A stretch of DNA of 53,546 nucleotides from a virus. The stretch covers positions 1 to 53,546 of IMG/VR virus record IMGVR_UViG_3300045999_001420; one strand, written 5' to 3'. The first letter of the stretch is position 1; each line of letters opens with the position of its first letter. The translations under genes were made by a program, and so were the position numbers. The notes below the pieces were generated by a model. That model was not told where the DNA came from. It made no database searches and saw nothing but the letters and a program-made list of their open reading frames with translations. Positions 1-53,546 of this stretch are shown one piece after another.

Positions 1-63
1 AGGATAGGTTGTGACCTTGTGTCGTTTGCACTTGCGGAACCGCAGCAACAACCAGTTAGACAT
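1..63 (-). CDS. possible small ORF running off the left edge
   Basis: An ATG at 63-61 overlaps the stop of the upstream leftward gene and opens 21 codons without a stop to base 1. The peptide is rich in Arg, Lys and Trp and has no recognisable domain. If the window is closed into a circle, the frame continues for seven codons from 53546 and stops inside the start of the gene at 52952-53533, giving about 28 residues. An AAGG lies roughly ten bases upstream. It may be a real micro-gene or chance. Its main value is that it is consistent with a circular join. Confidence 0.25.
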   Translation of the reverse strand, partial: MSNWLLLRFRKCKRHKVTTYP

Positions 64-403
64 TGCCGTGGAACCTTTCATAAGTGAGTGCGCTATAGCC
101 TAACCTATCCAAGAGCTTGATCTGCTCAAGGCTCAACAGCACTGTGTCGCAGTGCGGATGGGTAAACGTCCTGTGCTTGGACGTTGTGGGGCCAAACTTT
201 TCCTTGTTCTCGAACCATGTATTGGCCCTAGGAACGTAGACGAACAGCGGCCAATGGCGTCCGTAGCTATAGACCACATAGCGTGAGAAACTACCCGCTG
301 GTTCGAGAAGCCACTCAGCGTATAGCTGACCATTGGAATTCTGGAATGCTTCCTTGCGCCGTACATAGGGACCAGCTAGCCGTCCGTTAATTCGCTTAAC
401 CAT
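56..403 (-). CDS. hypothetical protein, 115 aa
   Basis: Leftward gene of unknown function. ATG at 403-401 is preceded by AAGGATAAGTT, a good ribosome binding site. The protein starts basic (MVKRINGRL), is rich in aromatic residues and Arg, and has no signal peptide, transmembrane segment or motif I recognise. It is separated from the upstream leftward gene by two adjacent small hairpins. It belongs to the row of small leftward genes that leads, if the genome is circular, straight into the early module at the right edge. No function is proposed. Confidence 0.6.
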   Translation of the reverse strand: MVKRINGRLAGPYVRRKEAFQNSNGQLYAEWLLEPAGSFSRYVVYSYGRHWPLFVYVPRANTWFENKEKFGPTTSKHRTFTHPHCDTVLLSLEQIKLLDRLGYSALTYERFHGNV

Positions 404-429
404 AACTTATCCTTTCTTAGCCTCATCAG

Positions 430-463
430 TGCCAGCGTCACTGGCAGACCGCCGTGAGGCGGT
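430..463. repeat. pair of intergenic hairpins
   Basis: Two adjacent inverted repeats fill the gap between leftward genes 470-667 and 56-403: TGCCAG/CTGGCA (430-435 and 441-446) and ACCGCC/GGCGGT with loop GTGA (448-463). No T-run follows on the minus strand, so these look like RNA processing or stabilising hairpins rather than a terminator. Confidence 0.4.
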
Positions 464-469
464 TTCGGC

Positions 470-667
470 TTAGGTGTGAACGTAACCATCCTTCTCGATA
501 GCCAACCACATGCCGCACCACTGGACGACGATTGCGTTATCCATCCCAAAGGTGGGCTGTACGGAGGCACGGAAGTTTCGATAGCTGATACCCTTCGCCT
601 TGAGGTCACCTTGGATATGCTTGCGCTTAAGGGAAACGGCTTGGGCTTTGGTGATGCGAAGCATCAT
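470..667 (-). CDS. hypothetical protein, 65 aa
   Basis: Small leftward gene, function unknown. Two ATG codons in tandem (667 and 664) are possible starts; AAGGAG at 678-673 favours either, with 5 or 8 nt spacing. The N-terminus is basic and helical (MMLRITKAQAVSLKRKH) and the C-terminal half is hydrophobic-aromatic, ending WLAIEKDGYVHT, which suggests a small folded soluble domain. The start overlaps the stop of 664-864, implying translational coupling in the small early operon. Confidence 0.6.
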   Translation of the reverse strand: MMLRITKAQAVSLKRKHIQGDLKAKGISYRNFRASVQPTFGMDNAIVVQWCGMWLAIEKDGYVHT

Positions 668-864
668 GCGAACTCCTTGTTGAGGTGGGATTGGGCAGTA
701 TCCATGGCGTCACCCTTATGGTCAGTGTGATAATCGCTTAGGTGGAGGTACTCACCCTTAATGAAGAACTGTACAGTGTACTCATTCCAGTCACTAGAGT
801 AGCGTACCTTAACGCTGCGACCGTTGGGGTTGGACCCTGTGAAGATGATACGGTTAGCCATCAT
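664..864 (-). CDS. hypothetical protein, 66 aa
   Basis: Small leftward gene of unknown function, coupled at both ends: its start overlaps the stop of 861-1103 and its stop overlaps the start of 470-667. AAGGA lies 5 nt before the first ATG (864) and 8 nt before the second (861). The predicted peptide alternates charged and aromatic residues and contains YHTDHKGDAMD. No known motif is visible. Confidence 0.6.
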   Translation of the reverse strand: MMANRIIFTGSNPNGRSVKVRYSSDWNEYTVQFFIKGEYLHLSDYHTDHKGDAMDTAQSHLNKEFA

Positions 865-1103
865 TCCATTCCTTCCGTATAAGTTACGAACAGTACGGTG
901 CAGGACCTATAGGGTGTAAACTTAAGCATATCGCCGTAGTCCTCGGTCCTACCACGGGCACCGGACAGACCCATCAAAGCTTTAGCCTTCCGAAGGATGG
1001 CCCTGTTGCTGTTTGTGTTTACACTAAAGGTGGTTCGCTTTACCCAACAGTAGTTGGCCTCGCCACCAAAGGTATCTGTGTATTCCGCTGTAAACTTAGT
1101 CAT
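861..1103 (-). CDS. hypothetical protein, 80 aa, first gene of the left-edge early operon
   Basis: Leftward gene of unknown function, with AAGGATGTAAAGA immediately before the ATG at 1103. The protein is soluble and basic, containing NRAILRKAKALMGLSG. It is the first gene after the palindrome-rich region 1104-1680 and so should be the first product of any promoter there. A 20-bp inverted repeat (1120-1139) sits 17 bp upstream of its start. It ends in a 4-nt overlap with 664-864. Confidence 0.65.
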   Translation of the reverse strand: MTKFTAEYTDTFGGEANYCWVKRTTFSVNTNSNRAILRKAKALMGLSGARGRTEDYGDMLKFTPYRSCTVLFVTYTEGME

Positions 1104-1119
1104 TCTTTACATCCTTATG

Positions 1120-1139
1120 GGTTGACACCGATGTCAACC
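1120..1139. promoter_or_regulatory. inverted repeat, operator-like
   Basis: GGTTGACA-CCGA-TGTCAACC: perfect 8-bp arms around a 4-base centre, 17 bp before the ATG of 861-1103. Each arm contains TTGACA, a -35-like hexamer, on its own strand. Position and symmetry suit a repressor operator; the transcript could equally form a hairpin close to the ribosome binding site. Confidence 0.45.
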
Positions 1140-1176
1140 GAGCCACCAGTGTCCCAGAAAGCGGGTCCGATGTCGA

Positions 1177-1193
1177 TGCGACATGGTGTCGCA
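1177..1193. promoter_or_regulatory. inverted repeat
   Basis: TGCGACA-TGG-TGTCGCA, perfect 7-bp arms with a 3-bp centre. An overlapping alternative pairing TGTCG/CGACA lies just to the left (1171-1183). Possible second operator in the control region. Confidence 0.35.
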
Positions 1194-1198
1194 GTCGT

Positions 1199-1430
1199 AA
1201 CTATCTGTGCCGGTATCCGAACTATCTATTGTAAACAGATAGGCTAAGTGCTTGATATCGCCACTGAATTTCACTACTATCTGAACTATCTGTGTTTTTT
1301 CTGTTAATGTGGAGGTAACTTGGGGGGTTATGGGGTTTACGGGTGTAAAGCCTATAGGATTAGTAGAGATTAACCAAAAAAACCCCCCCGCTTATAATAT
1401 TTTTAACAGATAAATAGATAGTATAGATAG
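1199..1430. repeat. CTATCTG-type short repeats
   Basis: AACTATCTGT or close variants occur at 1199-1208, 1220-1229, 1277-1283 and 1284-1294 on the plus strand. Inverted copies (ACAGATAG or ATAGATAG) lie at 1235-1242 and within 1406-1430, with another CAGATAG at 1557-1563. The mixed orientation and irregular spacing resemble binding sites for a phage regulator or initiator. The copies in 1406-1430 also lie inside the micro-ORF at 1392-1448. Confidence 0.45.
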
Positions 1431-1448
1431 AAAAAAACTCTCCTCCAT
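1392..1448 (-). CDS. possible 18-residue hydrophobic leader peptide
   Basis: AAGGAG with TTACC spacing precedes an ATG at 1448-1446. The frame runs 18 codons (MEESFFLSILSIYLLKIL) to TAA at 1394-1392. The peptide is almost entirely hydrophobic after the first three residues. It is followed on the minus strand by GCGGGGGGG and a T7 run, then a long stretch to the next gene. The ribosome binding site is convincing; the peptide could be a tiny membrane protein, a translated leader, or chance. Confidence 0.35.
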   Translation of the reverse strand: MEESFFLSILSIYLLKIL

Positions 1449-1475
1449 GGTAACTCCTTGGTTTCATTGGACAAT

Positions 1476-1664
1476 CCCTAACTTTACAGTAAAGTTAGGG
1501 GTATAAGTTTACTGTAAAGTTCCAAAAGATAGTGTGCCTAAACCAGCCAAAATCACAGATAGTTGGCGCTAAGTCATTGAAATCATTAGTCCTGTAAAGT
1601 TATGGCCGCTTTACAGTAACCTTAACCTTATGTTGCAGTGCGGTAAGTGTACATTTACAGTAAA
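1476..1664. repeat. TTTACAGTAAA palindrome family, including a 25-bp palindrome
   Basis: The core TTTAC-A/T-GTAAA occurs at 1483-1493, 1508-1518 and 1654-1664, with a near copy at 1610-1619 (last base differs) and half-sites at 1592-1602 and 1665-1671. The first copy is embedded in a perfect inverted repeat at 1476-1500 with arms CCCTAACTTTAC and GTAAAGTTAGGG around one A. Repeated dyad sites of this kind are typical of a homodimeric DNA-binding protein, either repressor or replication initiator. Confidence 0.5.
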
Positions 1665-1769
1665 CGTAAAGTATACCATAAGCCTTAGATGTCCATATTT
1701 TTAGGGCAAGCTATAGGCCCCCGACGTATGGTCCTACTACACACCAAAGCGCGACCGCGCGCAGACAAC

Positions 1770-1800
1770 AAAAAACCCCTCCAGCCGAAGCCAGAGGGGT
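1770..1800 (-). terminator. Rho-independent terminator, leftward
   Basis: On the minus strand the sequence is ACCCCTC, TGGC, loop TTCG, GCTG, GAGGGGT, then TTTTTT. The stem is 11 bp, counting two G-U wobbles, and is capped by a UUCG tetraloop. It lies just downstream of 1806-1889 and ends the small three-gene leftward unit. This keeps that transcript out of the 1104-1680 control region. Confidence 0.85.
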
Positions 1801-1805
1801 CAGGG

Positions 1806-1889
1806 TCAATCAAAGTCCCATCCGTAGATCAGGATGAGGACAGCGCCCGCGAGGATGCAGAGCAGTGCGGTTCCGTAAACAGCTTCCAT
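1806..1889 (-). CDS. 27-residue single-span membrane microprotein
   Basis: AAAGGAG with ACTACC spacing precedes the ATG at 1889-1887. The peptide begins MEAVYGTALL, carries one hydrophobic segment over residues 7-22, and ends with an acidic tail (GWDFD). This is the size of phage microproteins that sit in the inner membrane, but no family is recognised. The leader before the start (CCTCAACCAAAGGAG) matches that of the neighbour at 1939-2079. The gene is followed at once by the terminator at 1770-1800. Confidence 0.6.
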   Translation of the reverse strand: MEAVYGTALLCILAGAVLILIYGWDFD

Positions 1890-1913
1890 GGTAGTCTCCT
1901 TTGGTTGAGGGTA

Positions 1914-1933
1914 GGCGGGCCTTGCGGCCCGCC
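1914..1933 (-). promoter_or_regulatory. intergenic GC hairpin
   Basis: GGCGGGCC-TTGC-GGCCCGCC: perfect 8-bp stem with a 4-base loop between leftward genes 1939-2079 and 1806-1889. There is no T-run, so it probably acts as an mRNA stabiliser or attenuator. Confidence 0.5.
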
Positions 1934-1938
1934 CTTGG

Positions 1939-2079
1939 TTATCGTTGCGAGATCACCTCGATCCGGTGCTTCTCCTTGAGGCGCTTCTTGAGCGCCTCAC
2001 TCTGCTTTCGCTTGACGGTAACTTGTACCGTGTAGTGCTTGCCCTTGACCTTCACGGTCAGCGTAAGATGCTTGTGCAT
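1939..2079 (-). CDS. 46-residue basic hypothetical protein
   Basis: ATG at 2079-2077 is preceded by AAAGGAAACGACA. The peptide is strongly basic: residues 1-22 alternate beta-type residues (KHLTLTVKVKGKHYTVQV), followed by a Lys/Arg-rich helix (KRKQSEALKKRLKEKHR). The likely role is nucleic-acid or protein binding, by charge only. Its upstream leader CCTCAAACAAAGGA is nearly identical to that of the microprotein gene downstream, and a GC hairpin follows each gene, giving a cassette-like layout. Confidence 0.6.
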   Translation of the reverse strand: MHKHLTLTVKVKGKHYTVQVTVKRKQSEALKKRLKEKHRIEVISQR

Positions 2080-2105
2080 TGTCGTTTCCTTTGTTTGAGG
2101 GAGGT

Positions 2106-2129
2106 GGCTCCCGCCCGGAGGCGGGAGCC
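2106..2129 (-). promoter_or_regulatory. intergenic GC hairpin
   Basis: GGCTCCCGCC-CGGA-GGCGGGAGCC: perfect 10-bp stem between leftward genes 2137-2424 and 1939-2079. No T-run follows. Same class of intergenic hairpin as at 1914-1933. Confidence 0.55.
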
Positions 2130-2136
2130 GTTGGTG

Positions 2137-2424
2137 TTACTTGCTGTCGCGGAACTGGGCTTCCGTCATCGCCTTCTTATCCTTGAAGGCTGCGCGGATT
2201 TCCTTTTCGCACTTGAGGATTGCTTCCCAGTGCCAAGAGTAGAACCGCGCCGTCAGCGTTCCCTTACCTGCCGGGAAGGTAACAGCAATCTGGCCTTTGT
2301 CCGTGATGGACACGCCACCCGTTCGTGAAGCCTTGAGGGCTTCGTTCTCAGCCTTGAGGCTGAGCACGAGCTGCATGAGCTGCTCGTTCGACGGGGCTTC
2401 GGCCTTCGTGTTGACTTTCGTCAT
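2137..2424 (-). CDS. hypothetical protein, 95 aa, coiled-coil N-terminus
   Basis: The frame is open from 2439, but the ATG at 2424 (MTKVNTKAEAPSNEQL) has TGGAG eight bases upstream and is preferred. Residues 12-35 form a likely helical or coiled segment (QLMQLVLSLKAENEALKAS). They are followed by a beta-rich stretch and an aromatic patch (RFYSWHWEAILKCE), then a charged helix. I do not recognise the family. It is the first gene of the small leftward unit that ends at the terminator at 1770-1800, and is divergent from the late module. Confidence 0.6.
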   Translation of the reverse strand: MTKVNTKAEAPSNEQLMQLVLSLKAENEALKASRTGGVSITDKGQIAVTFPAGKGTLTARFYSWHWEAILKCEKEIRAAFKDKKAMTEAQFRDSK

Positions 2425-2801
2425 TCTAGTTCTCCACAATGTTAATCAGCAGGGCAGGATTGCCCCGCCGGAACTGGAAGGCATCTGCTTTCCAGTGACT
2501 CCAATGTGGCATATCCATACCAGATTGTCAAATCGGCGTGCAATCCCAGCGGTTTGGGCCTTGTCGCGCCATGGGCGCTCATATGCACCGCGCACGCGCA
2601 AGCGCGGCGGAAGGGCGGCACCGGGGGTACATGGACTGCAAAATTCTACCCGCCCCCCATTTGTAGGCAACCTCTCAAAGCAAGACCCCCGAAACCAATG
2701 TTAAAATTAACAGGCACCAAAAAACCAAATGTAACATTAACATAGTTAACTTTAATATCCCATCTCTTGACACCTGCACCCGTGAAGGTTACGTTCGCAG
2801 C
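2425..2801. other. divergent intergenic region upstream of the late module
   Basis: About 380 bp between the leftward gene 2137-2424 and the first late gene at 2802. The right part is AT-rich with GTTAAC-like dyads: GTTAAAATTAAC at 2700-2711, GTAACATTAAC from 2731, and GTTAAC at 2745-2750. TTGACA lies at 2767-2772, a possible -35 for the late operon, though its -10 (TACGTT at 17 bp spacing) is poor. A hairpin CTGGAA/TTCCAG lies near 2475-2496. A 74-codon minus-strand ORF (2446-2670) cannot be excluded as a gene but has no recognisable product. Confidence 0.4.
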
Positions 2802-3242
2802 ATGTTCTCACCAGTTGACTACACCAAGTGGACCGACCGGCTGTGCTTTGACATCGCGCTGCGCCTTGAGGGCAGCGGCGAGGATATCCCTGATATCCTC
2901 TCTCGCCATGGTATCTCCCCCTCTGACCTCGCGGAGTTCTCGAAGGACCCGGTCTTCGACAAGAAGGTCAGGCACTACCGGGATGAAATCCGCGAGAAGG
3001 GCATCACCTTCCGGCTCAAGGCCCGCGCACAGGCAGAAGAGCTTCTCACAACCTCATGGACACTGATCCATCACCCGGATGTCAGTGCAGCAGTCAAGGC
3101 CGACCTCATCAAGTCCACCGTCAAGTGGGCTGGCCTCGAAGTCAAGGGTGACGTGCCAGAGAGCGCAGGTGGTGTTTCGATCACGATCAACCTTGGTGGT
3201 GAGAAGCAGGAGATGAAGCTTGTCGAACATGAGTCTCCTTGA
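2802..3242 (+). CDS. putative terminase small subunit
   Basis: 146 residues, encoded just before the large terminase and first in the rightward late operon, the normal place for TerS. Residues 15-70 look like a helix-turn-helix-type DNA-recognition region (DIPDILSRHGISPSDLAEF) followed by a charged helical segment (KKVRHYRDEIREKGITFRLKARAQAEELL), as in oligomeric small terminases. The C-terminal part is a short beta segment (GVSITINLGG). The start lacks a close Shine-Dalgarno. Role inferred from position and fold impression only; it may be another packaging accessory. Confidence 0.5.
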   Translation: MFSPVDYTKWTDRLCFDIALRLEGSGEDIPDILSRHGISPSDLAEFSKDPVFDKKVRHYRDEIREKGITFRLKARAQAEELLTTSWTLIHHPDVSAAVKADLIKSTVKWAGLEVKGDVPESAGGVSITINLGGEKQEMKLVEHESP

Positions 3243-3402
3243 TCTGTTCGATGACCGTGGATGCGCGGTGTTCACATCGCCCCTCGCTGCCGCCGAAGTG
3301 GAAAGCCAGCTACGCGACCATAACTATTCGTTCCGTACACGGATCGTAAAGACCCGCAAGCGCGGATTGGAATACAGGATAAGTCTGCTCAATGGGCCTT
3401 GA
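3220..3402 (+). CDS. hypothetical protein, about 60 aa
   Basis: Overlaps the end of the upstream gene and the start of the terminase. Two starts are possible: TTG at 3220 with AGGAG seven bases before it, or ATG at 3229 with only a weak site. The peptide has a short acidic helix and a basic C-terminal half (TRIVKTRKRGLEYRI), suggesting a small nucleic-acid- or terminase-associated protein. No family is recognised. Confidence 0.5.
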   Translation: MSNMSLLDLFDDRGCAVFTSPLAAAEVESQLRDHNYSFRTRIVKTRKRGLEYRISLLNGP

Positions 3403-4780
3403 TATCAACTATACGCCGCCTGCCACCGGTAAGAAGTTCATGGCGTCGGACGCCAAGATGCGTGTGCTTCTGGGACCTGTCGGCTCGGGCAAGAGCGTCA
3501 CCTCTTCCTTTGAAGTCGTGCGGCGTGCGTCCATGCAGGCTCCGAACGCGCAGGGCATACGCAAGACCCGTGCGGCAGTCGTCCGCGAGACGGCGCGGCA
3601 GTTGCAGGATACGACCATCAAGACGTGGCTCGACTGGTTCCCTCCGGGGGTGTGCGGCGAGTACATGCGCACGACGAAGACGTACTTCTTCAAGGTGGGC
3701 AACGTCGAGTGCGAGATCATGTTCCGTGCTCTCGATGATGCTGACGACGTGGCGAACCTGAACTCTCTTGAGTTGACCTTCGCGTGGTTCAACGAGTGCC
3801 GGGACATCCACCCTGACATTGTCGATGCGATGTCCAAACGTATTGGCCGTTTCCCATCCAAGAAGGATGGCGGGCCGACGTGGCACGGGATGTGGGGTGA
3901 TACCAACCCGCCGACCATGGACACATGGTGGTACTACCAGATGGAAGGGCTTGACCCCAAGGATGGCGTGTCGGCCAACAACAACGGCTGGGCAGTGTTC
4001 AAGCAGCCGTCAGGCCGCAGTCCGTACGCAGAGAACATCGAGAACCTCCCCGAAGGGTACTACGACACACAAGGCCGCAGTGATGAATACATCCGGGTCT
4101 ACATTGACGGTGAGTACGGGCTTAGCTCGGCGGGTATGCCGGTCTATAAGTACTTCCGCCCTGATTATCACATGGCCTCTGAGCGTCTTCGTCATATTGC
4201 CAATGGCATTCGCCCTGTCGTTGTGGGTATGGATTTGGGCCTTACGCCTGCTGCTGTCATCGGGCAGCAGGACCCGCGCGGGCGGGCGCTCGTATTCGCG
4301 GAAGCGGTCAGCTTCGACATGGGGGTCCAACGTTTCGTCCGGCAGGTCCTCAAGCCGCTCATCTACGAACGCTTCCCCGGCGCACCCATCCTCGTCGTCA
4401 CCGATCCTGCCGGTATTCAGCGGGCGCAGACGGACGAAAGGTCGGCAGTGGACATCATCAAAGCCGAGGGGCTGAAGGTCATCCCGGCGCGGACCAACTC
4501 GATCTCGGCACGCATCAACGCGGTGGACGACTACCTGATGCGTCAAGTGGACGGTGATCCCGCATTCCTCGTGGACCCCGGATGCACACAACTTAAAGCT
4601 GCCATGATGGGCGGATATCGCTACAAACCCAAGGGTGATAGCGATATCGACAAGAACAAACACTCGCACGTTGCAGAAGCCTTGCAGTATCTCATGCTGC
4701 ACATCGCCACGGCGGGCGAGGGCATGGCCCTCCAGCAGAAACGCGACATCAGGGTCCTTGCAGCCGCAGGCTGGACGTAG
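3392..4780 (+). CDS. terL: terminase large subunit
   Basis: DNA-packaging motor and nuclease, 462 residues, normal size for the family. The ATPase domain has Walker A G28-PVGSGK-S35 and Walker B LELTFAWFNE with catalytic E135. The C-terminal RNase H-like nuclease shows its acidic residues at D281 (VVGMDLGLTP), D338 (LVVTDPAG) and D418/D420 before NKHSHVAEALQYL. It docks on the portal encoded next and cuts concatemeric DNA. The start overlaps the previous gene by 11 bp. A strong terminator follows it, which is unusual between terL and portal. Confidence 0.93.
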   Translation: MGLDINYTPPATGKKFMASDAKMRVLLGPVGSGKSVTSSFEVVRRASMQAPNAQGIRKTRAAVVRETARQLQDTTIKTWLDWFPPGVCGEYMRTTKTYFFKVGNVECEIMFRALDDADDVANLNSLELTFAWFNECRDIHPDIVDAMSKRIGRFPSKKDGGPTWHGMWGDTNPPTMDTWWYYQMEGLDPKDGVSANNNGWAVFKQPSGRSPYAENIENLPEGYYDTQGRSDEYIRVYIDGEYGLSSAGMPVYKYFRPDYHMASERLRHIANGIRPVVVGMDLGLTPAAVIGQQDPRGRALVFAEAVSFDMGVQRFVRQVLKPLIYERFPGAPILVVTDPAGIQRAQTDERSAVDIIKAEGLKVIPARTNSISARINAVDDYLMRQVDGDPAFLVDPGCTQLKAAMMGGYRYKPKGDSDIDKNKHSHVAEALQYLMLHIATAGEGMALQQKRDIRVLAAAGWT

Positions 4781-4826
4781 TAGGCTCTGCCCCGGTTTCC
4801 TCCCATGGAACCAACCCCTGTGACTT

Positions 4827-4861
4827 GGCCCTCTGCACCCAGCAGGGGGCCTTTTTCTTTT
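4827..4861 (+). terminator. Rho-independent terminator between terL and portal
   Basis: GGCCCTCTGC-ACCCA-GCAGGGGGCC followed by TTTTTCTTTT: a 10-bp stem with one G-U wobble and a clear U-tract on the rightward transcript. It separates the packaging genes from the portal and structural genes, so some transcription of the latter may start between 4862 and 4903. It also argues against starting the portal at the upstream ATG at 4805, because that N-terminus would be translated from the terminator itself. Confidence 0.85.
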
Positions 4862-4903
4862 GGGTATTGCAACCACAGTAGCTTTGCTTTACAACTACGA
4901 AGC

Positions 4904-6952
4904 ATGGCTGCTGGATTGAGCATATTCCGTGTAGTATCTAACGATGAACTCGCCCGTCAGGAGCGAGAGCAAATCGACCGTGAGCTTCAGGCACGGCAGA
5001 ACAGTTCACTCATGCTTGGCATCGTGGACTATCTGCGTGAGTGCTGGGACGCTGCGAGGATTTCCAAGAAGCCCATCGAAGACATCATGCTCACCGCCAT
5101 GCGTCAGCGCAACGGCGAGTACGAACCGGAGAAGCTTGCCGCCATCAAGCAGCAGGGCGGCTCCGAAGTCTTCATGATGATCACGGAAGTGAAGTGCCGC
5201 GCCGCCGAAAGCTGGCTGCGTGATATCCTGCTGGATACAGGCACGCCCCCGTGGGACATCAGCCCTACGCCAATTCCTGAACTGTCACCTGCGCAGGTAC
5301 AGGAAATCAAGGCGGCGTTTGCCGACATGGTCGCACGCCTGCTTCAGGAAGAACTCCGCGCCATGACGCCATCCGAGATGGCGGAAGCGAAGGAAGCCAT
5401 CTCGCAAGAGTATCGCTTCAAGATGTTGCAGGCCGCGCAGAACCGCGCTGACAAGATGAAGCACAAGATTTCTGACCAGTTCGCAGAGGGCGGCTGGGCT
5501 GAGAGCTTCAACGATTTCATCACCGACCTCGTTACGTATCCCGCAGCCATCGTCAAAGGTCCGGTTGTGCGCCGTCAGCGCACCCTTGGGTGGCAGCAGG
5601 ACGCCTCTGGGCGCACGGTAGCCGTTCCAGTGGACAAGATCGCGCCGGAATACGAGCGCGTTGACCCGTTCTACTTCTACCCGGAGCCGGGGATTACCCG
5701 CATTCAGGACGGGTATTGCTTCCAGCACCACCCCTTGACCCGCACGATGCTGGCCGATCTCATCGGGATGCCCGGTTACGACGATCAGGCCATCCGCAAA
5801 TTGCTCGAAGAGGGCAACGGAAGCTCGTGGATCAACCAAGACATCGAGTTGATCAAGGATGAGGAGGAGCGCAAGTACCACACGGAGATGCGCCCGACCC
5901 AGATTTTCGACGCGCTTGAGTTCTGGGGCAAGATTTCCGGCCAGATGCTCCGCGAGTGGGGCATGTCGGAGGACGAAGTACCCGACGCAGCCCTTGAATA
6001 CGACGCGAATGTGTGGGTTTGCGGCAACCTTGTCCTCAAGGCCGTGCTGAATTACGACCCGCTGGGTGAAAAACCCTATGCGAAGACCTCGTTTATCAAG
6101 TGTCCGGGTGCATTTTGGGGTAAGGGTATCCCTGAGATCATCGAAGACCTCCAGAATGTCTGCAACGCAGCGGCCCGCGCCCTCGTCAACAACATGGGTA
6201 TCTCGTCTGGACCCCAAGTTGAGGTCAATCTGGAGCGTATCCCGGCCAACGAGGACATTACCCAGATTTATCCGTGGAAAATCTGGCAGGTTACCAACGA
6301 TCCGACCGGGTCTAGCGCCCCGGCAGTGCGTTTCACACAGCCGGAAGCCAATGCGACCATGCTTATGGGCGTCTACGAGCGGTTTTCGCGCCTTGCCGAC
6401 GAGCATTCTGGCATCCCGGCCTACCTTTACGGCGATCTGAACGTCCAAGGCGCTGGTCGTACGTCCTCTGGCCTCTCCATGCTCATGGGAAGCGCCGGTA
6501 AGGGCATCCGTCAGGTGGTCATGCACATCGATAGCGATGTGATCAAGCCGATTGTGGAGCGTCAGTACGTCTACAACATGCGTTATGACGACGATGAGAG
6601 CATCAAGGGTGATCTTCAGATCATGCCGCGCGGTGCGATCAACCTCGCCAACCGCGAGACGATGAATGTACGCAGGATCGAGTTCCTCAATGCCACGGCA
6701 AACCCTGCCGACATGGAGATCATGGGTCCTGATGGCCGCGCCGCGCTGCTGCGCGAGGTCGCCAAGAGCTTGCAAATGCCGACAGAAGATATTATACCTT
6801 CGCGCGAGACAGTTGCCCTTATGCAGCGTCCGTCGAAGGGACAGCCGCCGCAAGGTGGCGGCAAACCGACTCCGACACAGCCTGACGGTTCTCCCAAAGG
6901 GGGGCAGCAGGCCAACGTCGTTACAAGTAATGCGTCTGGAGGGGCACCGTGA
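4904..6952 (+). CDS. portal protein
   Basis: Dodecameric portal at the capsid vertex, through which DNA is packaged and ejected and to which the tail adaptors bind. From the ATG at 4904 (MAAGLSIFRVVSNDEL) it has 682 residues, in the range of P22-type portals. The frame is open from 4805, but that segment spans the terminator. Typical features are a helical N-terminal region, a central domain with VDPFYFYPEPG, a conserved KCPGAFWGKGIPEIIEDLQ stem/clip region, and a Pro/Gly/Gln-rich tail. The start has only a weak ribosome site (GAAG). It ends with a GTGA overlap into the next gene. Confidence 0.88.
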   Translation: MAAGLSIFRVVSNDELARQEREQIDRELQARQNSSLMLGIVDYLRECWDAARISKKPIEDIMLTAMRQRNGEYEPEKLAAIKQQGGSEVFMMITEVKCRAAESWLRDILLDTGTPPWDISPTPIPELSPAQVQEIKAAFADMVARLLQEELRAMTPSEMAEAKEAISQEYRFKMLQAAQNRADKMKHKISDQFAEGGWAESFNDFITDLVTYPAAIVKGPVVRRQRTLGWQQDASGRTVAVPVDKIAPEYERVDPFYFYPEPGITRIQDGYCFQHHPLTRTMLADLIGMPGYDDQAIRKLLEEGNGSSWINQDIELIKDEEERKYHTEMRPTQIFDALEFWGKISGQMLREWGMSEDEVPDAALEYDANVWVCGNLVLKAVLNYDPLGEKPYAKTSFIKCPGAFWGKGIPEIIEDLQNVCNAAARALVNNMGISSGPQVEVNLERIPANEDITQIYPWKIWQVTNDPTGSSAPAVRFTQPEANATMLMGVYERFSRLADEHSGIPAYLYGDLNVQGAGRTSSGLSMLMGSAGKGIRQVVMHIDSDVIKPIVERQYVYNMRYDDDESIKGDLQIMPRGAINLANRETMNVRRIEFLNATANPADMEIMGPDGRAALLREVAKSLQMPTEDIIPSRETVALMQRPSKGQPPQGGGKPTPTQPDGSPKGGQQANVVTSNASGGAP

Positions 6953-7197
6953 TCCGCCCCACTGACGAGGTTGTGAAGGCTATGGCCCTCATTGTGAGGC
7001 AGTACCCGCAGGTACTGACCTTCTTCAAGGAGTGGAAGGCCCACGAACTCGAACAACTTCCATTCGCTTCAGGTGCTTCGGCAGTGTCACAGGGGCGCTG
7101 CCAAGTATTAGCCGAACTCGTGAAGTTGGCTACAAATTCCCCTGATTTGGCGGCAAAGCAGCCACGCTCGCCGACCAACCCTACGCATACCGGATAG
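6949..7197 (+). CDS. hypothetical protein between portal and scaffold, 82 aa
   Basis: GTG start at 6949 with GGAGG six bases upstream, overlapping the portal stop by 4 nt. The N-terminal two thirds is helical (VVKAMALIVRQYPQVLTFFKEWKAHELEQL) and the tail is Pro/Thr-rich and probably disordered. Its position between portal and scaffold suggests a role in head assembly. No family is recognised with confidence. Confidence 0.65.
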   Translation: MIRPTDEVVKAMALIVRQYPQVLTFFKEWKAHELEQLPFASGASAVSQGRCQVLAELVKLATNSPDLAAKQPRSPTNPTHTG

Positions 7198-7208
7198 GAG
7201 CGTATTAA

Positions 7209-8246
7209 ATGGCAATGCCTGAACAAATTCGTAAGCAGATTGAAGCCGCAGATGAGCAGTTGAAGAAGCTGTCTGGTGAGACGGGGGCTGATGAGGCCAA
7301 TCCGCCTGCCGATGAGACCGTTTCCGACGCTTCCACGTCTCAGGCTGACGATGCTGGGAAGACAGTTCAACCTTCTGGAGCCTCTGAGCAAGGCACCAAG
7401 GAAGACCCGAACTCTGACACGTATGCCCAGCGTTGGCGTACGCTTCAGGGGCAGTTTAACGCAGAAGTACCGCGACTGCGGGGCGCAAACAAGGATTTGC
7501 AGGCCCGTGTCGCCCAGTTGGAGAACCTTCTTTCGACACTCAACAGTGCTCCACCCGTCGCTGCGCAGGCAGCACCGCAGTCCGCACAGAAGTTCGTGAC
7601 TGACGCTGACGTGGCCGAGTACGGCGAGTCGATTGATATGATGCGCAAGGTCACCCGTGAGGAGGTTGGCTCTATGCTGGGTAAGATTGCCCAGTTGGAG
7701 AGCACCATCCAGCACCTTACGAATAACGTGGCAGGTACAGTAATTCCGCAGGTTCAGCGTGTTGCACAGCAGCAGGCTGCGTCTACGGAAGAGCGGTTCT
7801 GGACTAACCTCGCGCAGCGTGTACCCAATTGGCAGCAGATCAACAACGATCAGGACTTCCAGTCTTGGCTGTTGGAGGTTGATCCGCTGACGAATACTTC
7901 GCGTCAGACCCATCTGGAGATCGCCCAGCGCGATCTGGATGCGAACCGTGTCGTTGCGTTCTTCAACGCCTTCACGTCGGCGTCTGGCAAGTTTGCGCCA
8001 CAAGCGAATGCTCAACCTAATCGGTCTGCTTCAGAGTTGGAGCGGCAGATTGCCCCCGGTCGCGCACGCGGCTCTTCTGGTGCCTCTGCTGGTCAGACCG
8101 CGAAAACCTATACCCCGGAAGACATCAAGAAGTTCTTCAACGATGTCCGTTCTGGCAAGTACAGGGGCCGCGAAACTGAGCGTGACCGTGTTGAACGCGA
8201 CATCTTCGCAGCACAGCGGGATGGACGCATCATGCAAGCAAGCTAA
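7209..8246 (+). CDS. putative scaffolding protein
   Basis: 345 residues directly upstream of the coat protein, the usual place for scaffold. Composition fits: an acidic, disordered N-terminus (Ala/Asp/Ser/Thr-rich, residues 20-70), a coiled-coil stretch (about 75-110, QGQFNAEVPRLRGANKDLQARVAQLENLL), a second helical region (GSMLGKIAQLESTIQHLTNNV), and a basic C-terminal end (RETERDRVERDIFAAQRDGR) that could contact coat protein as in P22. No sequence motif proves it. GGAG-type site at 7197-7200. Confidence 0.65.
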   Translation: MAMPEQIRKQIEAADEQLKKLSGETGADEANPPADETVSDASTSQADDAGKTVQPSGASEQGTKEDPNSDTYAQRWRTLQGQFNAEVPRLRGANKDLQARVAQLENLLSTLNSAPPVAAQAAPQSAQKFVTDADVAEYGESIDMMRKVTREEVGSMLGKIAQLESTIQHLTNNVAGTVIPQVQRVAQQQAASTEERFWTNLAQRVPNWQQINNDQDFQSWLLEVDPLTNTSRQTHLEIAQRDLDANRVVAFFNAFTSASGKFAPQANAQPNRSASELERQIAPGRARGSSGASAGQTAKTYTPEDIKKFFNDVRSGKYRGRETERDRVERDIFAAQRDGRIMQAS

Positions 8247-8261
8247 ATCTAGGAGACTACC

Positions 8262-9188
8262 ATGTCTTTCCCCGTCGCCTCTGGTCGCCCGAACTACTCG
8301 GGCAACTTCATTCCCGAAATCTGGTCGGGCAAGCTCATCCAGAACTTCTACGACGCCACGGTTCTGTCGGCCATCGCCAACACGGACTATGAGGGCGAAA
8401 TCCGCCGCATGGGCGATACCGTGAACATCCGCACCACGCCGGAAATCACGATCAAGACCTATGTGAAGGGTCAGACCCTCACCGTCGAGAACCCGGACAA
8501 GCCGAAAATCCAGCTTGTCATCGACAAGGGCGAGTACTTCGCCTGCATCGAGGACGACGTGGACAAGGTCCAGTCGGACATCAACCTGATGGACACTTGG
8601 TCTAAGGACGCCTCTGAGCGTATGAAGATCAAGATCGATCAGCGCGTGCTGACTGCCATCATCGCTGATGTGGCTGCTGCCAACGAGGGTTCTTCCGCTG
8701 GCCGCATCTCCGGGTCTATCGACCTCGGCGCTGGCGGTGCCGGTACTGCCGTCACCCTGTCCAAGACCAATGTTCTCGAATATATCGTGGACATGGGTAC
8801 GGTGCTGGATGAAGCCAACGTTCCCGAGTCTGGCCGCTGGATCGTCATCCCGGCCAAGATGGCTGGTCTGATCAAGAAGTCGGACCTCAAGGACGCTTCG
8901 CTCACCGGCGACGGAACCTCTCCCCTGCGCAACGGGCGTATCGGCATGATTGACCGGTTCACGGTCTACATGAGCCACAACCTGCCGTCCACCGGCAGCG
9001 GCTCGACCCGTGAGTTCGACGTTATCGCCGGTCACAAGATGGGCTTCACGTTCGCCTCTCAGATGACCGAGATGGAGACGATCCGTTCCGAGTCCACCTT
9101 CGGCAACATCGTGCGCGGCCTTCAGGTTTACGGTTTCCAGACCGTCAAGCCGGAAGCTCTCGCCCACGGCGTTGTCATCGTCGGCTAA
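8262..9188 (+). CDS. major capsid protein
   Basis: 308-residue coat protein, P22/HK97-fold type by size, position and pattern. It has an N-terminal arm (PNYSGNFIPEIWSGKLIQNFYDATVL), then a segment typical of coat proteins (GDTVNIRTTPEITIKTYVKGQ), an Asp-rich FACIEDDVDKVQSDINLM helix, and a C-terminal axial-domain-like end (RSESTFGNIVRGLQVYGFQTVKPEAL). A good AGGAG site precedes the ATG. A strong UUCG hairpin immediately follows the stop, consistent with high expression of a discrete message. Confidence 0.88.
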   Translation: MSFPVASGRPNYSGNFIPEIWSGKLIQNFYDATVLSAIANTDYEGEIRRMGDTVNIRTTPEITIKTYVKGQTLTVENPDKPKIQLVIDKGEYFACIEDDVDKVQSDINLMDTWSKDASERMKIKIDQRVLTAIIADVAAANEGSSAGRISGSIDLGAGGAGTAVTLSKTNVLEYIVDMGTVLDEANVPESGRWIVIPAKMAGLIKKSDLKDASLTGDGTSPLRNGRIGMIDRFTVYMSHNLPSTGSGSTREFDVIAGHKMGFTFASQMTEMETIRSESTFGNIVRGLQVYGFQTVKPEALAHGVVIVG

Positions 9189-9190
9189 TC

Positions 9191-9212
9191 AATGGGGGCT
9201 TCGGCCCCCATT
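9191..9212 (+). promoter_or_regulatory. UUCG-capped hairpin after the coat gene
   Basis: AATGGGGGC-TTCG-GCCCCCATT: a perfect 9-bp stem with a C-G closed UUCG tetraloop, starting three bases after the coat-protein stop codon. No U-tract follows. Likely a 3' stabiliser of the coat mRNA or a partial terminator. Confidence 0.65.
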
Positions 9213-9240
9213 CATCCAACTGCTCTGAGGAGATAACTCC

Positions 9241-9723
9241 ATGGCTACCTACACCGACTCCCTTGGTTTCTACAAGGGTTCCGCTGGCTTCCACGCTGCT
9301 GGCCTCAACAAGGTTCATCGCGTAGAGGTCGTTCTCGACTTCGCTGATATCGCTCTTGCCCGCACCGCTGCTGCCGCGACGGCGCTTGCTGCGAACGATA
9401 TTCTCGAAATCATCCCGCTTCCGGCGAAGTCGCTCGTTCTGTCCGTTGGTATGGATGTGACGACTGCCGAAGGTGCGACCGCCACTCTCGCTATTGGCGA
9501 CGGCTCTGACGACGACGGCTTTCTCGCCGCTACGTCGATCAACTCCGTTAGTTCCGTTGTGAACGTCCCGGTGCTCGTTGAAGGCGCACCGAACACGCTC
9601 AATCCGGCCTACGGTCACGGCAAGTACTACTCCGCCGCTGACACCATCGATGTGAAGCTCGGCCATAACAGCATCGATGCTGCCGTGGTCCGCGTCTGGG
9701 CACTCGTGGTCGATTGCTCGTAA
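9241..9723 (+). CDS. putative head decoration or capsid-associated protein
   Basis: 160 residues, next to the coat gene and bracketed by matching UUCG hairpins on both sides, which suggests abundant expression with the coat. The protein is beta-rich with low Lys and many Ala, Val, Thr and Gly residues. It contains an acidic loop (GDGSDDDGFLAATS) and a repeated small-residue pattern, as in capsid decoration or fibre proteins. AGGAGATAACTCC precedes the ATG. Function is inferred from position and composition. Confidence 0.6.
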   Translation: MATYTDSLGFYKGSAGFHAAGLNKVHRVEVVLDFADIALARTAAAATALAANDILEIIPLPAKSLVLSVGMDVTTAEGATATLAIGDGSDDDGFLAATSINSVSSVVNVPVLVEGAPNTLNPAYGHGKYYSAADTIDVKLGHNSIDAAVVRVWALVVDCS

Positions 9724-9727
9724 TCGA

Positions 9728-9749
9728 TAAGGGGGCTTCGGCCCCCTTA
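9728..9749 (+). promoter_or_regulatory. UUCG-capped hairpin after the decoration gene
   Basis: TAAGGGGGC-TTCG-GCCCCCTTA: 9-bp stem with a UUCG loop, starting five bases after the stop of 9241-9723. It is nearly identical in design to the hairpin at 9191-9212. No U-tract. Confidence 0.65.
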
Positions 9750-9770
9750 CCTTCTTCATAGGAGAGCCTG

Positions 9771-10052
9771 ATGGCACGCGAAAGTCTGTCTGTTCACACG
9801 AATGCCGATGCCCAGATGGTTACGGGGAAGAGCCGCTTGATCGGCGTTCTCTACACCTCTGCTGGCGGATCGCTTGACCACATCAAGCTGTATGACGGCA
9901 CCTCCGCTGCCGGTCGGCTGGTACTCGAACTTGATACCACCAAGCAGGGTGTCGTGACGTGGAATTTGCCCGAAGGCGGTCTATCATTCTCGACCGGGCT
10001 TTATTGCGATATCGGCGGCGCAACCTCCTGCACCGTGCTTTATCAGGACTAA
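9771..10052 (+). CDS. hypothetical structural protein, 93 aa
   Basis: AGGAGAGCCTG precedes the ATG. The protein looks like one small beta-sandwich domain: alternating strands with SAGGSLDHIKLYDGTSAAGRLVLELD and a Gly-rich C-terminal half (LPEGGLSFSTGLYCDIGGATSC). Two Cys lie near the end. Small all-beta proteins of this type follow the coat gene in many tailed phages and may be minor capsid or tail-attachment components. Exact role unknown. Confidence 0.6.
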   Translation: MARESLSVHTNADAQMVTGKSRLIGVLYTSAGGSLDHIKLYDGTSAAGRLVLELDTTKQGVVTWNLPEGGLSFSTGLYCDIGGATSCTVLYQD

Positions 10053-10057
10053 TTGCC

Positions 10058-10312
10058 ATGGCGAAAACCCCAGCATGGCAGCGCAAGGAAGGGAAGAACC
10101 CCAAGGGCGGTCTGAATGCCAAGGGGCGGGCTTCCTACAATGCAGCAAACCCCGACAAGCCGGGGCTTAAGGCCCCACAGCCTGAAGGCGGATCACGCCG
10201 TGACAGCTTCTGTGCCCGGATGAAAGGCATGAAGAAGAAGCTCACCTCGGCCAAGACGGCCAACGATCCGAACTCTCGTATCAACAAATCCCTGAGAGCG
10301 TGGAACTGCTGA
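10058..10312 (+). CDS. small basic protein, DUF6321-like
   Basis: 84 residues from the ATG at 10058, very rich in Lys, Arg, Gly and Pro. The pattern KGGLNAKGRASYNAANPDKPGLKAP, then RRDSFCARMKGMKKK and a final RAWNC, matches the small conserved phage proteins grouped as DUF6321, by memory of the family. No function is established. It opens a run of five tiny basic genes (10058-10999) with overlapping or tight junctions. Charge suggests DNA or RNA contact, perhaps in the virion. Confidence 0.7.
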   Translation: MAKTPAWQRKEGKNPKGGLNAKGRASYNAANPDKPGLKAPQPEGGSRRDSFCARMKGMKKKLTSAKTANDPNSRINKSLRAWNC

Positions 10313-10482
10313 TGAAAACCAAGGCTCAGAAGAAAATCTCCAAGGTGATGCGCGAGTTCAAGGCGGGCACACTCCACAGCGGCGTTGATCCGAAGGGGCC
10401 GAAGAAGGCACCCGTGGTCAAGAACCGCAAGCAGGCCATTGCCATCGCGCTGAGCGAGGCCGGTAGGAGCAAGAAGCGGTGA
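10312..10482 (+). CDS. small basic protein, DUF6496-like
   Basis: 56 residues from the ATG at 10312, overlapping the previous stop by one base (TGATG). Helical basic N-terminus (KAQKKISKVMREFKAGTLHSG) and the hallmark NRKQAIAIALSEAGRSKKR at the end, resembling the DUF6496 group, which occurs in phages and bacteria. Function unknown. Part of the run of tiny basic late genes. Confidence 0.7.
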   Translation: MKTKAQKKISKVMREFKAGTLHSGVDPKGPKKAPVVKNRKQAIAIALSEAGRSKKR

Positions 10483-10658
10483 AGAAGTCCAAGGTCAACG
10501 AGGCCGGGAACTACACCAAGCCGAGCCTCCGCAAGCGCCTGTTCAACGAGATCAAGGGTGCAGCGGTGCAGGGCACAGCAGCCGGTCAGTGGTCGGCCCG
10601 CAAGGCCCAGCTTCTGGCAAAGAAGTACAAGGCAGCAGGCGGGGGCTACACGTCGTGA
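10479..10658 (+). CDS. small basic protein, DUF5872-like
   Basis: 59 residues from a GTG start at 10479 that overlaps the previous stop by 4 nt. The text KVNEAGNYTKPSLRKRLFN and GQWSARKAQLLAKKYK resembles the DUF5872 group of short basic proteins found in phages, algae viruses and bacteria. No established function. It overlaps the next gene in the same GTGA fashion, so the five genes appear translationally coupled. Confidence 0.7.
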   Translation: MKKSKVNEAGNYTKPSLRKRLFNEIKGAAVQGTAAGQWSARKAQLLAKKYKAAGGGYTS

Positions 10659-10888
10659 AGGCCCCCCAGAAGTCCCTCAAGGACTGGACCGCCCAGAAGT
10701 GGCGTACCAAGTCTGGTAAGCCGTCCTCCAAGACCGGAGAAAGATATTTACCGGAAGCGGCGATTAAGGCATTATCCTCCGCAGAATACGCGGCGACAAC
10801 CGCAGCGAAGCGCAAGGGTATGAAGAGCGGCAAGCAGTTTGTGCAGCAGCCAGACAAGATTGCCAAGAAAACAGCGAAGTACAGATAG
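10655..10888 (+). CDS. small basic protein, 77 aa
   Basis: GTG start at 10655 (GTGA overlap). Sequence begins MKAPQKSLKDWTAQKWRTK, continues with SGKPSSKTGERYLPEAAIKAL, and has a Lys-rich end (RKGMKSGKQFVQQPDKIAKK). Proteins with this WTxQKWRTKSGKPS block are widespread small hypothetical proteins in phages and aquatic bacteria. The function is unknown; the charge suggests nucleic-acid binding. The frame is open upstream to 10589, but the coupled GTG is the better start. Confidence 0.7.
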   Translation: MKAPQKSLKDWTAQKWRTKSGKPSSKTGERYLPEAAIKALSSAEYAATTAAKRKGMKSGKQFVQQPDKIAKKTAKYR

Positions 10889-10897
10889 GAGCCTACC

Positions 10898-10999
10898 ATG
10901 GCGAAGAAGCCGATGATGAAGTTCACCCCCTGCTCCAAGTGCCCGTCGCCCGCCAAGTGCAAGGCTGCTGGCAAGTGCATGATGAAGGGCAAGAAGTAA
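10898..10999 (+). CDS. 33-residue Cys/Lys-rich microprotein
   Basis: AGGAGCCTACC precedes the ATG at 10898. The peptide has four Cys in the order CSKCPSPAKCKAAGKC and ends MMKGKK, so it could bind one zinc ion, or iron, in a minimal knuckle. It is the last of five consecutive tiny basic genes in the late operon. No family is recognised. Confidence 0.65.
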   Translation: MAKKPMMKFTPCSKCPSPAKCKAAGKCMMKGKK

Positions 11000-11000
11000 T

Positions 11001-11243
11001 ATGACGAGGCTTTTGAGGCACAAGGTAAAGGGTACGATCTACGGCTGGAACCAGTTTCTGGCTGAGCATCCGAGCATCGAGGAAGTCACCGAAGAGCAGG
11101 CGTTCCCCGAGAAGTTCGCCCCCAAAGCGGCGAAGGGCCGTAAGCCCAAGGTCAGCCTGACTACTGACGAAATTCCCGAGCCGCCGCAGGATGACCTGCT
11201 GGCAGACCTCAACGACGAACTGACGCGGAAGACGAAGGTATGA
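11001..11243 (+). CDS. hypothetical protein, 80 aa
   Basis: Starts one base after the preceding TAA. Basic N-terminus with an aromatic patch (KVKGTIYGWNQFLAEHPSIEEVTEEQAF), a Lys/Ala/Pro linker, and an acidic C-terminal end (EPPQDDLLADLNDELT). Short proteins of this arrangement precede the adaptor genes in related gene orders; possibly a head-completion component. It overlaps the next gene by 4 nt. Confidence 0.6.
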   Translation: MTRLLRHKVKGTIYGWNQFLAEHPSIEEVTEEQAFPEKFAPKAAKGRKPKVSLTTDEIPEPPQDDLLADLNDELTRKTKV

Positions 11244-11893
11244 TCCTTTCCGACGTAATTACAGAGGCCCGGAAGCTGCTTCAGGATACGAGTTCTGAGG
11301 CAAGCCTTCGGCGTTTCACGGATGAGGTACTCTTGGGGTTTGCCAATCAGACCTTGAAGCGCATTGCCCTGATCCGCCCGGACCTCTTTTCTTACGTCGG
11401 AACCATTACCTGCACGGCTGGCGAGGTTCTCCAGTCCGCACCCTCCGACTCCATCCGCCTCATGGAAGTCTTCCGTGTGCAGGGCGGCAGCGCCGTGCGC
11501 GAGACCAACCGGCAGACTATCGATCAGACTTACCCCGGCTGGGTGGACGCCACCGCTGGTGCTACGGTCAACTGGATGCGGCATCCCCGCAACCCGAACA
11601 AGTTCTTCATCTACCCGAAGGCTCCTGCCGCGCAGGTCCTGATTGGTGAGTACGCCAAGGCCCCGCCTGATTACGCCAGCGGAACGACGGTTGAGCTTCT
11701 GCCCGACGCCTACTTCACCACGGTGGTGGACGGCACTGTGTTCTTGGCCGAGAGCATCGACAACGAGCATGTGACCAACGGGCGGGCCAAGATGTTCTTC
11801 GACAGCTTTACCGCCAGCCTCGATACCAACTACAAGACGCGACTCTTCACCGATCTTGATAGCGGTGGTCTGGACAAGAGGGACCTGCCCTGA
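11240..11893 (+). CDS. head-tail adaptor protein, DUF6682-like
   Basis: 217 residues. The start MILSDVITEARKLLQDTSSEASLRRFTDEVLLGFANQTLKRI is the helical opening typical of podovirus adaptor/connector proteins (DUF6682 group, by recollection). It is followed by a beta-rich central domain and a C-terminal helix (HVTNGRAKMFFDSFTASLDTNYKTRL). It would form the ring below the portal. ATGA overlap with the previous gene and TGATG overlap with the next adaptor. Confidence 0.72.
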   Translation: MILSDVITEARKLLQDTSSEASLRRFTDEVLLGFANQTLKRIALIRPDLFSYVGTITCTAGEVLQSAPSDSIRLMEVFRVQGGSAVRETNRQTIDQTYPGWVDATAGATVNWMRHPRNPNKFFIYPKAPAAQVLIGEYAKAPPDYASGTTVELLPDAYFTTVVDGTVFLAESIDNEHVTNGRAKMFFDSFTASLDTNYKTRLFTDLDSGGLDKRDLP

Positions 11894-12561
11894 TGGCTAC
11901 GCGCACGTTTATCTCACTCGAAAACAAGCTGGCAGCTAACGTGCCGGGATGCCCGCGCCCGACGATTGAGCAGTTTGTGCGCGATATCGCTATCGAAGTC
12001 TGCGAGAAGACGCTCGTCTGGCGCTACGAACAGGACATCATCCCTCTGACTGCCGGGGTCTACGAGTACGACTACGAGGTTCCGACTGACAGCGAAGTCG
12101 TTGCTATCATTCACTCAGCACTGCTTGGGGATAATATCTTTAAGGAAACACTTAGGCCGGTCTCGCAAGAAGACCTGCATCGGCTGTATCCAGACTGGCC
12201 TTCGACCGATGTCGGTCGGCGCAGTTCGCCGCGTGTTCTCAGCCAGTTCGATCCCGATCACTTCGTGGTCGCACCGGTTCCAGATACCGCACAGGTGTAT
12301 TCGATCAAGATGTTCTTGGCTCTGCGTCCTACGCCGTCAGCTACGACGATGGATAAGACTGCCATGGATGAGGTCGAGCAGTTGATCACCCATGGTGTGC
12401 TGCAACATCTGCACACTATACCTGATAAGTCATGGACAGATTACGGTGTTGCGTCCTACCACGCAAAGCAGTACACGTACAAGACAGCGGCCCGCCGCGC
12501 GAAGGCCAATCTGGGTGTTGCGCGGGCCTCCCTTACGGCGCAGATGCGCCCGCTTGAATAG
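11893..12561 (+). CDS. second head-tail adaptor / tail tubular-type protein
   Basis: 222 residues, translationally coupled to the first adaptor. Layout resembles tail tubular A or adaptor proteins: an N-terminal helix for assembly (CPRPTIEQFVRDIAIEVCEKTLVW), a central beta domain (VYEYDYEVPTDSEVVAI), and a C-terminal helical segment (HAKQYTYKTAARRAKANLGVARASL). Together with 11240-11893 and the large tail protein at 20561 it would make the short tail tube. Role from position and pattern. Confidence 0.65.
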   Translation: MATRTFISLENKLAANVPGCPRPTIEQFVRDIAIEVCEKTLVWRYEQDIIPLTAGVYEYDYEVPTDSEVVAIIHSALLGDNIFKETLRPVSQEDLHRLYPDWPSTDVGRRSSPRVLSQFDPDHFVVAPVPDTAQVYSIKMFLALRPTPSATTMDKTAMDEVEQLITHGVLQHLHTIPDKSWTDYGVASYHAKQYTYKTAARRAKANLGVARASLTAQMRPLE

Positions 12562-12569
12562 GTGGCATG

Positions 12570-12899
12570 ATGGCTGACGTTATCAAGGTTGTTCAGGGTG
12601 ATACGAAGCCGCTGATCTCGCTGACGCTCACCGATGATGCGACCGGAGACCCATTCGATCTTTCTGCTGCCACAACGACTGTTAGTATTAACTTCCGTGC
12701 AGCCGGTTCGACAGCAACTCCGCAGGTCATTTCTTGTGTCAAGACGGACGCCGCGAACGGCGAAGTGCAGTTCGACTTTTCCGGCGACATCCTCAACGTA
12801 GACCCCGGACTGTATGAAGGTGAAATTGTTGTCAGCCTCGACGGTGCAACACACACCGTCTACGACGTTCTTAAATTCCGCGTTCGCGCAGACTTCTAG
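12570..12899 (+). CDS. BppU N-terminal-like tail/fibre base protein
   Basis: About 109 residues; tandem ATG codons at 12567 and 12570 are both possible. The sequence (VIKVVQGDTKPLISLTLTDD, then PFDLSAATTTVSINFR, and PGLYEGEIVVSLDGATHTV near the end) has the pattern of the immunoglobulin-like N-terminal domain of baseplate upper proteins. Here it is a stand-alone domain at the start of the fibre gene cluster. It may anchor a fibre to the tail or head. Confidence 0.6.
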   Translation: MADVIKVVQGDTKPLISLTLTDDATGDPFDLSAATTTVSINFRAAGSTATPQVISCVKTDAANGEVQFDFSGDILNVDPGLYEGEIVVSLDGATHTVYDVLKFRVRADF

Positions 12900-12912
12900 G
12901 TAGGAGATAGTC

Positions 12913-13320
12913 GTGGCACTTAAGTATTCAGTTACGGTGAGGAACGCGCAGCTTGATGCGTTCGAGACCGCTTGCGGTGTGTCCGCTATACTCAAGATCA
13001 GGACTGGTTCTGCTCCCGCCAACTGCGCTGCGGCAGACACTGGCACGGTTCTGGCAACCTTGAACTTGCCGTCCGATTGGATGGCTGCGGCTGCATCAGG
13101 TATTAAATCCAAGAGCGGTACGTGGGAAGACGTGTCTGCTGACGCGACCGGCACTGCCGGTCATTTCCGCCTCTACGCTTCGGACGGTACTACAGTACAT
13201 GCGCAGGGCGAGATTACAGCAACCGGCCTCGGTGGTGATCTTACGCTCATCAACACGAGCATCGCTGTAGGTCAGACCGTGACGATCACCGGCTTCACGT
13301 TGACCGCCGGTAACGCATAA
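12913..13320 (+). CDS. putative tail/fibre-associated protein, 135 aa
   Basis: GTG start at 12913 with TAGGAG eight bases upstream. A beta-rich protein with a central Trp-containing loop (NLPSDWMAAAASGIK) and a C-terminal beta segment (GDLTLINTSIAVGQTVTITGFTLTAG). Proteins of this pattern lie between the adaptor and fibre genes in other phages. Likely a fibre or tail accessory; no specific function. Confidence 0.6.
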   Translation: MALKYSVTVRNAQLDAFETACGVSAILKIRTGSAPANCAAADTGTVLATLNLPSDWMAAAASGIKSKSGTWEDVSADATGTAGHFRLYASDGTTVHAQGEITATGLGGDLTLINTSIAVGQTVTITGFTLTAGNA

Positions 13321-13332
13321 GGGTAGTTCACC

Positions 13333-14724
13333 ATGCCAGACGTTTTCAACCGCGCGAGGATGACGACTGCGACGACGGGTGCGGGCACAATCACGCTCGG
13401 CTCTGCTGTCTCTGGACATCAGTCGTTTGCCGCAGCAGGTGTGATCAATGGCACCGTGGTGCATTACACTATCGAAGACGGAGCGGCTTGGGAGATTGGT
13501 ACAGGCACGTATACGGCAACAGGTACTACGCTTTCCCGCACCCTAGTACAAAGTTCGACAGGTTCCCTTCTTAGCCTCACGGGCAATGCACAGATTTTCA
13601 TTACAGCACCGCAGTCTGCGATTAGGAACCTTGATGCAGTAGACCCACCCGTTGCACGTACCAACCTCGGCCTCGGCACGGGGAACAGTCCGTCCTTCGC
13701 AGGGGTTACTACGACGGGCACTAACGGTGTCACCGCCGCCGTGGAACTAGACTATAATTACGCCGCCGCGTCTCTCCCGGTCAGCGCACCAGCACTTGAT
13801 CTTAACTTTGCTGGCTCAGAGACCGTTGATAGCCGCGTAACGTTTACGCGCGCTACTACAGCAACCTTCGTAGGGTCAAACGGCCTCATCCAGTCTGCCG
13901 CCGTAAATGTTCCAAGAATAGATTTCAACCCGACAACGCTGGAATGTCTTGGCTTGCTGATTGAGGAGACGAGGACGAATTTGCTGTTAAACAGCGCAAC
14001 ACTTTCAACGCAAAGTGTCACTGTTACGGCAACAGCACATACACTGTCGTTTTACGGAACCGGAACTGTCACGCTTTCTGGCGCATCAAGTGCCGGACCA
14101 TTGGTTGGAACGGGTGTATACCCTAACCGCGCAACACTCACTTTTACTCCAACCGCTGGAACGCTGACACTTACTGTTACAGGAACTGTGAGCAACGCAC
14201 AGCTTGAAGCAGGCCCCTTCGCCACCTCCTACATCCCCACCACAACCACCTCTGTGACACGCAACGCCGACGTTGCCAGCGTGGCAACGAGCCAGTTTCC
14301 GTACAACGCAACGGAAGGCGCGTTGGTTTTGTCTGCTGACTATATCGGGCAAAGCTCCGGTGTTGCCTATGCCGCAGCTTTCAATGATGGCACGGCAAGC
14401 AATTTTATGGGAGTGCGCCGCAACCCAACGGCGGAAACTATTTTTGTAACGCTTGCTACCACGCTTCAGGTTGCAATATCATACACGACTGTGACTAATA
14501 ATGTGGTGTTTAAGAATGCGTTTTCGTACAGGTTGAATGATTTTGCCGGGGCCTCTAATGGCGCTATTACCGGAACAGACACCTTGGGAACTGTCCCAAG
14601 TGTATCTAAGCTTGGCCTAGGGAATGTTGCGGATGTTCTTTTTATGAACGGCCACATACGTCAGGCCACTTACTTCCCGCGCCGCCTAAGCAATGCGGAG
14701 CTTCAGGCGGTATCAACGCTATGA
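13333..14724 (+). CDS. tail/head fibre protein with lectin-like C-terminal domain
   Basis: 463 residues. The N-terminal 120 form a repeated small module ([33 protein letters not shown]). The middle segment [20 protein letters not shown] with PRIDFNP and [13 protein letters not shown] is the signature of phage head-spike/fibre domains. The remainder looks like a concanavalin/laminin-G-like carbohydrate-binding sandwich ending in [11 protein letters not shown]. Likely host-surface recognition. Its stop overlaps a micro-ORF that leads into the next fibre gene. Confidence 0.72.
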
Positions 14725-14774
14725 CCTTTCGCATTGGGTTTGACATAACGAACTTGGATAGGGTGAAATGGTAA
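14721..14774 (+). CDS. possible 17-residue coupling ORF
   Basis: An ATG overlapping the TGA of the upstream fibre gene opens 17 codons ([17 protein letters not shown]). They end seven bases inside the next fibre gene, whose own ATG at 14768 has AGGG five bases upstream. It could pass ribosomes between the two fibre genes; chance is equally possible. Confidence 0.2.
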
Positions 14775-17314
14775 AGCTGGTTGGAACAGGCGGGAACCAA
14801 GTCCCAACAAACAACATGCTTGGCAACATGGCCTTTCAGAACAAGGAAGGCGCAAGCATTGACCTGCTGGGGCTTGCCGCTGGCACAGCACTTCTTCCTT
14901 CCCTCATTCCCACGGGTGATCCCAATACAGGCATGTGGTTTCCGGCTGCGGACACCATTGCTTGGTCAACTGCTGGCTCTGAGCGTCTCAGGATTGCTTC
15001 CGGTGGAACGGTTTCAACAACAGGAACTCTGACGGTTGCTGGTGGCGCTGCAAACATCAGCAGCACTTCGTTTGACTTTGTTTCATCCAGCACTTTCTTT
15101 CCTCAGATTTTATTGGTCAACACTGCGAATGACGCTTTTGGTCCATACTGGAACACAAGAAAACTTCGCGGTGCAACCGCCGCAACTTCTGGAGATTCAC
15201 TTGGGACATTTGTGTTCCAGAGCGTTGACACTGGCGGAGCACTAAGAAATGCAGCTTTTCTTTCAGTGGTCTCTGATGGGGCTGGTGCAACGTTTCATTC
15301 TGCATACTATTCATTCACACTAATCAATACAGCGGGATCAAATGTAATACCCCTTGCAATCAGAAGCCAAGGGTTATTCGTAGTAGATGGCACTGCACTT
15401 TTGCCGTCCTTTACGTTTGCCAATGATCCTGACACAGGTTTTTGGCGACCAGCCGCTAACACATTGGCTGCAAGTACCAATGCCTCTGAGAAGATGCGTA
15501 TTCTCAGTACTGGCGAAGTGGGCATCGGCACATCCACCCCCGGAACGTTTGGCAAGCTAGAGGTTCTGGGTTCTGGATATACCGCATTTTCCGTTGCCTC
15601 ATCCGATGCGTCTGGTGTTCGTGTTGTTTTGGCAGCAAATGCCGCAAGTGAAGCTCGCATAAATGTGACTTCAAATCATCCTCTCGCTACCTTTGTCAAT
15701 AACACAGAGCGCATGCGTGTAACCGCGACTGGCAATGTCGGCATCGGGACAGGCTCACCGGGTCATCTGCTCCAAGTGAACTCTACAGGTTCAACCATAT
15801 CTGCAACTACGTCGTCCACGACGACACAATTTACTGGTCCCGGTTTAAGGCTGTACAACACGAATGCGTCAATGGGTACGCAGGCGGGCCTTGGCATCGC
15901 AAGCTTAATCTTGGACGCTTCTGCCACGCAAGGTTATATGTCTTTTTTCCAGACAAACAACTCAGGCGGGTTTGTTCAAGACATCCTTCGTTACGACTAC
16001 AATGCGAACCTTTGGCAGTTTTATACAAATGCAACTGAAAAGCTTCGCATCACTTCCGCCGGACGTGTCGGCATCGGAACATCTTCTCCCGGTGCCTTGC
16101 TTGATGTTAATGGCGATATTATTGTTGCTGGAAGCTCAATCGGGAGCGGAAATGTAAGCAGCAACATCAAGTTTGGAAGCATTGCTACATACGGCCTAAA
16201 TACAACTGGCAACAATAATGTCGCCATCGGTGTAAGCACACTGCTTCAAAACACAACTGGTCTATACAATGTTGCTGTTGGCGGGTCTGCATTAAGAGAC
16301 AATACGACTGGCGAGGGCAATATGGCCGTCGGCCTTCAGGCGCTTGCTCTTAACACGACCGGAAACAACAATGTCGGTGTGGGCCGTCAAACTTTAACGT
16401 CAAATACGACGGGTCTGGAAAACACCGCGATTGGCACGTTTGCACTACTTAGCAATACAACGTCCAGCTTTAGTGTAGCCATCGGCAGCCAAACTCTATT
16501 CAGCAGCACTGGAGCCAGCAACACTGGACTAGGCGCTTATTCATTCAGGGACATCACGACTGGTGCGAATAACACCGCAGTAGGATATAACACAGGTCGT
16601 GGCATCACCACTGGTTCAAACAACACAATCATTGGCGCAAATGTAACCGGACTTAGTACAACCCTCGCAAACAATATCATCATCGCTGATGGTGCAGGAA
16701 ACCGCCGCATCAATGTTGATGGCTCTGGCAATGTCGGTATCGGCACCACGGCCCCAACTACCCTGCTCTCCGTCAACGGTATCGCTTCCTTTGGTGCCGG
16801 TGCTGTTGCCACCCCATCTATCGCAGCGTTTGGTGACCTCAATACAGGCATGTGGTTCCCTGCTGCTGATACGATTGCTTGGTCCACTGGCGGCTCTGAG
16901 CGCATGCGCGTTCATTCTTCTGGCGGCGTCTCAATTGGCAACACAACAGACCCCGGTGTAGGCGCGCTAATTGTCAATAGCACCATCCAAGGCACTCAGC
17001 TTCGCGGTGGCTACAACAATACGACAGGTGTTGCCAACACCGTCGATCAAGCACTTGGCACCAATACCGTATCAATGGTATTGATTAGCGCCAACACAAC
17101 GCTGACTTCTACGGTTCCACCCGCTGGCGCTCATGCTTCCGTCATCATCAAAACCAGCGGCGTAACTTCACGCACAGTCACATTTGGTACGGGTTTCAAG
17201 TCTGTTGGAACTCTTGCCACGGGCGCAACGGCTGACCGTTTTTGGGTGGTCAACTTTGTGTCAGACGGAACTTTCCTTTACGAAAGTAGCCGTACAACCG
17301 CAGCATACGCATAA
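14768..17314 (+). CDS. large tail fibre protein with YadA-like repeats
   Basis: 848 residues, very rich in Thr, Ser, Gly and Asn and nearly free of Cys. Three copies of a module with D-NTGMWFPAADTIAWST and SERLRI lie near residues 55-80, 217-245 and 690-715. Motifs of the type GNVGIGT recur five times. Residues about 475-635 form a run of 18-residue head-type repeats (NTTGNNNVAIG). The C-terminal 100 residues form a domain seen at fibre ends. A long trimeric beta-helical fibre for receptor binding is likely. Confidence 0.8.
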   Translation: MVKLVGTGGNQVPTNNMLGNMAFQNKEGASIDLLGLAAGTALLPSLIPTGDPNTGMWFPAADTIAWSTAGSERLRIASGGTVSTTGTLTVAGGAANISSTSFDFVSSSTFFPQILLVNTANDAFGPYWNTRKLRGATAATSGDSLGTFVFQSVDTGGALRNAAFLSVVSDGAGATFHSAYYSFTLINTAGSNVIPLAIRSQGLFVVDGTALLPSFTFANDPDTGFWRPAANTLAASTNASEKMRILSTGEVGIGTSTPGTFGKLEVLGSGYTAFSVASSDASGVRVVLAANAASEARINVTSNHPLATFVNNTERMRVTATGNVGIGTGSPGHLLQVNSTGSTISATTSSTTTQFTGPGLRLYNTNASMGTQAGLGIASLILDASATQGYMSFFQTNNSGGFVQDILRYDYNANLWQFYTNATEKLRITSAGRVGIGTSSPGALLDVNGDIIVAGSSIGSGNVSSNIKFGSIATYGLNTTGNNNVAIGVSTLLQNTTGLYNVAVGGSALRDNTTGEGNMAVGLQALALNTTGNNNVGVGRQTLTSNTTGLENTAIGTFALLSNTTSSFSVAIGSQTLFSSTGASNTGLGAYSFRDITTGANNTAVGYNTGRGITTGSNNTIIGANVTGLSTTLANNIIIADGAGNRRINVDGSGNVGIGTTAPTTLLSVNGIASFGAGAVATPSIAAFGDLNTGMWFPAADTIAWSTGGSERMRVHSSGGVSIGNTTDPGVGALIVNSTIQGTQLRGGYNNTTGVANTVDQALGTNTVSMVLISANTTLTSTVPPAGAHASVIIKTSGVTSRTVTFGTGFKSVGTLATGATADRFWVVNFVSDGTFLYESSRTTAAYA
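16200..16680 (+). repeat. 54-nt coding repeats in the fibre gene
   Basis: About nine head-to-tail units of 18 codons encode variations on NTTG-xx-N-V/T-A-V/I-G-xx-x-L. This is the left-handed beta-roll repeat known from YadA-type trimeric adhesin heads. The units have diverged at DNA level, so they are old and not a recent slippage product. Confidence 0.7.
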
Positions 17315-17325
17315 CAGGAGGCACT

Positions 17326-17490
17326 ATGAAAATTGAACTGACGAACGAAGAAGCCAACGCCCTTGCCAACCTTCTTGACATTGCTGTCAAGGCTGGCGGC
17401 CTCCGCAGTGCAAACGCCGCTCTGGTCATTTTCCAGAAGCTGGAAGCTGCCGCCAAGGCAGAGAACTCTGAAACCAAGGAGGCTCAATAA
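17326..17490 (+). CDS. hypothetical protein, 54 aa
   Basis: AGGAGGCACT precedes the ATG at 17326, an excellent site. The peptide is almost entirely helical: KIELTNEEANALANLLDIAVKAGGL followed by AALVIFQKLEAAAKAE. It sits between the large fibre and a fibre-cluster protein. The TAA overlaps the next ATG by one base. Small helical proteins in this position often act as fibre assembly helpers; that is inference. Confidence 0.6.
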   Translation: MKIELTNEEANALANLLDIAVKAGGLRSANAALVIFQKLEAAAKAENSETKEAQ

Positions 17491-17828
17491 TGGCCGTCTC
17501 ATATGAGTGGTCGTTTCCTTCTCTGGACGTGATCCATAACCAGATCGATGAGCAGACAGGTCTCGCGGTCCAGAACGTCGTGACCACGGTTCATTGGGTC
17601 TACACGGCGCGGGATGGTGACTACACCGCATCAATGTACAGCACGGTCGGACTTCCCGGTCCCGGTCAGCCGTTTACAGCTTTCGAGGACCTGACCCCGG
17701 CAATCGTGCAGGGGTGGGTAGAAACCGCGCTCGGCGCTGATCAGGTGGCGGAAATGCAGTCGTCACTTGCGAATAGCATCGAGCATCAGAAGCAGCCGAA
17801 AGGCGGCACCGTGGCTCCCCCTTGGTAA
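17490..17828 (+). CDS. hypothetical fibre-cluster protein, 112 aa
   Basis: Coupled to the previous gene by a TAATG overlap, with AAGGAG upstream. The protein begins MAVSYEWSFPSLDVIHNQ and continues with NVVTTVHWVYTARDGDYTAS. This beta-rich pattern is common in cyanophage and other aquatic phage tail clusters. The C-terminal 20 residues (QKQPKGGTVAPPW) are Pro/Gly-rich. Likely a small virion or fibre-tip component. Confidence 0.6.
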   Translation: MAVSYEWSFPSLDVIHNQIDEQTGLAVQNVVTTVHWVYTARDGDYTASMYSTVGLPGPGQPFTAFEDLTPAIVQGWVETALGADQVAEMQSSLANSIEHQKQPKGGTVAPPW

Positions 17829-17840
17829 TAAGGTAAACCT

Positions 17841-18329
17841 ATGCTCGGCTTTAGCGCATTAGCAAAACTACCATTAGCAGTAGCAAGCCCAATTGCTGCT
17901 AATGCGCTTAATATTGCACAGGACGGTAACACTGTATCCGCTACGGGTACAGTGTTGGTGGTAGGGTCGTTAAGTGTAACACAGGACGATAACACTGTAT
18001 CCGCTACAGGTGCGGTGCAGGTAACAGGGTCGCTAAGTGTAACGCAGGACGATCAGACGCTGGTGGCGGACGCCATTACGACTGGTCTTTCGGTAACCCA
18101 AGACGACCAGACACTTTCTGCAACCGCCGTACTTACACTTTCCGAAGCCCCGTGTGTTCTTCGCGCTGCTGTTGTTGTACACGCTATAGTTGCGGCAGTA
18201 GAAGTTTCTCAGGTTCCGGTTACGATACGTGCAGTTGCGTCGTACATCAGGCTCTCAGCATCCGCGTCCTACCCGAGGATCAAGTACAGGACCTGCTGGA
18301 ACGTGGTTGCCGACAGGGAAGCGGCTTGA
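17841..18329 (+). CDS. repeat-containing putative tail protein, 162 aa
   Basis: Residues 20-105 hold four tandem units of about 20 residues of the form SLSVTQDDNTVSATGAVQVTG, also visible as imperfect DNA repeats at about 17910-18120. The remainder is hydrophobic/beta (VVVHAIVAAVEVSQVPVTIR) and ends in a basic Cys/Trp segment. Small repeated beta units suggest a fibre or tail-tip protein. Copy number could vary between relatives. Confidence 0.6.
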   Translation: MLGFSALAKLPLAVASPIAANALNIAQDGNTVSATGTVLVVGSLSVTQDDNTVSATGAVQVTGSLSVTQDDQTLVADAITTGLSVTQDDQTLSATAVLTLSEAPCVLRAAVVVHAIVAAVEVSQVPVTIRAVASYIRLSASASYPRIKYRTCWNVVADREAA

Positions 18330-18377
18330 TTTCCCTGACTATCTTGTGTACCAATAACGTATTAGTCGGAGCACGAC

Positions 18378-19325
18378 ATGGCCGTCCTCGTTAAAAACAA
18401 CGCCTACAGCACCCTTGCTTCCGGCATAACTGCTATTGCCACGACGATTACTGTGGCGGCAGGTACGGGGTCCCGGTTCCCAGCCGCAGGCGGTTCGGAC
18501 TACTTCTATGCGACGTTGATCGATACCTCGAACAACCTTGAGGTCGTGAAGGTCACATCGCGCTCAACCGATACGTTGACCGTGGTTCGTGGGCAGGACG
18601 GCACGACCGGTAGGATTTACTCTTCCGGTGATCGTATCGAGCTTCGTGTTACCGCAGCCCTCCTCGCAGATATCCGCGACTCGATCACCCCCGCTGACGG
18701 CACGGTCACGACAGCCAAGATCGTGGATGCCAACGTCACACTGGCGAAACTTGCGGCTGCGGTGCAGGCGCTCCTCGTACCAACGGGTGCCGTATCACCC
18801 TATGCCGGTACAACCGAACCTACAGGCTGGTTATTCTGCCGTGGACAAGAGGTAAGCCGGTCCACCTACCCTACCCTTGACGCTCTGATAACCACTACGT
18901 ACGGCGCATATACGAACGGTTCTGGCGGCGTTGGCACGTCCCACTTCCGTCTCCCCGACCTCCGTGGTCGTGTCGTTGCCGGTCAAGACGACATGGGCGG
19001 CACATCTGCCAACCGCCTGACGGGCCTTAGCGGCGGTGTTGATGGGGATGTCCTCGGCGCAGCCGGTGGTGCAGAGACGCACACCCTTACTGAAGCTCAA
19101 CTTGCTGCGCATAGGCATTTTACGGCTGTTGACGTAGTTAACGGCGCAACTCTGAGTGCGACAAACTCTGTTGTAAGGCAGAAGAGCGACGGCGGTGATA
19201 GTAACTACGTCTTTGTAGCGAGTACTTCCGAGCCGACGTTTGGCAGGACAAGTGTTACCGGAAGTGGAGCAGCACACAACAACGTGCAGCCGACGATCAT
19301 CCTGAACTACATCATCAAGACGTAG
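18378..19325 (+). CDS. tail collar domain fibre protein
   Basis: 315 residues. The N-terminal domain (MAVLVKNNAYSTLASGI; GTGSRFPA; TSRSTDTLTVVRGQDGT) is the small attachment module common to phage fibres. Residues about 130-200 are a phage tail collar domain (GAVSPYAGTTEPTGWLFCRGQEVSRSTYPTL, then HFRLPDLRGRVVAG). The C-terminal end (LTEAQLAAHRH; NNVQPTIILNYIIKT) is typical of collar/microcystin-dependent-type proteins. A GGAG site precedes the start. Probable short tail fibre. Confidence 0.85.
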   Translation: MAVLVKNNAYSTLASGITAIATTITVAAGTGSRFPAAGGSDYFYATLIDTSNNLEVVKVTSRSTDTLTVVRGQDGTTGRIYSSGDRIELRVTAALLADIRDSITPADGTVTTAKIVDANVTLAKLAAAVQALLVPTGAVSPYAGTTEPTGWLFCRGQEVSRSTYPTLDALITTTYGAYTNGSGGVGTSHFRLPDLRGRVVAGQDDMGGTSANRLTGLSGGVDGDVLGAAGGAETHTLTEAQLAAHRHFTAVDVVNGATLSATNSVVRQKSDGGDSNYVFVASTSEPTFGRTSVTGSGAAHNNVQPTIILNYIIKT

Positions 19326-19328
19326 GTT

Positions 19329-19577
19329 ATGCTTATGTTTGACGACCAAGCACTAAAGGTTCTGAACGCAATCATGCAGTGGATAGTTATGCCGGTCGCT
19401 GCCTTTGTGTGGGTCATCTACAGACAGCAGCAGAAACACGACACGGCCATCGCCGTACTTCAGGCCGAGACAAACACCGCACGGTTGGCTCACGACCGTG
19501 AGATCAAGGAAATCCGCGAGACGAGCCGCGCGATCATGGCGAAACTGGACTCAATTGAGGAGGCACTACGCAAATGA
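19329..19577 (+). CDS. membrane protein with coiled coil, lysis-block candidate
   Basis: 82 residues: one transmembrane segment at about 14-32 (IMQWIVMPVAAFVWVIYR) followed by a charged helix or coiled coil to the end (AVLQAETNTARLAHDREIKEIRETS). This N-in single-span plus periplasmic coil design resembles i-spanins and other lysis accessory proteins. It lies two genes upstream of the endolysin. A spanin role is inference: no outer-membrane lipoprotein partner was seen. Confidence 0.55.
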   Translation: MLMFDDQALKVLNAIMQWIVMPVAAFVWVIYRQQQKHDTAIAVLQAETNTARLAHDREIKEIRETSRAIMAKLDSIEEALRK

Positions 19578-19738
19578 AAAAGATGATGTCCGAGTACGGC
19601 GGCAAGGAAAAGTACAAGTCCAAGGGTGCCATGAAGCGCCACGAGGGCATGGAGAAGCCCAAGATTGAGCGCATGGAACGGATGCGCGGATACAAGGACG
19701 GCGGCATGGTTGTGAAGGTCAAGGGTAAGAACTGCTAA
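19574..19738 (+). CDS. small basic hypothetical protein, 54 aa
   Basis: ATG at 19574, overlapping the previous stop by 4 nt. Met/Lys/Gly/Glu-rich peptide: MKKMMSEYGGKEKYKSKGAM, then RMERMRGYKDGGMVVKVKG, ending NC. Similar KDGGxV-ending short basic proteins occur in many late phage operons without a known role. The TAA overlaps the endolysin ATG by one base. Confidence 0.65.
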   Translation: MKKMMSEYGGKEKYKSKGAMKRHEGMEKPKIERMERMRGYKDGGMVVKVKGKNC

Positions 19739-20145
19739 TGCAGCTAACACCCAAGGACGAAGCACATCTCAAGAAGGTCCACCCGGACCTTGCCCGTGTC
19801 ATTCGCCGCGCTGCGGCCATGTGGCCGCACAAGGATCAGGTGTTCTTCATCACCTGCTCCACTCGCACTTTGGAAGAACAGAAGAAGCTTATCGCCGCTG
19901 GCGCTTCGAGGACCCTGCGTTCTAGGCACCTCCCCGGTAAGACCAACAAGCTCTCTCATGCTGTTGATCTGGCAGTGCGGATGGGTAAGACCGTTAGGTG
20001 GGACGAACCGCTTTTCGTTCAGATGTCGAAGACGATCAAGGCAGCAGCGAAAGCTGAGAAGGTCACCCTTGAGTGGGGCGGTGATTGGAAGACGTTTTCG
20101 GATAAGCCCCACTATCAGCTACCGTGGAAGCAGTATCCCGGTTAA
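19738..20145 (+). CDS. endolysin, M15 peptidase (L-alanyl-D-glutamate type)
   Basis: 135 residues, cleaving the peptide stems of murein. The M15C/VanY-like motif is clear: SRH64LPGKTNKLSH74AVD77L supplies the His and Asp ligands. E112 in LEWGGDW is the catalytic base, and H125 (KPHYQLPW) is the C-terminal zinc ligand. There is no signal peptide, so it needs the holin candidate encoded directly downstream. Start overlaps the previous TAA. Confidence 0.88.
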   Translation: MQLTPKDEAHLKKVHPDLARVIRRAAAMWPHKDQVFFITCSTRTLEEQKKLIAAGASRTLRSRHLPGKTNKLSHAVDLAVRMGKTVRWDEPLFVQMSKTIKAAAKAEKVTLEWGGDWKTFSDKPHYQLPWKQYPG

Positions 20146-20160
20146 CATAGGAGTACGTGC

Positions 20161-20328
20161 ATGTTCACCTCTATCGACAAAGCACTCGTGGGTCTCGTCA
20201 TGGGTCTGCTGTTCATCGTCCAGACCTACACCGGTTTCAGCACGTCGTGGATCACCGCTGACACGGTTTCGACTATCGTCGGCCTGATCACGCCGGTTCT
20301 TGTCTGGGCGATCCCCAACAAGAAGTGA
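20161..20328 (+). CDS. putative holin, 55 aa
   Basis: ATAGGAGTACGTGC precedes the ATG at 20161. Two hydrophobic segments, about residues 8-24 (ALVGLVMGLLFIVQTYT) and 33-52 (ADTVSTIVGLITPVLVWAIP), with a short charged end (NKK). Immediately after the endolysin, so a small class II-type holin is the natural reading. It overlaps the next membrane protein by GTGA. Confidence 0.7.
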   Translation: MFTSIDKALVGLVMGLLFIVQTYTGFSTSWITADTVSTIVGLITPVLVWAIPNKK

Positions 20329-20555
20329 CTTGGCAAGAGGTCATAGCGACAATCGTCGTTCTTTTGGGGCTGGGCGCAGGAGTAGTCTTGTTTGCCCAGC
20401 GTCCGTCGTTCTGGATCGAGTTTGGCGTTCGGCTGGGTAAGCGATTGTGGCCGCTGCTTATTAAGCGTATGTCTCCCAAAAAAGAAGAAGCGTGGCGCGA
20501 CTGTATTCGTCGCGGTGGTGAATGGGATCACTTCCGCAAGAAGTGTAAGGACTGA
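20325..20555 (+). CDS. single-span membrane protein of the lysis block
   Basis: GTG start at 20325, overlapping the holin stop by 4 nt. One N-terminal membrane segment (EVIATIVVLLGLGAGVVLFA), then a basic cytoplasmic or periplasmic tail with a paired Cys motif (WRDCIRRGGEWDHFRKKCKD). Small proteins with this WxxC...GGEWD...C ending follow holins in several phages; perhaps a pinholin partner or regulator. No proven role. Confidence 0.6.
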   Translation: MTWQEVIATIVVLLGLGAGVVLFAQRPSFWIEFGVRLGKRLWPLLIKRMSPKKEEAWRDCIRRGGEWDHFRKKCKD

Positions 20556-20560
20556 GGGCG

Positions 20561-23179
20561 ATGGCCGGTATCAAGATCACGAACTTCCTCGGCATTGCAC
20601 CGAAGCTGTCGCCTGAACTTATCGGTGCGCAGTTCGCTCAGACGGCTGTGAACCTGAACCCATACTCTGGCGACCTGATCCCGTATCGCACCTCGAAGGA
20701 AGTCGGTAACACCAACCGTGGCGCTGGTGTACAGACGATCTACCCGATGCGCGACCCTAACGATGCTACGGTCAACAAGTGGCTGTCGTGGACCTCTGAC
20801 GTGGACATTGCCGTCCCGACGACGCTGGATGAAGAAGAGCAGCGCATCTACTACACCGGAGATGGCGTACCGAAGGTAACGGACTACAGCCTCGCTGTGT
20901 CGGGCGCTGGTCCTTATCCCGTTTCGGCTGGTAGCTACGACCTCGGGCTTCCGCTCCCAACGACCAAACCGTCTGCATCTGCGACAGCGTTCAGCGAGAA
21001 GACCACCAGCACCGTCGCTCGTGACGGAGCCGGTATCGCTACGATTGTAACTTCTGTTGCGCACGGACTGGACGTAGGGTCTCGTGTTAATATCTCGCAG
21101 TTATCTTATCGGACGGCGACATACGCGCGTGCTAATACGGGTGTAGTTACTGTCACTCTAGCCTCGCACGGCTATGAGACCGGTGCGCAACTCTTTATGA
21201 GCTTTGACGGTACTGGAGCGTCAAACCCTCCGACAGCGGCAGGGACGTACCCGATCACTGTAACAGCTTCAAACACATTTACGTTTACTGATACTGTAAA
21301 TGCTACGACTATTGCGGCTGGTACAAGCTGCGAAATTGGCCTCTATGACTTCAACGTAGTCAATGCCGAAGTTGTCACGATCCCTGACAGCACGACGTTC
21401 ACGGTTGCTTCCGCTGGCCCTAAGACCCCCACCATAACGGCGACGACCGGCAAGGTAAACCTCGCAGGCACTGTTCAGAGCCGCAAGTACGTCTATACGT
21501 GGATCACCCCGTGGGGTGAGGAGTCGATCCCCAGTGAACCGTCCGATGCCGTTTACGTACGCGAAGGTCAGACTGTTACGGTTAGCGGATTGCCGACCGC
21601 CAAGCCCAGCGGCAACAACTTCATTCGCGGGTTCCGGCTTTATCGCACTGTGGTCAGTGCATCTCAGGGTACGCAGTACTTCCTGCTGAAGACGGTGTAT
21701 TTCACGAACGCAATGACGTTTGCTGCCCGTACGTCCAACGTGGTCACGGCGAAATTCCAGCACCCGCATAACCTCGTAGTGGGCAGCAAGATCAAAATTA
21801 CCGGCACGGCCTTCGGCGGTACACCCGACACGAGTTTCAACGTGACGGACGGTACGGTTGTTTCTGCACCAGATAAGTATACGATTACGTACAATGCTGC
21901 CGGTTCTGACAAGGCGAACACTGCGACATCCGCAGGTACGCTATTCTGGGATGTGACTGAACCCGGTAAGACAACCTACAGGTACTACGAGTCCAGCACA
22001 TTTACGGACGACTTCAAGGTCAGCGGTCTGGTCTTCATTCTCGACTCACTCTACGCCGATGCGCCGGATGGAAATATGCAGGGCCTCACGATGGCCCACA
22101 ACAACATCTTGGTCGGTTTCGTGCAGAACGAAGTTTGCTTCTCCGACCCCGGTCGCCCGTGGTCGTGGCCGTTGCGTTATCGCATTGTGGTGGAGCACAA
22201 GATCGTGGCTGTTGCCGCAGTCGGCGGTGCTATTTACGTCTTGACGACCGAATACCCCTATCGCCTGTACGGCGATAGCCCTGATGTGATGACCGCTACC
22301 CGGTTTGATATTCCGATGCCGTGTACCTCGAAGCGCGGCGTGGTCAACATGGGCTACGGCGTTCTGTATCCCACCTATGGCGGCATCGCGTTGATTGGGC
22401 CTGATACAGGTGTCGCTCTCGCCACGAAGTCGATCCACGACCGGGATACATGGGCTGAAGCCTGCGATCCCTCGACCGCTGTTGCCGAGTTCTTCAACAA
22501 CAAGTACTTCATGTCCCACTCCACGGGGTCGATGTTGTTCGAGCGCGACGATCAGATCGGCGGCGTCATGGTGACAACTCCCACCAAGTTCAACGCTGCA
22601 TACTACGACGCGCGTTACGATAAGTTTTACTATGTCACCGCCGACAGCGGTGAGCTTTATGAATGGGATGCTGTAGGTCAGCCGCTTCTTACGACAGAGT
22701 GGAAGTCCAAGGTGTTCATCAATAAGGAATACACCAACATCGGTGCCGCGCGTGTCGTGGCTGATTTCAGTGCGGATCAAGCATCGTTCGATGCCATCGT
22801 GGCGTTCAACGTAGCCGTTGTTGCGCATAACACCGAAATGTGGAGCCTGTCGGATCAGCTTGGTACACTCAACGGGCAGCTTAGCTATACCGACCCGGTG
22901 ACTACAGCTTACACGATTGTCGATAACTCCATCGGTGGATCGCTGGTCAATGGCGATGTGCGCACGCAGTACACACTGGAGATCGTAGGCTCTTACGAAA
23001 TCAACTTCCGCCTGTGGGCTAACAAGGTTCTCGTCGCTGACGTGGTGATCTCGGACTCGGAAGTCTTCCGGCTTCCCACGGGCTACAAGTCGGATACCTT
23101 CGAGGTCGCGGTCAGCGGTTCCGCCCGCATCCGGGCTATCCATCTTGCAGATACACCCCAAGGTTTGGTGAACGTATGA
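20561..23179 (+). CDS. large tail protein, putative nozzle/tail tube component
   Basis: 872 residues. The opening MAGIKITNFLGIAPKLSPELIG with QFAQTAVNLNPYSGDLIPYR is the start pattern of podovirus tail nozzle or tail-stabilisation proteins (P22 gp10 or T7 tubular B analogues). The middle has two fibronectin- or Ig-like beta segments (residues about 155-260 and 380-430) with GVVTVTLASHGYETG repeats. The last third is propeller-like (FSDPGRPWSWPLRYRI; GDSPDVMTATRFDIPMPC). Exact role by analogy. Confidence 0.7.
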   Translation: MAGIKITNFLGIAPKLSPELIGAQFAQTAVNLNPYSGDLIPYRTSKEVGNTNRGAGVQTIYPMRDPNDATVNKWLSWTSDVDIAVPTTLDEEEQRIYYTGDGVPKVTDYSLAVSGAGPYPVSAGSYDLGLPLPTTKPSASATAFSEKTTSTVARDGAGIATIVTSVAHGLDVGSRVNISQLSYRTATYARANTGVVTVTLASHGYETGAQLFMSFDGTGASNPPTAAGTYPITVTASNTFTFTDTVNATTIAAGTSCEIGLYDFNVVNAEVVTIPDSTTFTVASAGPKTPTITATTGKVNLAGTVQSRKYVYTWITPWGEESIPSEPSDAVYVREGQTVTVSGLPTAKPSGNNFIRGFRLYRTVVSASQGTQYFLLKTVYFTNAMTFAARTSNVVTAKFQHPHNLVVGSKIKITGTAFGGTPDTSFNVTDGTVVSAPDKYTITYNAAGSDKANTATSAGTLFWDVTEPGKTTYRYYESSTFTDDFKVSGLVFILDSLYADAPDGNMQGLTMAHNNILVGFVQNEVCFSDPGRPWSWPLRYRIVVEHKIVAVAAVGGAIYVLTTEYPYRLYGDSPDVMTATRFDIPMPCTSKRGVVNMGYGVLYPTYGGIALIGPDTGVALATKSIHDRDTWAEACDPSTAVAEFFNNKYFMSHSTGSMLFERDDQIGGVMVTTPTKFNAAYYDARYDKFYYVTADSGELYEWDAVGQPLLTTEWKSKVFINKEYTNIGAARVVADFSADQASFDAIVAFNVAVVAHNTEMWSLSDQLGTLNGQLSYTDPVTTAYTIVDNSIGGSLVNGDVRTQYTLEIVGSYEINFRLWANKVLVADVVISDSEVFRLPTGYKSDTFEVAVSGSARIRAIHLADTPQGLVNV

Positions 23180-23463
23180 GTTTTGTTGCTCTACCTCCGG
23201 TCCCGACCTCCGGTCTTAGTGAAGCCGAGTTCCAGCTTTTGGCCGCGCTTACGCAGAATATCTCTGTGCTTACGGGTCAGGTTTCTTCTTCGAGCAAGGC
23301 CATTATCCCCGGACAGTTGACCCTTGGGTTTGCTCCCGATGGGCAGGCAAGTGGGGCGGCTAGTGACGTGGCGACCCTTACGACAGAATTACAAATCCTA
23401 ATAAACGATGTACAAGCATTGCGTGATACGTTAAACATTCTGATTGCGCAGCTTCGGGCTTGA
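23176..23463 (+). CDS. hypothetical virion protein, 95 aa
   Basis: Coupled to the tail protein by an ATGA overlap. A helical C-terminal half (DVATLTTELQILINDVQALRDTLNILIAQLRA) could trimerise as a coiled coil. The first half is Ser/Pro/Gly-rich. Likely a small tail or ejection component. Family not recognised. Confidence 0.6.
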   Translation: MSFVALPPVPTSGLSEAEFQLLAALTQNISVLTGQVSSSSKAIIPGQLTLGFAPDGQASGAASDVATLTTELQILINDVQALRDTLNILIAQLRA

Positions 23464-23474
23464 GGAGAGATGTT

Positions 23475-24311
23475 ATGGCTGGCACTATGAACGGACGCGG
23501 CGGTCTCAATCCGTCCGGCGTTTTTGACATCCGCAGGTTGATGCCTCAGAACCCGTTCAATAACGTGAACCCGCAGGCAGCGGCTATGCCGCTCGGTAGT
23601 GCGCCACCGATGGCTGGTTCGACCCTCAACATCCGCGCTCCGCAATTGCCGCCTGCCTACGCAGACGGAGGAATGGTGCCCCCTGCACCGCCAGCAGCCC
23701 CACCGATGACCCAGCCCGGTACGTCGCCCCAACAGCCCGGTCTGGCCGCACCCGGTGGGGCTGCGCCCACTCAACGCATGTCGCTCCAGCAGCTTCAGCA
23801 GGAAGCCCAGAAGTTCGCGCAGGCCAATCCGCAGGCAGTCCAAGCGATCCGCGAAGCCCTCATGGAGGGTGTGCAGGACGGCGACATCACGCCGCAGCAG
23901 ATCACGATGCTGGTTCAGATGGCGGTCGCCGCAGCACAGAACCCGGAACTCTACCCCCGTCTGCGCCAGATGGCGATCCAGCAGGGCATGGCCGATGAAG
24001 AAGACCTCCCCATGCAGTACGATCAGGGGATCATCTTTTCGCTTATCGTAGCCGGTGCGGCCATGCAGCAGTCCGGTGGTCAGGGTATGGCTGCGCCGCA
24101 GGTTCCCGGCGCTCAAGCGCCAGCGGCCATGATGAAGGATGGTGGTCATATCGCCATGACCCGCAGCCCCACGGGTGACAACACAGGCCGCGCCGACGAC
24201 ATCCCCATTCGCGTATCTGGCGGTGAGTATGTCATCCCCAAGCATGTCGTGGAGCGCAAGGGCACGGACTTCTTCGACAAACTCATCGGTAAGGACACGG
24301 GTGTAGCATGA
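23475..24311 (+). CDS. Gln/Pro-rich structural protein, 278 aa
   Basis: Start at ATG 23475 with GAGGAGAGATGTT before it; the frame is open from a TTG at 23460. Residues 1-100 are Pro/Ala/Gly/Met-rich and disordered, 105-190 helical and Gln-rich (QQLQQEAQKFAQANPQAVQAIREALMEG). The C-terminal block GDNTGRADDIPIRVSGGEYVIPKHVVERKG is typical of phage proteins encoded just before the internal virion proteins. Function unknown; a virion protein is likely. Confidence 0.65.
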   Translation: MAGTMNGRGGLNPSGVFDIRRLMPQNPFNNVNPQAAAMPLGSAPPMAGSTLNIRAPQLPPAYADGGMVPPAPPAAPPMTQPGTSPQQPGLAAPGGAAPTQRMSLQQLQQEAQKFAQANPQAVQAIREALMEGVQDGDITPQQITMLVQMAVAAAQNPELYPRLRQMAIQQGMADEEDLPMQYDQGIIFSLIVAGAAMQQSGGQGMAAPQVPGAQAPAAMMKDGGHIAMTRSPTGDNTGRADDIPIRVSGGEYVIPKHVVERKGTDFFDKLIGKDTGVA

Positions 24312-25540
24312 CCCAGATCACTTATATCAAGTCGTCGCTGCGGCACTCCTCCGCGCTTACGACCCCAGAGGTCGCCCTCACGCAGTTCGGCCTGTGGAAG
24401 AGCATCAAGCGGGCGTTTAAGAAGTACGCCAAGCCGCTTGCCGCCATCGTCGGCATCGCAGCATCCATCGCTGTCCCGTTCATCGCCCCAGCGGTTGCTG
24501 GAGTTATCTTTGGTGGTACGGCCCTCGCTTCCGGTGCTATCGGCGCTGCTATTGCAGGCGCTGGGTTGGGTGCTGCCGCAGGCGCACTGACTGCTTATGG
24601 TACGGGTCAGAGCGTCCTCATGGGTGCTGGCCTTGGTCTTCTCGGCGGTGGCCTTGGCGGCGGCATTTCTGGATTTACCGGCAGTGGCGGTGCGTTCTTG
24701 GGTAGCACGGCTGACGCTATCTATGGTTCTGGCATGGCCGCTTCTGCACTTACCGGCCCCGGCGCTGGTGGTTTGCTGGCTAGTGCTCTTCCCGGCTCCG
24801 CAGGTGCTGCCGCTCCCGGCACTGCTGCCGCAGGCACCGCAGGTACTACCGCCGCCACAACTGCTTCGACCGGTATCGGCTCTCGTCTTCTTGAAGCTAC
24901 GCTCAAGGCGGGTCCCGGCGCTGTCGGTACGCTTGTCTCCAGCCTTGCGCCGTCTGACGTGGGCGCTGCGACGGCGGAACTTAAAGCTGAGATGGAGCGT
25001 CTCCAGAACTCTGACATCAACGCCTATAACAATGCGAAGGTTCTGTACGACCAGCTTTTTGCACGCTACATGCAGATCGATTCTACCGCCGCTGCGCGGC
25101 TTGCTGAAGCGGATGTTCAGATGAAGACCGCTGGTCTTATCTCTGGAGTAAACGTCGCTCGTGGTGCTGCGTCTGCTGAATATGCCGGTGAAGCTGAGAA
25201 GCGCCGCCTTGGAGTACAGGGTTCGCAGGAAGCTTCCGGTGCTTTCACCGATACTTACTATCAGGGCGAGGGTGCCAAGACACAGGCACTCGCTGGTCTG
25301 TCCGGGGTTAACCCCCGATATTCTTCAAGCAGCGGTAACTATCTTGCCAACCGTGTAAATCGTGCTGAAGAGCAGCAGGCTGGTCTTGGGGCAGATATCG
25401 CTGCCGGTTTGACGCCATACACCTTGGCACTGGCTCCGAGGGACACGACTGTTACGAGCGAAGACTACGACCGACTGCTGAGAGAAAACGACAGTCTGCG
25501 CCGCCGCAGGCTCACTGAAGACAGTCTTACTGGCGCTTGA
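24308..25540 (+). CDS. internal virion (ejection) protein with Gly/Ala-rich membrane region
   Basis: 410 residues. Residues 45-190 are extremely hydrophobic and Gly/Ala-rich (AAIVGIAASIAVPFIAPAV; GAAIAGAGLGAAAGALTAYG), capable of membrane insertion. They are followed by helical segments (AELKAEMERLQNSDINAYNNAKVLYDQL). This resembles the smallest of the three ejection proteins of podoviruses (T7 gp14-like role), which helps to carry DNA across the envelope. It is first in a coupled three-gene ejection set. Assignment by architecture. Confidence 0.65.
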   Translation: MTQITYIKSSLRHSSALTTPEVALTQFGLWKSIKRAFKKYAKPLAAIVGIAASIAVPFIAPAVAGVIFGGTALASGAIGAAIAGAGLGAAAGALTAYGTGQSVLMGAGLGLLGGGLGGGISGFTGSGGAFLGSTADAIYGSGMAASALTGPGAGGLLASALPGSAGAAAPGTAAAGTAGTTAATTASTGIGSRLLEATLKAGPGAVGTLVSSLAPSDVGAATAELKAEMERLQNSDINAYNNAKVLYDQLFARYMQIDSTAAARLAEADVQMKTAGLISGVNVARGAASAEYAGEAEKRRLGVQGSQEASGAFTDTYYQGEGAKTQALAGLSGVNPRYSSSSGNYLANRVNRAEEQQAGLGADIAAGLTPYTLALAPRDTTVTSEDYDRLLRENDSLRRRRLTEDSLTGA

Positions 25541-25548
25541 GGTTCTAG

Positions 25549-27804
25549 ATGGCATACGTAGCAGGGCTTTACACCAAGGCCAGTCAGGCTTCCGCCGACG
25601 AGGCAAGGCGGTTCCGCGACTTCCAGACCCAGATCGATGAGATGGGTGCGCGTGAACGCGCAGGTCTGATGCGTCAGCAGCAGGCCGCTATGGATCGCCA
25701 GATGGCTGGTCTTGTTCAGCCGGGTCAGCTTTATACGCCCGAAACGCTGCCGCGTGTTTCTCCCGCCGGGACTTCAGTTGCGACCTCGCCGCTTCCGGCG
25801 ATGATGCCAGAGCAGCAAATCCAGCCTGAACTCACCGCACCTGCCGGTGCTGCTCCCGCACCTGCTGCCGGACTTACACCGTTCCGCATGTCTCCGGGTC
25901 CGATTGAGGCTGGCGGTACGCAGCCGCCCAGTGTCGCCCCTACCGGAGATCAGACAAAGACCGGTTTCGAGCAGGTTTTGCAAGGTGCAAAGCCAGTACT
26001 TCAGCGCAGGTACAATACGGATATACTTGAGAAGCTGCGCGTCTCTCCGCTACAGGGTGCGTATGACTTCTTCTTTACGCCTACCGGAGAAGTCGCGTCT
26101 AAAGAACAGACCGCAAAGCTAAATACTGAGGCAAGCACTTGGTACGCAAGCGAAGCTGTGCGCAATTTTATTACTTCGGATCAGACTGCATACACAGAAG
26201 CAGCACGCGATCCAGTCGGGTATTACCAGAAGAACAAGGACAAGATTGGCAAGAAAGCCGCCGCACCCGCAGCGGCTGCACCTGCTGAACAGCCCGCACC
26301 CGGTGGTACGCAGCCTATTCCTGCTCCGACTTCTACTGGCATTGCTCCGCTCGAAGTGCCCGCTGCCGTCCCTGTGAAGGACGAAGCGTTTGCAACGCAG
26401 TCGGCTGTGAAGCTTGAGAATGAGTTCCTGCCGCGCGTTGCTGAAGTCCCGCAGATGATGACTTCGGATACCGTCCAGCGCCTTGTGCGCCGCGCAACGG
26501 AACTTGGTGTGGACCCTGCTGCCGCCGTCGCCATCTACGGTGTCGAGACAAACTTCGGTCGTCGCGTAGGCGTCAGCGAGAAGGGCGCTCGTGGTCTGAT
26601 GCAGGTTATTCCTGCTACGTTCAACGGGATGAAGACGTTCTTCACGGACCCGGCTGAGATCAAGCGGTACAACATCCCGCAGCCCCTCGTGGATGCTGCG
26701 AAGAATATGTCTGCCGACGACGAAAACAGCTTCGATGCTGGTCTCCTGCGTATGAAATATGCAGAGTATAAGGGCGTAGCCAACAACCTCCTCGGCGCTG
26801 GATATAACGCATCTGCTGAAACGATTGCCAAGCTTGGTCGTCCACTGGCAACCGGCTCTGGCATCACGAACGAAGACTACAACAAGGCGTATATCGCACT
26901 CTACAACGAGGCGCGTAACTACGTTGGTCTTGAGCCGAACGCCCAGATGGCAAACTACGAAGCCACGGCACCACTCAGGCTTCAGGAGATCGACACCAAC
27001 GAGCAGCTTGAACTTACGAACTACAACAACGAGATCGGTCTGCTCCAGACGCAGAACGAACGTATCCTCGCCCAGCGCAATGTCATCGCGCAGCAGATCG
27101 CGTTCGCTCAGCAGAGCGGTTTTGCCAACCGTATTCCGGCATTGCAGCAGCAGCTTCTCCAGATCGATGACCTCCTTATGCAGGTGACGCAGCAGGCCAA
27201 CCAGTTGAACGCCGGGTATCAGACCAAGTTCAACGAGTTCAACATGCAGCGCACGACGGAGTTCAGTAACGTTGCTATCGGCAGGATGCTCCGTGGTGAT
27301 CCACGGTCGCTGTCGGAGCAGTGGTCCCGTGCCTATGGAGAACCTGTCACCATCCAGCGCCGGTCTGACGGCAAGTACAATATCTTCATGGGTGCGGACG
27401 GTCGCCGCATGAGTCCCGCAGCGGGCATGACCCCGGATGAGGTGGCTACCCAGTTCAAGATGGAGTTCGACTCTGCCTTCCGTGCGCAGGAAGCCGAGCG
27501 CCGTCAGGCCGAGCGTGATGCCGCAGTGCAGCATGACCGGGAGTTGGAGAAGATTTACGTCGAGAACGTCGGAAAGATCGAGGTCGCCAAGATCAGCAAG
27601 TCGCCTGTGCCCGGTTTCAGCAAGCCAGAACCCGTAAGGTACAACGAAGCGGGAGTTGCCATCGAGTTCATCTCCTTCGGTGAGGGTGCTTACGACAACC
27701 AACTTATCCGTATCAAATCCCCGCCGCAGCAGGAACTTAAGGATGGTATTCTCACCATCGATCAGGCTATAATCACCCGCGAACCAAGACCGGGACTTCA
27801 GTGA
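25549..27804 (+). CDS. internal virion protein with lytic transglycosylase domain
   Basis: 751 residues. A disordered Ala/Pro/Gly region (about 60-270) precedes an SLT/GEWL-like transglycosylase domain (about 310-470). Catalytic Glu is E333 in GVETNFGRR, with the family block SEKGARGLMQVIPATF after it. The rest is mostly coiled coil and Gln-rich (NNEIGLLQTQNERILAQRN; QSGFANRIPALQQQLLQID). The virion-borne murein hydrolase would open the cell wall for DNA entry, as T7 gp16 does. TGATG overlap with the giant gene downstream. Confidence 0.85.
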   Translation: MAYVAGLYTKASQASADEARRFRDFQTQIDEMGARERAGLMRQQQAAMDRQMAGLVQPGQLYTPETLPRVSPAGTSVATSPLPAMMPEQQIQPELTAPAGAAPAPAAGLTPFRMSPGPIEAGGTQPPSVAPTGDQTKTGFEQVLQGAKPVLQRRYNTDILEKLRVSPLQGAYDFFFTPTGEVASKEQTAKLNTEASTWYASEAVRNFITSDQTAYTEAARDPVGYYQKNKDKIGKKAAAPAAAAPAEQPAPGGTQPIPAPTSTGIAPLEVPAAVPVKDEAFATQSAVKLENEFLPRVAEVPQMMTSDTVQRLVRRATELGVDPAAAVAIYGVETNFGRRVGVSEKGARGLMQVIPATFNGMKTFFTDPAEIKRYNIPQPLVDAAKNMSADDENSFDAGLLRMKYAEYKGVANNLLGAGYNASAETIAKLGRPLATGSGITNEDYNKAYIALYNEARNYVGLEPNAQMANYEATAPLRLQEIDTNEQLELTNYNNEIGLLQTQNERILAQRNVIAQQIAFAQQSGFANRIPALQQQLLQIDDLLMQVTQQANQLNAGYQTKFNEFNMQRTTEFSNVAIGRMLRGDPRSLSEQWSRAYGEPVTIQRRSDGKYNIFMGADGRRMSPAAGMTPDEVATQFKMEFDSAFRAQEAERRQAERDAAVQHDRELEKIYVENVGKIEVAKISKSPVPGFSKPEPVRYNEAGVAIEFISFGEGAYDNQLIRIKSPPQQELKDGILTIDQAIITREPRPGLQ

Positions 27805-30800
27805 TGGCTAATCCGCTCGATCCGACCTTCTCCCCGCTCACCTCTGGTCTTGCAGCCCCGCCGCCTTCGATGGCGGAAGATTACGCCACACGACTTAGAC
27901 AGGCGGGTCTGGCACAGCGGCAGGGGTTTGTTCAGGAACCGGAGCTTCCTACCGGCAGGACGGCACGCCTCGCTTACAGCCCTTCGACCAAGCAGTTCTT
28001 CGTCGGCGGTTACACCTTTGACGATGACAACGACACTGCTGCCGTGGCGCTGTCGAAGTATGCCAACCAAGAAGCTCCGCTCCCTGAAGGTGACTGGCAG
28101 GAAATCGATCCGGCCAGCTACGCACAATATGTTGAGGGTATCCGCAGCCCCGGCTTCTTCCAGCAGATTGCCAACAACTTTGACATCGGTCTTGATGAGG
28201 CCCAGCAGACGCTGGGCTATGGTCTTATGTTTGCTGGTGCGACCGAAACGGGCGCACGCTTGGCAGACCAGAGTGCCGACCTTGCCAAGACCCAGATTTA
28301 CCAGCGCAACATCGAGAACATCGGTGAGAACGGCGTCCTTGACTGGGTTGCTGCAACCATTGGTCGTCTGGGCCCCAACATTATTGAGTCGGTGATCACT
28401 GCCGGTATCGGTGCCGGTATCGGCTCTGCGGCCACTCCCGCTGGTACAGCGGGCGGTGCGGTTCTGGGCTTCTTCGGCAAGTCTGCCGTTAAGAAGGCGC
28501 TCTACGAAGCTGCCAAGAAGCACTACACCGGACAGGCATTGGATGCCGCAGAAAAGAAGCTTCTTCTGTCCAGCGCGGGTATGCTGAACGCTGCGTCCAA
28601 CGCAGCCAAGACCAAGCTGGCCCCCGGTGCGTTCAACCAGTTCATGGAGGAAGGTCTTCAGGCTGGTGCCGAAAACGTAGCCCGTAGGGTTGCCGCCCGT
28701 GCTCCCACGGAGATCGGCGCAGCCGGTCTGTCTCTGGCATCCAACGTCTTCCAGCAGACCGGACAGGCTTATGGCGAGACCATGGCTGACGGTGGCGAAG
28801 GTAATCGCGCTGTCGCTCTCGGTGTTGGTGCGCTTGGCGGTATCGCGGATACGGCTGGTGAGTTCCTGCTGGCTGGCCGTGTGTTCAGCGAAGCGATGGG
28901 TGACGTTGCCGGGTCCATTACCAAGCGCAAGAAGGCCCTCAACATCCTCAAGGGCGTAGGCGCTGGCGCTGGCGTAGGTGCGGGTATGGAAGGTGGAACG
29001 GAAGCGTTCCAAGAAGTCCTCCAGCTTGCTGCTAACCCGGTGGTCGATGTCAATACGGCAGAGGGCCAGAGCCGTCTGCTCAACGCCTTTGCTGGTGGTG
29101 CGCTCCTCGGTGGTGGTTTCGGTGGTGCCGGTGGTATCTTTGCTGGTAGCCTCACTGACAATAAGCAGGAAGCCAACCTTCTGCTTCCAGTGGCGAAGAC
29201 CGACCCCGGCTACGCCCAGTACCTCCTCGATGTGAAGAAGCAGCTTGGCGAGGCTGAGTACAATAAGGTCTTCGGCCCGCCCCAGCCGTACACGAACATT
29301 ATGGAACAGGAAGCGATCAAGGCATCGCAGGTCCCGCTGACTGGGGCCGCGCCTACGACCTTCCAAGTTCAGCCTACCCCGCCGATCAATCTCGGTAGCC
29401 CAAACGTCGCCACTGAAGAATTTGGTATGTCGGGCACTGCGACGGGTGAGCTTCCGCAGGGGGTTATGGCACCCACTGTTTCGGACATGGCTCCTGCGCC
29501 CCCTGCACCGCCCGCACCTATCTCCATGGGTGCCACCATGGCCCCCGGCCAGATGGGCGGGGCAACGACTTTCGAGCAGTTCCAAGCTGCTGCGATGCAG
29601 CAGGCGCAGCAGGCTGCGGCAGCACCCGTGGCTCCTACCCCGCCGCCCGTACAAGACCTTCGTAGTGTTGGTATCCCACAGCCTGCGGCTGCTGGCGCAG
29701 CGCCGCTTCCCGGTGGCGAAAGCATCAACGCTCGTCTCCTTCGTAGGGGTGCTACCGCACAGGCCACACCGCCCGCTCAGCAGCAGGGTACGATCCAGCA
29801 GGTTGTTGAGCAGGGTCCTCTTCGTATGGCAGGGCAAGTTCCTGCTCGTATGGGTGCATTACTTCGCCCCACTGCGGTGATGGATCGGGTCCCTTCAACT
29901 GCTGGTCAGGCTACCGGCACCGTGGTGCAGCCGCTCACTGCTGCCATTAACCTCAAGCGTCCCGCCTCCCCGGCGGGTGGGCGTACAAACGCGCTTGCCT
30001 TTCTGTCTAATGTCATCAATGCAGGACAGAATACGTTTAATACAAGCGAACTTGGGTCGTATCTTTTCCCTAAGAAGACAAAGCTCAACGCCGTTGATCG
30101 CAACCGTGTGAACACAATTATTGATCGCCTGATCACGGACAAGTTAATCGCTGAAGGACCCATTGGTACATACACTATAGATACGGAGAAGGTTCGTGCC
30201 ACTCAGCCCGGAGCAGGAACAGAAGGTGCAAAGCCTGCTGGAGAAGGGGCAGGCAAAGACAGAGGCGCAGGCAAGGGCAATCGTCTACGCGCAGAGCAAC
30301 CGCCCACCGCCAAAGAACCCGCATCCGAAGCACAAGGGCCTGCCGCCCGGAGTAAAGAAGTACGGGAAGAAGTTGGTGGAGCCGCTCTTCTAGCGGCTAA
30401 GAAGCCCGTCGTGGAGAAGAAGCCGCCGCGTAAGACGCTCAAGAAACCTGCGGAGCCGGAACCCCCAAAAGCGGAAGGGGCAGCGGTCGCCCCCTCGCAA
30501 GAGGCCGCAAAGACTAAGGGTAAGAAGCCTGCTGCCGAAAAGGTGAAGCCCTACAAGGACCTCACTGAAGACGAGCAGCTTGCGCTTGCCAAGGAAGCCG
30601 AGAAGCAGGGGGCAATAGTCGCTACGCTGATGGAGCGTGAGCAGGATGTCCCTGACCTTCCCATGAATGCGACCAAAGTGGAAGCCGACCTCTATGAGGT
30701 GTACGGCACCATTGGCAATATCATCCTTGCTCAGCGCGACAACAAAAAGAAGGGCACGTCCGTAAAGAACGCTGCCAAGCAGTCGTTCATCGATAGCGTT

Positions 30801-33800
30801 GGTACGCTCTACAACTGGGCAACCAAGCCGGGTATGGCGCAGGAAGCCAAGAACACTGCTGCCGCCTTCTTGGATGCGCAGATTTCCGCCAGCGAGACCG
30901 TGCCGCTGAAGGAAGGCGTGAAGCAGGCAATCAAAGACGCTGAGCAGGGTATGTTCAGCCTCTCCCAGTTCGACGCTGTAACTAATCCAGTGGATGAGAA
31001 CGGTCGCCCTGCCAAGGGTGTGAACCCGATCCGGGCCAAGGCTATCGTGGACAGGTTCCGCAGCGGCCTTGCCAAGGCTCCGAAGTTCTTCGTCTACAAG
31101 AACCAAGCTGATCTCCAGAGCCGTAACCCTGACCTCTACCAACGCGCAGTGGCAGCGCGTCCGCAGGGAGATTTCGATACTGCCATGGCTTCCGGCTACG
31201 CCTTCGATGGCACGGTGCTGGTCTTCACCGACCGCATCCCGACCGAAAAGTACATGCGGTTCCTGCTGGCTCACGAGGCCATTGGTCACTTTGGTATGCG
31301 CTCCCTGCTGCCCGCGAAGCAGTTCGATGCGCTCATGGACTACGTCTATGATAATAACCCCAGTGTGCGTCAGTCGGTCGATGGTGCCCTGAAGGGTAGC
31401 AAGGACCTTGGTGCCCGCCGCGAGGCGGTCGAAGAGCACATGGCGAAGTTCGCTGAGACGCTGGACAGCAGCATTCTCAGGCGCGTGTGGTCTGCCATCA
31501 AGGACGTGCTGAACAAGCTCGGCGTTAAGTTCGAGGACGACATCGTCCGCTATCTCGTGTCTCAGGCCCGCAGCACCGTGCGCAATGGTTCGTCCATGTT
31601 CACGCCCAGCACCTTCGCGCTCAACCTCCAAACCGTGATGACCAACAACGGCACTGGGCGGTTCAGCGTCGATCCGGTCTACTCTGCACAACATACGTTG
31701 CGCAACCAACTGGACCTCATGGCTACGCCACTCGCCAGCATCGAGGAGACGGGCAATACTCTCAGGGACCTCAAGATCGATGGTCTCGACAAGTTCGAGA
31801 ACTTCATGCGCAACGTCTTCCGTCTGCGCAACTTCAATGCTTTGCGTAACCATGGGGCACAGATCGCTGAACGCCTCAAGGACGCCATGCGCACGGGTGC
31901 GCAGTCCCTGTACAACACCTACAACGAGCGTCTTGCGAAGCTACTGGCACTGACGGGCAACTCCCGCCAGACCGTTTCCTATGCCATGGTGATCAGCCGC
32001 CGTATCGCCAGCAGCCGCTTCAAACTCGATGAGAACCTGCGCAACAAGGCGCTACTGGTTCTCGGTGACGAACGTCTGGATGGTTCCGGGCGCGACACAA
32101 CGGTTGACGAGGATACGCTCAAGCAGCTTCTCGCTCTCGGTACGCTGTCCAAGAAGGAACTCGAAGACGGCGCGACCATCACCTACGAAGAGGCCATCGA
32201 AGGCGGCAAGACCAAGACGGTCACCGCCAAGGTCAAGGGTCTACAGGAAGAACTCGGTCGTGGTCTGACGGACGAAGAGTACGACATCTATGTTCAGACC
32301 CGCAAAGACCTTGCTGATCTCGACATCGAACGCCTGAAGGCGCAGTTCGACAACTTCTTCCTTGCCGAGAAGGTATCCACCAAGGGCATCAACAAGGTCC
32401 TTGCCGATAAGGAGATGACAGCCGACGACGGCAAGTTCGTCAGGGACATCGTGAACCACGCCAAGAAGCTCTTCGTGGATGACATGGAGTACGACGAGCG
32501 CGGTATGCCGGATGTCACGACCAAGACGGCTATGCGCATGGAGCAGTTCTTCAAGGCGGTCAACACGGCCATCGTGAAGAAGGAATTCACCGACGACCTC
32601 AAGAAGGACGTGCGGGAGTTCTACGCCAACGAGAAGCAGGCCGAAGCTGCCATCAAGAAGATCGAGGACTTCCGCAGCCGCCGCACAGAGTTCAGCGGCC
32701 TTGAAGAGCAGAGTGTAATTTATACCGTGCAGGACAGGGTCAAGGAGATCGTCCTTGCCGACGCCGCTTTCGAGCGGGCGCAGATGTTTGTGCGCAGGTC
32801 CATCGCTTCGTCGCACGTTCCACTGTGGCGCGAGGGCAAGTTCCAAGTCCGTGTTGAAGCGCAGATCAACGGCAGGACGGTCCAGCTTCACCCCGACGTG
32901 CAGAACAAGATGATCTACAGCTTGGCCCCGAATTTGTCGGAGGCTGAAAACGCAGCAGCGTTCTACAATGACAACATGAAAGATGTTGAGTACAGCGGTC
33001 TCGTCAGGGACGACGCAACCGGCGAGTACAAGACGCAGACTTTCAAGGTGTTTGCCCGCGCATCCAAGACCGTGGATACCGTGTCGTCCGATCCGTCCAT
33101 CGACATCGACAACTTCCTCTACACGATGCGTGTTCTTGGCATTCCTCTGGCCCCGGACAAGCACGCCAAGGCGATCACCATGTTGACGGCTCCGGGCAGT
33201 GCGCTTCGTAAGTCGTTGAAGTTCGATGACACCCCCGGCTACGATGCCAGCAGGACGGTCGAGGCTGTTGCACGCCACGTCACCACACGCTCTTCGCTCA
33301 TCGTGAAGACGCGCTTCCAGCCGCTGCTCCGTGATCTCATGGATCAGTCCTCCGAGACGGGCCAGAAGTGGTTCGGTGACAAGGAAGCTGTCATCACCGC
33401 CAAGGAGCGCCTCGACGCCGCGACTGACCAGAAGCAGAAGGACTACTGGCAGGACAGGCTCAACAAAGAACTCTATATGTACGTCACCACTAACCCCGGA
33501 GCCAAGGGGTGGGATGGTAGCCGCTCGACGTTCAACAACCAGCCGACCAAGGCCAGCCTTGGTATGCGTTACTACAGCGACACCAGCGCAGAGTTCGACG
33601 CCGTCAACGACGCGCCCAATATCAACGAGTCCACGTTCGAGGGTAAGCGGTACGCTGCGCTGGCAAAGATGGTCACCAGCATCGGCTTCCTCGGCGGTAT
33701 GATGACGCAGTTCGCGCAGAACCTGATGTCGCCCGCTACGAACGTGCTGCCGTATCTCGCATCCAAGGACAGCCAGACTGGCTTCGGTGGTGGCTTCGGC

Positions 33801-35297
33801 ATGGCGGTCATGCCCACCTACCTCAAGGCGTTCAAGGACGTTGTCGGGGTGCGCGGGATGAACCCGTTCACTGATCCCATCGAAGACGCCAAGGCGTTCG
33901 AGAAAGCCGCTGCCGAGATCAAGGCCGCGCGTGATGCTGGTGACACTGCCAAGGAAGCTCAGCTTGTCCAGCAGTATAACCTTAGCTACTACGAAGCTCT
34001 GAACATCGCCCGCGAAATCCGCGAAGGCAAACTCATCCCGGCACAGGCAAACGCCCTGCTGGAGACTGCTCGTGGTATGTTCACTGGTAAGATTGCCAAG
34101 GGCTTCCTCAAATTCTCCGACGTGTACATGGCTCCGTTCAACGTATCGGAACAGGCCACTCGCCGCGCCACCTTCCTCACTGCGTTCCGGTTGGAGTTCA
34201 ACCGCCTGAAGGAAGCCGGGTTCAACGAGGACAAGGCCAGCGAGATGGCCCGCCTCTTCGCCATCGATACGGTGGATAAGACGCTGGGTGAATACTCCAA
34301 CACCAATCGCCCGCCTGTGTGGCGCGATGGCGTCATGTCGCTGCTGTTCGTCTACAAGACCTACCCTCTGACATCTCTGCTGCTGTTCAAGAACCTGTCT
34401 CGCGCAGGTAAGATCGGCATGTTGACTTCGCTCTACGTGCTGGCTGGTGCTGCTGGCTTCCCGCTGGTGGACGACATTGAAGACCTCATCGATACGCTCT
34501 CGCAGCGGTTCGGCCTCGACCTCGGTCAGGGTCCTGCCGTGCGCATGGCGATTGTCCGTCAGCTTGAAGAGTTCTTCCCCGGTTGGTCTGACCTGATCCT
34601 GCGTGGCCCGATGAACCACTACACGGGTGCGGACGTTGGTGCGAAGTTCGGTCTGGAGGACTTCCTCCCCGGCACGGGCATCTTCCTCAAGGGTGCCAAC
34701 ACCACGGAAGAACTCAAGAGCATCGCTGGACCCGTGGTAGGTATGGGTCTGAGCATGGGCAACTTCCTGTACGACCTCGGTCGCGCTCCGCTTTCGGCCA
34801 CTGTCAGTGCGGTAGACGTAGCCCGTGAAGCTCCGATCTCTCTGGTCCGCGCCATCGGTGACAGCGTAGCCTACATGCAGAATGGTGCCATCGTGGATCG
34901 CCGTGGCTACATCGTATCGCCAGAAGTCAGTGCTGCGACCGTGCTCTCCCGCATCATTGGTTTCTACCCGGCTGACGCAGCGCGGCAGTACGACTTCATC
35001 AAGTATGCTAACCGCATGAACTACGACTACAAGGAAGTCGGGATCGCCTACCGCATGGCTTGGGTCAAGGCTATGATGACAGGCGACAGGTCACAGGCCG
35101 CACGCATCGTGCGCGAGGTCAACGACTGGAACGAGGCCAACCAAGGTGGGCCGGGGGTTATCCGTAACTTCCTGCGCAACGCCCAGAAGGCGCTCAAGGA
35201 AGCCCGCCGCCCTGCTGGTGAAAGGTTCCTCAAGTCTGCGCCAGTCGCGTCTCGCGCCAGCTACGACCGCTTCATGGGGTACATCGCACCAGAGTGA
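27804..35297 (+). CDS. giant internal virion protein, about 2,497 aa
   Basis: Largest gene in the window, coupled to the transglycosylase gene (ATG 27804; GTG 27801 also possible). Layout: a Gly/Ala-rich membrane-like part (about 190-450), a Pro/Ala linker (540-660), a winged-helix-like segment (about 735-795), a low-complexity charged linker (800-910), and a domain with HEAIGH at H1157-H1162. A long helical region follows, with a C-terminal part holding FVYKTYPLTSLLLFKNLSRA. Such large polyvalent-type proteins are ejected with DNA in podoviruses. HEAIGH has HExxxH spacing, so a metalloprotease role is only possible. Confidence 0.8.
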   Translation: MANPLDPTFSPLTSGLAAPPPSMAEDYATRLRQAGLAQRQGFVQEPELPTGRTARLAYSPSTKQFFVGGYTFDDDNDTAAVALSKYANQEAPLPEGDWQEIDPASYAQYVEGIRSPGFFQQIANNFDIGLDEAQQTLGYGLMFAGATETGARLADQSADLAKTQIYQRNIENIGENGVLDWVAATIGRLGPNIIESVITAGIGAGIGSAATPAGTAGGAVLGFFGKSAVKKALYEAAKKHYTGQALDAAEKKLLLSSAGMLNAASNAAKTKLAPGAFNQFMEEGLQAGAENVARRVAARAPTEIGAAGLSLASNVFQQTGQAYGETMADGGEGNRAVALGVGALGGIADTAGEFLLAGRVFSEAMGDVAGSITKRKKALNILKGVGAGAGVGAGMEGGTEAFQEVLQLAANPVVDVNTAEGQSRLLNAFAGGALLGGGFGGAGGIFAGSLTDNKQEANLLLPVAKTDPGYAQYLLDVKKQLGEAEYNKVFGPPQPYTNIMEQEAIKASQVPLTGAAPTTFQVQPTPPINLGSPNVATEEFGMSGTATGELPQGVMAPTVSDMAPAPPAPPAPISMGATMAPGQMGGATTFEQFQAAAMQQAQQAAAAPVAPTPPPVQDLRSVGIPQPAAAGAAPLPGGESINARLLRRGATAQATPPAQQQGTIQQVVEQGPLRMAGQVPARMGALLRPTAVMDRVPSTAGQATGTVVQPLTAAINLKRPASPAGGRTNALAFLSNVINAGQNTFNTSELGSYLFPKKTKLNAVDRNRVNTIIDRLITDKLIAEGPIGTYTIDTEKVRATQPGAGTEGAKPAGEGAGKDRGAGKGNRLRAEQPPTAKEPASEAQGPAARSKEVREEVGGAALLAAKKPVVEKKPPRKTLKKPAEPEPPKAEGAAVAPSQEAAKTKGKKPAAEKVKPYKDLTEDEQLALAKEAEKQGAIVATLMEREQDVPDLPMNATKVEADLYEVYGTIGNIILAQRDNKKKGTSVKNAAKQSFIDSVGTLYNWATKPGMAQEAKNTAAAFLDAQISASETVPLKEGVKQAIKDAEQGMFSLSQFDAVTNPVDENGRPAKGVNPIRAKAIVDRFRSGLAKAPKFFVYKNQADLQSRNPDLYQRAVAARPQGDFDTAMASGYAFDGTVLVFTDRIPTEKYMRFLLAHEAIGHFGMRSLLPAKQFDALMDYVYDNNPSVRQSVDGALKGSKDLGARREAVEEHMAKFAETLDSSILRRVWSAIKDVLNKLGVKFEDDIVRYLVSQARSTVRNGSSMFTPSTFALNLQTVMTNNGTGRFSVDPVYSAQHTLRNQLDLMATPLASIEETGNTLRDLKIDGLDKFENFMRNVFRLRNFNALRNHGAQIAERLKDAMRTGAQSLYNTYNERLAKLLALTGNSRQTVSYAMVISRRIASSRFKLDENLRNKALLVLGDERLDGSGRDTTVDEDTLKQLLALGTLSKKELEDGATITYEEAIEGGKTKTVTAKVKGLQEELGRGLTDEEYDIYVQTRKDLADLDIERLKAQFDNFFLAEKVSTKGINKVLADKEMTADDGKFVRDIVNHAKKLFVDDMEYDERGMPDVTTKTAMRMEQFFKAVNTAIVKKEFTDDLKKDVREFYANEKQAEAAIKKIEDFRSRRTEFSGLEEQSVIYTVQDRVKEIVLADAAFERAQMFVRRSIASSHVPLWREGKFQVRVEAQINGRTVQLHPDVQNKMIYSLAPNLSEAENAAAFYNDNMKDVEYSGLVRDDATGEYKTQTFKVFARASKTVDTVSSDPSIDIDNFLYTMRVLGIPLAPDKHAKAITMLTAPGSALRKSLKFDDTPGYDASRTVEAVARHVTTRSSLIVKTRFQPLLRDLMDQSSETGQKWFGDKEAVITAKERLDAATDQKQKDYWQDRLNKELYMYVTTNPGAKGWDGSRSTFNNQPTKASLGMRYYSDTSAEFDAVNDAPNINESTFEGKRYAALAKMVTSIGFLGGMMTQFAQNLMSPATNVLPYLASKDSQTGFGGGFGMAVMPTYLKAFKDVVGVRGMNPFTDPIEDAKAFEKAAAEIKAARDAGDTAKEAQLVQQYNLSYYEALNIAREIREGKLIPAQANALLETARGMFTGKIAKGFLKFSDVYMAPFNVSEQATRRATFLTAFRLEFNRLKEAGFNEDKASEMARLFAIDTVDKTLGEYSNTNRPPVWRDGVMSLLFVYKTYPLTSLLLFKNLSRAGKIGMLTSLYVLAGAAGFPLVDDIEDLIDTLSQRFGLDLGQGPAVRMAIVRQLEEFFPGWSDLILRGPMNHYTGADVGAKFGLEDFLPGTGIFLKGANTTEELKSIAGPVVGMGLSMGNFLYDLGRAPLSATVSAVDVAREAPISLVRAIGDSVAYMQNGAIVDRRGYIVSPEVSAATVLSRIIGFYPADAARQYDFIKYANRMNYDYKEVGIAYRMAWVKAMMTGDRSQAARIVREVNDWNEANQGGPGVIRNFLRNAQKALKEARRPAGERFLKSAPVASRASYDRFMGYIAPE
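30196..30393 (+). CDS. overprinted gene nested in the giant ORF, 65 aa
   Basis: A +1-frame ORF wholly inside the giant gene. GTG start at 30196 with GGAG seven bases upstream, stop TAG at 30391-30393. The product looks like a normal small phage protein: an acidic/Gln helical half (SPEQEQKVQSLLEKGQAKTE, then AQARAIVYAQS), then a Pro/Lys-rich half (GLPPGVKKYGKKLVEPLF). By contrast the giant protein over the same bases is low-complexity Gly/Ala/Glu/Lys linker, as expected if the linker frame is the unconstrained one. Expression is not proven. Confidence 0.5.
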   Translation: MPLSPEQEQKVQSLLEKGQAKTEAQARAIVYAQSNRPPPKNPHPKHKGLPPGVKKYGKKLVEPLF

Positions 35298-35413
35298 TAG
35301 TGGCCCGTATCGTGGAGCCTTACGGCATCGCGCCCCCCAAAGGAAGAAATGAAGGCCTTAGCTGGTGCTGTTATATCTACCGACCTGCACCTGCGGCGAG
35401 TAGCCCGAAATGA
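35298..35413. other. convergent intergenic region
   Basis: The rightward late operon ends at 35297 and the leftward early operon ends at 35414. The inverted repeat GTAGCCC (35400-35406) / GGGCTAC (35420-35426) spans the end of the leftward gene, but neither strand has a good U-tract after it. A bidirectional terminator is expected here but is not clear. Confidence 0.4.
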
Positions 35414-35830
35414 CTAGCGGGCTACCTTGTTGGCGTAACGGGCTGCTGCCTTAGAAACCTTGCGCCCATAGGCTACGCTAATACCTTGGTTGTGACAAGC
35501 AGCAGCACGCCACAGGTTGCGGGTCTTCTTCCAACAGAGCGCCAGATGCTTCATGCCCGCATCAGTCTGGGTCGCACAGGATGCTGCCCGGATGTTCTTA
35601 TACCCAAGCGCACGCGCTGTGGATGGCAGGATTTGCAGTGGGCCTTTCTCCCCGGCAGCGCCAGTGCGTCCGCACTGCACGCCGCTCTCGACCTTGGCGA
35701 CACGAAGGGCAAAATGCACGGGCACCCCGTGGCGCTTCGCAGAACTAATCACCAGTGGCTTCGCATCAGCAAACACCATAGTGGTGGAAAGCACGAGGGC
35801 CACACCTGTGGCAGCGATAAACTTCTTCAT
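35414..35830 (-). CDS. secreted lytic transglycosylase (SLT-like)
   Basis: 138 residues, last gene of the leftward module. An N-terminal signal peptide (MKKFIAATGVALVLSTTMVFADA) would export it. The mature part is a compact SLT domain: catalytic E48 in RVAKVESG, then GEKGPLQILPSTARALGY and a C-terminal AYGRKVSKAAARYANKV. Four Cys suggest disulfides in the periplasm. It could clear murein during lysis or change the wall early in infection. It is the second transglycosylase in the window, apart from the late-operon M15 endolysin. AGGAGATAGTGC precedes the ATG. Confidence 0.82.
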   Translation of the reverse strand: MKKFIAATGVALVLSTTMVFADAKPLVISSAKRHGVPVHFALRVAKVESGVQCGRTGAAGEKGPLQILPSTARALGYKNIRAASCATQTDAGMKHLALCWKKTRNLWRAAACHNQGISVAYGRKVSKAAARYANKVAR

Positions 35831-35840
35831 GCACTATCTC

Positions 35841-38714
35841 CTATACAACGACCTGAAGCTGGTTCAGGGTCATGTTATCAATGGCATTGTCGGCGTCATC
35901 GAGAATGCTACGCAACCTGTCGTGGTTAAGGTTGATACCAAGAACGTATATCTGACCGGGCTTGACGGGACAGTCCTTACCGATTGAAAACTTCTCCGAT
36001 TTAGGTGTGGCATTTATGCCACTCAAAGTGAAGGTCTTGACGATGGCGTTGTAATCACCGTGGTTCGTGTTGACCCACTGCTTAAAATGTTTCCTGTCTA
36101 TCATCATCGTACCACTGGTGAACGGCTCACTCGCCGCCTTGCGATACGCATCGATGCGCACCCGGATACCGTTACGAGGGATGCGGCTCTGGTCTGTCAG
36201 CGCCTTCGGATTACCAAGTGTGTGCATGACGGTGACCGTCTCGCTGGAAGTATCGTTGAGATATGCAGCCAGCATATCGAAGGCGTCCATCTGGTTGGAC
36301 TTGACCGTGTCGCGCAGCAGGCCAATCTGACTGAGGATAGCACGTGTGCATTTTTCATAGTCGTACTGGATCAGATTAAGTTTGCTGGCAAGCTCGTTGC
36401 CCAGATCAGCGTTTACGATACCCTGCTCCCAGAAGCGTTCTTGACCGGAGAACCTCACATCGTACTTCTGGAAAAACCGGATGCGGTGATCTTCGATCAT
36501 CGCCCTGACGCCGTCCTCGCCAAGCTCCACGAGATGCTTGAGCAGCACTTCACCGGCCAAACCGTGGTTGTTGCTGAGTGTGTCGAATATCTTTTTGCCA
36601 GCGTTAGAACTGTCGCTGAACATAGGCACAGCGTGCATGTTGATCTCCAGCAGTCGGGCAAGCTGCGCGTCCGTATCCATACCAGAGGACATCATCTTGG
36701 AACCCAGTGACCTGTTGGATGAGGTCACGCATGGTAGGCCCCACGTCTTGGCGTCCTTCTCCTCGGCGTTCTTGTTGAGGCGGGCCTTGTCCTTGCCCTG
36801 AGTAACCCAATAGCAGAAGTCACCGACCTCCTTGTCGGGCATCATGGTCGCTTCATCGATAGTGATGGGTAGGTTGTTATAGAACCCGAAGCGGGAGAAC
36901 ACGGCGTTCTGTGTATACTTTGCTGCGAAGTGCAGCTTGTCTGGGATACCGTAGATCGACTGCATCCAAAGCTGAGCGATGGACTTGCCCGATCCTGTCG
37001 GGCCGCAGAGGCTGATCACCACGCCACGAAGCCCACTGAACTGGTACAGTGGTGCAGAGAACGCCACGCCAAGGGCGAAGCCGTGAACGGGCAGATTGCC
37101 ACGCTCGATGATGGAGGTAAGCAGGGACCAGTCGCGGAGGCTACCCTTTACATCGAACAACTTCTCGCCAAGCTTCTGAGATGTGGCGGCGAGGTTGATG
37201 TTCTCAACCACTGCGGAACCACTGTCGTCGCGCTTGATGATCCGGTCACCGATCAGGAACTGGGTATTGTTCTCCTTCCAGCCCATGGTGGAGTAGAGAT
37301 TTGTCACCGCCTTGATCTTGCGGAGTTCGTCCATGTATGAGCGTAGCATTGTTTGAAAACTCAGCGTTTGGTTCTTGCTGGCAAGAACGATCCCTTGGTC
37401 TGCGATAGCTGTTGCAAATTCCCGGTTCTCTGCGGCGAGGAAGGCTTGTCGGAAGCGGAGTTCCTTCCACCCTGAGTGCGGGCGGTTCCAGTGGTAGCGC
37501 ACTACCTCGTAGCCCAGTGTCTCGTCGTAGCCATAACCTACTGGATATAGGTCGAACTTGCACACGTCGATGTCCGTGCCGTCCGTGACTTGTTTGATAC
37601 CATCCGCCGTGCGCTTGAACGGCTTGGGAATTTGGACTTGGAACGCCACCTGATCTGGTGCGGTCTGCTCGACGGTGACCTCTTCCCGCTGCAAGCCCAG
37701 CCGTGCTGGTGACCCGATGCGTCCGTTGAAGCGGCACGACTTGCAGATATCCGGGCGTTCACTGTCGAACTTGGCGCAGGTAGTAGGACCCGTGGCGGCG
37801 TTCTTCCAATGGTCCACCTTGCGGATGGTCTCGTCTTCGCTGAAGTTGGGGTGGTCCTTCGACCACGCGATAGCTGTATCCTCTGGGGCTTCGCAGAAGG
37901 CAGCGATGCCGATCACCCCATACCACATGGGTTCACTGACATCCTTCTGGTTGTTAACTGCCCAGTTAACCTGAGCGCACTTGGAAACAATGACATCCGG
38001 TTTAGCTGGAGGGTAGTCTTGTCTTACTGCTAACTTATCAATCAGAGTAGTCTTGTTGTTAGTAGGACTAACAAAACCACGGCTAGGTCTAGGAACAACA
38101 GGACCGCCGAACTTATTGAGGCATTGCCGCAGTGCTTCCGCAGTGGTCGGCTCGGCGTTGATCATCACCTTGACTTCGTTGCCGCCCTTGGGATTGATCG
38201 TTCCTGTGGGGCGTAGAACTCGGGCTGCGTCAGCAGGCACCGATGGATCGACCTTGAAGCTGTGCGCTCGACACGCCGCCTTGAGGCTCTCAGCCAGCGG
38301 CTTCCATTCGGATATCGGGAGGTCTTCTTCCAGTACCCAATAGACGTGCCAGCCGTTGCCTGACGATACCACCATGGGCTTGGGTAACCCGGTGTCCTTG
38401 ACGAACTGGCCCAGCGCCAGCAGACCGTCCTTCTTGGTGGCGTACTTCTTTGGAGTATCTTCTCCACAGTCAATGTCGAGAAACAAAGCCTTAAGAGCCG
38501 ACACTGCGGTGGCCTTGCGGGTGCCGCTCTCGCTGAACGATGCGACTGCGTAATAGACGTTGTGCCCTTTGTCGCTCAGCGCGTTTGCAAAACTGGCGAG
38601 TTGTTCGATGTTGTCGAAGCTGCGCTGCTTCGGTGCCGATCCGCTGTCGATGACGGTTACGACATACCATCCTGTGGACGGCAGAACGTGCCGCAAGAAA
38701 TCCAGCGTGTTCAT
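35841..38714 (-). CDS. primase-helicase (PrimPol-like N-terminus, DUF927-like helicase)
   Basis: 957 residues, the main replisome motor. The N-terminal 200 residues show primase-polymerase-like features: FLDIDCGE (acidic motif near 78), SSGNGWHVYWVL, and ADAARVLRPTGTINPK. After a Cys cluster (near 300-330, CAKFDSERPDICKSCRF) comes a DUF927-like RecA-fold helicase with Walker A GPTGSGKS near 570-577 and an acidic Walker B (LPITIDEATMMPD) near 620. It would unwind and prime for the family A polymerase. TAGGAGATAAT precedes the ATG. A GC hairpin and an HTH gene lie upstream. Confidence 0.8.
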   Translation of the reverse strand: MNTLDFLRHVLPSTGWYVVTVIDSGSAPKQRSFDNIEQLASFANALSDKGHNVYYAVASFSESGTRKATAVSALKALFLDIDCGEDTPKKYATKKDGLLALGQFVKDTGLPKPMVVSSGNGWHVYWVLEEDLPISEWKPLAESLKAACRAHSFKVDPSVPADAARVLRPTGTINPKGGNEVKVMINAEPTTAEALRQCLNKFGGPVVPRPSRGFVSPTNNKTTLIDKLAVRQDYPPAKPDVIVSKCAQVNWAVNNQKDVSEPMWYGVIGIAAFCEAPEDTAIAWSKDHPNFSEDETIRKVDHWKNAATGPTTCAKFDSERPDICKSCRFNGRIGSPARLGLQREEVTVEQTAPDQVAFQVQIPKPFKRTADGIKQVTDGTDIDVCKFDLYPVGYGYDETLGYEVVRYHWNRPHSGWKELRFRQAFLAAENREFATAIADQGIVLASKNQTLSFQTMLRSYMDELRKIKAVTNLYSTMGWKENNTQFLIGDRIIKRDDSGSAVVENINLAATSQKLGEKLFDVKGSLRDWSLLTSIIERGNLPVHGFALGVAFSAPLYQFSGLRGVVISLCGPTGSGKSIAQLWMQSIYGIPDKLHFAAKYTQNAVFSRFGFYNNLPITIDEATMMPDKEVGDFCYWVTQGKDKARLNKNAEEKDAKTWGLPCVTSSNRSLGSKMMSSGMDTDAQLARLLEINMHAVPMFSDSSNAGKKIFDTLSNNHGLAGEVLLKHLVELGEDGVRAMIEDHRIRFFQKYDVRFSGQERFWEQGIVNADLGNELASKLNLIQYDYEKCTRAILSQIGLLRDTVKSNQMDAFDMLAAYLNDTSSETVTVMHTLGNPKALTDQSRIPRNGIRVRIDAYRKAASEPFTSGTMMIDRKHFKQWVNTNHGDYNAIVKTFTLSGINATPKSEKFSIGKDCPVKPGQIYVLGINLNHDRLRSILDDADNAIDNMTLNQLQVVV

Positions 38715-38739
38715 ATTATCTCCTACACTTGAGGGAGGA

Positions 38740-38759
38740 ACGGGGGCCGCAGCCCCCGT
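38740..38759 (-). promoter_or_regulatory. intergenic GC hairpin before the primase-helicase gene
   Basis: ACGGGGGC-CGCA-GCCCCCGT: perfect 8-bp stem between the HTH gene 38777-39052 and the primase-helicase. On the leftward transcript it is followed by TTCCTCCC, not a U-tract. Probably an attenuator or processing site. Confidence 0.5.
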
Positions 38760-38776
38760 GGATTTGTGATGCTATC

Positions 38777-39052
38777 TTAGCCGACCAGCGTAAGCAACCG
38801 TTCGCGCCGCACTGTTGGACCTGCTGAGACAACCTCCTCGAACCAGAGTTTATCTTTCAATAGGTCCAGAAGTATCCGCACGACCTTACGCACCCTCCGT
38901 GCGTGTGTGTCTCGCATGTTCTTACCGCGTACCCAGTTGTAGTAGGTCATGCGGGAGACGGACATGGCCGAAGCCATGTCCTCCACACTTAATCCCAGAC
39001 GCTGCCGAAGAACCTCTACCTTGGAGAAGTCAATCGGATTAGGCGTCGTCAT
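38777..39052 (-). CDS. XRE-type helix-turn-helix protein
   Basis: 91 residues from the ATG at 39052, overlapping the end of the gene upstream; an in-frame extension to 39091 exists. Residues about 10-40 form an HTH of the XRE type: VEVLRQRLGLSVEDMASAMSVSRMTYYNWVRGKN. The C-terminal half is a charged helix (RVRKVVRILLDLLKDKLWFEE) suited to dimerisation. Probable transcription regulator of the replication genes or of the control region. Targets unknown. Confidence 0.75.
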   Translation of the reverse strand: MTTPNPIDFSKVEVLRQRLGLSVEDMASAMSVSRMTYYNWVRGKNMRDTHARRVRKVVRILLDLLKDKLWFEEVVSAGPTVRRERLLTLVG

Positions 39053-40010
39053 TCGGCGCATCCAGCAACATGGCAGCGATCTCATCCTCAAGGCTGGACG
39101 ATGCTACCTCGACGGGCTGGGGCTTGGCCTTCGGCGCAGCCGCCTTGGGAGCAGCGGCCTTGGGGGCGGGAGCAGCCTCAGTCTTGGCACCGAACCCACG
39201 CTTGGGGGCCGGGGCCTCCTCTTCCTCGACCGGCGCGGGGGCGGGAGCAGCCTTCACCAACTGGGGCTTGGGCTTCTCGGGCGCTGCGATCTGCGTCGGG
39301 GCGCTCTTCACCTTTTCTCCTGTCATCTCAGGAATAGAGGGGTTGGTGAGCACTTCGTCCACGGCAGCGATCTCTTCCTCATTCAACCAGCCGCCGAACC
39401 CGAACTTGATCTTCGGGAACGAAGCATTGGTGTCGAAGCCAATGCGGGTGCGCACCAGTTCCGGGGCGATGCCACGGTGGGACAGGTCCTTCTGGTACTG
39501 GTTGAGGTCCTTCAGCGCCGCCGGGGTGACGAGCATCAGGTAGATCGGACCAGACGGATCGTCAGCAGATACCACGGCGATGCGCTTGCTGTCGCTGCAC
39601 GCCTTGAGGTCCTGACCCTGCGGCCCCTTCTTGGAACCCCATGCGTTGTGCGGGCAGGTAGCGCAGAGGTCGTTCTGCGGTGCGGTCGCGTTGCTGTCCG
39701 GTGCCACACCATCCATGGAGGAGCAGTCGGGCGCGGTCACCTCCGCATTGGGGTCCCACGGCTTTGCGTAGAAGGTCTTGGACAGGCGCGGGTTGGAGCC
39801 GACGATCACCACGTCAATGGTGGTGGACTGAAGAACAGTCTCGGCATCGCCTTCCTTGATGCGGAAGCGGCCACCCTTGATAGAAATGCGCGGCCATGTT
39901 TCTCCGTTAGAGATACCACCCACAAGCTTCTCTGCCAGAGCAGAGGGCTTGCCGATGCGGTTCGCAAGATGCGCCGGAACCTTAGCGTCGAGGGACACGA
40001 TGTTGCTCAT
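39039..40010 (-). CDS. putative single-stranded DNA-binding protein
   Basis: 323 residues. The N-terminal 200 are folded, with a possible zinc site of four Cys (CSSMDG; CATCPHNAW; LKACSDS). They are followed by a long Ala/Pro/Lys linker (about 230-300) and a short acidic end (SSLEDEIAAMLLDAPNDDA), the usual layout of SSB proteins that recruit partners by an acidic tip. It lies between the primase-helicase and the recombination/helicase genes. No sequence signature is decisive; assignment by architecture and context. Confidence 0.5.
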   Translation of the reverse strand: MSNIVSLDAKVPAHLANRIGKPSALAEKLVGGISNGETWPRISIKGGRFRIKEGDAETVLQSTTIDVVIVGSNPRLSKTFYAKPWDPNAEVTAPDCSSMDGVAPDSNATAPQNDLCATCPHNAWGSKKGPQGQDLKACSDSKRIAVVSADDPSGPIYLMLVTPAALKDLNQYQKDLSHRGIAPELVRTRIGFDTNASFPKIKFGFGGWLNEEEIAAVDEVLTNPSIPEMTGEKVKSAPTQIAAPEKPKPQLVKAAPAPAPVEEEEAPAPKRGFGAKTEAAPAPKAAAPKAAAPKAKPQPVEVASSSLEDEIAAMLLDAPNDDA

Positions 40011-40032
40011 GGTTTTCTCCTGTTATGAGCGG

Positions 40033-40332
40033 TTAGATTTTAGTGACGAACGAACCAGCGGTGATACCACTGGTATTCAAGACTTCCGGGGTAATGCCCA
40101 TCTTCTGAAGGGCTTCACTGTTGATGATCTGCCGTGCCACGTCGATGGGTGTGTTGCAGTAGACGATGCGGGCGCTATCGGCATACGTACTTTTGGTGTC
40201 ACGCTTGTGGATAAGATACCCGTTCTCAATCTTGTAGATTTGTATCATAGGCGGGCCAGCACTTTCGACCGCTGGGGCAAGACGATCCTCATCCGCGATG
40301 CGCTTGATCCACCTCTTCAGTCGGCTGATCAT
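40033..40332 (-). CDS. hypothetical protein, 99 aa
   Basis: Basic N-terminal helix (MISRLKRWIKRIADEDRLA), then a compact alpha/beta-looking region (IYKIENGYLIHKRDTKSTYADSARIVYC) and DVARQIINSEALQKMG. No known motif. ATGA overlap with 40329-40730, so the two are coupled within the replication operon. Confidence 0.6.
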   Translation of the reverse strand: MISRLKRWIKRIADEDRLAPAVESAGPPMIQIYKIENGYLIHKRDTKSTYADSARIVYCNTPIDVARQIINSEALQKMGITPEVLNTSGITAGSFVTKI

Positions 40333-40730
40333 GCTGCTTCCACCTTCTTCGTGGGCTTGCGCACGTTGACTTCCAGACGGGTGCCGTACAGCACGCCGCT
40401 CGGTACGCTCTTGGTGGAGTCGATGTACCCACGCACAGCGGTCTTGCTGACGCGCTTCTCGAAGATGTCGAAGGCATCGTTATCCTTGACAAACTTCAGG
40501 ACTGCATCCCAGTCTTCCACGCTGGCGTAATCAACCGTGGTCAGGAAGGCCGTACCGTGGTTGGTCTTGAAAGATGTTACGCCTTGCTCGTCGGCCTTGT
40601 TCTTGATCCACGCTTCGAGCTTGTCCAGCTTGGCGTCGATCTTGCTAACCTCTTCGTCAAGCTTGGCGCGGATGGCGCTCTTCTCATTGCGGAGCCGCAC
40701 GTATAGTGCGACGATGTCGTCTACTGTCAT
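40329..40730 (-). CDS. coiled-coil protein, 133 aa
   Basis: The frame is open to 40886 but overlaps the helicase gene. The ATG at 40730 (MTVDDIVALYVRLRNEKSA) has AAGG upstream and is preferred. The N-terminal half is a long coiled coil (SAIRAKLDEEVSKIDAKLDKLEAWI); the C-terminal half is alpha/beta with a conserved-looking TVDYASVEDWDAVLKFVKDNDAF. Proteins of this type are common in phage replication clusters; function unknown, possibly binding DNA or helicase. Confidence 0.6.
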   Translation of the reverse strand: MTVDDIVALYVRLRNEKSAIRAKLDEEVSKIDAKLDKLEAWIKNKADEQGVTSFKTNHGTAFLTTVDYASVEDWDAVLKFVKDNDAFDIFEKRVSKTAVRGYIDSTKSVPSGVLYGTRLEVNVRKPTKKVEAA

Positions 40731-40737
40731 AGTTGTT

Positions 40738-42288
40738 TTACCTTGTGGTATCCTGTTGGATGAGATCGAGAAGCAGCCCTTGGAGCTTCTGCTTGCTCTG
40801 GAGACGGTGATACATTTTGTACTCCAAGTCCGTAGCCTCGATGTGAACCACGTTGGATGCGTGCTTCTTACCGATGCGTTCGACACGCCCGTTAGCTTGG
40901 ACGTATTGTTCGTTGCTCGTGATGGGTCCGTACCACACGATGGTTGATGCCGATGTCAGCGTAAGCCCGTGTGCCATGGTGGCAGGGTGGGCGATCAGCA
41001 CCTTCGGGTGCGGAGCGTGCTGAAAGTTCTGGAAGATTTCGTTGCGCTTATTGCTGCTAACTTCTCCGTTGACCACGCCGACCGTCCAGTGCTTGGACAG
41101 TTCGCGCTCCAGCATGTTGAGCGTACCCGTCAGCGGTACGAAGACGATGATCTTCCCGCCAGCTTCCTCGATAACTTCCTTCACCGCATTGACGCGCGGT
41201 GCGCAGTCGAGTTCGATGTGCTGACCGTCTTCACCATAGGCTACGCCACAGGATATCTGGATCAGCTTCTGCATCTTGACGGCTTCATTGACGGCAGTGA
41301 TCGCACCATCTTCTGCCTCAGTTATCAGATGCTTGATCATTTTGTCGTAGTGCTTGCGCTGATCCGGTGTGAGGTCCACCTGCCGGGTTTGGAACACAGT
41401 CTCTGGTAGATCGAAGCACTCATCACGGGTGTAGCGTATTGCAGGATGCAATACATGCCGAACGATCTCCACGCTCTCAGGCCGGGGAACCCATGTGTAC
41501 TGCTTGAGCTTGTACATAACTTGTTCGCGGAAGGCCGTGTAAGTCTTAGGGATAAACGGGCTGTCCACGAGGCGGGCCAAGGCCCACGCATCTGTTGGTT
41601 CATTGGGCGTAGGCGTTCCGGTCATCAGCCACAGCCGTGCTTGCGGGTTGCGGGCCATCCAGTTACGGACTTCCTTGAACCGCCTTGTGCTGGGATTACG
41701 CAGCACAGCAGCTTCGTCCACGATGAGCAGATCGAACATGCCATGGCACTCGTCAGCGATGATACCGAACCCGTCATGGTTGATGATGTAGAAGTCAGCA
41801 TCAGTCTTGAGTAGCTTCCTGCGCTTCTCGGCAGACCCGTGGAGCACCACGCTCTTGCGTCCAACAAAGTTGGTGAAGACGGCGTCATCCCACACGCGCT
41901 TCAGCGTTGACAGGGGCGACATGATAAGCACCTTCTTCACGGCACCCGTCTCGATAAGATAGTCAGCCGCCCACAGTGCGCTCTGCGTCTTGCCTGTGCC
42001 GATGTCGTTCAGCACCAGTGCCTTCTTGTTGAGCGTCAGGAACCCAGCCGTTTGCTTCTGGTGTTCGTACGGCTTGAACCGCCCCTGCCATTCATAGAAG
42101 TGCATGATGGGAGAAGGGACATCGAAGCCCAGAGACTGCAACACCGTCGCCTCTTCGAGCCGCAGCGGAACCACGACCGCTTCGCTACCCTTGATGGTGA
42201 CTTGCTTCGCCGATGGAAGGGTTTCGAGTACCCGGTTTGGGTTACTCAGTTTGAGGAGCAGCGCCCTCGCGTTTGGTAGTACCAGCAT
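40738..42288 (-). CDS. SNF2-type superfamily 2 helicase
   Basis: 516 residues. Motif I GTGKT (97-101), motif II DEAA (191-194), motif III LWLMTGTPTPNE, and motif VI QANGRVERIGK near 475-485 give a full SF2/SNF2-like ATPase. The short N-terminal region contains the Q-like YEHQKQTAGFL. It would translocate on double-stranded DNA and remodel forks or recombination intermediates. The start overlaps VRR-NUC by 47 bp; GGAAG lies nine bases before the ATG. Confidence 0.88.
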   Translation of the reverse strand: MLVLPNARALLLKLSNPNRVLETLPSAKQVTIKGSEAVVVPLRLEEATVLQSLGFDVPSPIMHFYEWQGRFKPYEHQKQTAGFLTLNKKALVLNDIGTGKTQSALWAADYLIETGAVKKVLIMSPLSTLKRVWDDAVFTNFVGRKSVVLHGSAEKRRKLLKTDADFYIINHDGFGIIADECHGMFDLLIVDEAAVLRNPSTRRFKEVRNWMARNPQARLWLMTGTPTPNEPTDAWALARLVDSPFIPKTYTAFREQVMYKLKQYTWVPRPESVEIVRHVLHPAIRYTRDECFDLPETVFQTRQVDLTPDQRKHYDKMIKHLITEAEDGAITAVNEAVKMQKLIQISCGVAYGEDGQHIELDCAPRVNAVKEVIEEAGGKIIVFVPLTGTLNMLERELSKHWTVGVVNGEVSSNKRNEIFQNFQHAPHPKVLIAHPATMAHGLTLTSASTIVWYGPITSNEQYVQANGRVERIGKKHASNVVHIEATDLEYKMYHRLQSKQKLQGLLLDLIQQDTTR

Positions 42289-42568
42289 TGATATAATCTT
42301 CCAACAGTTTCAATGTTTCAACGTCGAACACTACAAAGCACTTGCCACCAGCAGCTTCGATCTGCGCCATGCAATGGCGCTGTAACTGGGTAGGCTTCTT
42401 GGTCCTGTCGGCTTTGACTTCGATACCAACGAATTGGCCTCGCACAATCGCCACCCGATCAGGGATACCAGCACGTCCATAGGGTCCAGCTTGTGGGCTG
42501 TAGAACCAAATCTTGTGCTGATGAAGAAGCTTGTCTACCTTCGCTTTGACCTTGGCCTCTGGTGTCAT
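42242..42568 (-). CDS. VRR-NUC domain nuclease
   Basis: 108 residues, a stand-alone VRR-NUC. Active-site residues are in view: GIPD37 , then GIE50VK52 and the following KKPTQLQRH. Family members act as structure-specific or Holliday-junction nucleases, often next to a SNF2 helicase in phages, as here. It has a weak ribosome site, and its 3' end overlaps the helicase start, so the two are probably co-translated. Confidence 0.88.
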   Translation of the reverse strand: MTPEAKVKAKVDKLLHQHKIWFYSPQAGPYGRAGIPDRVAIVRGQFVGIEVKADRTKKPTQLQRHCMAQIEAAGGKCFVVFDVETLKLLEDYINAGTTKREGAAPQTE

Positions 42569-42600
42569 GAACGTAGTCCCGGTTTACAGCATTGTCAAGT

Positions 42601-43260
42601 TCACTGTGCGTAGTCACACAGGTGCCGCGCAGGGCAGAAGCGGCACAGACCACTGGGGCGGGCAGGCCAAACCTCTGTTTCTACTGACTTTTCTATGCGC
42701 TTAATCTGTGTAAGGAGTTTCTCCCACAGTGCTGCGGCGTCCTGTCGCATGTAGACCTCACGGTCCATGGCCTTGTCCTTGAGCCAAACAAATCCTACGG
42801 AGACGCGCTCGACTTCCGGGTAGTGCGTGAAGATTTGCAGTGCGTACAACTCAAGCTGATCGAAGTCGGGCTTGCGCTTGCCGGTCTTCCAGTCGAGTAC
42901 TTTTGCCTGCTTCTGGTTTACTACCAGCACGTCGATCTTGGTGCGCAGCCAAGCGTCCTTGTCGAACCAACCTGTGGGCTTAAGCTCTGCGTTCAGCGTA
43001 AGCTCCTGTTCCACCAGCAGTTCACCCTCACCAAGGCTCTTAACGATGGCAGAGGTCAGCGGCTCGTAGTGCGCCGCCTCCTGCGGTAGATCGGTGTTGG
43101 TCTTGAGGCGGTCCTCCAAGAACTTGTGGATGCGCTCACCATGGTGGGTCGCCTCGCTGCCGGGATCAGTGACAGCCTTCCTGACCCGCTGGTGGTAGTA
43201 TCGCAGCGGGCAGTTCATGTACATCTTGATCGATGAGTATGAGTGGGTGAGCTTAGTCAT
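42601..43260 (-). CDS. PD-(D/E)XK nuclease with Fe-S type Cys set
   Basis: 219 residues of the Cas4/AddB-like exonuclease group. D110 (TKIDVLVV), D123-x-K125 (LDWKTGK) and Q135 make the catalytic core. C17 with C206, C209 and C215 (CRFCPARHLC) match the 4Fe-4S clasp that bridges both ends in this family. It would resect or process DNA ends in recombination-dependent replication. ATGA overlap with dCMP deaminase. Confidence 0.87.
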   Translation of the reverse strand: MTKLTHSYSSIKMYMNCPLRYYHQRVRKAVTDPGSEATHHGERIHKFLEDRLKTNTDLPQEAAHYEPLTSAIVKSLGEGELLVEQELTLNAELKPTGWFDKDAWLRTKIDVLVVNQKQAKVLDWKTGKRKPDFDQLELYALQIFTHYPEVERVSVGFVWLKDKAMDREVYMRQDAAALWEKLLTQIKRIEKSVETEVWPARPSGLCRFCPARHLCDYAQ

Positions 43261-43679
43261 CGTACATTTACTCCTGCTTCCTTGAACATAATAGCAGCAA
43301 CCTCAAACTCCTCGTCGGGCATCGAGGTCTTGCCGTTACCGATCACAACCCTTGTGACCCCCGCTTGGATGAGCGACCGCGCACAGCGCGAACAGGGGTG
43401 ATGGGTGACGAAGGCAGTGCCGCCCTTGAGCTTGGCCCCTACCCGTGCAGACTGAGCGACGGCGTTCTCTTCGGCATGGCTAGTCCAAAGATACTTGGCA
43501 GGGCGCTCCATGCGCTCGCTTATGTCTTGAACGCCGCGCGGCAGTCCGTTGTACCCGGTTGCCACCACGATCTTGTCTTCGCTCACCACGACACAGCCGA
43601 CCTTGGTGCTCGGGTCCTTCGACCTCTGCGCAACCAGTATCGCCATGTCCATGAAGTGCTCATCCCACGAACGACGCAT
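43257..43679 (-). CDS. dCMP deaminase
   Basis: 140 residues from the ATG at 43679, which has GGAG eight bases upstream; the frame opens at 43697. Zinc site H68-A-E70 (SHAEEN) and PC96SRC99. It would convert dCMP to dUMP to feed dTTP synthesis. No thymidylate synthase is in the window, so the host enzyme would finish the job. Start and stop overlap its neighbours. Confidence 0.9.
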   Translation of the reverse strand: MRRSWDEHFMDMAILVAQRSKDPSTKVGCVVVSEDKIVVATGYNGLPRGVQDISERMERPAKYLWTSHAEENAVAQSARVGAKLKGGTAFVTHHPCSRCARSLIQAGVTRVVIGNGKTSMPDEEFEVAAIMFKEAGVNVR

Positions 43680-43876
43680 CACACGATCTCCATACACATG
43701 GCCGGGATTTCCATCACAGCCTTGGCTTCACCCTGAGTGCGGAGTTCAGACAGGCAACTCTCGACGCATTCGGTAATGTCTGAGAGGGAGACGCCGGGTT
43801 CGAGTACGAACGTGGCCGTGACTGTCACGGTGATGAGGTCACCTGTGCGTCCCGCTGGCAATGTCTTCTTGGTCAT
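43679..43876 (-). CDS. hypothetical protein, 65 aa
   Basis: AAAGGAAAGCAG precedes the ATG at 43876. Mostly beta N-terminus (GDLITVTVTATFVLEPGVSL), then a helix with two Cys (SDITECVESCLSEL). The stop overlaps the dCMP deaminase start (TGATG). Function not recognised. Confidence 0.6.
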   Translation of the reverse strand: MTKKTLPAGRTGDLITVTVTATFVLEPGVSLSDITECVESCLSELRTQGEAKAVMEIPAMCMEIV

Positions 43877-44145
43877 CTGCTTTCCTTTGCTTGATTGTAG
43901 GCTTGGATTAGAAGTTCTCTGGCGACTACTGCTGGTGCTTTATCCTGTCTAGCAGCTTCGTCCATGATCCACGAGACGATGCTTGCGGGAAGCGGCGGCG
44001 AGATGGTCTGGTTCCAACTGAGTGCCCGCCTGATCGCCATCGATACGTTGGGCTTGCTACACCCAAGCTGCTTGGCGATCTCGGTGACCGTGGTGCCAGC
44101 CTCGTAGAGTCTGACGATTTCATTGCGGAGGGACTGGCGCTTCAC
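43873..44145 (-). CDS. helix-turn-helix protein, 90 aa
   Basis: GTG start at 44145 with AAGGAG eight bases upstream, overlapping the previous stop by 4 nt; a longer in-frame form to 44175 is less likely. HTH of the resolvase/LuxR-like class near residues 10-40: RNEIVRLYEAGTTVTEIAKQLGCSKPNVSMAIRRAL. The C-terminal half is helical (SIVSWIMDEAARQDKAPAVVARELL), a likely dimerisation part. Probable regulator. Confidence 0.7.
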   Translation of the reverse strand: MKRQSLRNEIVRLYEAGTTVTEIAKQLGCSKPNVSMAIRRALSWNQTISPPLPASIVSWIMDEAARQDKAPAVVARELLIQAYNQAKESR

Positions 44146-44330
44146 GATGCGGTCTCCTTCCATGCGTCCATGCAACTATCAGCGGAGTTGTGATAACCCG
44201 CCACTCTGAGTGCGCCAGCGGCAATGAGTACTATCTCCCGCAGCTTCTTCACGTCTTTCTCTGACTTTTGAAGCTGTTTGGAAAGAACCCTGTTAACAAC
44301 TTGCAGCGCCTCGACTTTGTTCTCACTCAC
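44142..44330 (-). CDS. coiled-coil hypothetical protein, 62 aa
   Basis: GTG start at 44330 overlaps the DNA polymerase stop by 4 nt, with GGAG seven bases upstream; the frame is open further but runs into the polymerase. Helical: KVEALQVVNRVLSKQLQKSEKDVKKLREIVLIA, then a short Gly-rich end. No known family. Translationally coupled on both sides. Confidence 0.55.
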   Translation of the reverse strand: MSENKVEALQVVNRVLSKQLQKSEKDVKKLREIVLIAAGALRVAGYHNSADSCMDAWKETAS

Positions 44331-46213
44331 TTGCAGTCTCCGTAGTTCTTGCCGATGTCGGCTTCGCACGCAACAGGAAGGTCCGGTGCCCACGATGGAG
44401 GGGTGGACATGCACTGCATGATGAACGCCTTGGCTTCTTCGGCTTCGGCCTCATCGACGCAGCACACCACCTCATCGTGAACTTGTAGGACGATCTTGTA
44501 CCGCTTCGCAATGGCGACCATCTGGCCTGTCACCACGATCCTTGCCAGTGCCTGTACGATATTCTCCGTAACCTTGCCGCCGTAGATGCGCACCCATGGA
44601 AGGCCCTCGGCGCTCTCGCCTGTGAGCTTGGCAACCACTGCCTTGCGGTACGTACGTCCGTCAGAGATGTAGAACAGCCCCTCGCCAGAGGCATTGCGGA
44701 GAAGCAGCGGGTACTGGATGGACAGCCCGTTGGGCAGGATGATGGAGTTGTCCTTGTACGGGAGCATCGCCTTCATGGGCAGCACCTGCCCCTCGCGCCC
44801 TAGTTCAAGGTCGTCCAGCACCCGTGAACAACGGTTCCAGAACATGGCGATGCGGTGGTTCTTGGTGCGGTAAAGCTGCACGATGTTACGTGCAGTGTGC
44901 TCATCGATCTCAACCTTGATGCCGCCCTGCCCCAGTGCCAGTGCATCGCGGAACTTAATTGCGCCCATGCCATAGCCGAGACCAAGGATGCAGGTCTTGC
45001 CGACGAAGCGTTCCACCTTGTCTGTCTTGGTGACCTTCTTGCCGTAGACCTCAGTGGCGAACTCGGAGTACACGTCACGCCCTTCGCGGAAAGCTTGGAG
45101 CAGATCGCTTTGGTCAGACACCCATGCCACCATGCGGGCTTCGATCTGCGAACTGTCGCAAGCGATAAGAACTTTACCCTTGGGTGCGCAGAGGGACTTG
45201 CGTAGTGTTCCTCCACGAGGGAGGTTCTGCAAGTTCATCTTGTCGCCGCCAGAGAAGCGGCCCGTGTGCGCCCCGTAGTAGTGCAGCATGATCGGCAAGC
45301 TACCGCGCTTAGCTACACCGATAAGCGAAGATGTGCGGGACTGTTCGATGGTAGACTTGACGCCCAGCCGTGCGGCTACGGCGTTCTGTACTCTCGGATC
45401 ATCATGCTCCAGCAGGGTGGTGAACGCCTTGTCCGTCTTACTGAAAGCGTATGCTGTCTTGCCAGTGCGAGGGCTGATCTTGGTGGGAGGGTTGACGCCA
45501 TAGTTGGACAGGAAGCTGGCGAAGTTCTCGTTGCTCATCAGCACTTTCTTGGCGTCATCCTCAGAGCAGTCCAGCCCAAGGTCAGCAACGAGGTCGCTCT
45601 TCCGGTTCATCACCTCCATGAGGTGTGTCTGAAGCATAGGCTGGTCGAGTTCGATGGTGGGGTCAGTGTACATTCGCATGGTGATGTCGATCACCCGGAG
45701 TTCTTCGGCAGTGAAGCGGCCCTTCATCTTGTGGAAGAGCTTGCGTGTAAGATCAACGTCGTTGACGCAGTAGGCAGCGTAACGTGAAAGTTCTTCAGGC
45801 GAGAAGTCATTGCGGCGTTTGCCCAGTGCGTTGACCACCTCGTCGCCCTTGGCACCCAGCTTATAGTGCGCAGCCAAGGCTTTCAGACTTCCGCCTACAG
45901 TGACGTTGTGCAGGGGCCGCGCCATGGACAGCGTATCCAGCCACAGCTTGGGTTCGATGAAGTAATGCCACGACAGGATAGCCCCGTCGAACACGGTGTT
46001 ATGGCAGAGGATCGCCTTGTTCTTATAGTTCAGCGACCGCAGGAACTTGCCGGGATCGTCGCCGCTGTACCAGTCAGTGGGGTAGTCGTTGACCTTGATG
46101 CCCACGCCGATCACCTCGAAGCGACGGTCACGGATGTAAGCTTCAGTGGTCATCTTCGACAGGGAATATTCCTTGTCGTAGTAAGTCTCGAAGTCAATGG
46201 TTACGATGTCCAT
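44327..46213 (-). CDS. family A DNA polymerase with 3'-5' exonuclease
   Basis: 628 residues from the ATG at 46213; a GTG at 46216 is also possible. The N-terminal exonuclease has D7-F-E9 (ExoI), CHNTVFDGAIL (ExoII) and YCVNDVD (ExoIII). The polymerase has motif A LIACDSSQIEARM near 350 (Ser where most family members have Tyr in DYSQ), motif B region FVGKTCILGLGYGMGAIKF near 405, and motif C LQVHDEVVC near 580. No 5'-3' exonuclease domain. Main replicative polymerase of the phage. Confidence 0.92.
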   Translation of the reverse strand: MDIVTIDFETYYDKEYSLSKMTTEAYIRDRRFEVIGVGIKVNDYPTDWYSGDDPGKFLRSLNYKNKAILCHNTVFDGAILSWHYFIEPKLWLDTLSMARPLHNVTVGGSLKALAAHYKLGAKGDEVVNALGKRRNDFSPEELSRYAAYCVNDVDLTRKLFHKMKGRFTAEELRVIDITMRMYTDPTIELDQPMLQTHLMEVMNRKSDLVADLGLDCSEDDAKKVLMSNENFASFLSNYGVNPPTKISPRTGKTAYAFSKTDKAFTTLLEHDDPRVQNAVAARLGVKSTIEQSRTSSLIGVAKRGSLPIMLHYYGAHTGRFSGGDKMNLQNLPRGGTLRKSLCAPKGKVLIACDSSQIEARMVAWVSDQSDLLQAFREGRDVYSEFATEVYGKKVTKTDKVERFVGKTCILGLGYGMGAIKFRDALALGQGGIKVEIDEHTARNIVQLYRTKNHRIAMFWNRCSRVLDDLELGREGQVLPMKAMLPYKDNSIILPNGLSIQYPLLLRNASGEGLFYISDGRTYRKAVVAKLTGESAEGLPWVRIYGGKVTENIVQALARIVVTGQMVAIAKRYKIVLQVHDEVVCCVDEAEAEEAKAFIMQCMSTPPSWAPDLPVACEADIGKNYGDCK

Positions 46214-46524
46214 CACAGCACCAGTCTCTGCACTACTTTGCGATTGAGTTTATATTCTTCGAGCGTGTCGGGGTGAACACCCTTGATGAACTCAAAGAAA
46301 TCGTCCATTGCCACAAGTGCTGCTTCGAGCATCATAATACGCTTGTCGAGGGCGTTAATTTGGACCGCCGTTGCGGGTAGTGTGCCAGTCGCTTGGTTAA
46401 GCGCAAACTCAGCGTCTCGTGCCCAGTTTACCAGCTTGTAAGCGTCAAGCGTCCAGCCTGTTACGGAGTCTCTCGCTGGATGAGCAAGACCAGCGGCTCC
46501 ATAAATCTTCGGTATTGGTATCAT
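46213..46524 (-). CDS. hypothetical protein, 103 aa
   Basis: Coupled to the polymerase downstream by overlapping stop and start. Helical protein: RDAEFALNQATG, LDKRIMMLEAALVAMDDFFEFIKG, EEYKLNRKVVQRLV. No motif recognised. Position directly before polA suggests an accessory factor, by inference only. Confidence 0.55.
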   Translation of the reverse strand: MIPIPKIYGAAGLAHPARDSVTGWTLDAYKLVNWARDAEFALNQATGTLPATAVQINALDKRIMMLEAALVAMDDFFEFIKGVHPDTLEEYKLNRKVVQRLVL

Positions 46525-46721
46525 CTCATCCTCTTCCTGATATCGGCCAGCACGAAGTGCGGCCAGTGTGATTGACTGCGGGGTGACATGGATATGGTTA
46601 TTCGCACTGTGCGCCCACTGCTGTCGCCTACGGTTGCCTTGAAGTGTTTGCCCATCTCTATGCCGAGTAACTTATACCCTGCGCCTTCAACTACCTTTTT
46701 TATCTGTCGTTCTGACACCAC
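46521..46721 (-). CDS. hypothetical protein, 66 aa, alpha-beta-beta-beta-alpha look
   Basis: GTG at 46721 with AAGGA nine bases upstream; an ATG-less start that overlaps the end of the HTH gene by 35 bp. The pattern is helix (ERQIKKVVEGAGY), strands (KLLGIEMGKHFKATVGD; RTVRITISMSP), then helix (FVLADIRKRMR). This resembles a small dsRBD-like or HicA-like fold, but no catalytic His is in the expected place with certainty. Treated as hypothetical. Confidence 0.5.
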   Translation of the reverse strand: MVSERQIKKVVEGAGYKLLGIEMGKHFKATVGDSSGRTVRITISMSPRSQSHWPHFVLADIRKRMR

Positions 46722-46962
46722 CGTCGTCCATCCTTATGACTAGCCTGCCGCCCAGTACGTTGATAACCGCTTCGATATCTGCCAGCTTGGGGGAGTTAAC
46801 CCCCTGCCGCCATTTGCGCATGGTGCTGGACGCGATGCCTGACCGTGTCGCCACGTCCTCCTGACTAGCCCGCTGGTGGTTCATCTGGTGCCATATCCAC
46901 CTGATCGCAGGATGGACAGCCTTACCTACCGCTGGTTCCTTTGTGCGTTGATACTGTCTCAT
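46687..46962 (-). CDS. XRE-type HTH protein, 91 aa
   Basis: Residues about 22-70 hold a clear HTH: WHQMNHQRASQEDVATRSGIASSTMRKWRQG, then SPKLADIEAVINVLGGRLVI, the usual lambda-repressor-like tail. Short C-terminal extension. A regulator of early genes or of the overlapping downstream gene is likely. ATGA overlap with the upstream gene. Confidence 0.78.
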   Translation of the reverse strand: MRQYQRTKEPAVGKAVHPAIRWIWHQMNHQRASQEDVATRSGIASSTMRKWRQGVNSPKLADIEAVINVLGGRLVIRMDDGGVRTTDKKGS

Positions 46963-47120
46963 GAAATACCTTTCTTCAGTACGTCCATCCCCGCTACAAG
47001 AGCTATCATAGCGTTCATTATCTTCTTAAACCTTTTGGAGGGGTCATCTGTGTTTAGGGCATCCTTAAGATCACTGTGTGCATTCATCATGGCGTTCATC
47101 GCCATCTCGGCCTCCCTCAT
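46959..47120 (-). CDS. Met-rich helical microprotein, 53 aa
   Basis: ATG at 47120 overlaps the DUF5664 stop by 4 nt; AGAGG lies ten bases upstream. Wholly helical: EAEMAMNAMMNAHSDLKD, then a break at TDDPSKR and FKKIMNAMIALVAGMDVLKK. Eight Met in 53 residues is unusual. It may be a protein-binding or inhibitor microprotein; no family recognised. ATGA overlap with the HTH gene that follows. Confidence 0.6.
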   Translation of the reverse strand: MREAEMAMNAMMNAHSDLKDALNTDDPSKRFKKIMNAMIALVAGMDVLKKGIS

Positions 47121-47416
47121 GGTCTGTTATCCTCTCCAATCACACGCTTCTCGTAAGCTATGAGAAACAACAGGCAGCAGCCAGCATGAGCCAGATGGCT
47201 AAGTCCTGTCTCAGGGTCGGCCTCTTCGCGCCGCCACCACGCCCACATATGCCGCATCAAGGCAGCGAACGGGCGGTTCCACCGCATACCTTTCTCCCAG
47301 TTGCGGTCGCCGTACTTGGTCGCACCGAACTGCAAGACCTTTACGATCTCCTCGACAGCATCAGGCGGTAGCAGGTGCCACGGTAGCTTCTCGTTGTCGA
47401 ACTTGTTACCTTCCAT
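47117..47416 (-). CDS. DUF5664 nucleotide pyrophosphohydrolase (dATP/dGTP diphosphohydrolase-like)
   Basis: 99 residues of the MazG-related DUF5664 group: helix EEIVKVLQFGATKYGDRNWEKG, then ALMRHMWAWWRREEADPETGLSHLAHAGCCLLFL, with the acidic and His residues that bind Mg and substrate. Relatives include the MazZ-type enzymes that hydrolyse dNTPs in phages. No PurZ or DatZ partner is present here, so it more likely cleans or biases the dNTP pool. Confidence 0.8.
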   Translation of the reverse strand: MEGNKFDNEKLPWHLLPPDAVEEIVKVLQFGATKYGDRNWEKGMRWNRPFAALMRHMWAWWRREEADPETGLSHLAHAGCCLLFLIAYEKRVIGEDNRP

Positions 47417-47431
47417 TGTCGTTCTCCTTGA

Positions 47432-47779
47432 TCACAGTCCTTCCCCTTCTTCACAGTCAATCGTCAGCTTCACACAGGCGATGCGGTGGCTTAGTCCGTT
47501 TTTGTCAAAATAGCCTGCCTTGTCTTGTGTGTCGTGGATGCCGCAACAATGTTCAAATACATTCACCCACACCTCACGCTGGATGCGCGGCTTCACTTCA
47601 ACGAGGTCGTTTATGGAATTGCTCATGCTCCATTGACCTTCTTTTAACCACGAGGTTACAATCCATGAGCCGTTTCTTTTAATCGCCCCGTGAACAGGAG
47701 TTTGACCACCTGCGTCCAGCGCATAGATACGGACTTCGCAGCCGTCTTCCGTCCGGTATTGCTTACCAAGTTCAATCAT
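47432..47779 (-). CDS. hypothetical protein, 115 aa
   Basis: GGAGGATAACA precedes the ATG at 47779; the frame extends upstream but without a site. Beta-rich N-terminus (MIELGKQYRTEDGCEVRIYA, HGAIKRNGSWIVTSWLKEG), then a mixed region with HCCGIHDTQDKAGY. Proteins with this opening are frequent in proteobacterial phages and prophages, without a known role. Confidence 0.65.
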   Translation of the reverse strand: MIELGKQYRTEDGCEVRIYALDAGGQTPVHGAIKRNGSWIVTSWLKEGQWSMSNSINDLVEVKPRIQREVWVNVFEHCCGIHDTQDKAGYFDKNGLSHRIACVKLTIDCEEGEGL

Positions 47780-47781
47780 TG

Positions 47782-48240
47782 TTATCCTCCAACCTTTCTC
47801 AGTTCGCCATCGTTGTCCCAATAAAACGTATGCACTGGCTCTGCGCAGACAGGGCTATACCTACAGGCAACCTGCGCTGCTTGCGTAGCAGGGGCACCAC
47901 AGGCCAAGGCACCGTAAGCGAAGTCACGGCCACCTCCGAACGCGCACATGGTCATGCCGTGGTCTACTGCATAGGGCGCTGCTTCATACCGCCGCACCCC
48001 CTGCCTATCGATAACGATCAGTTCAGCATCGCGCATCGCCCGAACCATAGGTGGGAAATCTTCTACTTTAGCCCCGGCCAAGTACCACTCGGCCATAGCG
48101 ACAACGTGTGCTGTCTCACCCGCCCCGGTTATAAGCTCGTCGGTCCTTGTCCAGAACTTACGAACCCTAAGCATGGTGGTATCACTGGGTGCGCCGCTGT
48201 CCACTGCGCACGTACTGCCGTCGAATACGATGACAGTCAT
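47782..48240 (-). CDS. HslV/proteasome beta-like Ntn hydrolase
   Basis: 152 residues from the ATG at 48240 (GGAG eight bases upstream). After Met removal the N-terminus would be Thr (MTVIVFDGSTCAVDSG), the nucleophile position of HslV and 20S beta subunits. Asp14 and Lys28 (RVRKFW) fall where the family has Asp17 and Lys33. The segment MTMCAFGGGRDFAYGALACG with ATQAAQVACRYSPVCAEPV matches the Gly-rich loop and following helix of phage and bacterial HslV-like proteins. No HslU-type ATPase is in the window. Substrate and oligomer state unknown. Confidence 0.7.
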   Translation of the reverse strand: MTVIVFDGSTCAVDSGAPSDTTMLRVRKFWTRTDELITGAGETAHVVAMAEWYLAGAKVEDFPPMVRAMRDAELIVIDRQGVRRYEAAPYAVDHGMTMCAFGGGRDFAYGALACGAPATQAAQVACRYSPVCAEPVHTFYWDNDGELRKVGG

Positions 48241-48320
48241 TGATCCATCTCCGAGAACATCAGGTAGACGATGAAGCCCATGAAGCCGATACATCCAGCG
48301 ATGAGGATCACATATTCCAT
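48237..48320 (-). CDS. 27-residue single-span membrane microprotein
   Basis: AAAGGAG precedes two possible ATGs (48326 and 48320; the second has the better nine-base spacing). The peptide begins MEYVILIAGCIGFMGF, spans the membrane once, and ends in an acidic tail (SEMDQ). Its stop overlaps the start of the HslV-like gene by 4 nt, so the two are translationally coupled. Comparable in length, start and tail to the microprotein at 1806-1889. Confidence 0.6.
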   Translation of the reverse strand: MEYVILIAGCIGFMGFIVYLMFSEMDQ

Positions 48321-48322
48321 AG

Positions 48323-48733
48323 TCATATACTCCTTTGGTTAGCCTTAACTGTCAAGGCATTGATACGGATGAGGCGTTCAACCTCGATGACGTTGTAGTG
48401 GTGTTGGTTCTTGATCTCCTCGAACTTGCTGACCGAATGGACGATGGTCGTATGGTCCTTACCAAGGAAGCGACCGATCATTGGGTATGAGATATCAATC
48501 CTATTACGATACACTACCCAGCAGAAGTGGTGGCGCGGTATAGCGACACACCGCGTACGGTTCTTGGATTTTATCTCCTCCTGCGTCACGCCATAGTGAG
48601 AACATATCACTGATAGGCAGCGTTTAAGGGTGAAGATGGCGCGGTTTCTCTGCGCCACCTCTAGTACCTCTTCAAACACTTCTGGATAGTGGTACATTAG
48701 GTAATCGGCCCTGATATATTTATGGTTGTACAT
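48323..48733 (-). CDS. stand-alone DnaA domain IV-like protein
   Basis: 136 residues from the ATG at 48733 (GGAG nine bases upstream). The central part matches the DNA-binding domain IV of DnaA: VICSHYGVTQEEIKSKNRTR, RHHFCWVVYRNRIDISYPMIGRFLG and the signature KDHTTIVHSVSKFEEI. The AAA+ and oligomerisation domains of DnaA are absent; about 40 residues at the N-terminus are different (helical and aromatic). It probably binds DnaA-box-like DNA to start phage replication or block host initiation. Confidence 0.85.
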   Translation of the reverse strand: MYNHKYIRADYLMYHYPEVFEEVLEVAQRNRAIFTLKRCLSVICSHYGVTQEEIKSKNRTRCVAIPRHHFCWVVYRNRIDISYPMIGRFLGKDHTTIVHSVSKFEEIKNQHHYNVIEVERLIRINALTVKANQRSI

Positions 48734-49433
48734 TGTCGAACACTCCGAACCTTTTGCGTAGGGCATCACGGTGGTGGTCGATCACCGCATCGAATTGCCG
48801 TGCCATCTCCTTATAGCTGGCAGACGGACCACCAGCGCGTGTGGTAAGGATGTTGATCAGTGCGTCCGGGTATTCACCGTTGACCATCCATTGTGCAAGT
48901 TCATCAGAGTTGAAGTAACTCGTATAGTCAACGACACCGCGCACCCCCAGCTTGAACCGTGAGAGGGCACCAAGCTTATAATTACGCAGTACAGTAAGCC
49001 ACACCCTGCGGGCGTCCTTGTCGATGAGCGTATGCTTATCGGGTCTGGGGTTGATGCAGATGCCGCTTACCATGGCGAACTTGATGCCGCCGTAGTACTC
49101 AGGAAGGAGTTTGTTCTTGCTATAGTGGTTTGCCCTGCCGATCCGATAGCGTCCGGGTCCGACACGAAACAGAGAAAGTTCCAAGAACCTGTTCATCTTG
49201 TAGACCATGCTAGTAGCGATGGTGCTGTACAGCGTCTCGCTATCCATAACAAACGTGATGGTGTCGTCCGGTGCGATAGTGGCGAAGTGTTTGCCGTTCG
49301 CCACGAGGTGGAAGTCGTTATCCTTCTTGAACATCCGAATGTTCTTGCCGCTTATGGGCTTGCCTAGACTTGGGGTGCGGCATGAAGAGAACACATCAGC
49401 ACAGTACTCGTAGTTGTAGAGGGTGTAACCCAT
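48720..49433 (-). CDS. hypothetical protein, 237 aa
   Basis: Full-length soluble protein with no motif I recognise. Aromatic and basic segments alternate: RTPSLGKPISGKNIRMFKKD, RVGPGRYRIGRANHYSKNK, FAMVSGICINPRPDKHTLI, DEEL-type acidic stretches and a C-terminal helix (KEMARQFDAVIDHHRDALRKRF). The last 14 bp overlap the DnaA domain IV-like gene. An infection-specific host-interaction protein is possible, but no function is proposed. Confidence 0.6.
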   Translation of the reverse strand: MGYTLYNYEYCADVFSSCRTPSLGKPISGKNIRMFKKDNDFHLVANGKHFATIAPDDTITFVMDSETLYSTIATSMVYKMNRFLELSLFRVGPGRYRIGRANHYSKNKLLPEYYGGIKFAMVSGICINPRPDKHTLIDKDARRVWLTVLRNYKLGALSRFKLGVRGVVDYTSYFNSDELAQWMVNGEYPDALINILTTRAGGPSASYKEMARQFDAVIDHHRDALRKRFGVFDNVQP

Positions 49434-49445
49434 GGTATGTTTCCT

Positions 49446-50066
49446 TTAGCGGTTAAGGATTTTGTGGATGGCAATATCACGCGCCAGTCGCTTGAGATCA
49501 GGGTTGATTTCCATCTCCACGCTGGATAGGCGGTGCTGCGGTACTTCAATCTTCCTGCGTATCTCCGAGGGAAGAAGGTCCACCAGTGGAGGAAACGTCT
49601 TGATAGCAGGAGGAAGCGAAGCGTACTTCTTAAAGACACTGCGCACTGCCTTTATTGCTCCGTCCCGTGCAGTATACAGTTCGTCAATACGCTGCCGCCA
49701 ACTAAGGATAGCGTCCACGATATCTTCAGTCACGGGCGTACGGTTGATGCCGACCCTATCCCCTTGAGTACACACAATATACTCTCCCGATGGATGGGTG
49801 TAGGCTGCTAACTGAACACCGGATAGTTTGAACGATGTATTAAGCTGCCTGTCGCCAGCACAGGAGATATCAATGCGATCCAACCTGCGAAAGAACATAG
49901 ACGGCAGACTATTCATGGCCGGAAGATGAGGGCCGTACATAATTTCATAGAGCCTGTCGCCAACGTCAGGCTTTTCCTTTTCGGCATCCTCGATGAACTT
50001 GCGATAGACAATCATGATGTTGTCAGTCACTTGCGCACTGAGCTTGTCGGATATTCGTACTGTCAT
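49446..50066 (-). CDS. hypothetical protein, 206 aa
   Basis: AAAGGAGATACCT precedes the ATG at 50066; an extension to 50102 would lie across a hairpin and is rejected. The protein begins with a helix (MTVRISDKLSAQVTDNIMIVYRKFIEDA) and has a beta middle (SFKLSGVQLAAYTHPSGEYIVC). It closes with helical segments (DAILSWRQRIDELYTARDGAIKAVRSVFKKY; MEINPDLKRLARDIAIHKIL). Similar proteins are scattered among phages; function unknown. Confidence 0.6.
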   Translation of the reverse strand: MTVRISDKLSAQVTDNIMIVYRKFIEDAEKEKPDVGDRLYEIMYGPHLPAMNSLPSMFFRRLDRIDISCAGDRQLNTSFKLSGVQLAAYTHPSGEYIVCTQGDRVGINRTPVTEDIVDAILSWRQRIDELYTARDGAIKAVRSVFKKYASLPPAIKTFPPLVDLLPSEIRRKIEVPQHRLSSVEMEINPDLKRLARDIAIHKILNR

Positions 50067-50088
50067 AGGTATCTCCTTTGTAATGAAG

Positions 50089-50112
50089 GGGTGCGGCGTC
50101 ATTGCCGCACCC
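50089..50112 (-). promoter_or_regulatory. intergenic GC hairpin
   Basis: GGGTGCGGC-GTCATT-GCCGCACCC: 9-bp stem, 6-base loop, between the VWA metallopeptidase-like gene and 49446-50066. No U-tract on the leftward side. Same class as the other intergenic hairpins in this genome. Confidence 0.5.
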
Positions 50113-50119
50113 GGTTGAG

Positions 50120-51232
50120 TTACATCTTGACGACTTCACCCCATGGTGCCTTGTCGCTGTAGTTGCTGACCCACAGGACGGGGTAAGCGGGAGCGGAACC
50201 AAAGTCATCGCAGCACAGGTCGGTCAGAACCACGGTAGCGACAGGATTGATATCATTCTCTTCGAGGTGCTTGAAGATGGGCGAGAACGCAGTGCCGCCA
50301 GTGCCGGGAGACACAAGCTTGCCGATGTTATCGTCGGGCATGAACACCTCGGTCTTGCAGACCTCATGATGGAAGTACACTACGTGCAACTTCTCAGGCG
50401 CACCATCGCAGTGGATAGCACGAAGCTCTGCTGCAAACTCGTTAAGCACACGGTCATCGATAGACCCGGAGCAATCCAGAGCCACAACCATCTCGCCCAG
50501 CTTCTCACCAGTGCGGGAGGGGAGGTACATACCCTGCGTGAAGAACCTGCGATTGGGACGGGCGAAGGTACGCTCGTCGGTCTTGGCCTTCATAACGAAG
50601 CGGCGCAGCACGTCACGCCAATCGACCTTTGGCTGGAGCATATCACCAATAAGCCGCTGGAGGTTCTGCGATAACTTGCCAGCCATCTTCGCTGCCTGTG
50701 CAGCTTGGGCCACGAGGACCTTGGTCTCAGCCATGGCTTGCTCTTGCTCAGCAGCGTTGCCGTCTGCCTCTTGGATATCGTCACCAGTGCCGCCGATAGG
50801 ACCGTCACCGCCGCCGCCCTGATCAGGGAGTATCTTATAGATACCATCAGTGGTGCCGCCGCCAGCATCATAGATCGACTTGTTAAGCAGCCCACCATCG
50901 ATGAACTTGCCGATCTTCTCGTCGGTCAGAAGCTGGTTGATGACGTAGTCACCAGCCATATTCCACTTCTTGTGGTTCCTGCCCTGCAAGCGGTACATAT
51001 GCTCGAACATGGGATGGAAAACCTCGTGGGCCACGAGGAACTTAAGCTGCTCGTCGTCAAGGTCCTCGATGAACTTGGGATTGAACTTCACCCACTTGCC
51101 ATTGGTGCAAGCAGTGCGGACGTTGGGATCGAGGGACATGGGCATGTTAAGAGCAAGCGTCCCAATGAACGGCTGCTCAAGAACCAATGCAGTTCGCGCC
51201 TTGGCAAGTCTACGATTGAGGTCCATAGCCAT
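50120..51232 (-). CDS. VWA-domain protein with HExxH metallopeptidase-like N-terminus (DUF2201-like)
   Basis: 370 residues from the ATG at 51232 (AGAGGAT upstream). The N-terminal domain has H69-E-x-x-H73 (VAHEVFHPMFEH) and WNMAGDYVINQLL with D95, as in DUF2201 putative zinc peptidases. A flexible Gly/Asp/Gln-rich linker (about 135-185) leads to a VWA domain with MIDAS D253-x-S-x-S257 (ALDCSGSIDD) and GTGGTAFSP. In bacteria and other phages this pair of domains works with a MoxR-type AAA ATPase; none is seen in this window. Its substrate is unknown. Confidence 0.83.
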   Translation of the reverse strand: MAMDLNRRLAKARTALVLEQPFIGTLALNMPMSLDPNVRTACTNGKWVKFNPKFIEDLDDEQLKFLVAHEVFHPMFEHMYRLQGRNHKKWNMAGDYVINQLLTDEKIGKFIDGGLLNKSIYDAGGGTTDGIYKILPDQGGGGDGPIGGTGDDIQEADGNAAEQEQAMAETKVLVAQAAQAAKMAGKLSQNLQRLIGDMLQPKVDWRDVLRRFVMKAKTDERTFARPNRRFFTQGMYLPSRTGEKLGEMVVALDCSGSIDDRVLNEFAAELRAIHCDGAPEKLHVVYFHHEVCKTEVFMPDDNIGKLVSPGTGGTAFSPIFKHLEENDINPVATVVLTDLCCDDFGSAPAYPVLWVSNYSDKAPWGEVVKM

Positions 51233-51281
51233 AATATTAGTATCCTCTGTGTTGCAGTTGTCGGGACCGGGACTATCGCAC

Positions 51282-51299
51282 GGCAGCATTGTCGCTGCC
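51282..51299 (-). promoter_or_regulatory. small hairpin upstream of the VWA gene
   Basis: GGCAGC-ATTGTC-GCTGCC, 6-bp stem with a 6-base loop, in the 86-bp gap between leftward genes 51319-51579 and 50120-51232. Weak by itself; perhaps a processing or attenuation site. Confidence 0.3.
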
Positions 51300-51318
51300 A
51301 TGCGACACATCGTCGCGG

Positions 51319-51579
51319 TCAGTGCTCGTTATATTCAGCGACGACAACCGTCTGGTTGTCATAGCTATGTTGTATGCAGTCGATGACATCGTCCAATACT
51401 TCGTCAGCAGGATACTCGCCCTTGCTATGGTGCCCGATCATGTATGCCATAAGCGCCACTGCTTTGCCGAAAGCGATGATGACCTCGCCCTGCGTTGCTT
51501 CAGTCGGCGGTACAGCCATAAGCTGGGTGACCATCTGGTGTACGCGGTCCATGTTTACTGCTTCGTTATCGCTTGCCAT
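51319..51579 (-). CDS. hypothetical protein, 86 aa
   Basis: TGAGGTTACTCG precedes the ATG at 51579. An acidic, mainly helical protein (NMDRVHQMVTQLMAVPP; GEVIIAFGKAVALMAYMIGHH; DEVLDDVIDCIQHSY). No motif recognised. Its start overlaps the stop of the next upstream gene by 14 bp, and it lies between the small paralogue pair and the VWA gene. Confidence 0.6.
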   Translation of the reverse strand: MASDNEAVNMDRVHQMVTQLMAVPPTEATQGEVIIAFGKAVALMAYMIGHHSKGEYPADEVLDDVIDCIQHSYDNQTVVVAEYNEH

Positions 51580-51814
51580 CGAGTAACCTCATCATATGTT
51601 TATCGTAGTACCGTTTGAAGTGTCCGTAGCCACTACGTTGCTTGTCTTCACTCAGTAGTGCGTAACTATATACTACTTCCTTCTGCCCCCTTACCTTAAT
51701 GGTGATTTTGTACTCGTCTCCGAACATCAGCTTGAGGGTAGCAGCCAAGGCGAGAACCTTGTCTCGCCCCGGCCAGTGATTAGGTGCCAGCTTCACGCCT
51801 TCCCAATTATTCAT
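51566..51814 (-). CDS. hypothetical protein, 82 aa, paralogue of the next gene
   Basis: Contains HWPGRDKVLALAATLKLMFG near the start and a basic aromatic C-terminus (GYGHFKRYYDKHMMRLL). The neighbouring gene 51811-52044 has the same plan: KWPGTEQVQVILASLRLLG, then a beta middle, then RWQSFRLTIMRYH. The two probably arose by tandem duplication and have diverged. ATGA overlap with the neighbour. Function unknown. Confidence 0.6.
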   Translation of the reverse strand: MNNWEGVKLAPNHWPGRDKVLALAATLKLMFGDEYKITIKVRGQKEVVYSYALLSEDKQRSGYGHFKRYYDKHMMRLLDGKR

Positions 51815-52044
51815 CCCCTACCCCAGTGATAGCGCATTATTGTTAGCCTAAACGATTGCCAGCGTTTTTCCTGTTCCTGTGGGGAGAGCTTGCCGTAGTG
51901 CTCGAACACAACTACGTAACTCCCATCTTCCTTCACCGCTCTGCAAGCGCCGAACATAGGTATATCGACACCCAACAGGCGAAGGGATGCGAGGATCACT
52001 TGCACTTGCTCCGTCCCCGGCCACTTATGCGGCAGTTCAATCAC
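51811..52044 (-). CDS. hypothetical protein, 77 aa, paralogue of the previous gene
   Basis: Starts MIELPHKWPGTEQVQVILA and shares the WPG-x-x-x-V helix, central beta strands (GSYVVVFEHYG) and aromatic-basic end with 51566-51814. It is coupled to the DUF3150-like gene upstream by an ATGA overlap. Both products are small and may bind each other or a common partner. Function unknown. Confidence 0.6.
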   Translation of the reverse strand: MIELPHKWPGTEQVQVILASLRLLGVDIPMFGACRAVKEDGSYVVVFEHYGKLSPQEQEKRWQSFRLTIMRYHWGRG

Positions 52045-52901
52045 AGCCCACCCATAAACACCGCCATCTTGTCCATGATAGCCTTGGCCTCATCGATCTT
52101 CTGGCTACGGAACGTATCGTTACCGACGATAGCATCCTTGTTAATGTTAGCAAGCTTCTGCTCGACCTCGTTGCGCATGGTTTCGAGGTTGGGATCGTCG
52201 TTGAAGTTAAGGCGCGGCAGCAGTTCGCACAGGCTTTGGATATGCTCGATGCTGCTCTCGTGGAACCGGGACTTGGGATCGTCTACCTTAACCATCTTCT
52301 CCACAAGGTGCTCGACCCGGTCATAGAGCCGCTGCCATACGTCCTTCATTGCGGAGGCACTGGCGTCCTGCACCCGGCGCTCAACGTCCTGTTGAATACG
52401 GGACAGTTCATCGCTGCCGATGCTTACACGAAAGTCGTTAGACGGAACCGGGAACACGGCCATATCCATCTTGAACTTGGCAGCGATGTCGTTGTCGTTG
52501 GGATAGTCCTCCTCGCGGTAGAGTGAACCAAGGAACCGCTTGGCGTCTGCCTTGAGCAACGCATAGTTGCTGGTGAACAGGTTAACCAGCGTATCCCACT
52601 CGCTCTTCTCGCGGCGGAACTCAGTGATGAAGTTAAGGTAGTTGGCAGACGGCAGCATCTGCGTACCCTCGATGCCCCACGGCAACGTGTTCTCATAGTA
52701 CTTGTTGCGGATATAACCTGCCTTCTGGTGGACGTTGGACAGGTAGTCGTTCATGGGCAGGAGGGATTTGTTGTAGCGACCAACGGAAGCGTTGACACCA
52801 TGGCTGTGGGCAACCTCTTGGGTTGCCTTCTTGTCGTACTTTCGCGCGGTCCACTGGGAGATGTTAAGCTGCACGAGGAGAGCGCGGTCAGAAAGGTTCA
52901 T
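52041..52901 (-). CDS. DUF3150-like protein
   Basis: 286 residues. Pattern matches the DUF3150 group of phage and plasmid proteins: MNLSDRALLVQLNISQWTARKYDKKAT, GRYNKSLLP near the start, a central FITEFRREKSEWDTLVNLF, and long C-terminal helices (SRIQQDVERRVQDASASAMKDVWQRLYDRVEHLVEKM). Family members are frequently encoded next to a MoxR ATPase and a VWA protein; here the VWA partner lies about 0.8 kb downstream and MoxR is absent. Biochemical role unknown. Confidence 0.75.
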   Translation of the reverse strand: MNLSDRALLVQLNISQWTARKYDKKATQEVAHSHGVNASVGRYNKSLLPMNDYLSNVHQKAGYIRNKYYENTLPWGIEGTQMLPSANYLNFITEFRREKSEWDTLVNLFTSNYALLKADAKRFLGSLYREEDYPNDNDIAAKFKMDMAVFPVPSNDFRVSIGSDELSRIQQDVERRVQDASASAMKDVWQRLYDRVEHLVEKMVKVDDPKSRFHESSIEHIQSLCELLPRLNFNDDPNLETMRNEVEQKLANINKDAIVGNDTFRSQKIDEAKAIMDKMAVFMGGL

Positions 52902-52941
52902 GGTAACATATCCTTTGTAGTTGATTGGTTGGTTGGGTAGT

Positions 52942-52965
52942 ACGCTGGGGCTTATGCCCCAGCGT
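52942..52965 (-). promoter_or_regulatory. hairpin with the stop codon in its loop
   Basis: ACGCTGGGGC-TTAT-GCCCCAGCGT: perfect 10-bp stem with a 4-base loop. On the leftward transcript the loop reads AUAA and contains the UAA stop of the gene 52952-53533. No U-tract follows. Possible mRNA stabiliser or a device to slow ribosomes at termination. Confidence 0.55.
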
Positions 52966-53533
52966 TGTCTGCCTTGATGCGGGCGATAGCCTCTTCGCTG
53001 AGCACAGCCAGCGCACGCTGCTCGACCGTTGCAGGGATGATATTAGAACGAAGCTGTTCAGCAGCAGGCCACACTGCCACGACATCGTTAAAGGTACGGG
53101 ACCCATCGATGAGGCGGATATAGTCCTCCTGCTTGGTACGGACAGCCTTAGCATGGGCCTGACGGGCCAGAACATAGGCGTTGAGGGCGTCCCTAGCTTC
53201 CTTTGACCAGACATATCCACGGTCGCCGCACCCTGTATGGCGAGGGACAAGCGGCGCTTCCGCCGCTTCGTTGAACATGAACGAACTCTCGTGGTCGTAG
53301 CGACCACCGTATTGGATGCAGGTGTCACGCTTGGCGGCACCGTACTTCTCCAGCACCTTCATATCCTTGGGTGGATAGACGGCAACCACAGCGGCGGTCA
53401 CGAAGGGCTTGGCGACAGCGTATGCAGCATCGAGCGTAGCCTTTTCCTTGGGGCATTTGACGTTCGCTGATGCGAAAATCTTGAGCCTCTTGCGGAGTTC
53501 GGCGTTGAGAGCCTTATCTTTGAGCTTAGCCAT
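52952..53533 (-). CDS. hypothetical protein, 193 aa, possibly Nmad5-like
   Basis: GAGAGGATATACT precedes the ATG at 53533 and touches the window edge. Helical basic N-terminus (ALNAELRKRLKIFASANVK), an AVAKPFVTAAVVAVYPPKDM segment, a Cys/Gly-rich middle (RDTCIQYGGRYDHESSF; RHTGCGDRGYVW), and a C-terminal SRTFNDVVAVWPAAEQL. The size and the TxxxxxxxWPEAE-like end recall phage proteins grouped as Nmad5 (nucleotide modification-associated), but this is a weak impression from memory. First gene at the right edge, continuing the leftward unit. Confidence 0.5.
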   Translation of the reverse strand: MAKLKDKALNAELRKRLKIFASANVKCPKEKATLDAAYAVAKPFVTAAVVAVYPPKDMKVLEKYGAAKRDTCIQYGGRYDHESSFMFNEAAEAPLVPRHTGCGDRGYVWSKEARDALNAYVLARQAHAKAVRTKQEDYIRLIDGSRTFNDVVAVWPAAEQLRSNIIPATVEQRALAVLSEEAIARIKADNAGA

Positions 53534-53546
53534 AGTATATCCTCTC

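Follow-up and report, generated by a model that had tools for sequence, protein, structure and literature searches.

The minus-strand gene at 47782-48240 of the window, which is the whole of a linear virus record of 53,546 bases, encodes an Ntn hydrolase of the HslV/20S-beta type that belongs to the described PPH family of phages (PMC8665760), so that the enzyme itself is not new. What we found no description of is a feature of the branch of the family to which it belongs: as judged from alignments, the catalytic triad is retained there, whereas the second triad of the proteasome, Ser129/Asp166/Ser169, is gone, its residues having been rebuilt. We consider it likely, with a probability of about 60%, that the product is an active threonine hydrolase of the PPH family that operates without an unfoldase of its own, and that the membrane microprotein encoded directly upstream is a separate protein. 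The features concerned are compiled in Table 1.

Table 1. Features around the PPH gene, in positions of the window; residue numbers are those of the window protein unless the proteasome is named
Feature	Position	Strand	Details
PPH-type Ntn hydrolase gene, 152 aa	47782..48240	(-)	ATG 48240-48238, stop 47784-47782; phrog_1040 E 2.9e-17; AF2 fold
Thr2 codon (mature Thr1 nucleophile)	48235..48237	(-)	T 55, S 3 of 58 in the branch; 15 T, 1 S of 16 other PPH
Asp14 codon (proteasome Asp17)	48199..48201	(-)	D in 58/58 of the branch, 16/16 other PPH
Lys28 codon (proteasome Lys33)	48157..48159	(-)	K in 58/58 of the branch, 15/16 other PPH
Gly103 codon (proteasome Ser129 position, GxG block)	47932..47934	(-)	Glu/Asp in 40/58 branch relatives
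Ser129 codon of the window protein (proteasome Asp166 position)	47854..47856	(-)	Ser in 58/58 of the branch; Asp in 15/16 other PPH
Cys132 codon (proteasome Ser169 position)	47845..47847	(-)	Cys in 57/58 of the branch; Thr/Ser in 15/16 other PPH
Microprotein with a single span, 27 aa (29 aa with the upstream ATG 48326)	48237..48320	(-)	4-nt overlap with the PPH gene
AGGAG, Shine-Dalgarno-like site for the microprotein	48330..48334	(-)	3 nt to the first ATG, 9 nt to the second
DnaA C-terminal (HTH) domain protein, stand-alone	48323..48769	(-)	Bac_DnaA_C E 2.2e-17; upstream of PPH and microprotein
Lineage gene with neither Pfam nor PHROG match	48720..49433	(-)	directly or closely upstream of PPH in many relatives

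The window contains genes typical of a tailed phage (terminase, portal/head-tail adaptor, major head and tail proteins) and, on the minus strand, a replication block with genes for DNA polymerase, helicase, exonuclease, dCMP deaminase and primase/helicase, within which the PPH gene is located. The stand-alone DnaA-like protein encoded upstream consists of the DNA-binding C-terminal domain and lacks the ATPase domain. The lineage gene beyond it is a member of a family seen in about 110 fetched loci (copies included), often directly 5' of PPH; it was rejected as a partner of the enzyme because it also occurs in 25 polymerase loci with no detected PPH gene, some of these loci being short. Further upstream, the gene at 50120-51310(-) encodes a DUF2201 metallopeptidase-like and VWA protein (Pfam 1.7e-44 and 1.3e-23), the PHROG of which, phrog_1314, is labelled HNH endonuclease, probably a misannotation. 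In relatives, a MoxR/dynein-like AAA+ gene lies near the DUF2201/vWA gene, an arrangement like that of RavA-ViaA. The gene at 52041-52901(-) encodes a protein of 286 aa that is 60-83% conserved in relatives and has a weak, sub-threshold match to MitMem_reg (E 1.1e-4).

The initial annotation had proposed an HslV/proteasome-like peptidase with the coordinates given above, and profile and structure comparisons bear this out. The profile phrog_1040, "peptidase HslV family", matches the protein as well as all 43 members of alignment A4; this match is the only one in the whole record, and alpha partners are absent. When a profile of 17 phage homologues was compared with the PDB, it retrieved HslV (5.4e-13), the betaproteobacterial proteasome homolog BPH (7.6e-12) and 20S beta5 (4.1e-9). 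An AlphaFold2 model built with 42 relatives in the alignment has a pLDDT of 93.6 and a pTM of 0.88, and among known structures it most resembles 20S beta chains (Z about 16, 143-149 residues, 2.5-2.9 A). The predicted fold is thus that of an Ntn hydrolase, and VIA-align pairs residue 2 of the model with residue 1 of the mature 20S beta subunit, placing Thr2 over Thr1. Viral proteins matching the model include Caulobacter phage proteins annotated as proteasome subunit beta and as Ntn hydrolase. The lone window sequence gave nothing useful with Pfam, only chance matches with phmmer against the PDB, no match in viral_contigs, and a useless single-sequence AlphaFold2 model with a pLDDT of 35.

The PPH family has been described as proteasome-like phage proteins of about 140 aa that have no propeptide, lack helix H2 and have no known function (PMC8665760), and the occurrence of phage HslV without HslU has also been remarked on in print (PMC7823757). 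The earlier view that no such system had been described therefore fails for the enzyme. In the window protein, Thr follows directly upon the initiator Met, leaving no propeptide; the helices of the model span residues 43-54, 64-69, 105-113 and 118-128, and the short helix 64-69 may represent H2. Our assignment to PPH was made via phrog_1040 and phage homologues annotated as peptidase HslV family. A query with the relative from Bradyrhizobium phage BDU-MI-1 yielded at least 493 phage records, many of them already annotated as HslV family peptidase. JSS1_004, which surfaced in a text search, proved to be an unrelated kinase, and in the literature we found no measured activity for any PPH.

Relatives of the PPH protein were reached via a search with the polymerase and then via alignment A3, which contains the closest relatives; a 17-member alignment (A1) was too diverse for scanning. 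The A3-based search identified 144 loci in viral contigs, of which 80 were kept. Many loci are near-identical copies, so that distinct sequences rather than loci were counted, and 60 distinct proteins were compared. All but two form one clade with the window protein, with a modest ultrafast bootstrap of 70 and a stem of 1.2 substitutions per site; the two others, L111 and L194, are PPH proteins of the ordinary type outside this 58-member branch. The nucleophile, Asp and Lys that the initial annotation had singled out are indeed conserved among homologues, with Thr or Ser after the Met, Asp and Lys in every branch member (Table 1); the count for Thr2 is somewhat too high, since relatives were searched with two patterns, one of which started with MT. 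Gly41, which corresponds to the oxyanion Gly47 in the PPH criteria, is likewise kept in all 58, and the complete set of Thr/Ser-Asp-Lys and oxyanion Gly is also found in nearly all of the 16 other phage PPH proteins. Between the window and L019, a phage with a polymerase 84% identical to that of the window, pN/pS of the PPH gene is 0.39.

The proposed correspondence to the HslV/20S template holds for Thr2, Asp14, Lys28 and the block GGGRDFAYGALACG (residues 102-115 of the 152), all of which are in place, but not for the canonical GSG within this block, which is GGG in the window protein, so that the position of proteasome Ser129 and HslV Ser124 is lost. Ordinary PPH proteins have Ser at this position in 15 of 16 cases, and the other two positions of the second triad are also replaced in the branch (Table 1). 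The mapping of PPH residues onto the 20S proteasome rests on sequence alignments. The distance from the GxG block to the segment with the Asp166 and Ser169 positions is equal in the branch and in ordinary PPH for most sequences, and therefore the replaced residues do not reflect an alignment slip within PPH. The term second triad is that of Huber and colleagues, for a set of residues that determines the protonation state of the Thr1 amine; mutation of Asp166 cripples the 20S proteasome, D166A blocking both autolysis and catalysis and D166N causing strong impairment (PMC4792962). This counts against activity of the branch enzymes, although the autolysis defect is irrelevant for PPH, which has no propeptide to remove. 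With altered surroundings of the Thr1 amine, turnover could be slower, the pH optimum different or transfer preferred to hydrolysis, and in these respects the branch enzymes would be expected to differ from HslV. We found no description of the replacement, including in the 2021 PPH paper.

A 27-residue single-span peptide overlapping the PPH gene by 4 nt had also been noted, and the open reading frame is present: it ends at 48237, its TGA shares the ATGA with the PPH start, and its product is hydrophobic. The ATG at 48320 is a better choice of start than that at 48326, because it has the 9-nt spacing to the AGGAG motif and because a Met is also found at the second position in L019. The latter encodes a similar microprotein at the same place, in the same order and with the same 4-nt overlap before PPH; the two microproteins are 42% identical and have GCxGFxxFIVxL in common. 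Their pN/pS is 0.49, a value drawn from only 26 codons with synonymous changes near saturation. The microprotein looks like a real gene. Single-span microproteins of 31-33 aa recur in the lineage (L021:4963-5058(+) and 5471-5566(+), L041, L042, L063), overlap the following gene by 4 nt and in several cases end in FKVGxDxDE or similar.

It could be imagined that the microprotein anchors or regulates the peptidase at the membrane, as the initial annotation had suggested. Conservation of the pair in L019, where the gene that follows is a different one, would fit with this idea, as would the sister phage L021, in which both genes are missing from the corresponding locus, a single informative comparison. 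Synteny argues against it: in the fetched loci, to which the microprotein counts apply because such genes are too short for a search of the collection, the microprotein precedes PPH in just 2 of the 58 distinct branch members, and the remaining 56 have another upstream open reading frame or none that could be found. The overlap was rejected as evidence for a pairing, as 44 of the 60 distinct PPH loci (the 58 of the branch plus L111 and L194) have a 4-nt overlap with varied upstream open reading frames. A gene starting with ATG-ACN always carries a TGA in the overlapping frame, where an open reading frame must end, and thus the overlap of microprotein and PPH largely follows from the ATG-ACN start. 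Furthermore, 15 different one-span microproteins overlap a downstream gene by 4 nt in loci of the lineage, before genes for dCMP-deaminase-like, polymerase, HTH and other proteins, for example MTLEYGLALCVFTVIVVFCFSSFKVGGDADE of L021 before an HTH gene. We therefore regard a functional pair as quite improbable; the microprotein is probably an operon neighbour and not a general partner of PPH.

Alternatively, the protein might supply the peptidase of a two-part, ATP-dependent machine, its AAA+ partner being either an unfoldase of the host, such as HslU, or the MoxR/dynein-like AAA+ protein of the relatives. This would fit with the dependence of HslV, a homologue of PPH, on HslU, and with a weakly matching AAA+ protein of about 330-380 aa that is encoded in 12 of 13 PPH-bearing relatives. 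The same match is present, however, in 11 of 13 relatives with no PPH in the fetched loci, which makes this ATPase unlikely to be a dedicated partner and led us to rank it low. In L198 its gene, which exceeds the AAA_5 cut-off only just, lies directly upstream of the gene for the 286-aa protein and near the DUF2201/vWA gene, not by PPH. Members of the HslU/ClpX class (AAA_2, ClpB_D2-small) were not found among the 13 PPH-bearing relatives. The absence of an HslU-type unfoldase, already remarked on in the initial annotation, is true of the window in searches with AAA_2, AAA_5 and AAA; the record may be incomplete, and as it ends about 600 bp beyond 52041-52901, with a gene there that differs from the AAA+ gene of L198, this absence concerns the record and not necessarily the genome. 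A two-component protease appears very doubtful. Loss of proteolysis with retention of the fold for binding would be another way to account for the replacement of all three residues of the second triad, including the Gly of the window at the proteasome 129 position. The invariance of the first triad and the oxyanion Gly, unexpected for a dead fold, makes an inactive enzyme unlikely, and the substituting Ser and Cys are themselves conserved with hardly an exception, as would be expected of a functional site, so that a pseudoenzyme seems rather improbable. A possible, albeit unlikely, variant is that the rebuilt surroundings of the Thr1 amine signify a threonine enzyme of the Ntn type whose reaction has shifted away from processive proteolysis, for instance towards acyl transfer or ligation, or towards cutting a single fixed target.

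For an active PPH-type hydrolase, the following mode of action is proposed. Met1 would be removed by the methionine aminopeptidase of the host, exposing Thr2 as the N-terminal nucleophile, which would be activated by Lys28 and Asp14, with Gly41 contributing the oxyanion hole. The enzyme, probably an oligomer like HslV and BPH, would cleave or transfer acyl groups, with a peptide or a few molecules as substrates. It probably works without a dedicated phage unfoldase, and so would handle peptides, unfolded stretches or one particular partner and not carry out bulk degradation. The microprotein would be a separate small membrane protein tied to PPH only by operon position and translational coupling.

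The branch, with its intact catalytic triad but replaced second triad, represents a natural experiment on the role of Ser129/Asp166/Ser169, and it offers small, propeptide-free proteins that can be purified for testing this role. At the same time, the tempting but weak idea of a peptidase-microprotein pair has been removed.

Among known systems, the PPH proteins of phrog_1040 are closest, as they share with the window protein the short single domain, the occurrence in tailed phages, the lack of a propeptide and the Thr/Ser-Asp-Lys triad with its Gly. The branch differs from ordinary PPH at three positions, where Asp166 is replaced by Ser, Ser/Thr169 by Cys and Ser129 usually by Glu or Asp (by Gly in the window), and Pfam Proteasome misses most of its sequences when they are searched singly. 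The window protein shares with HslV (ClpQ) the Ntn fold, a Thr that removal of Met would expose, and the Asp and Lys of the triad, but the window protein is about 20-30 residues shorter than most solved HslV chains, has no hslU neighbour and carries Gly at the Ser124 position; the link to HslV, at E 5e-13, is made only via the profile of phage homologues. BPH, a Group I relative in Fuchs 2021, is longer and cellular. The 20S beta subunits have the same fold, with Thr2 superimposed on Thr1, but are only 16-19% identical to the window protein, which has neither a propeptide nor alpha partners and in which Gly103, Ser129 and Cys132 take the place of the second triad.
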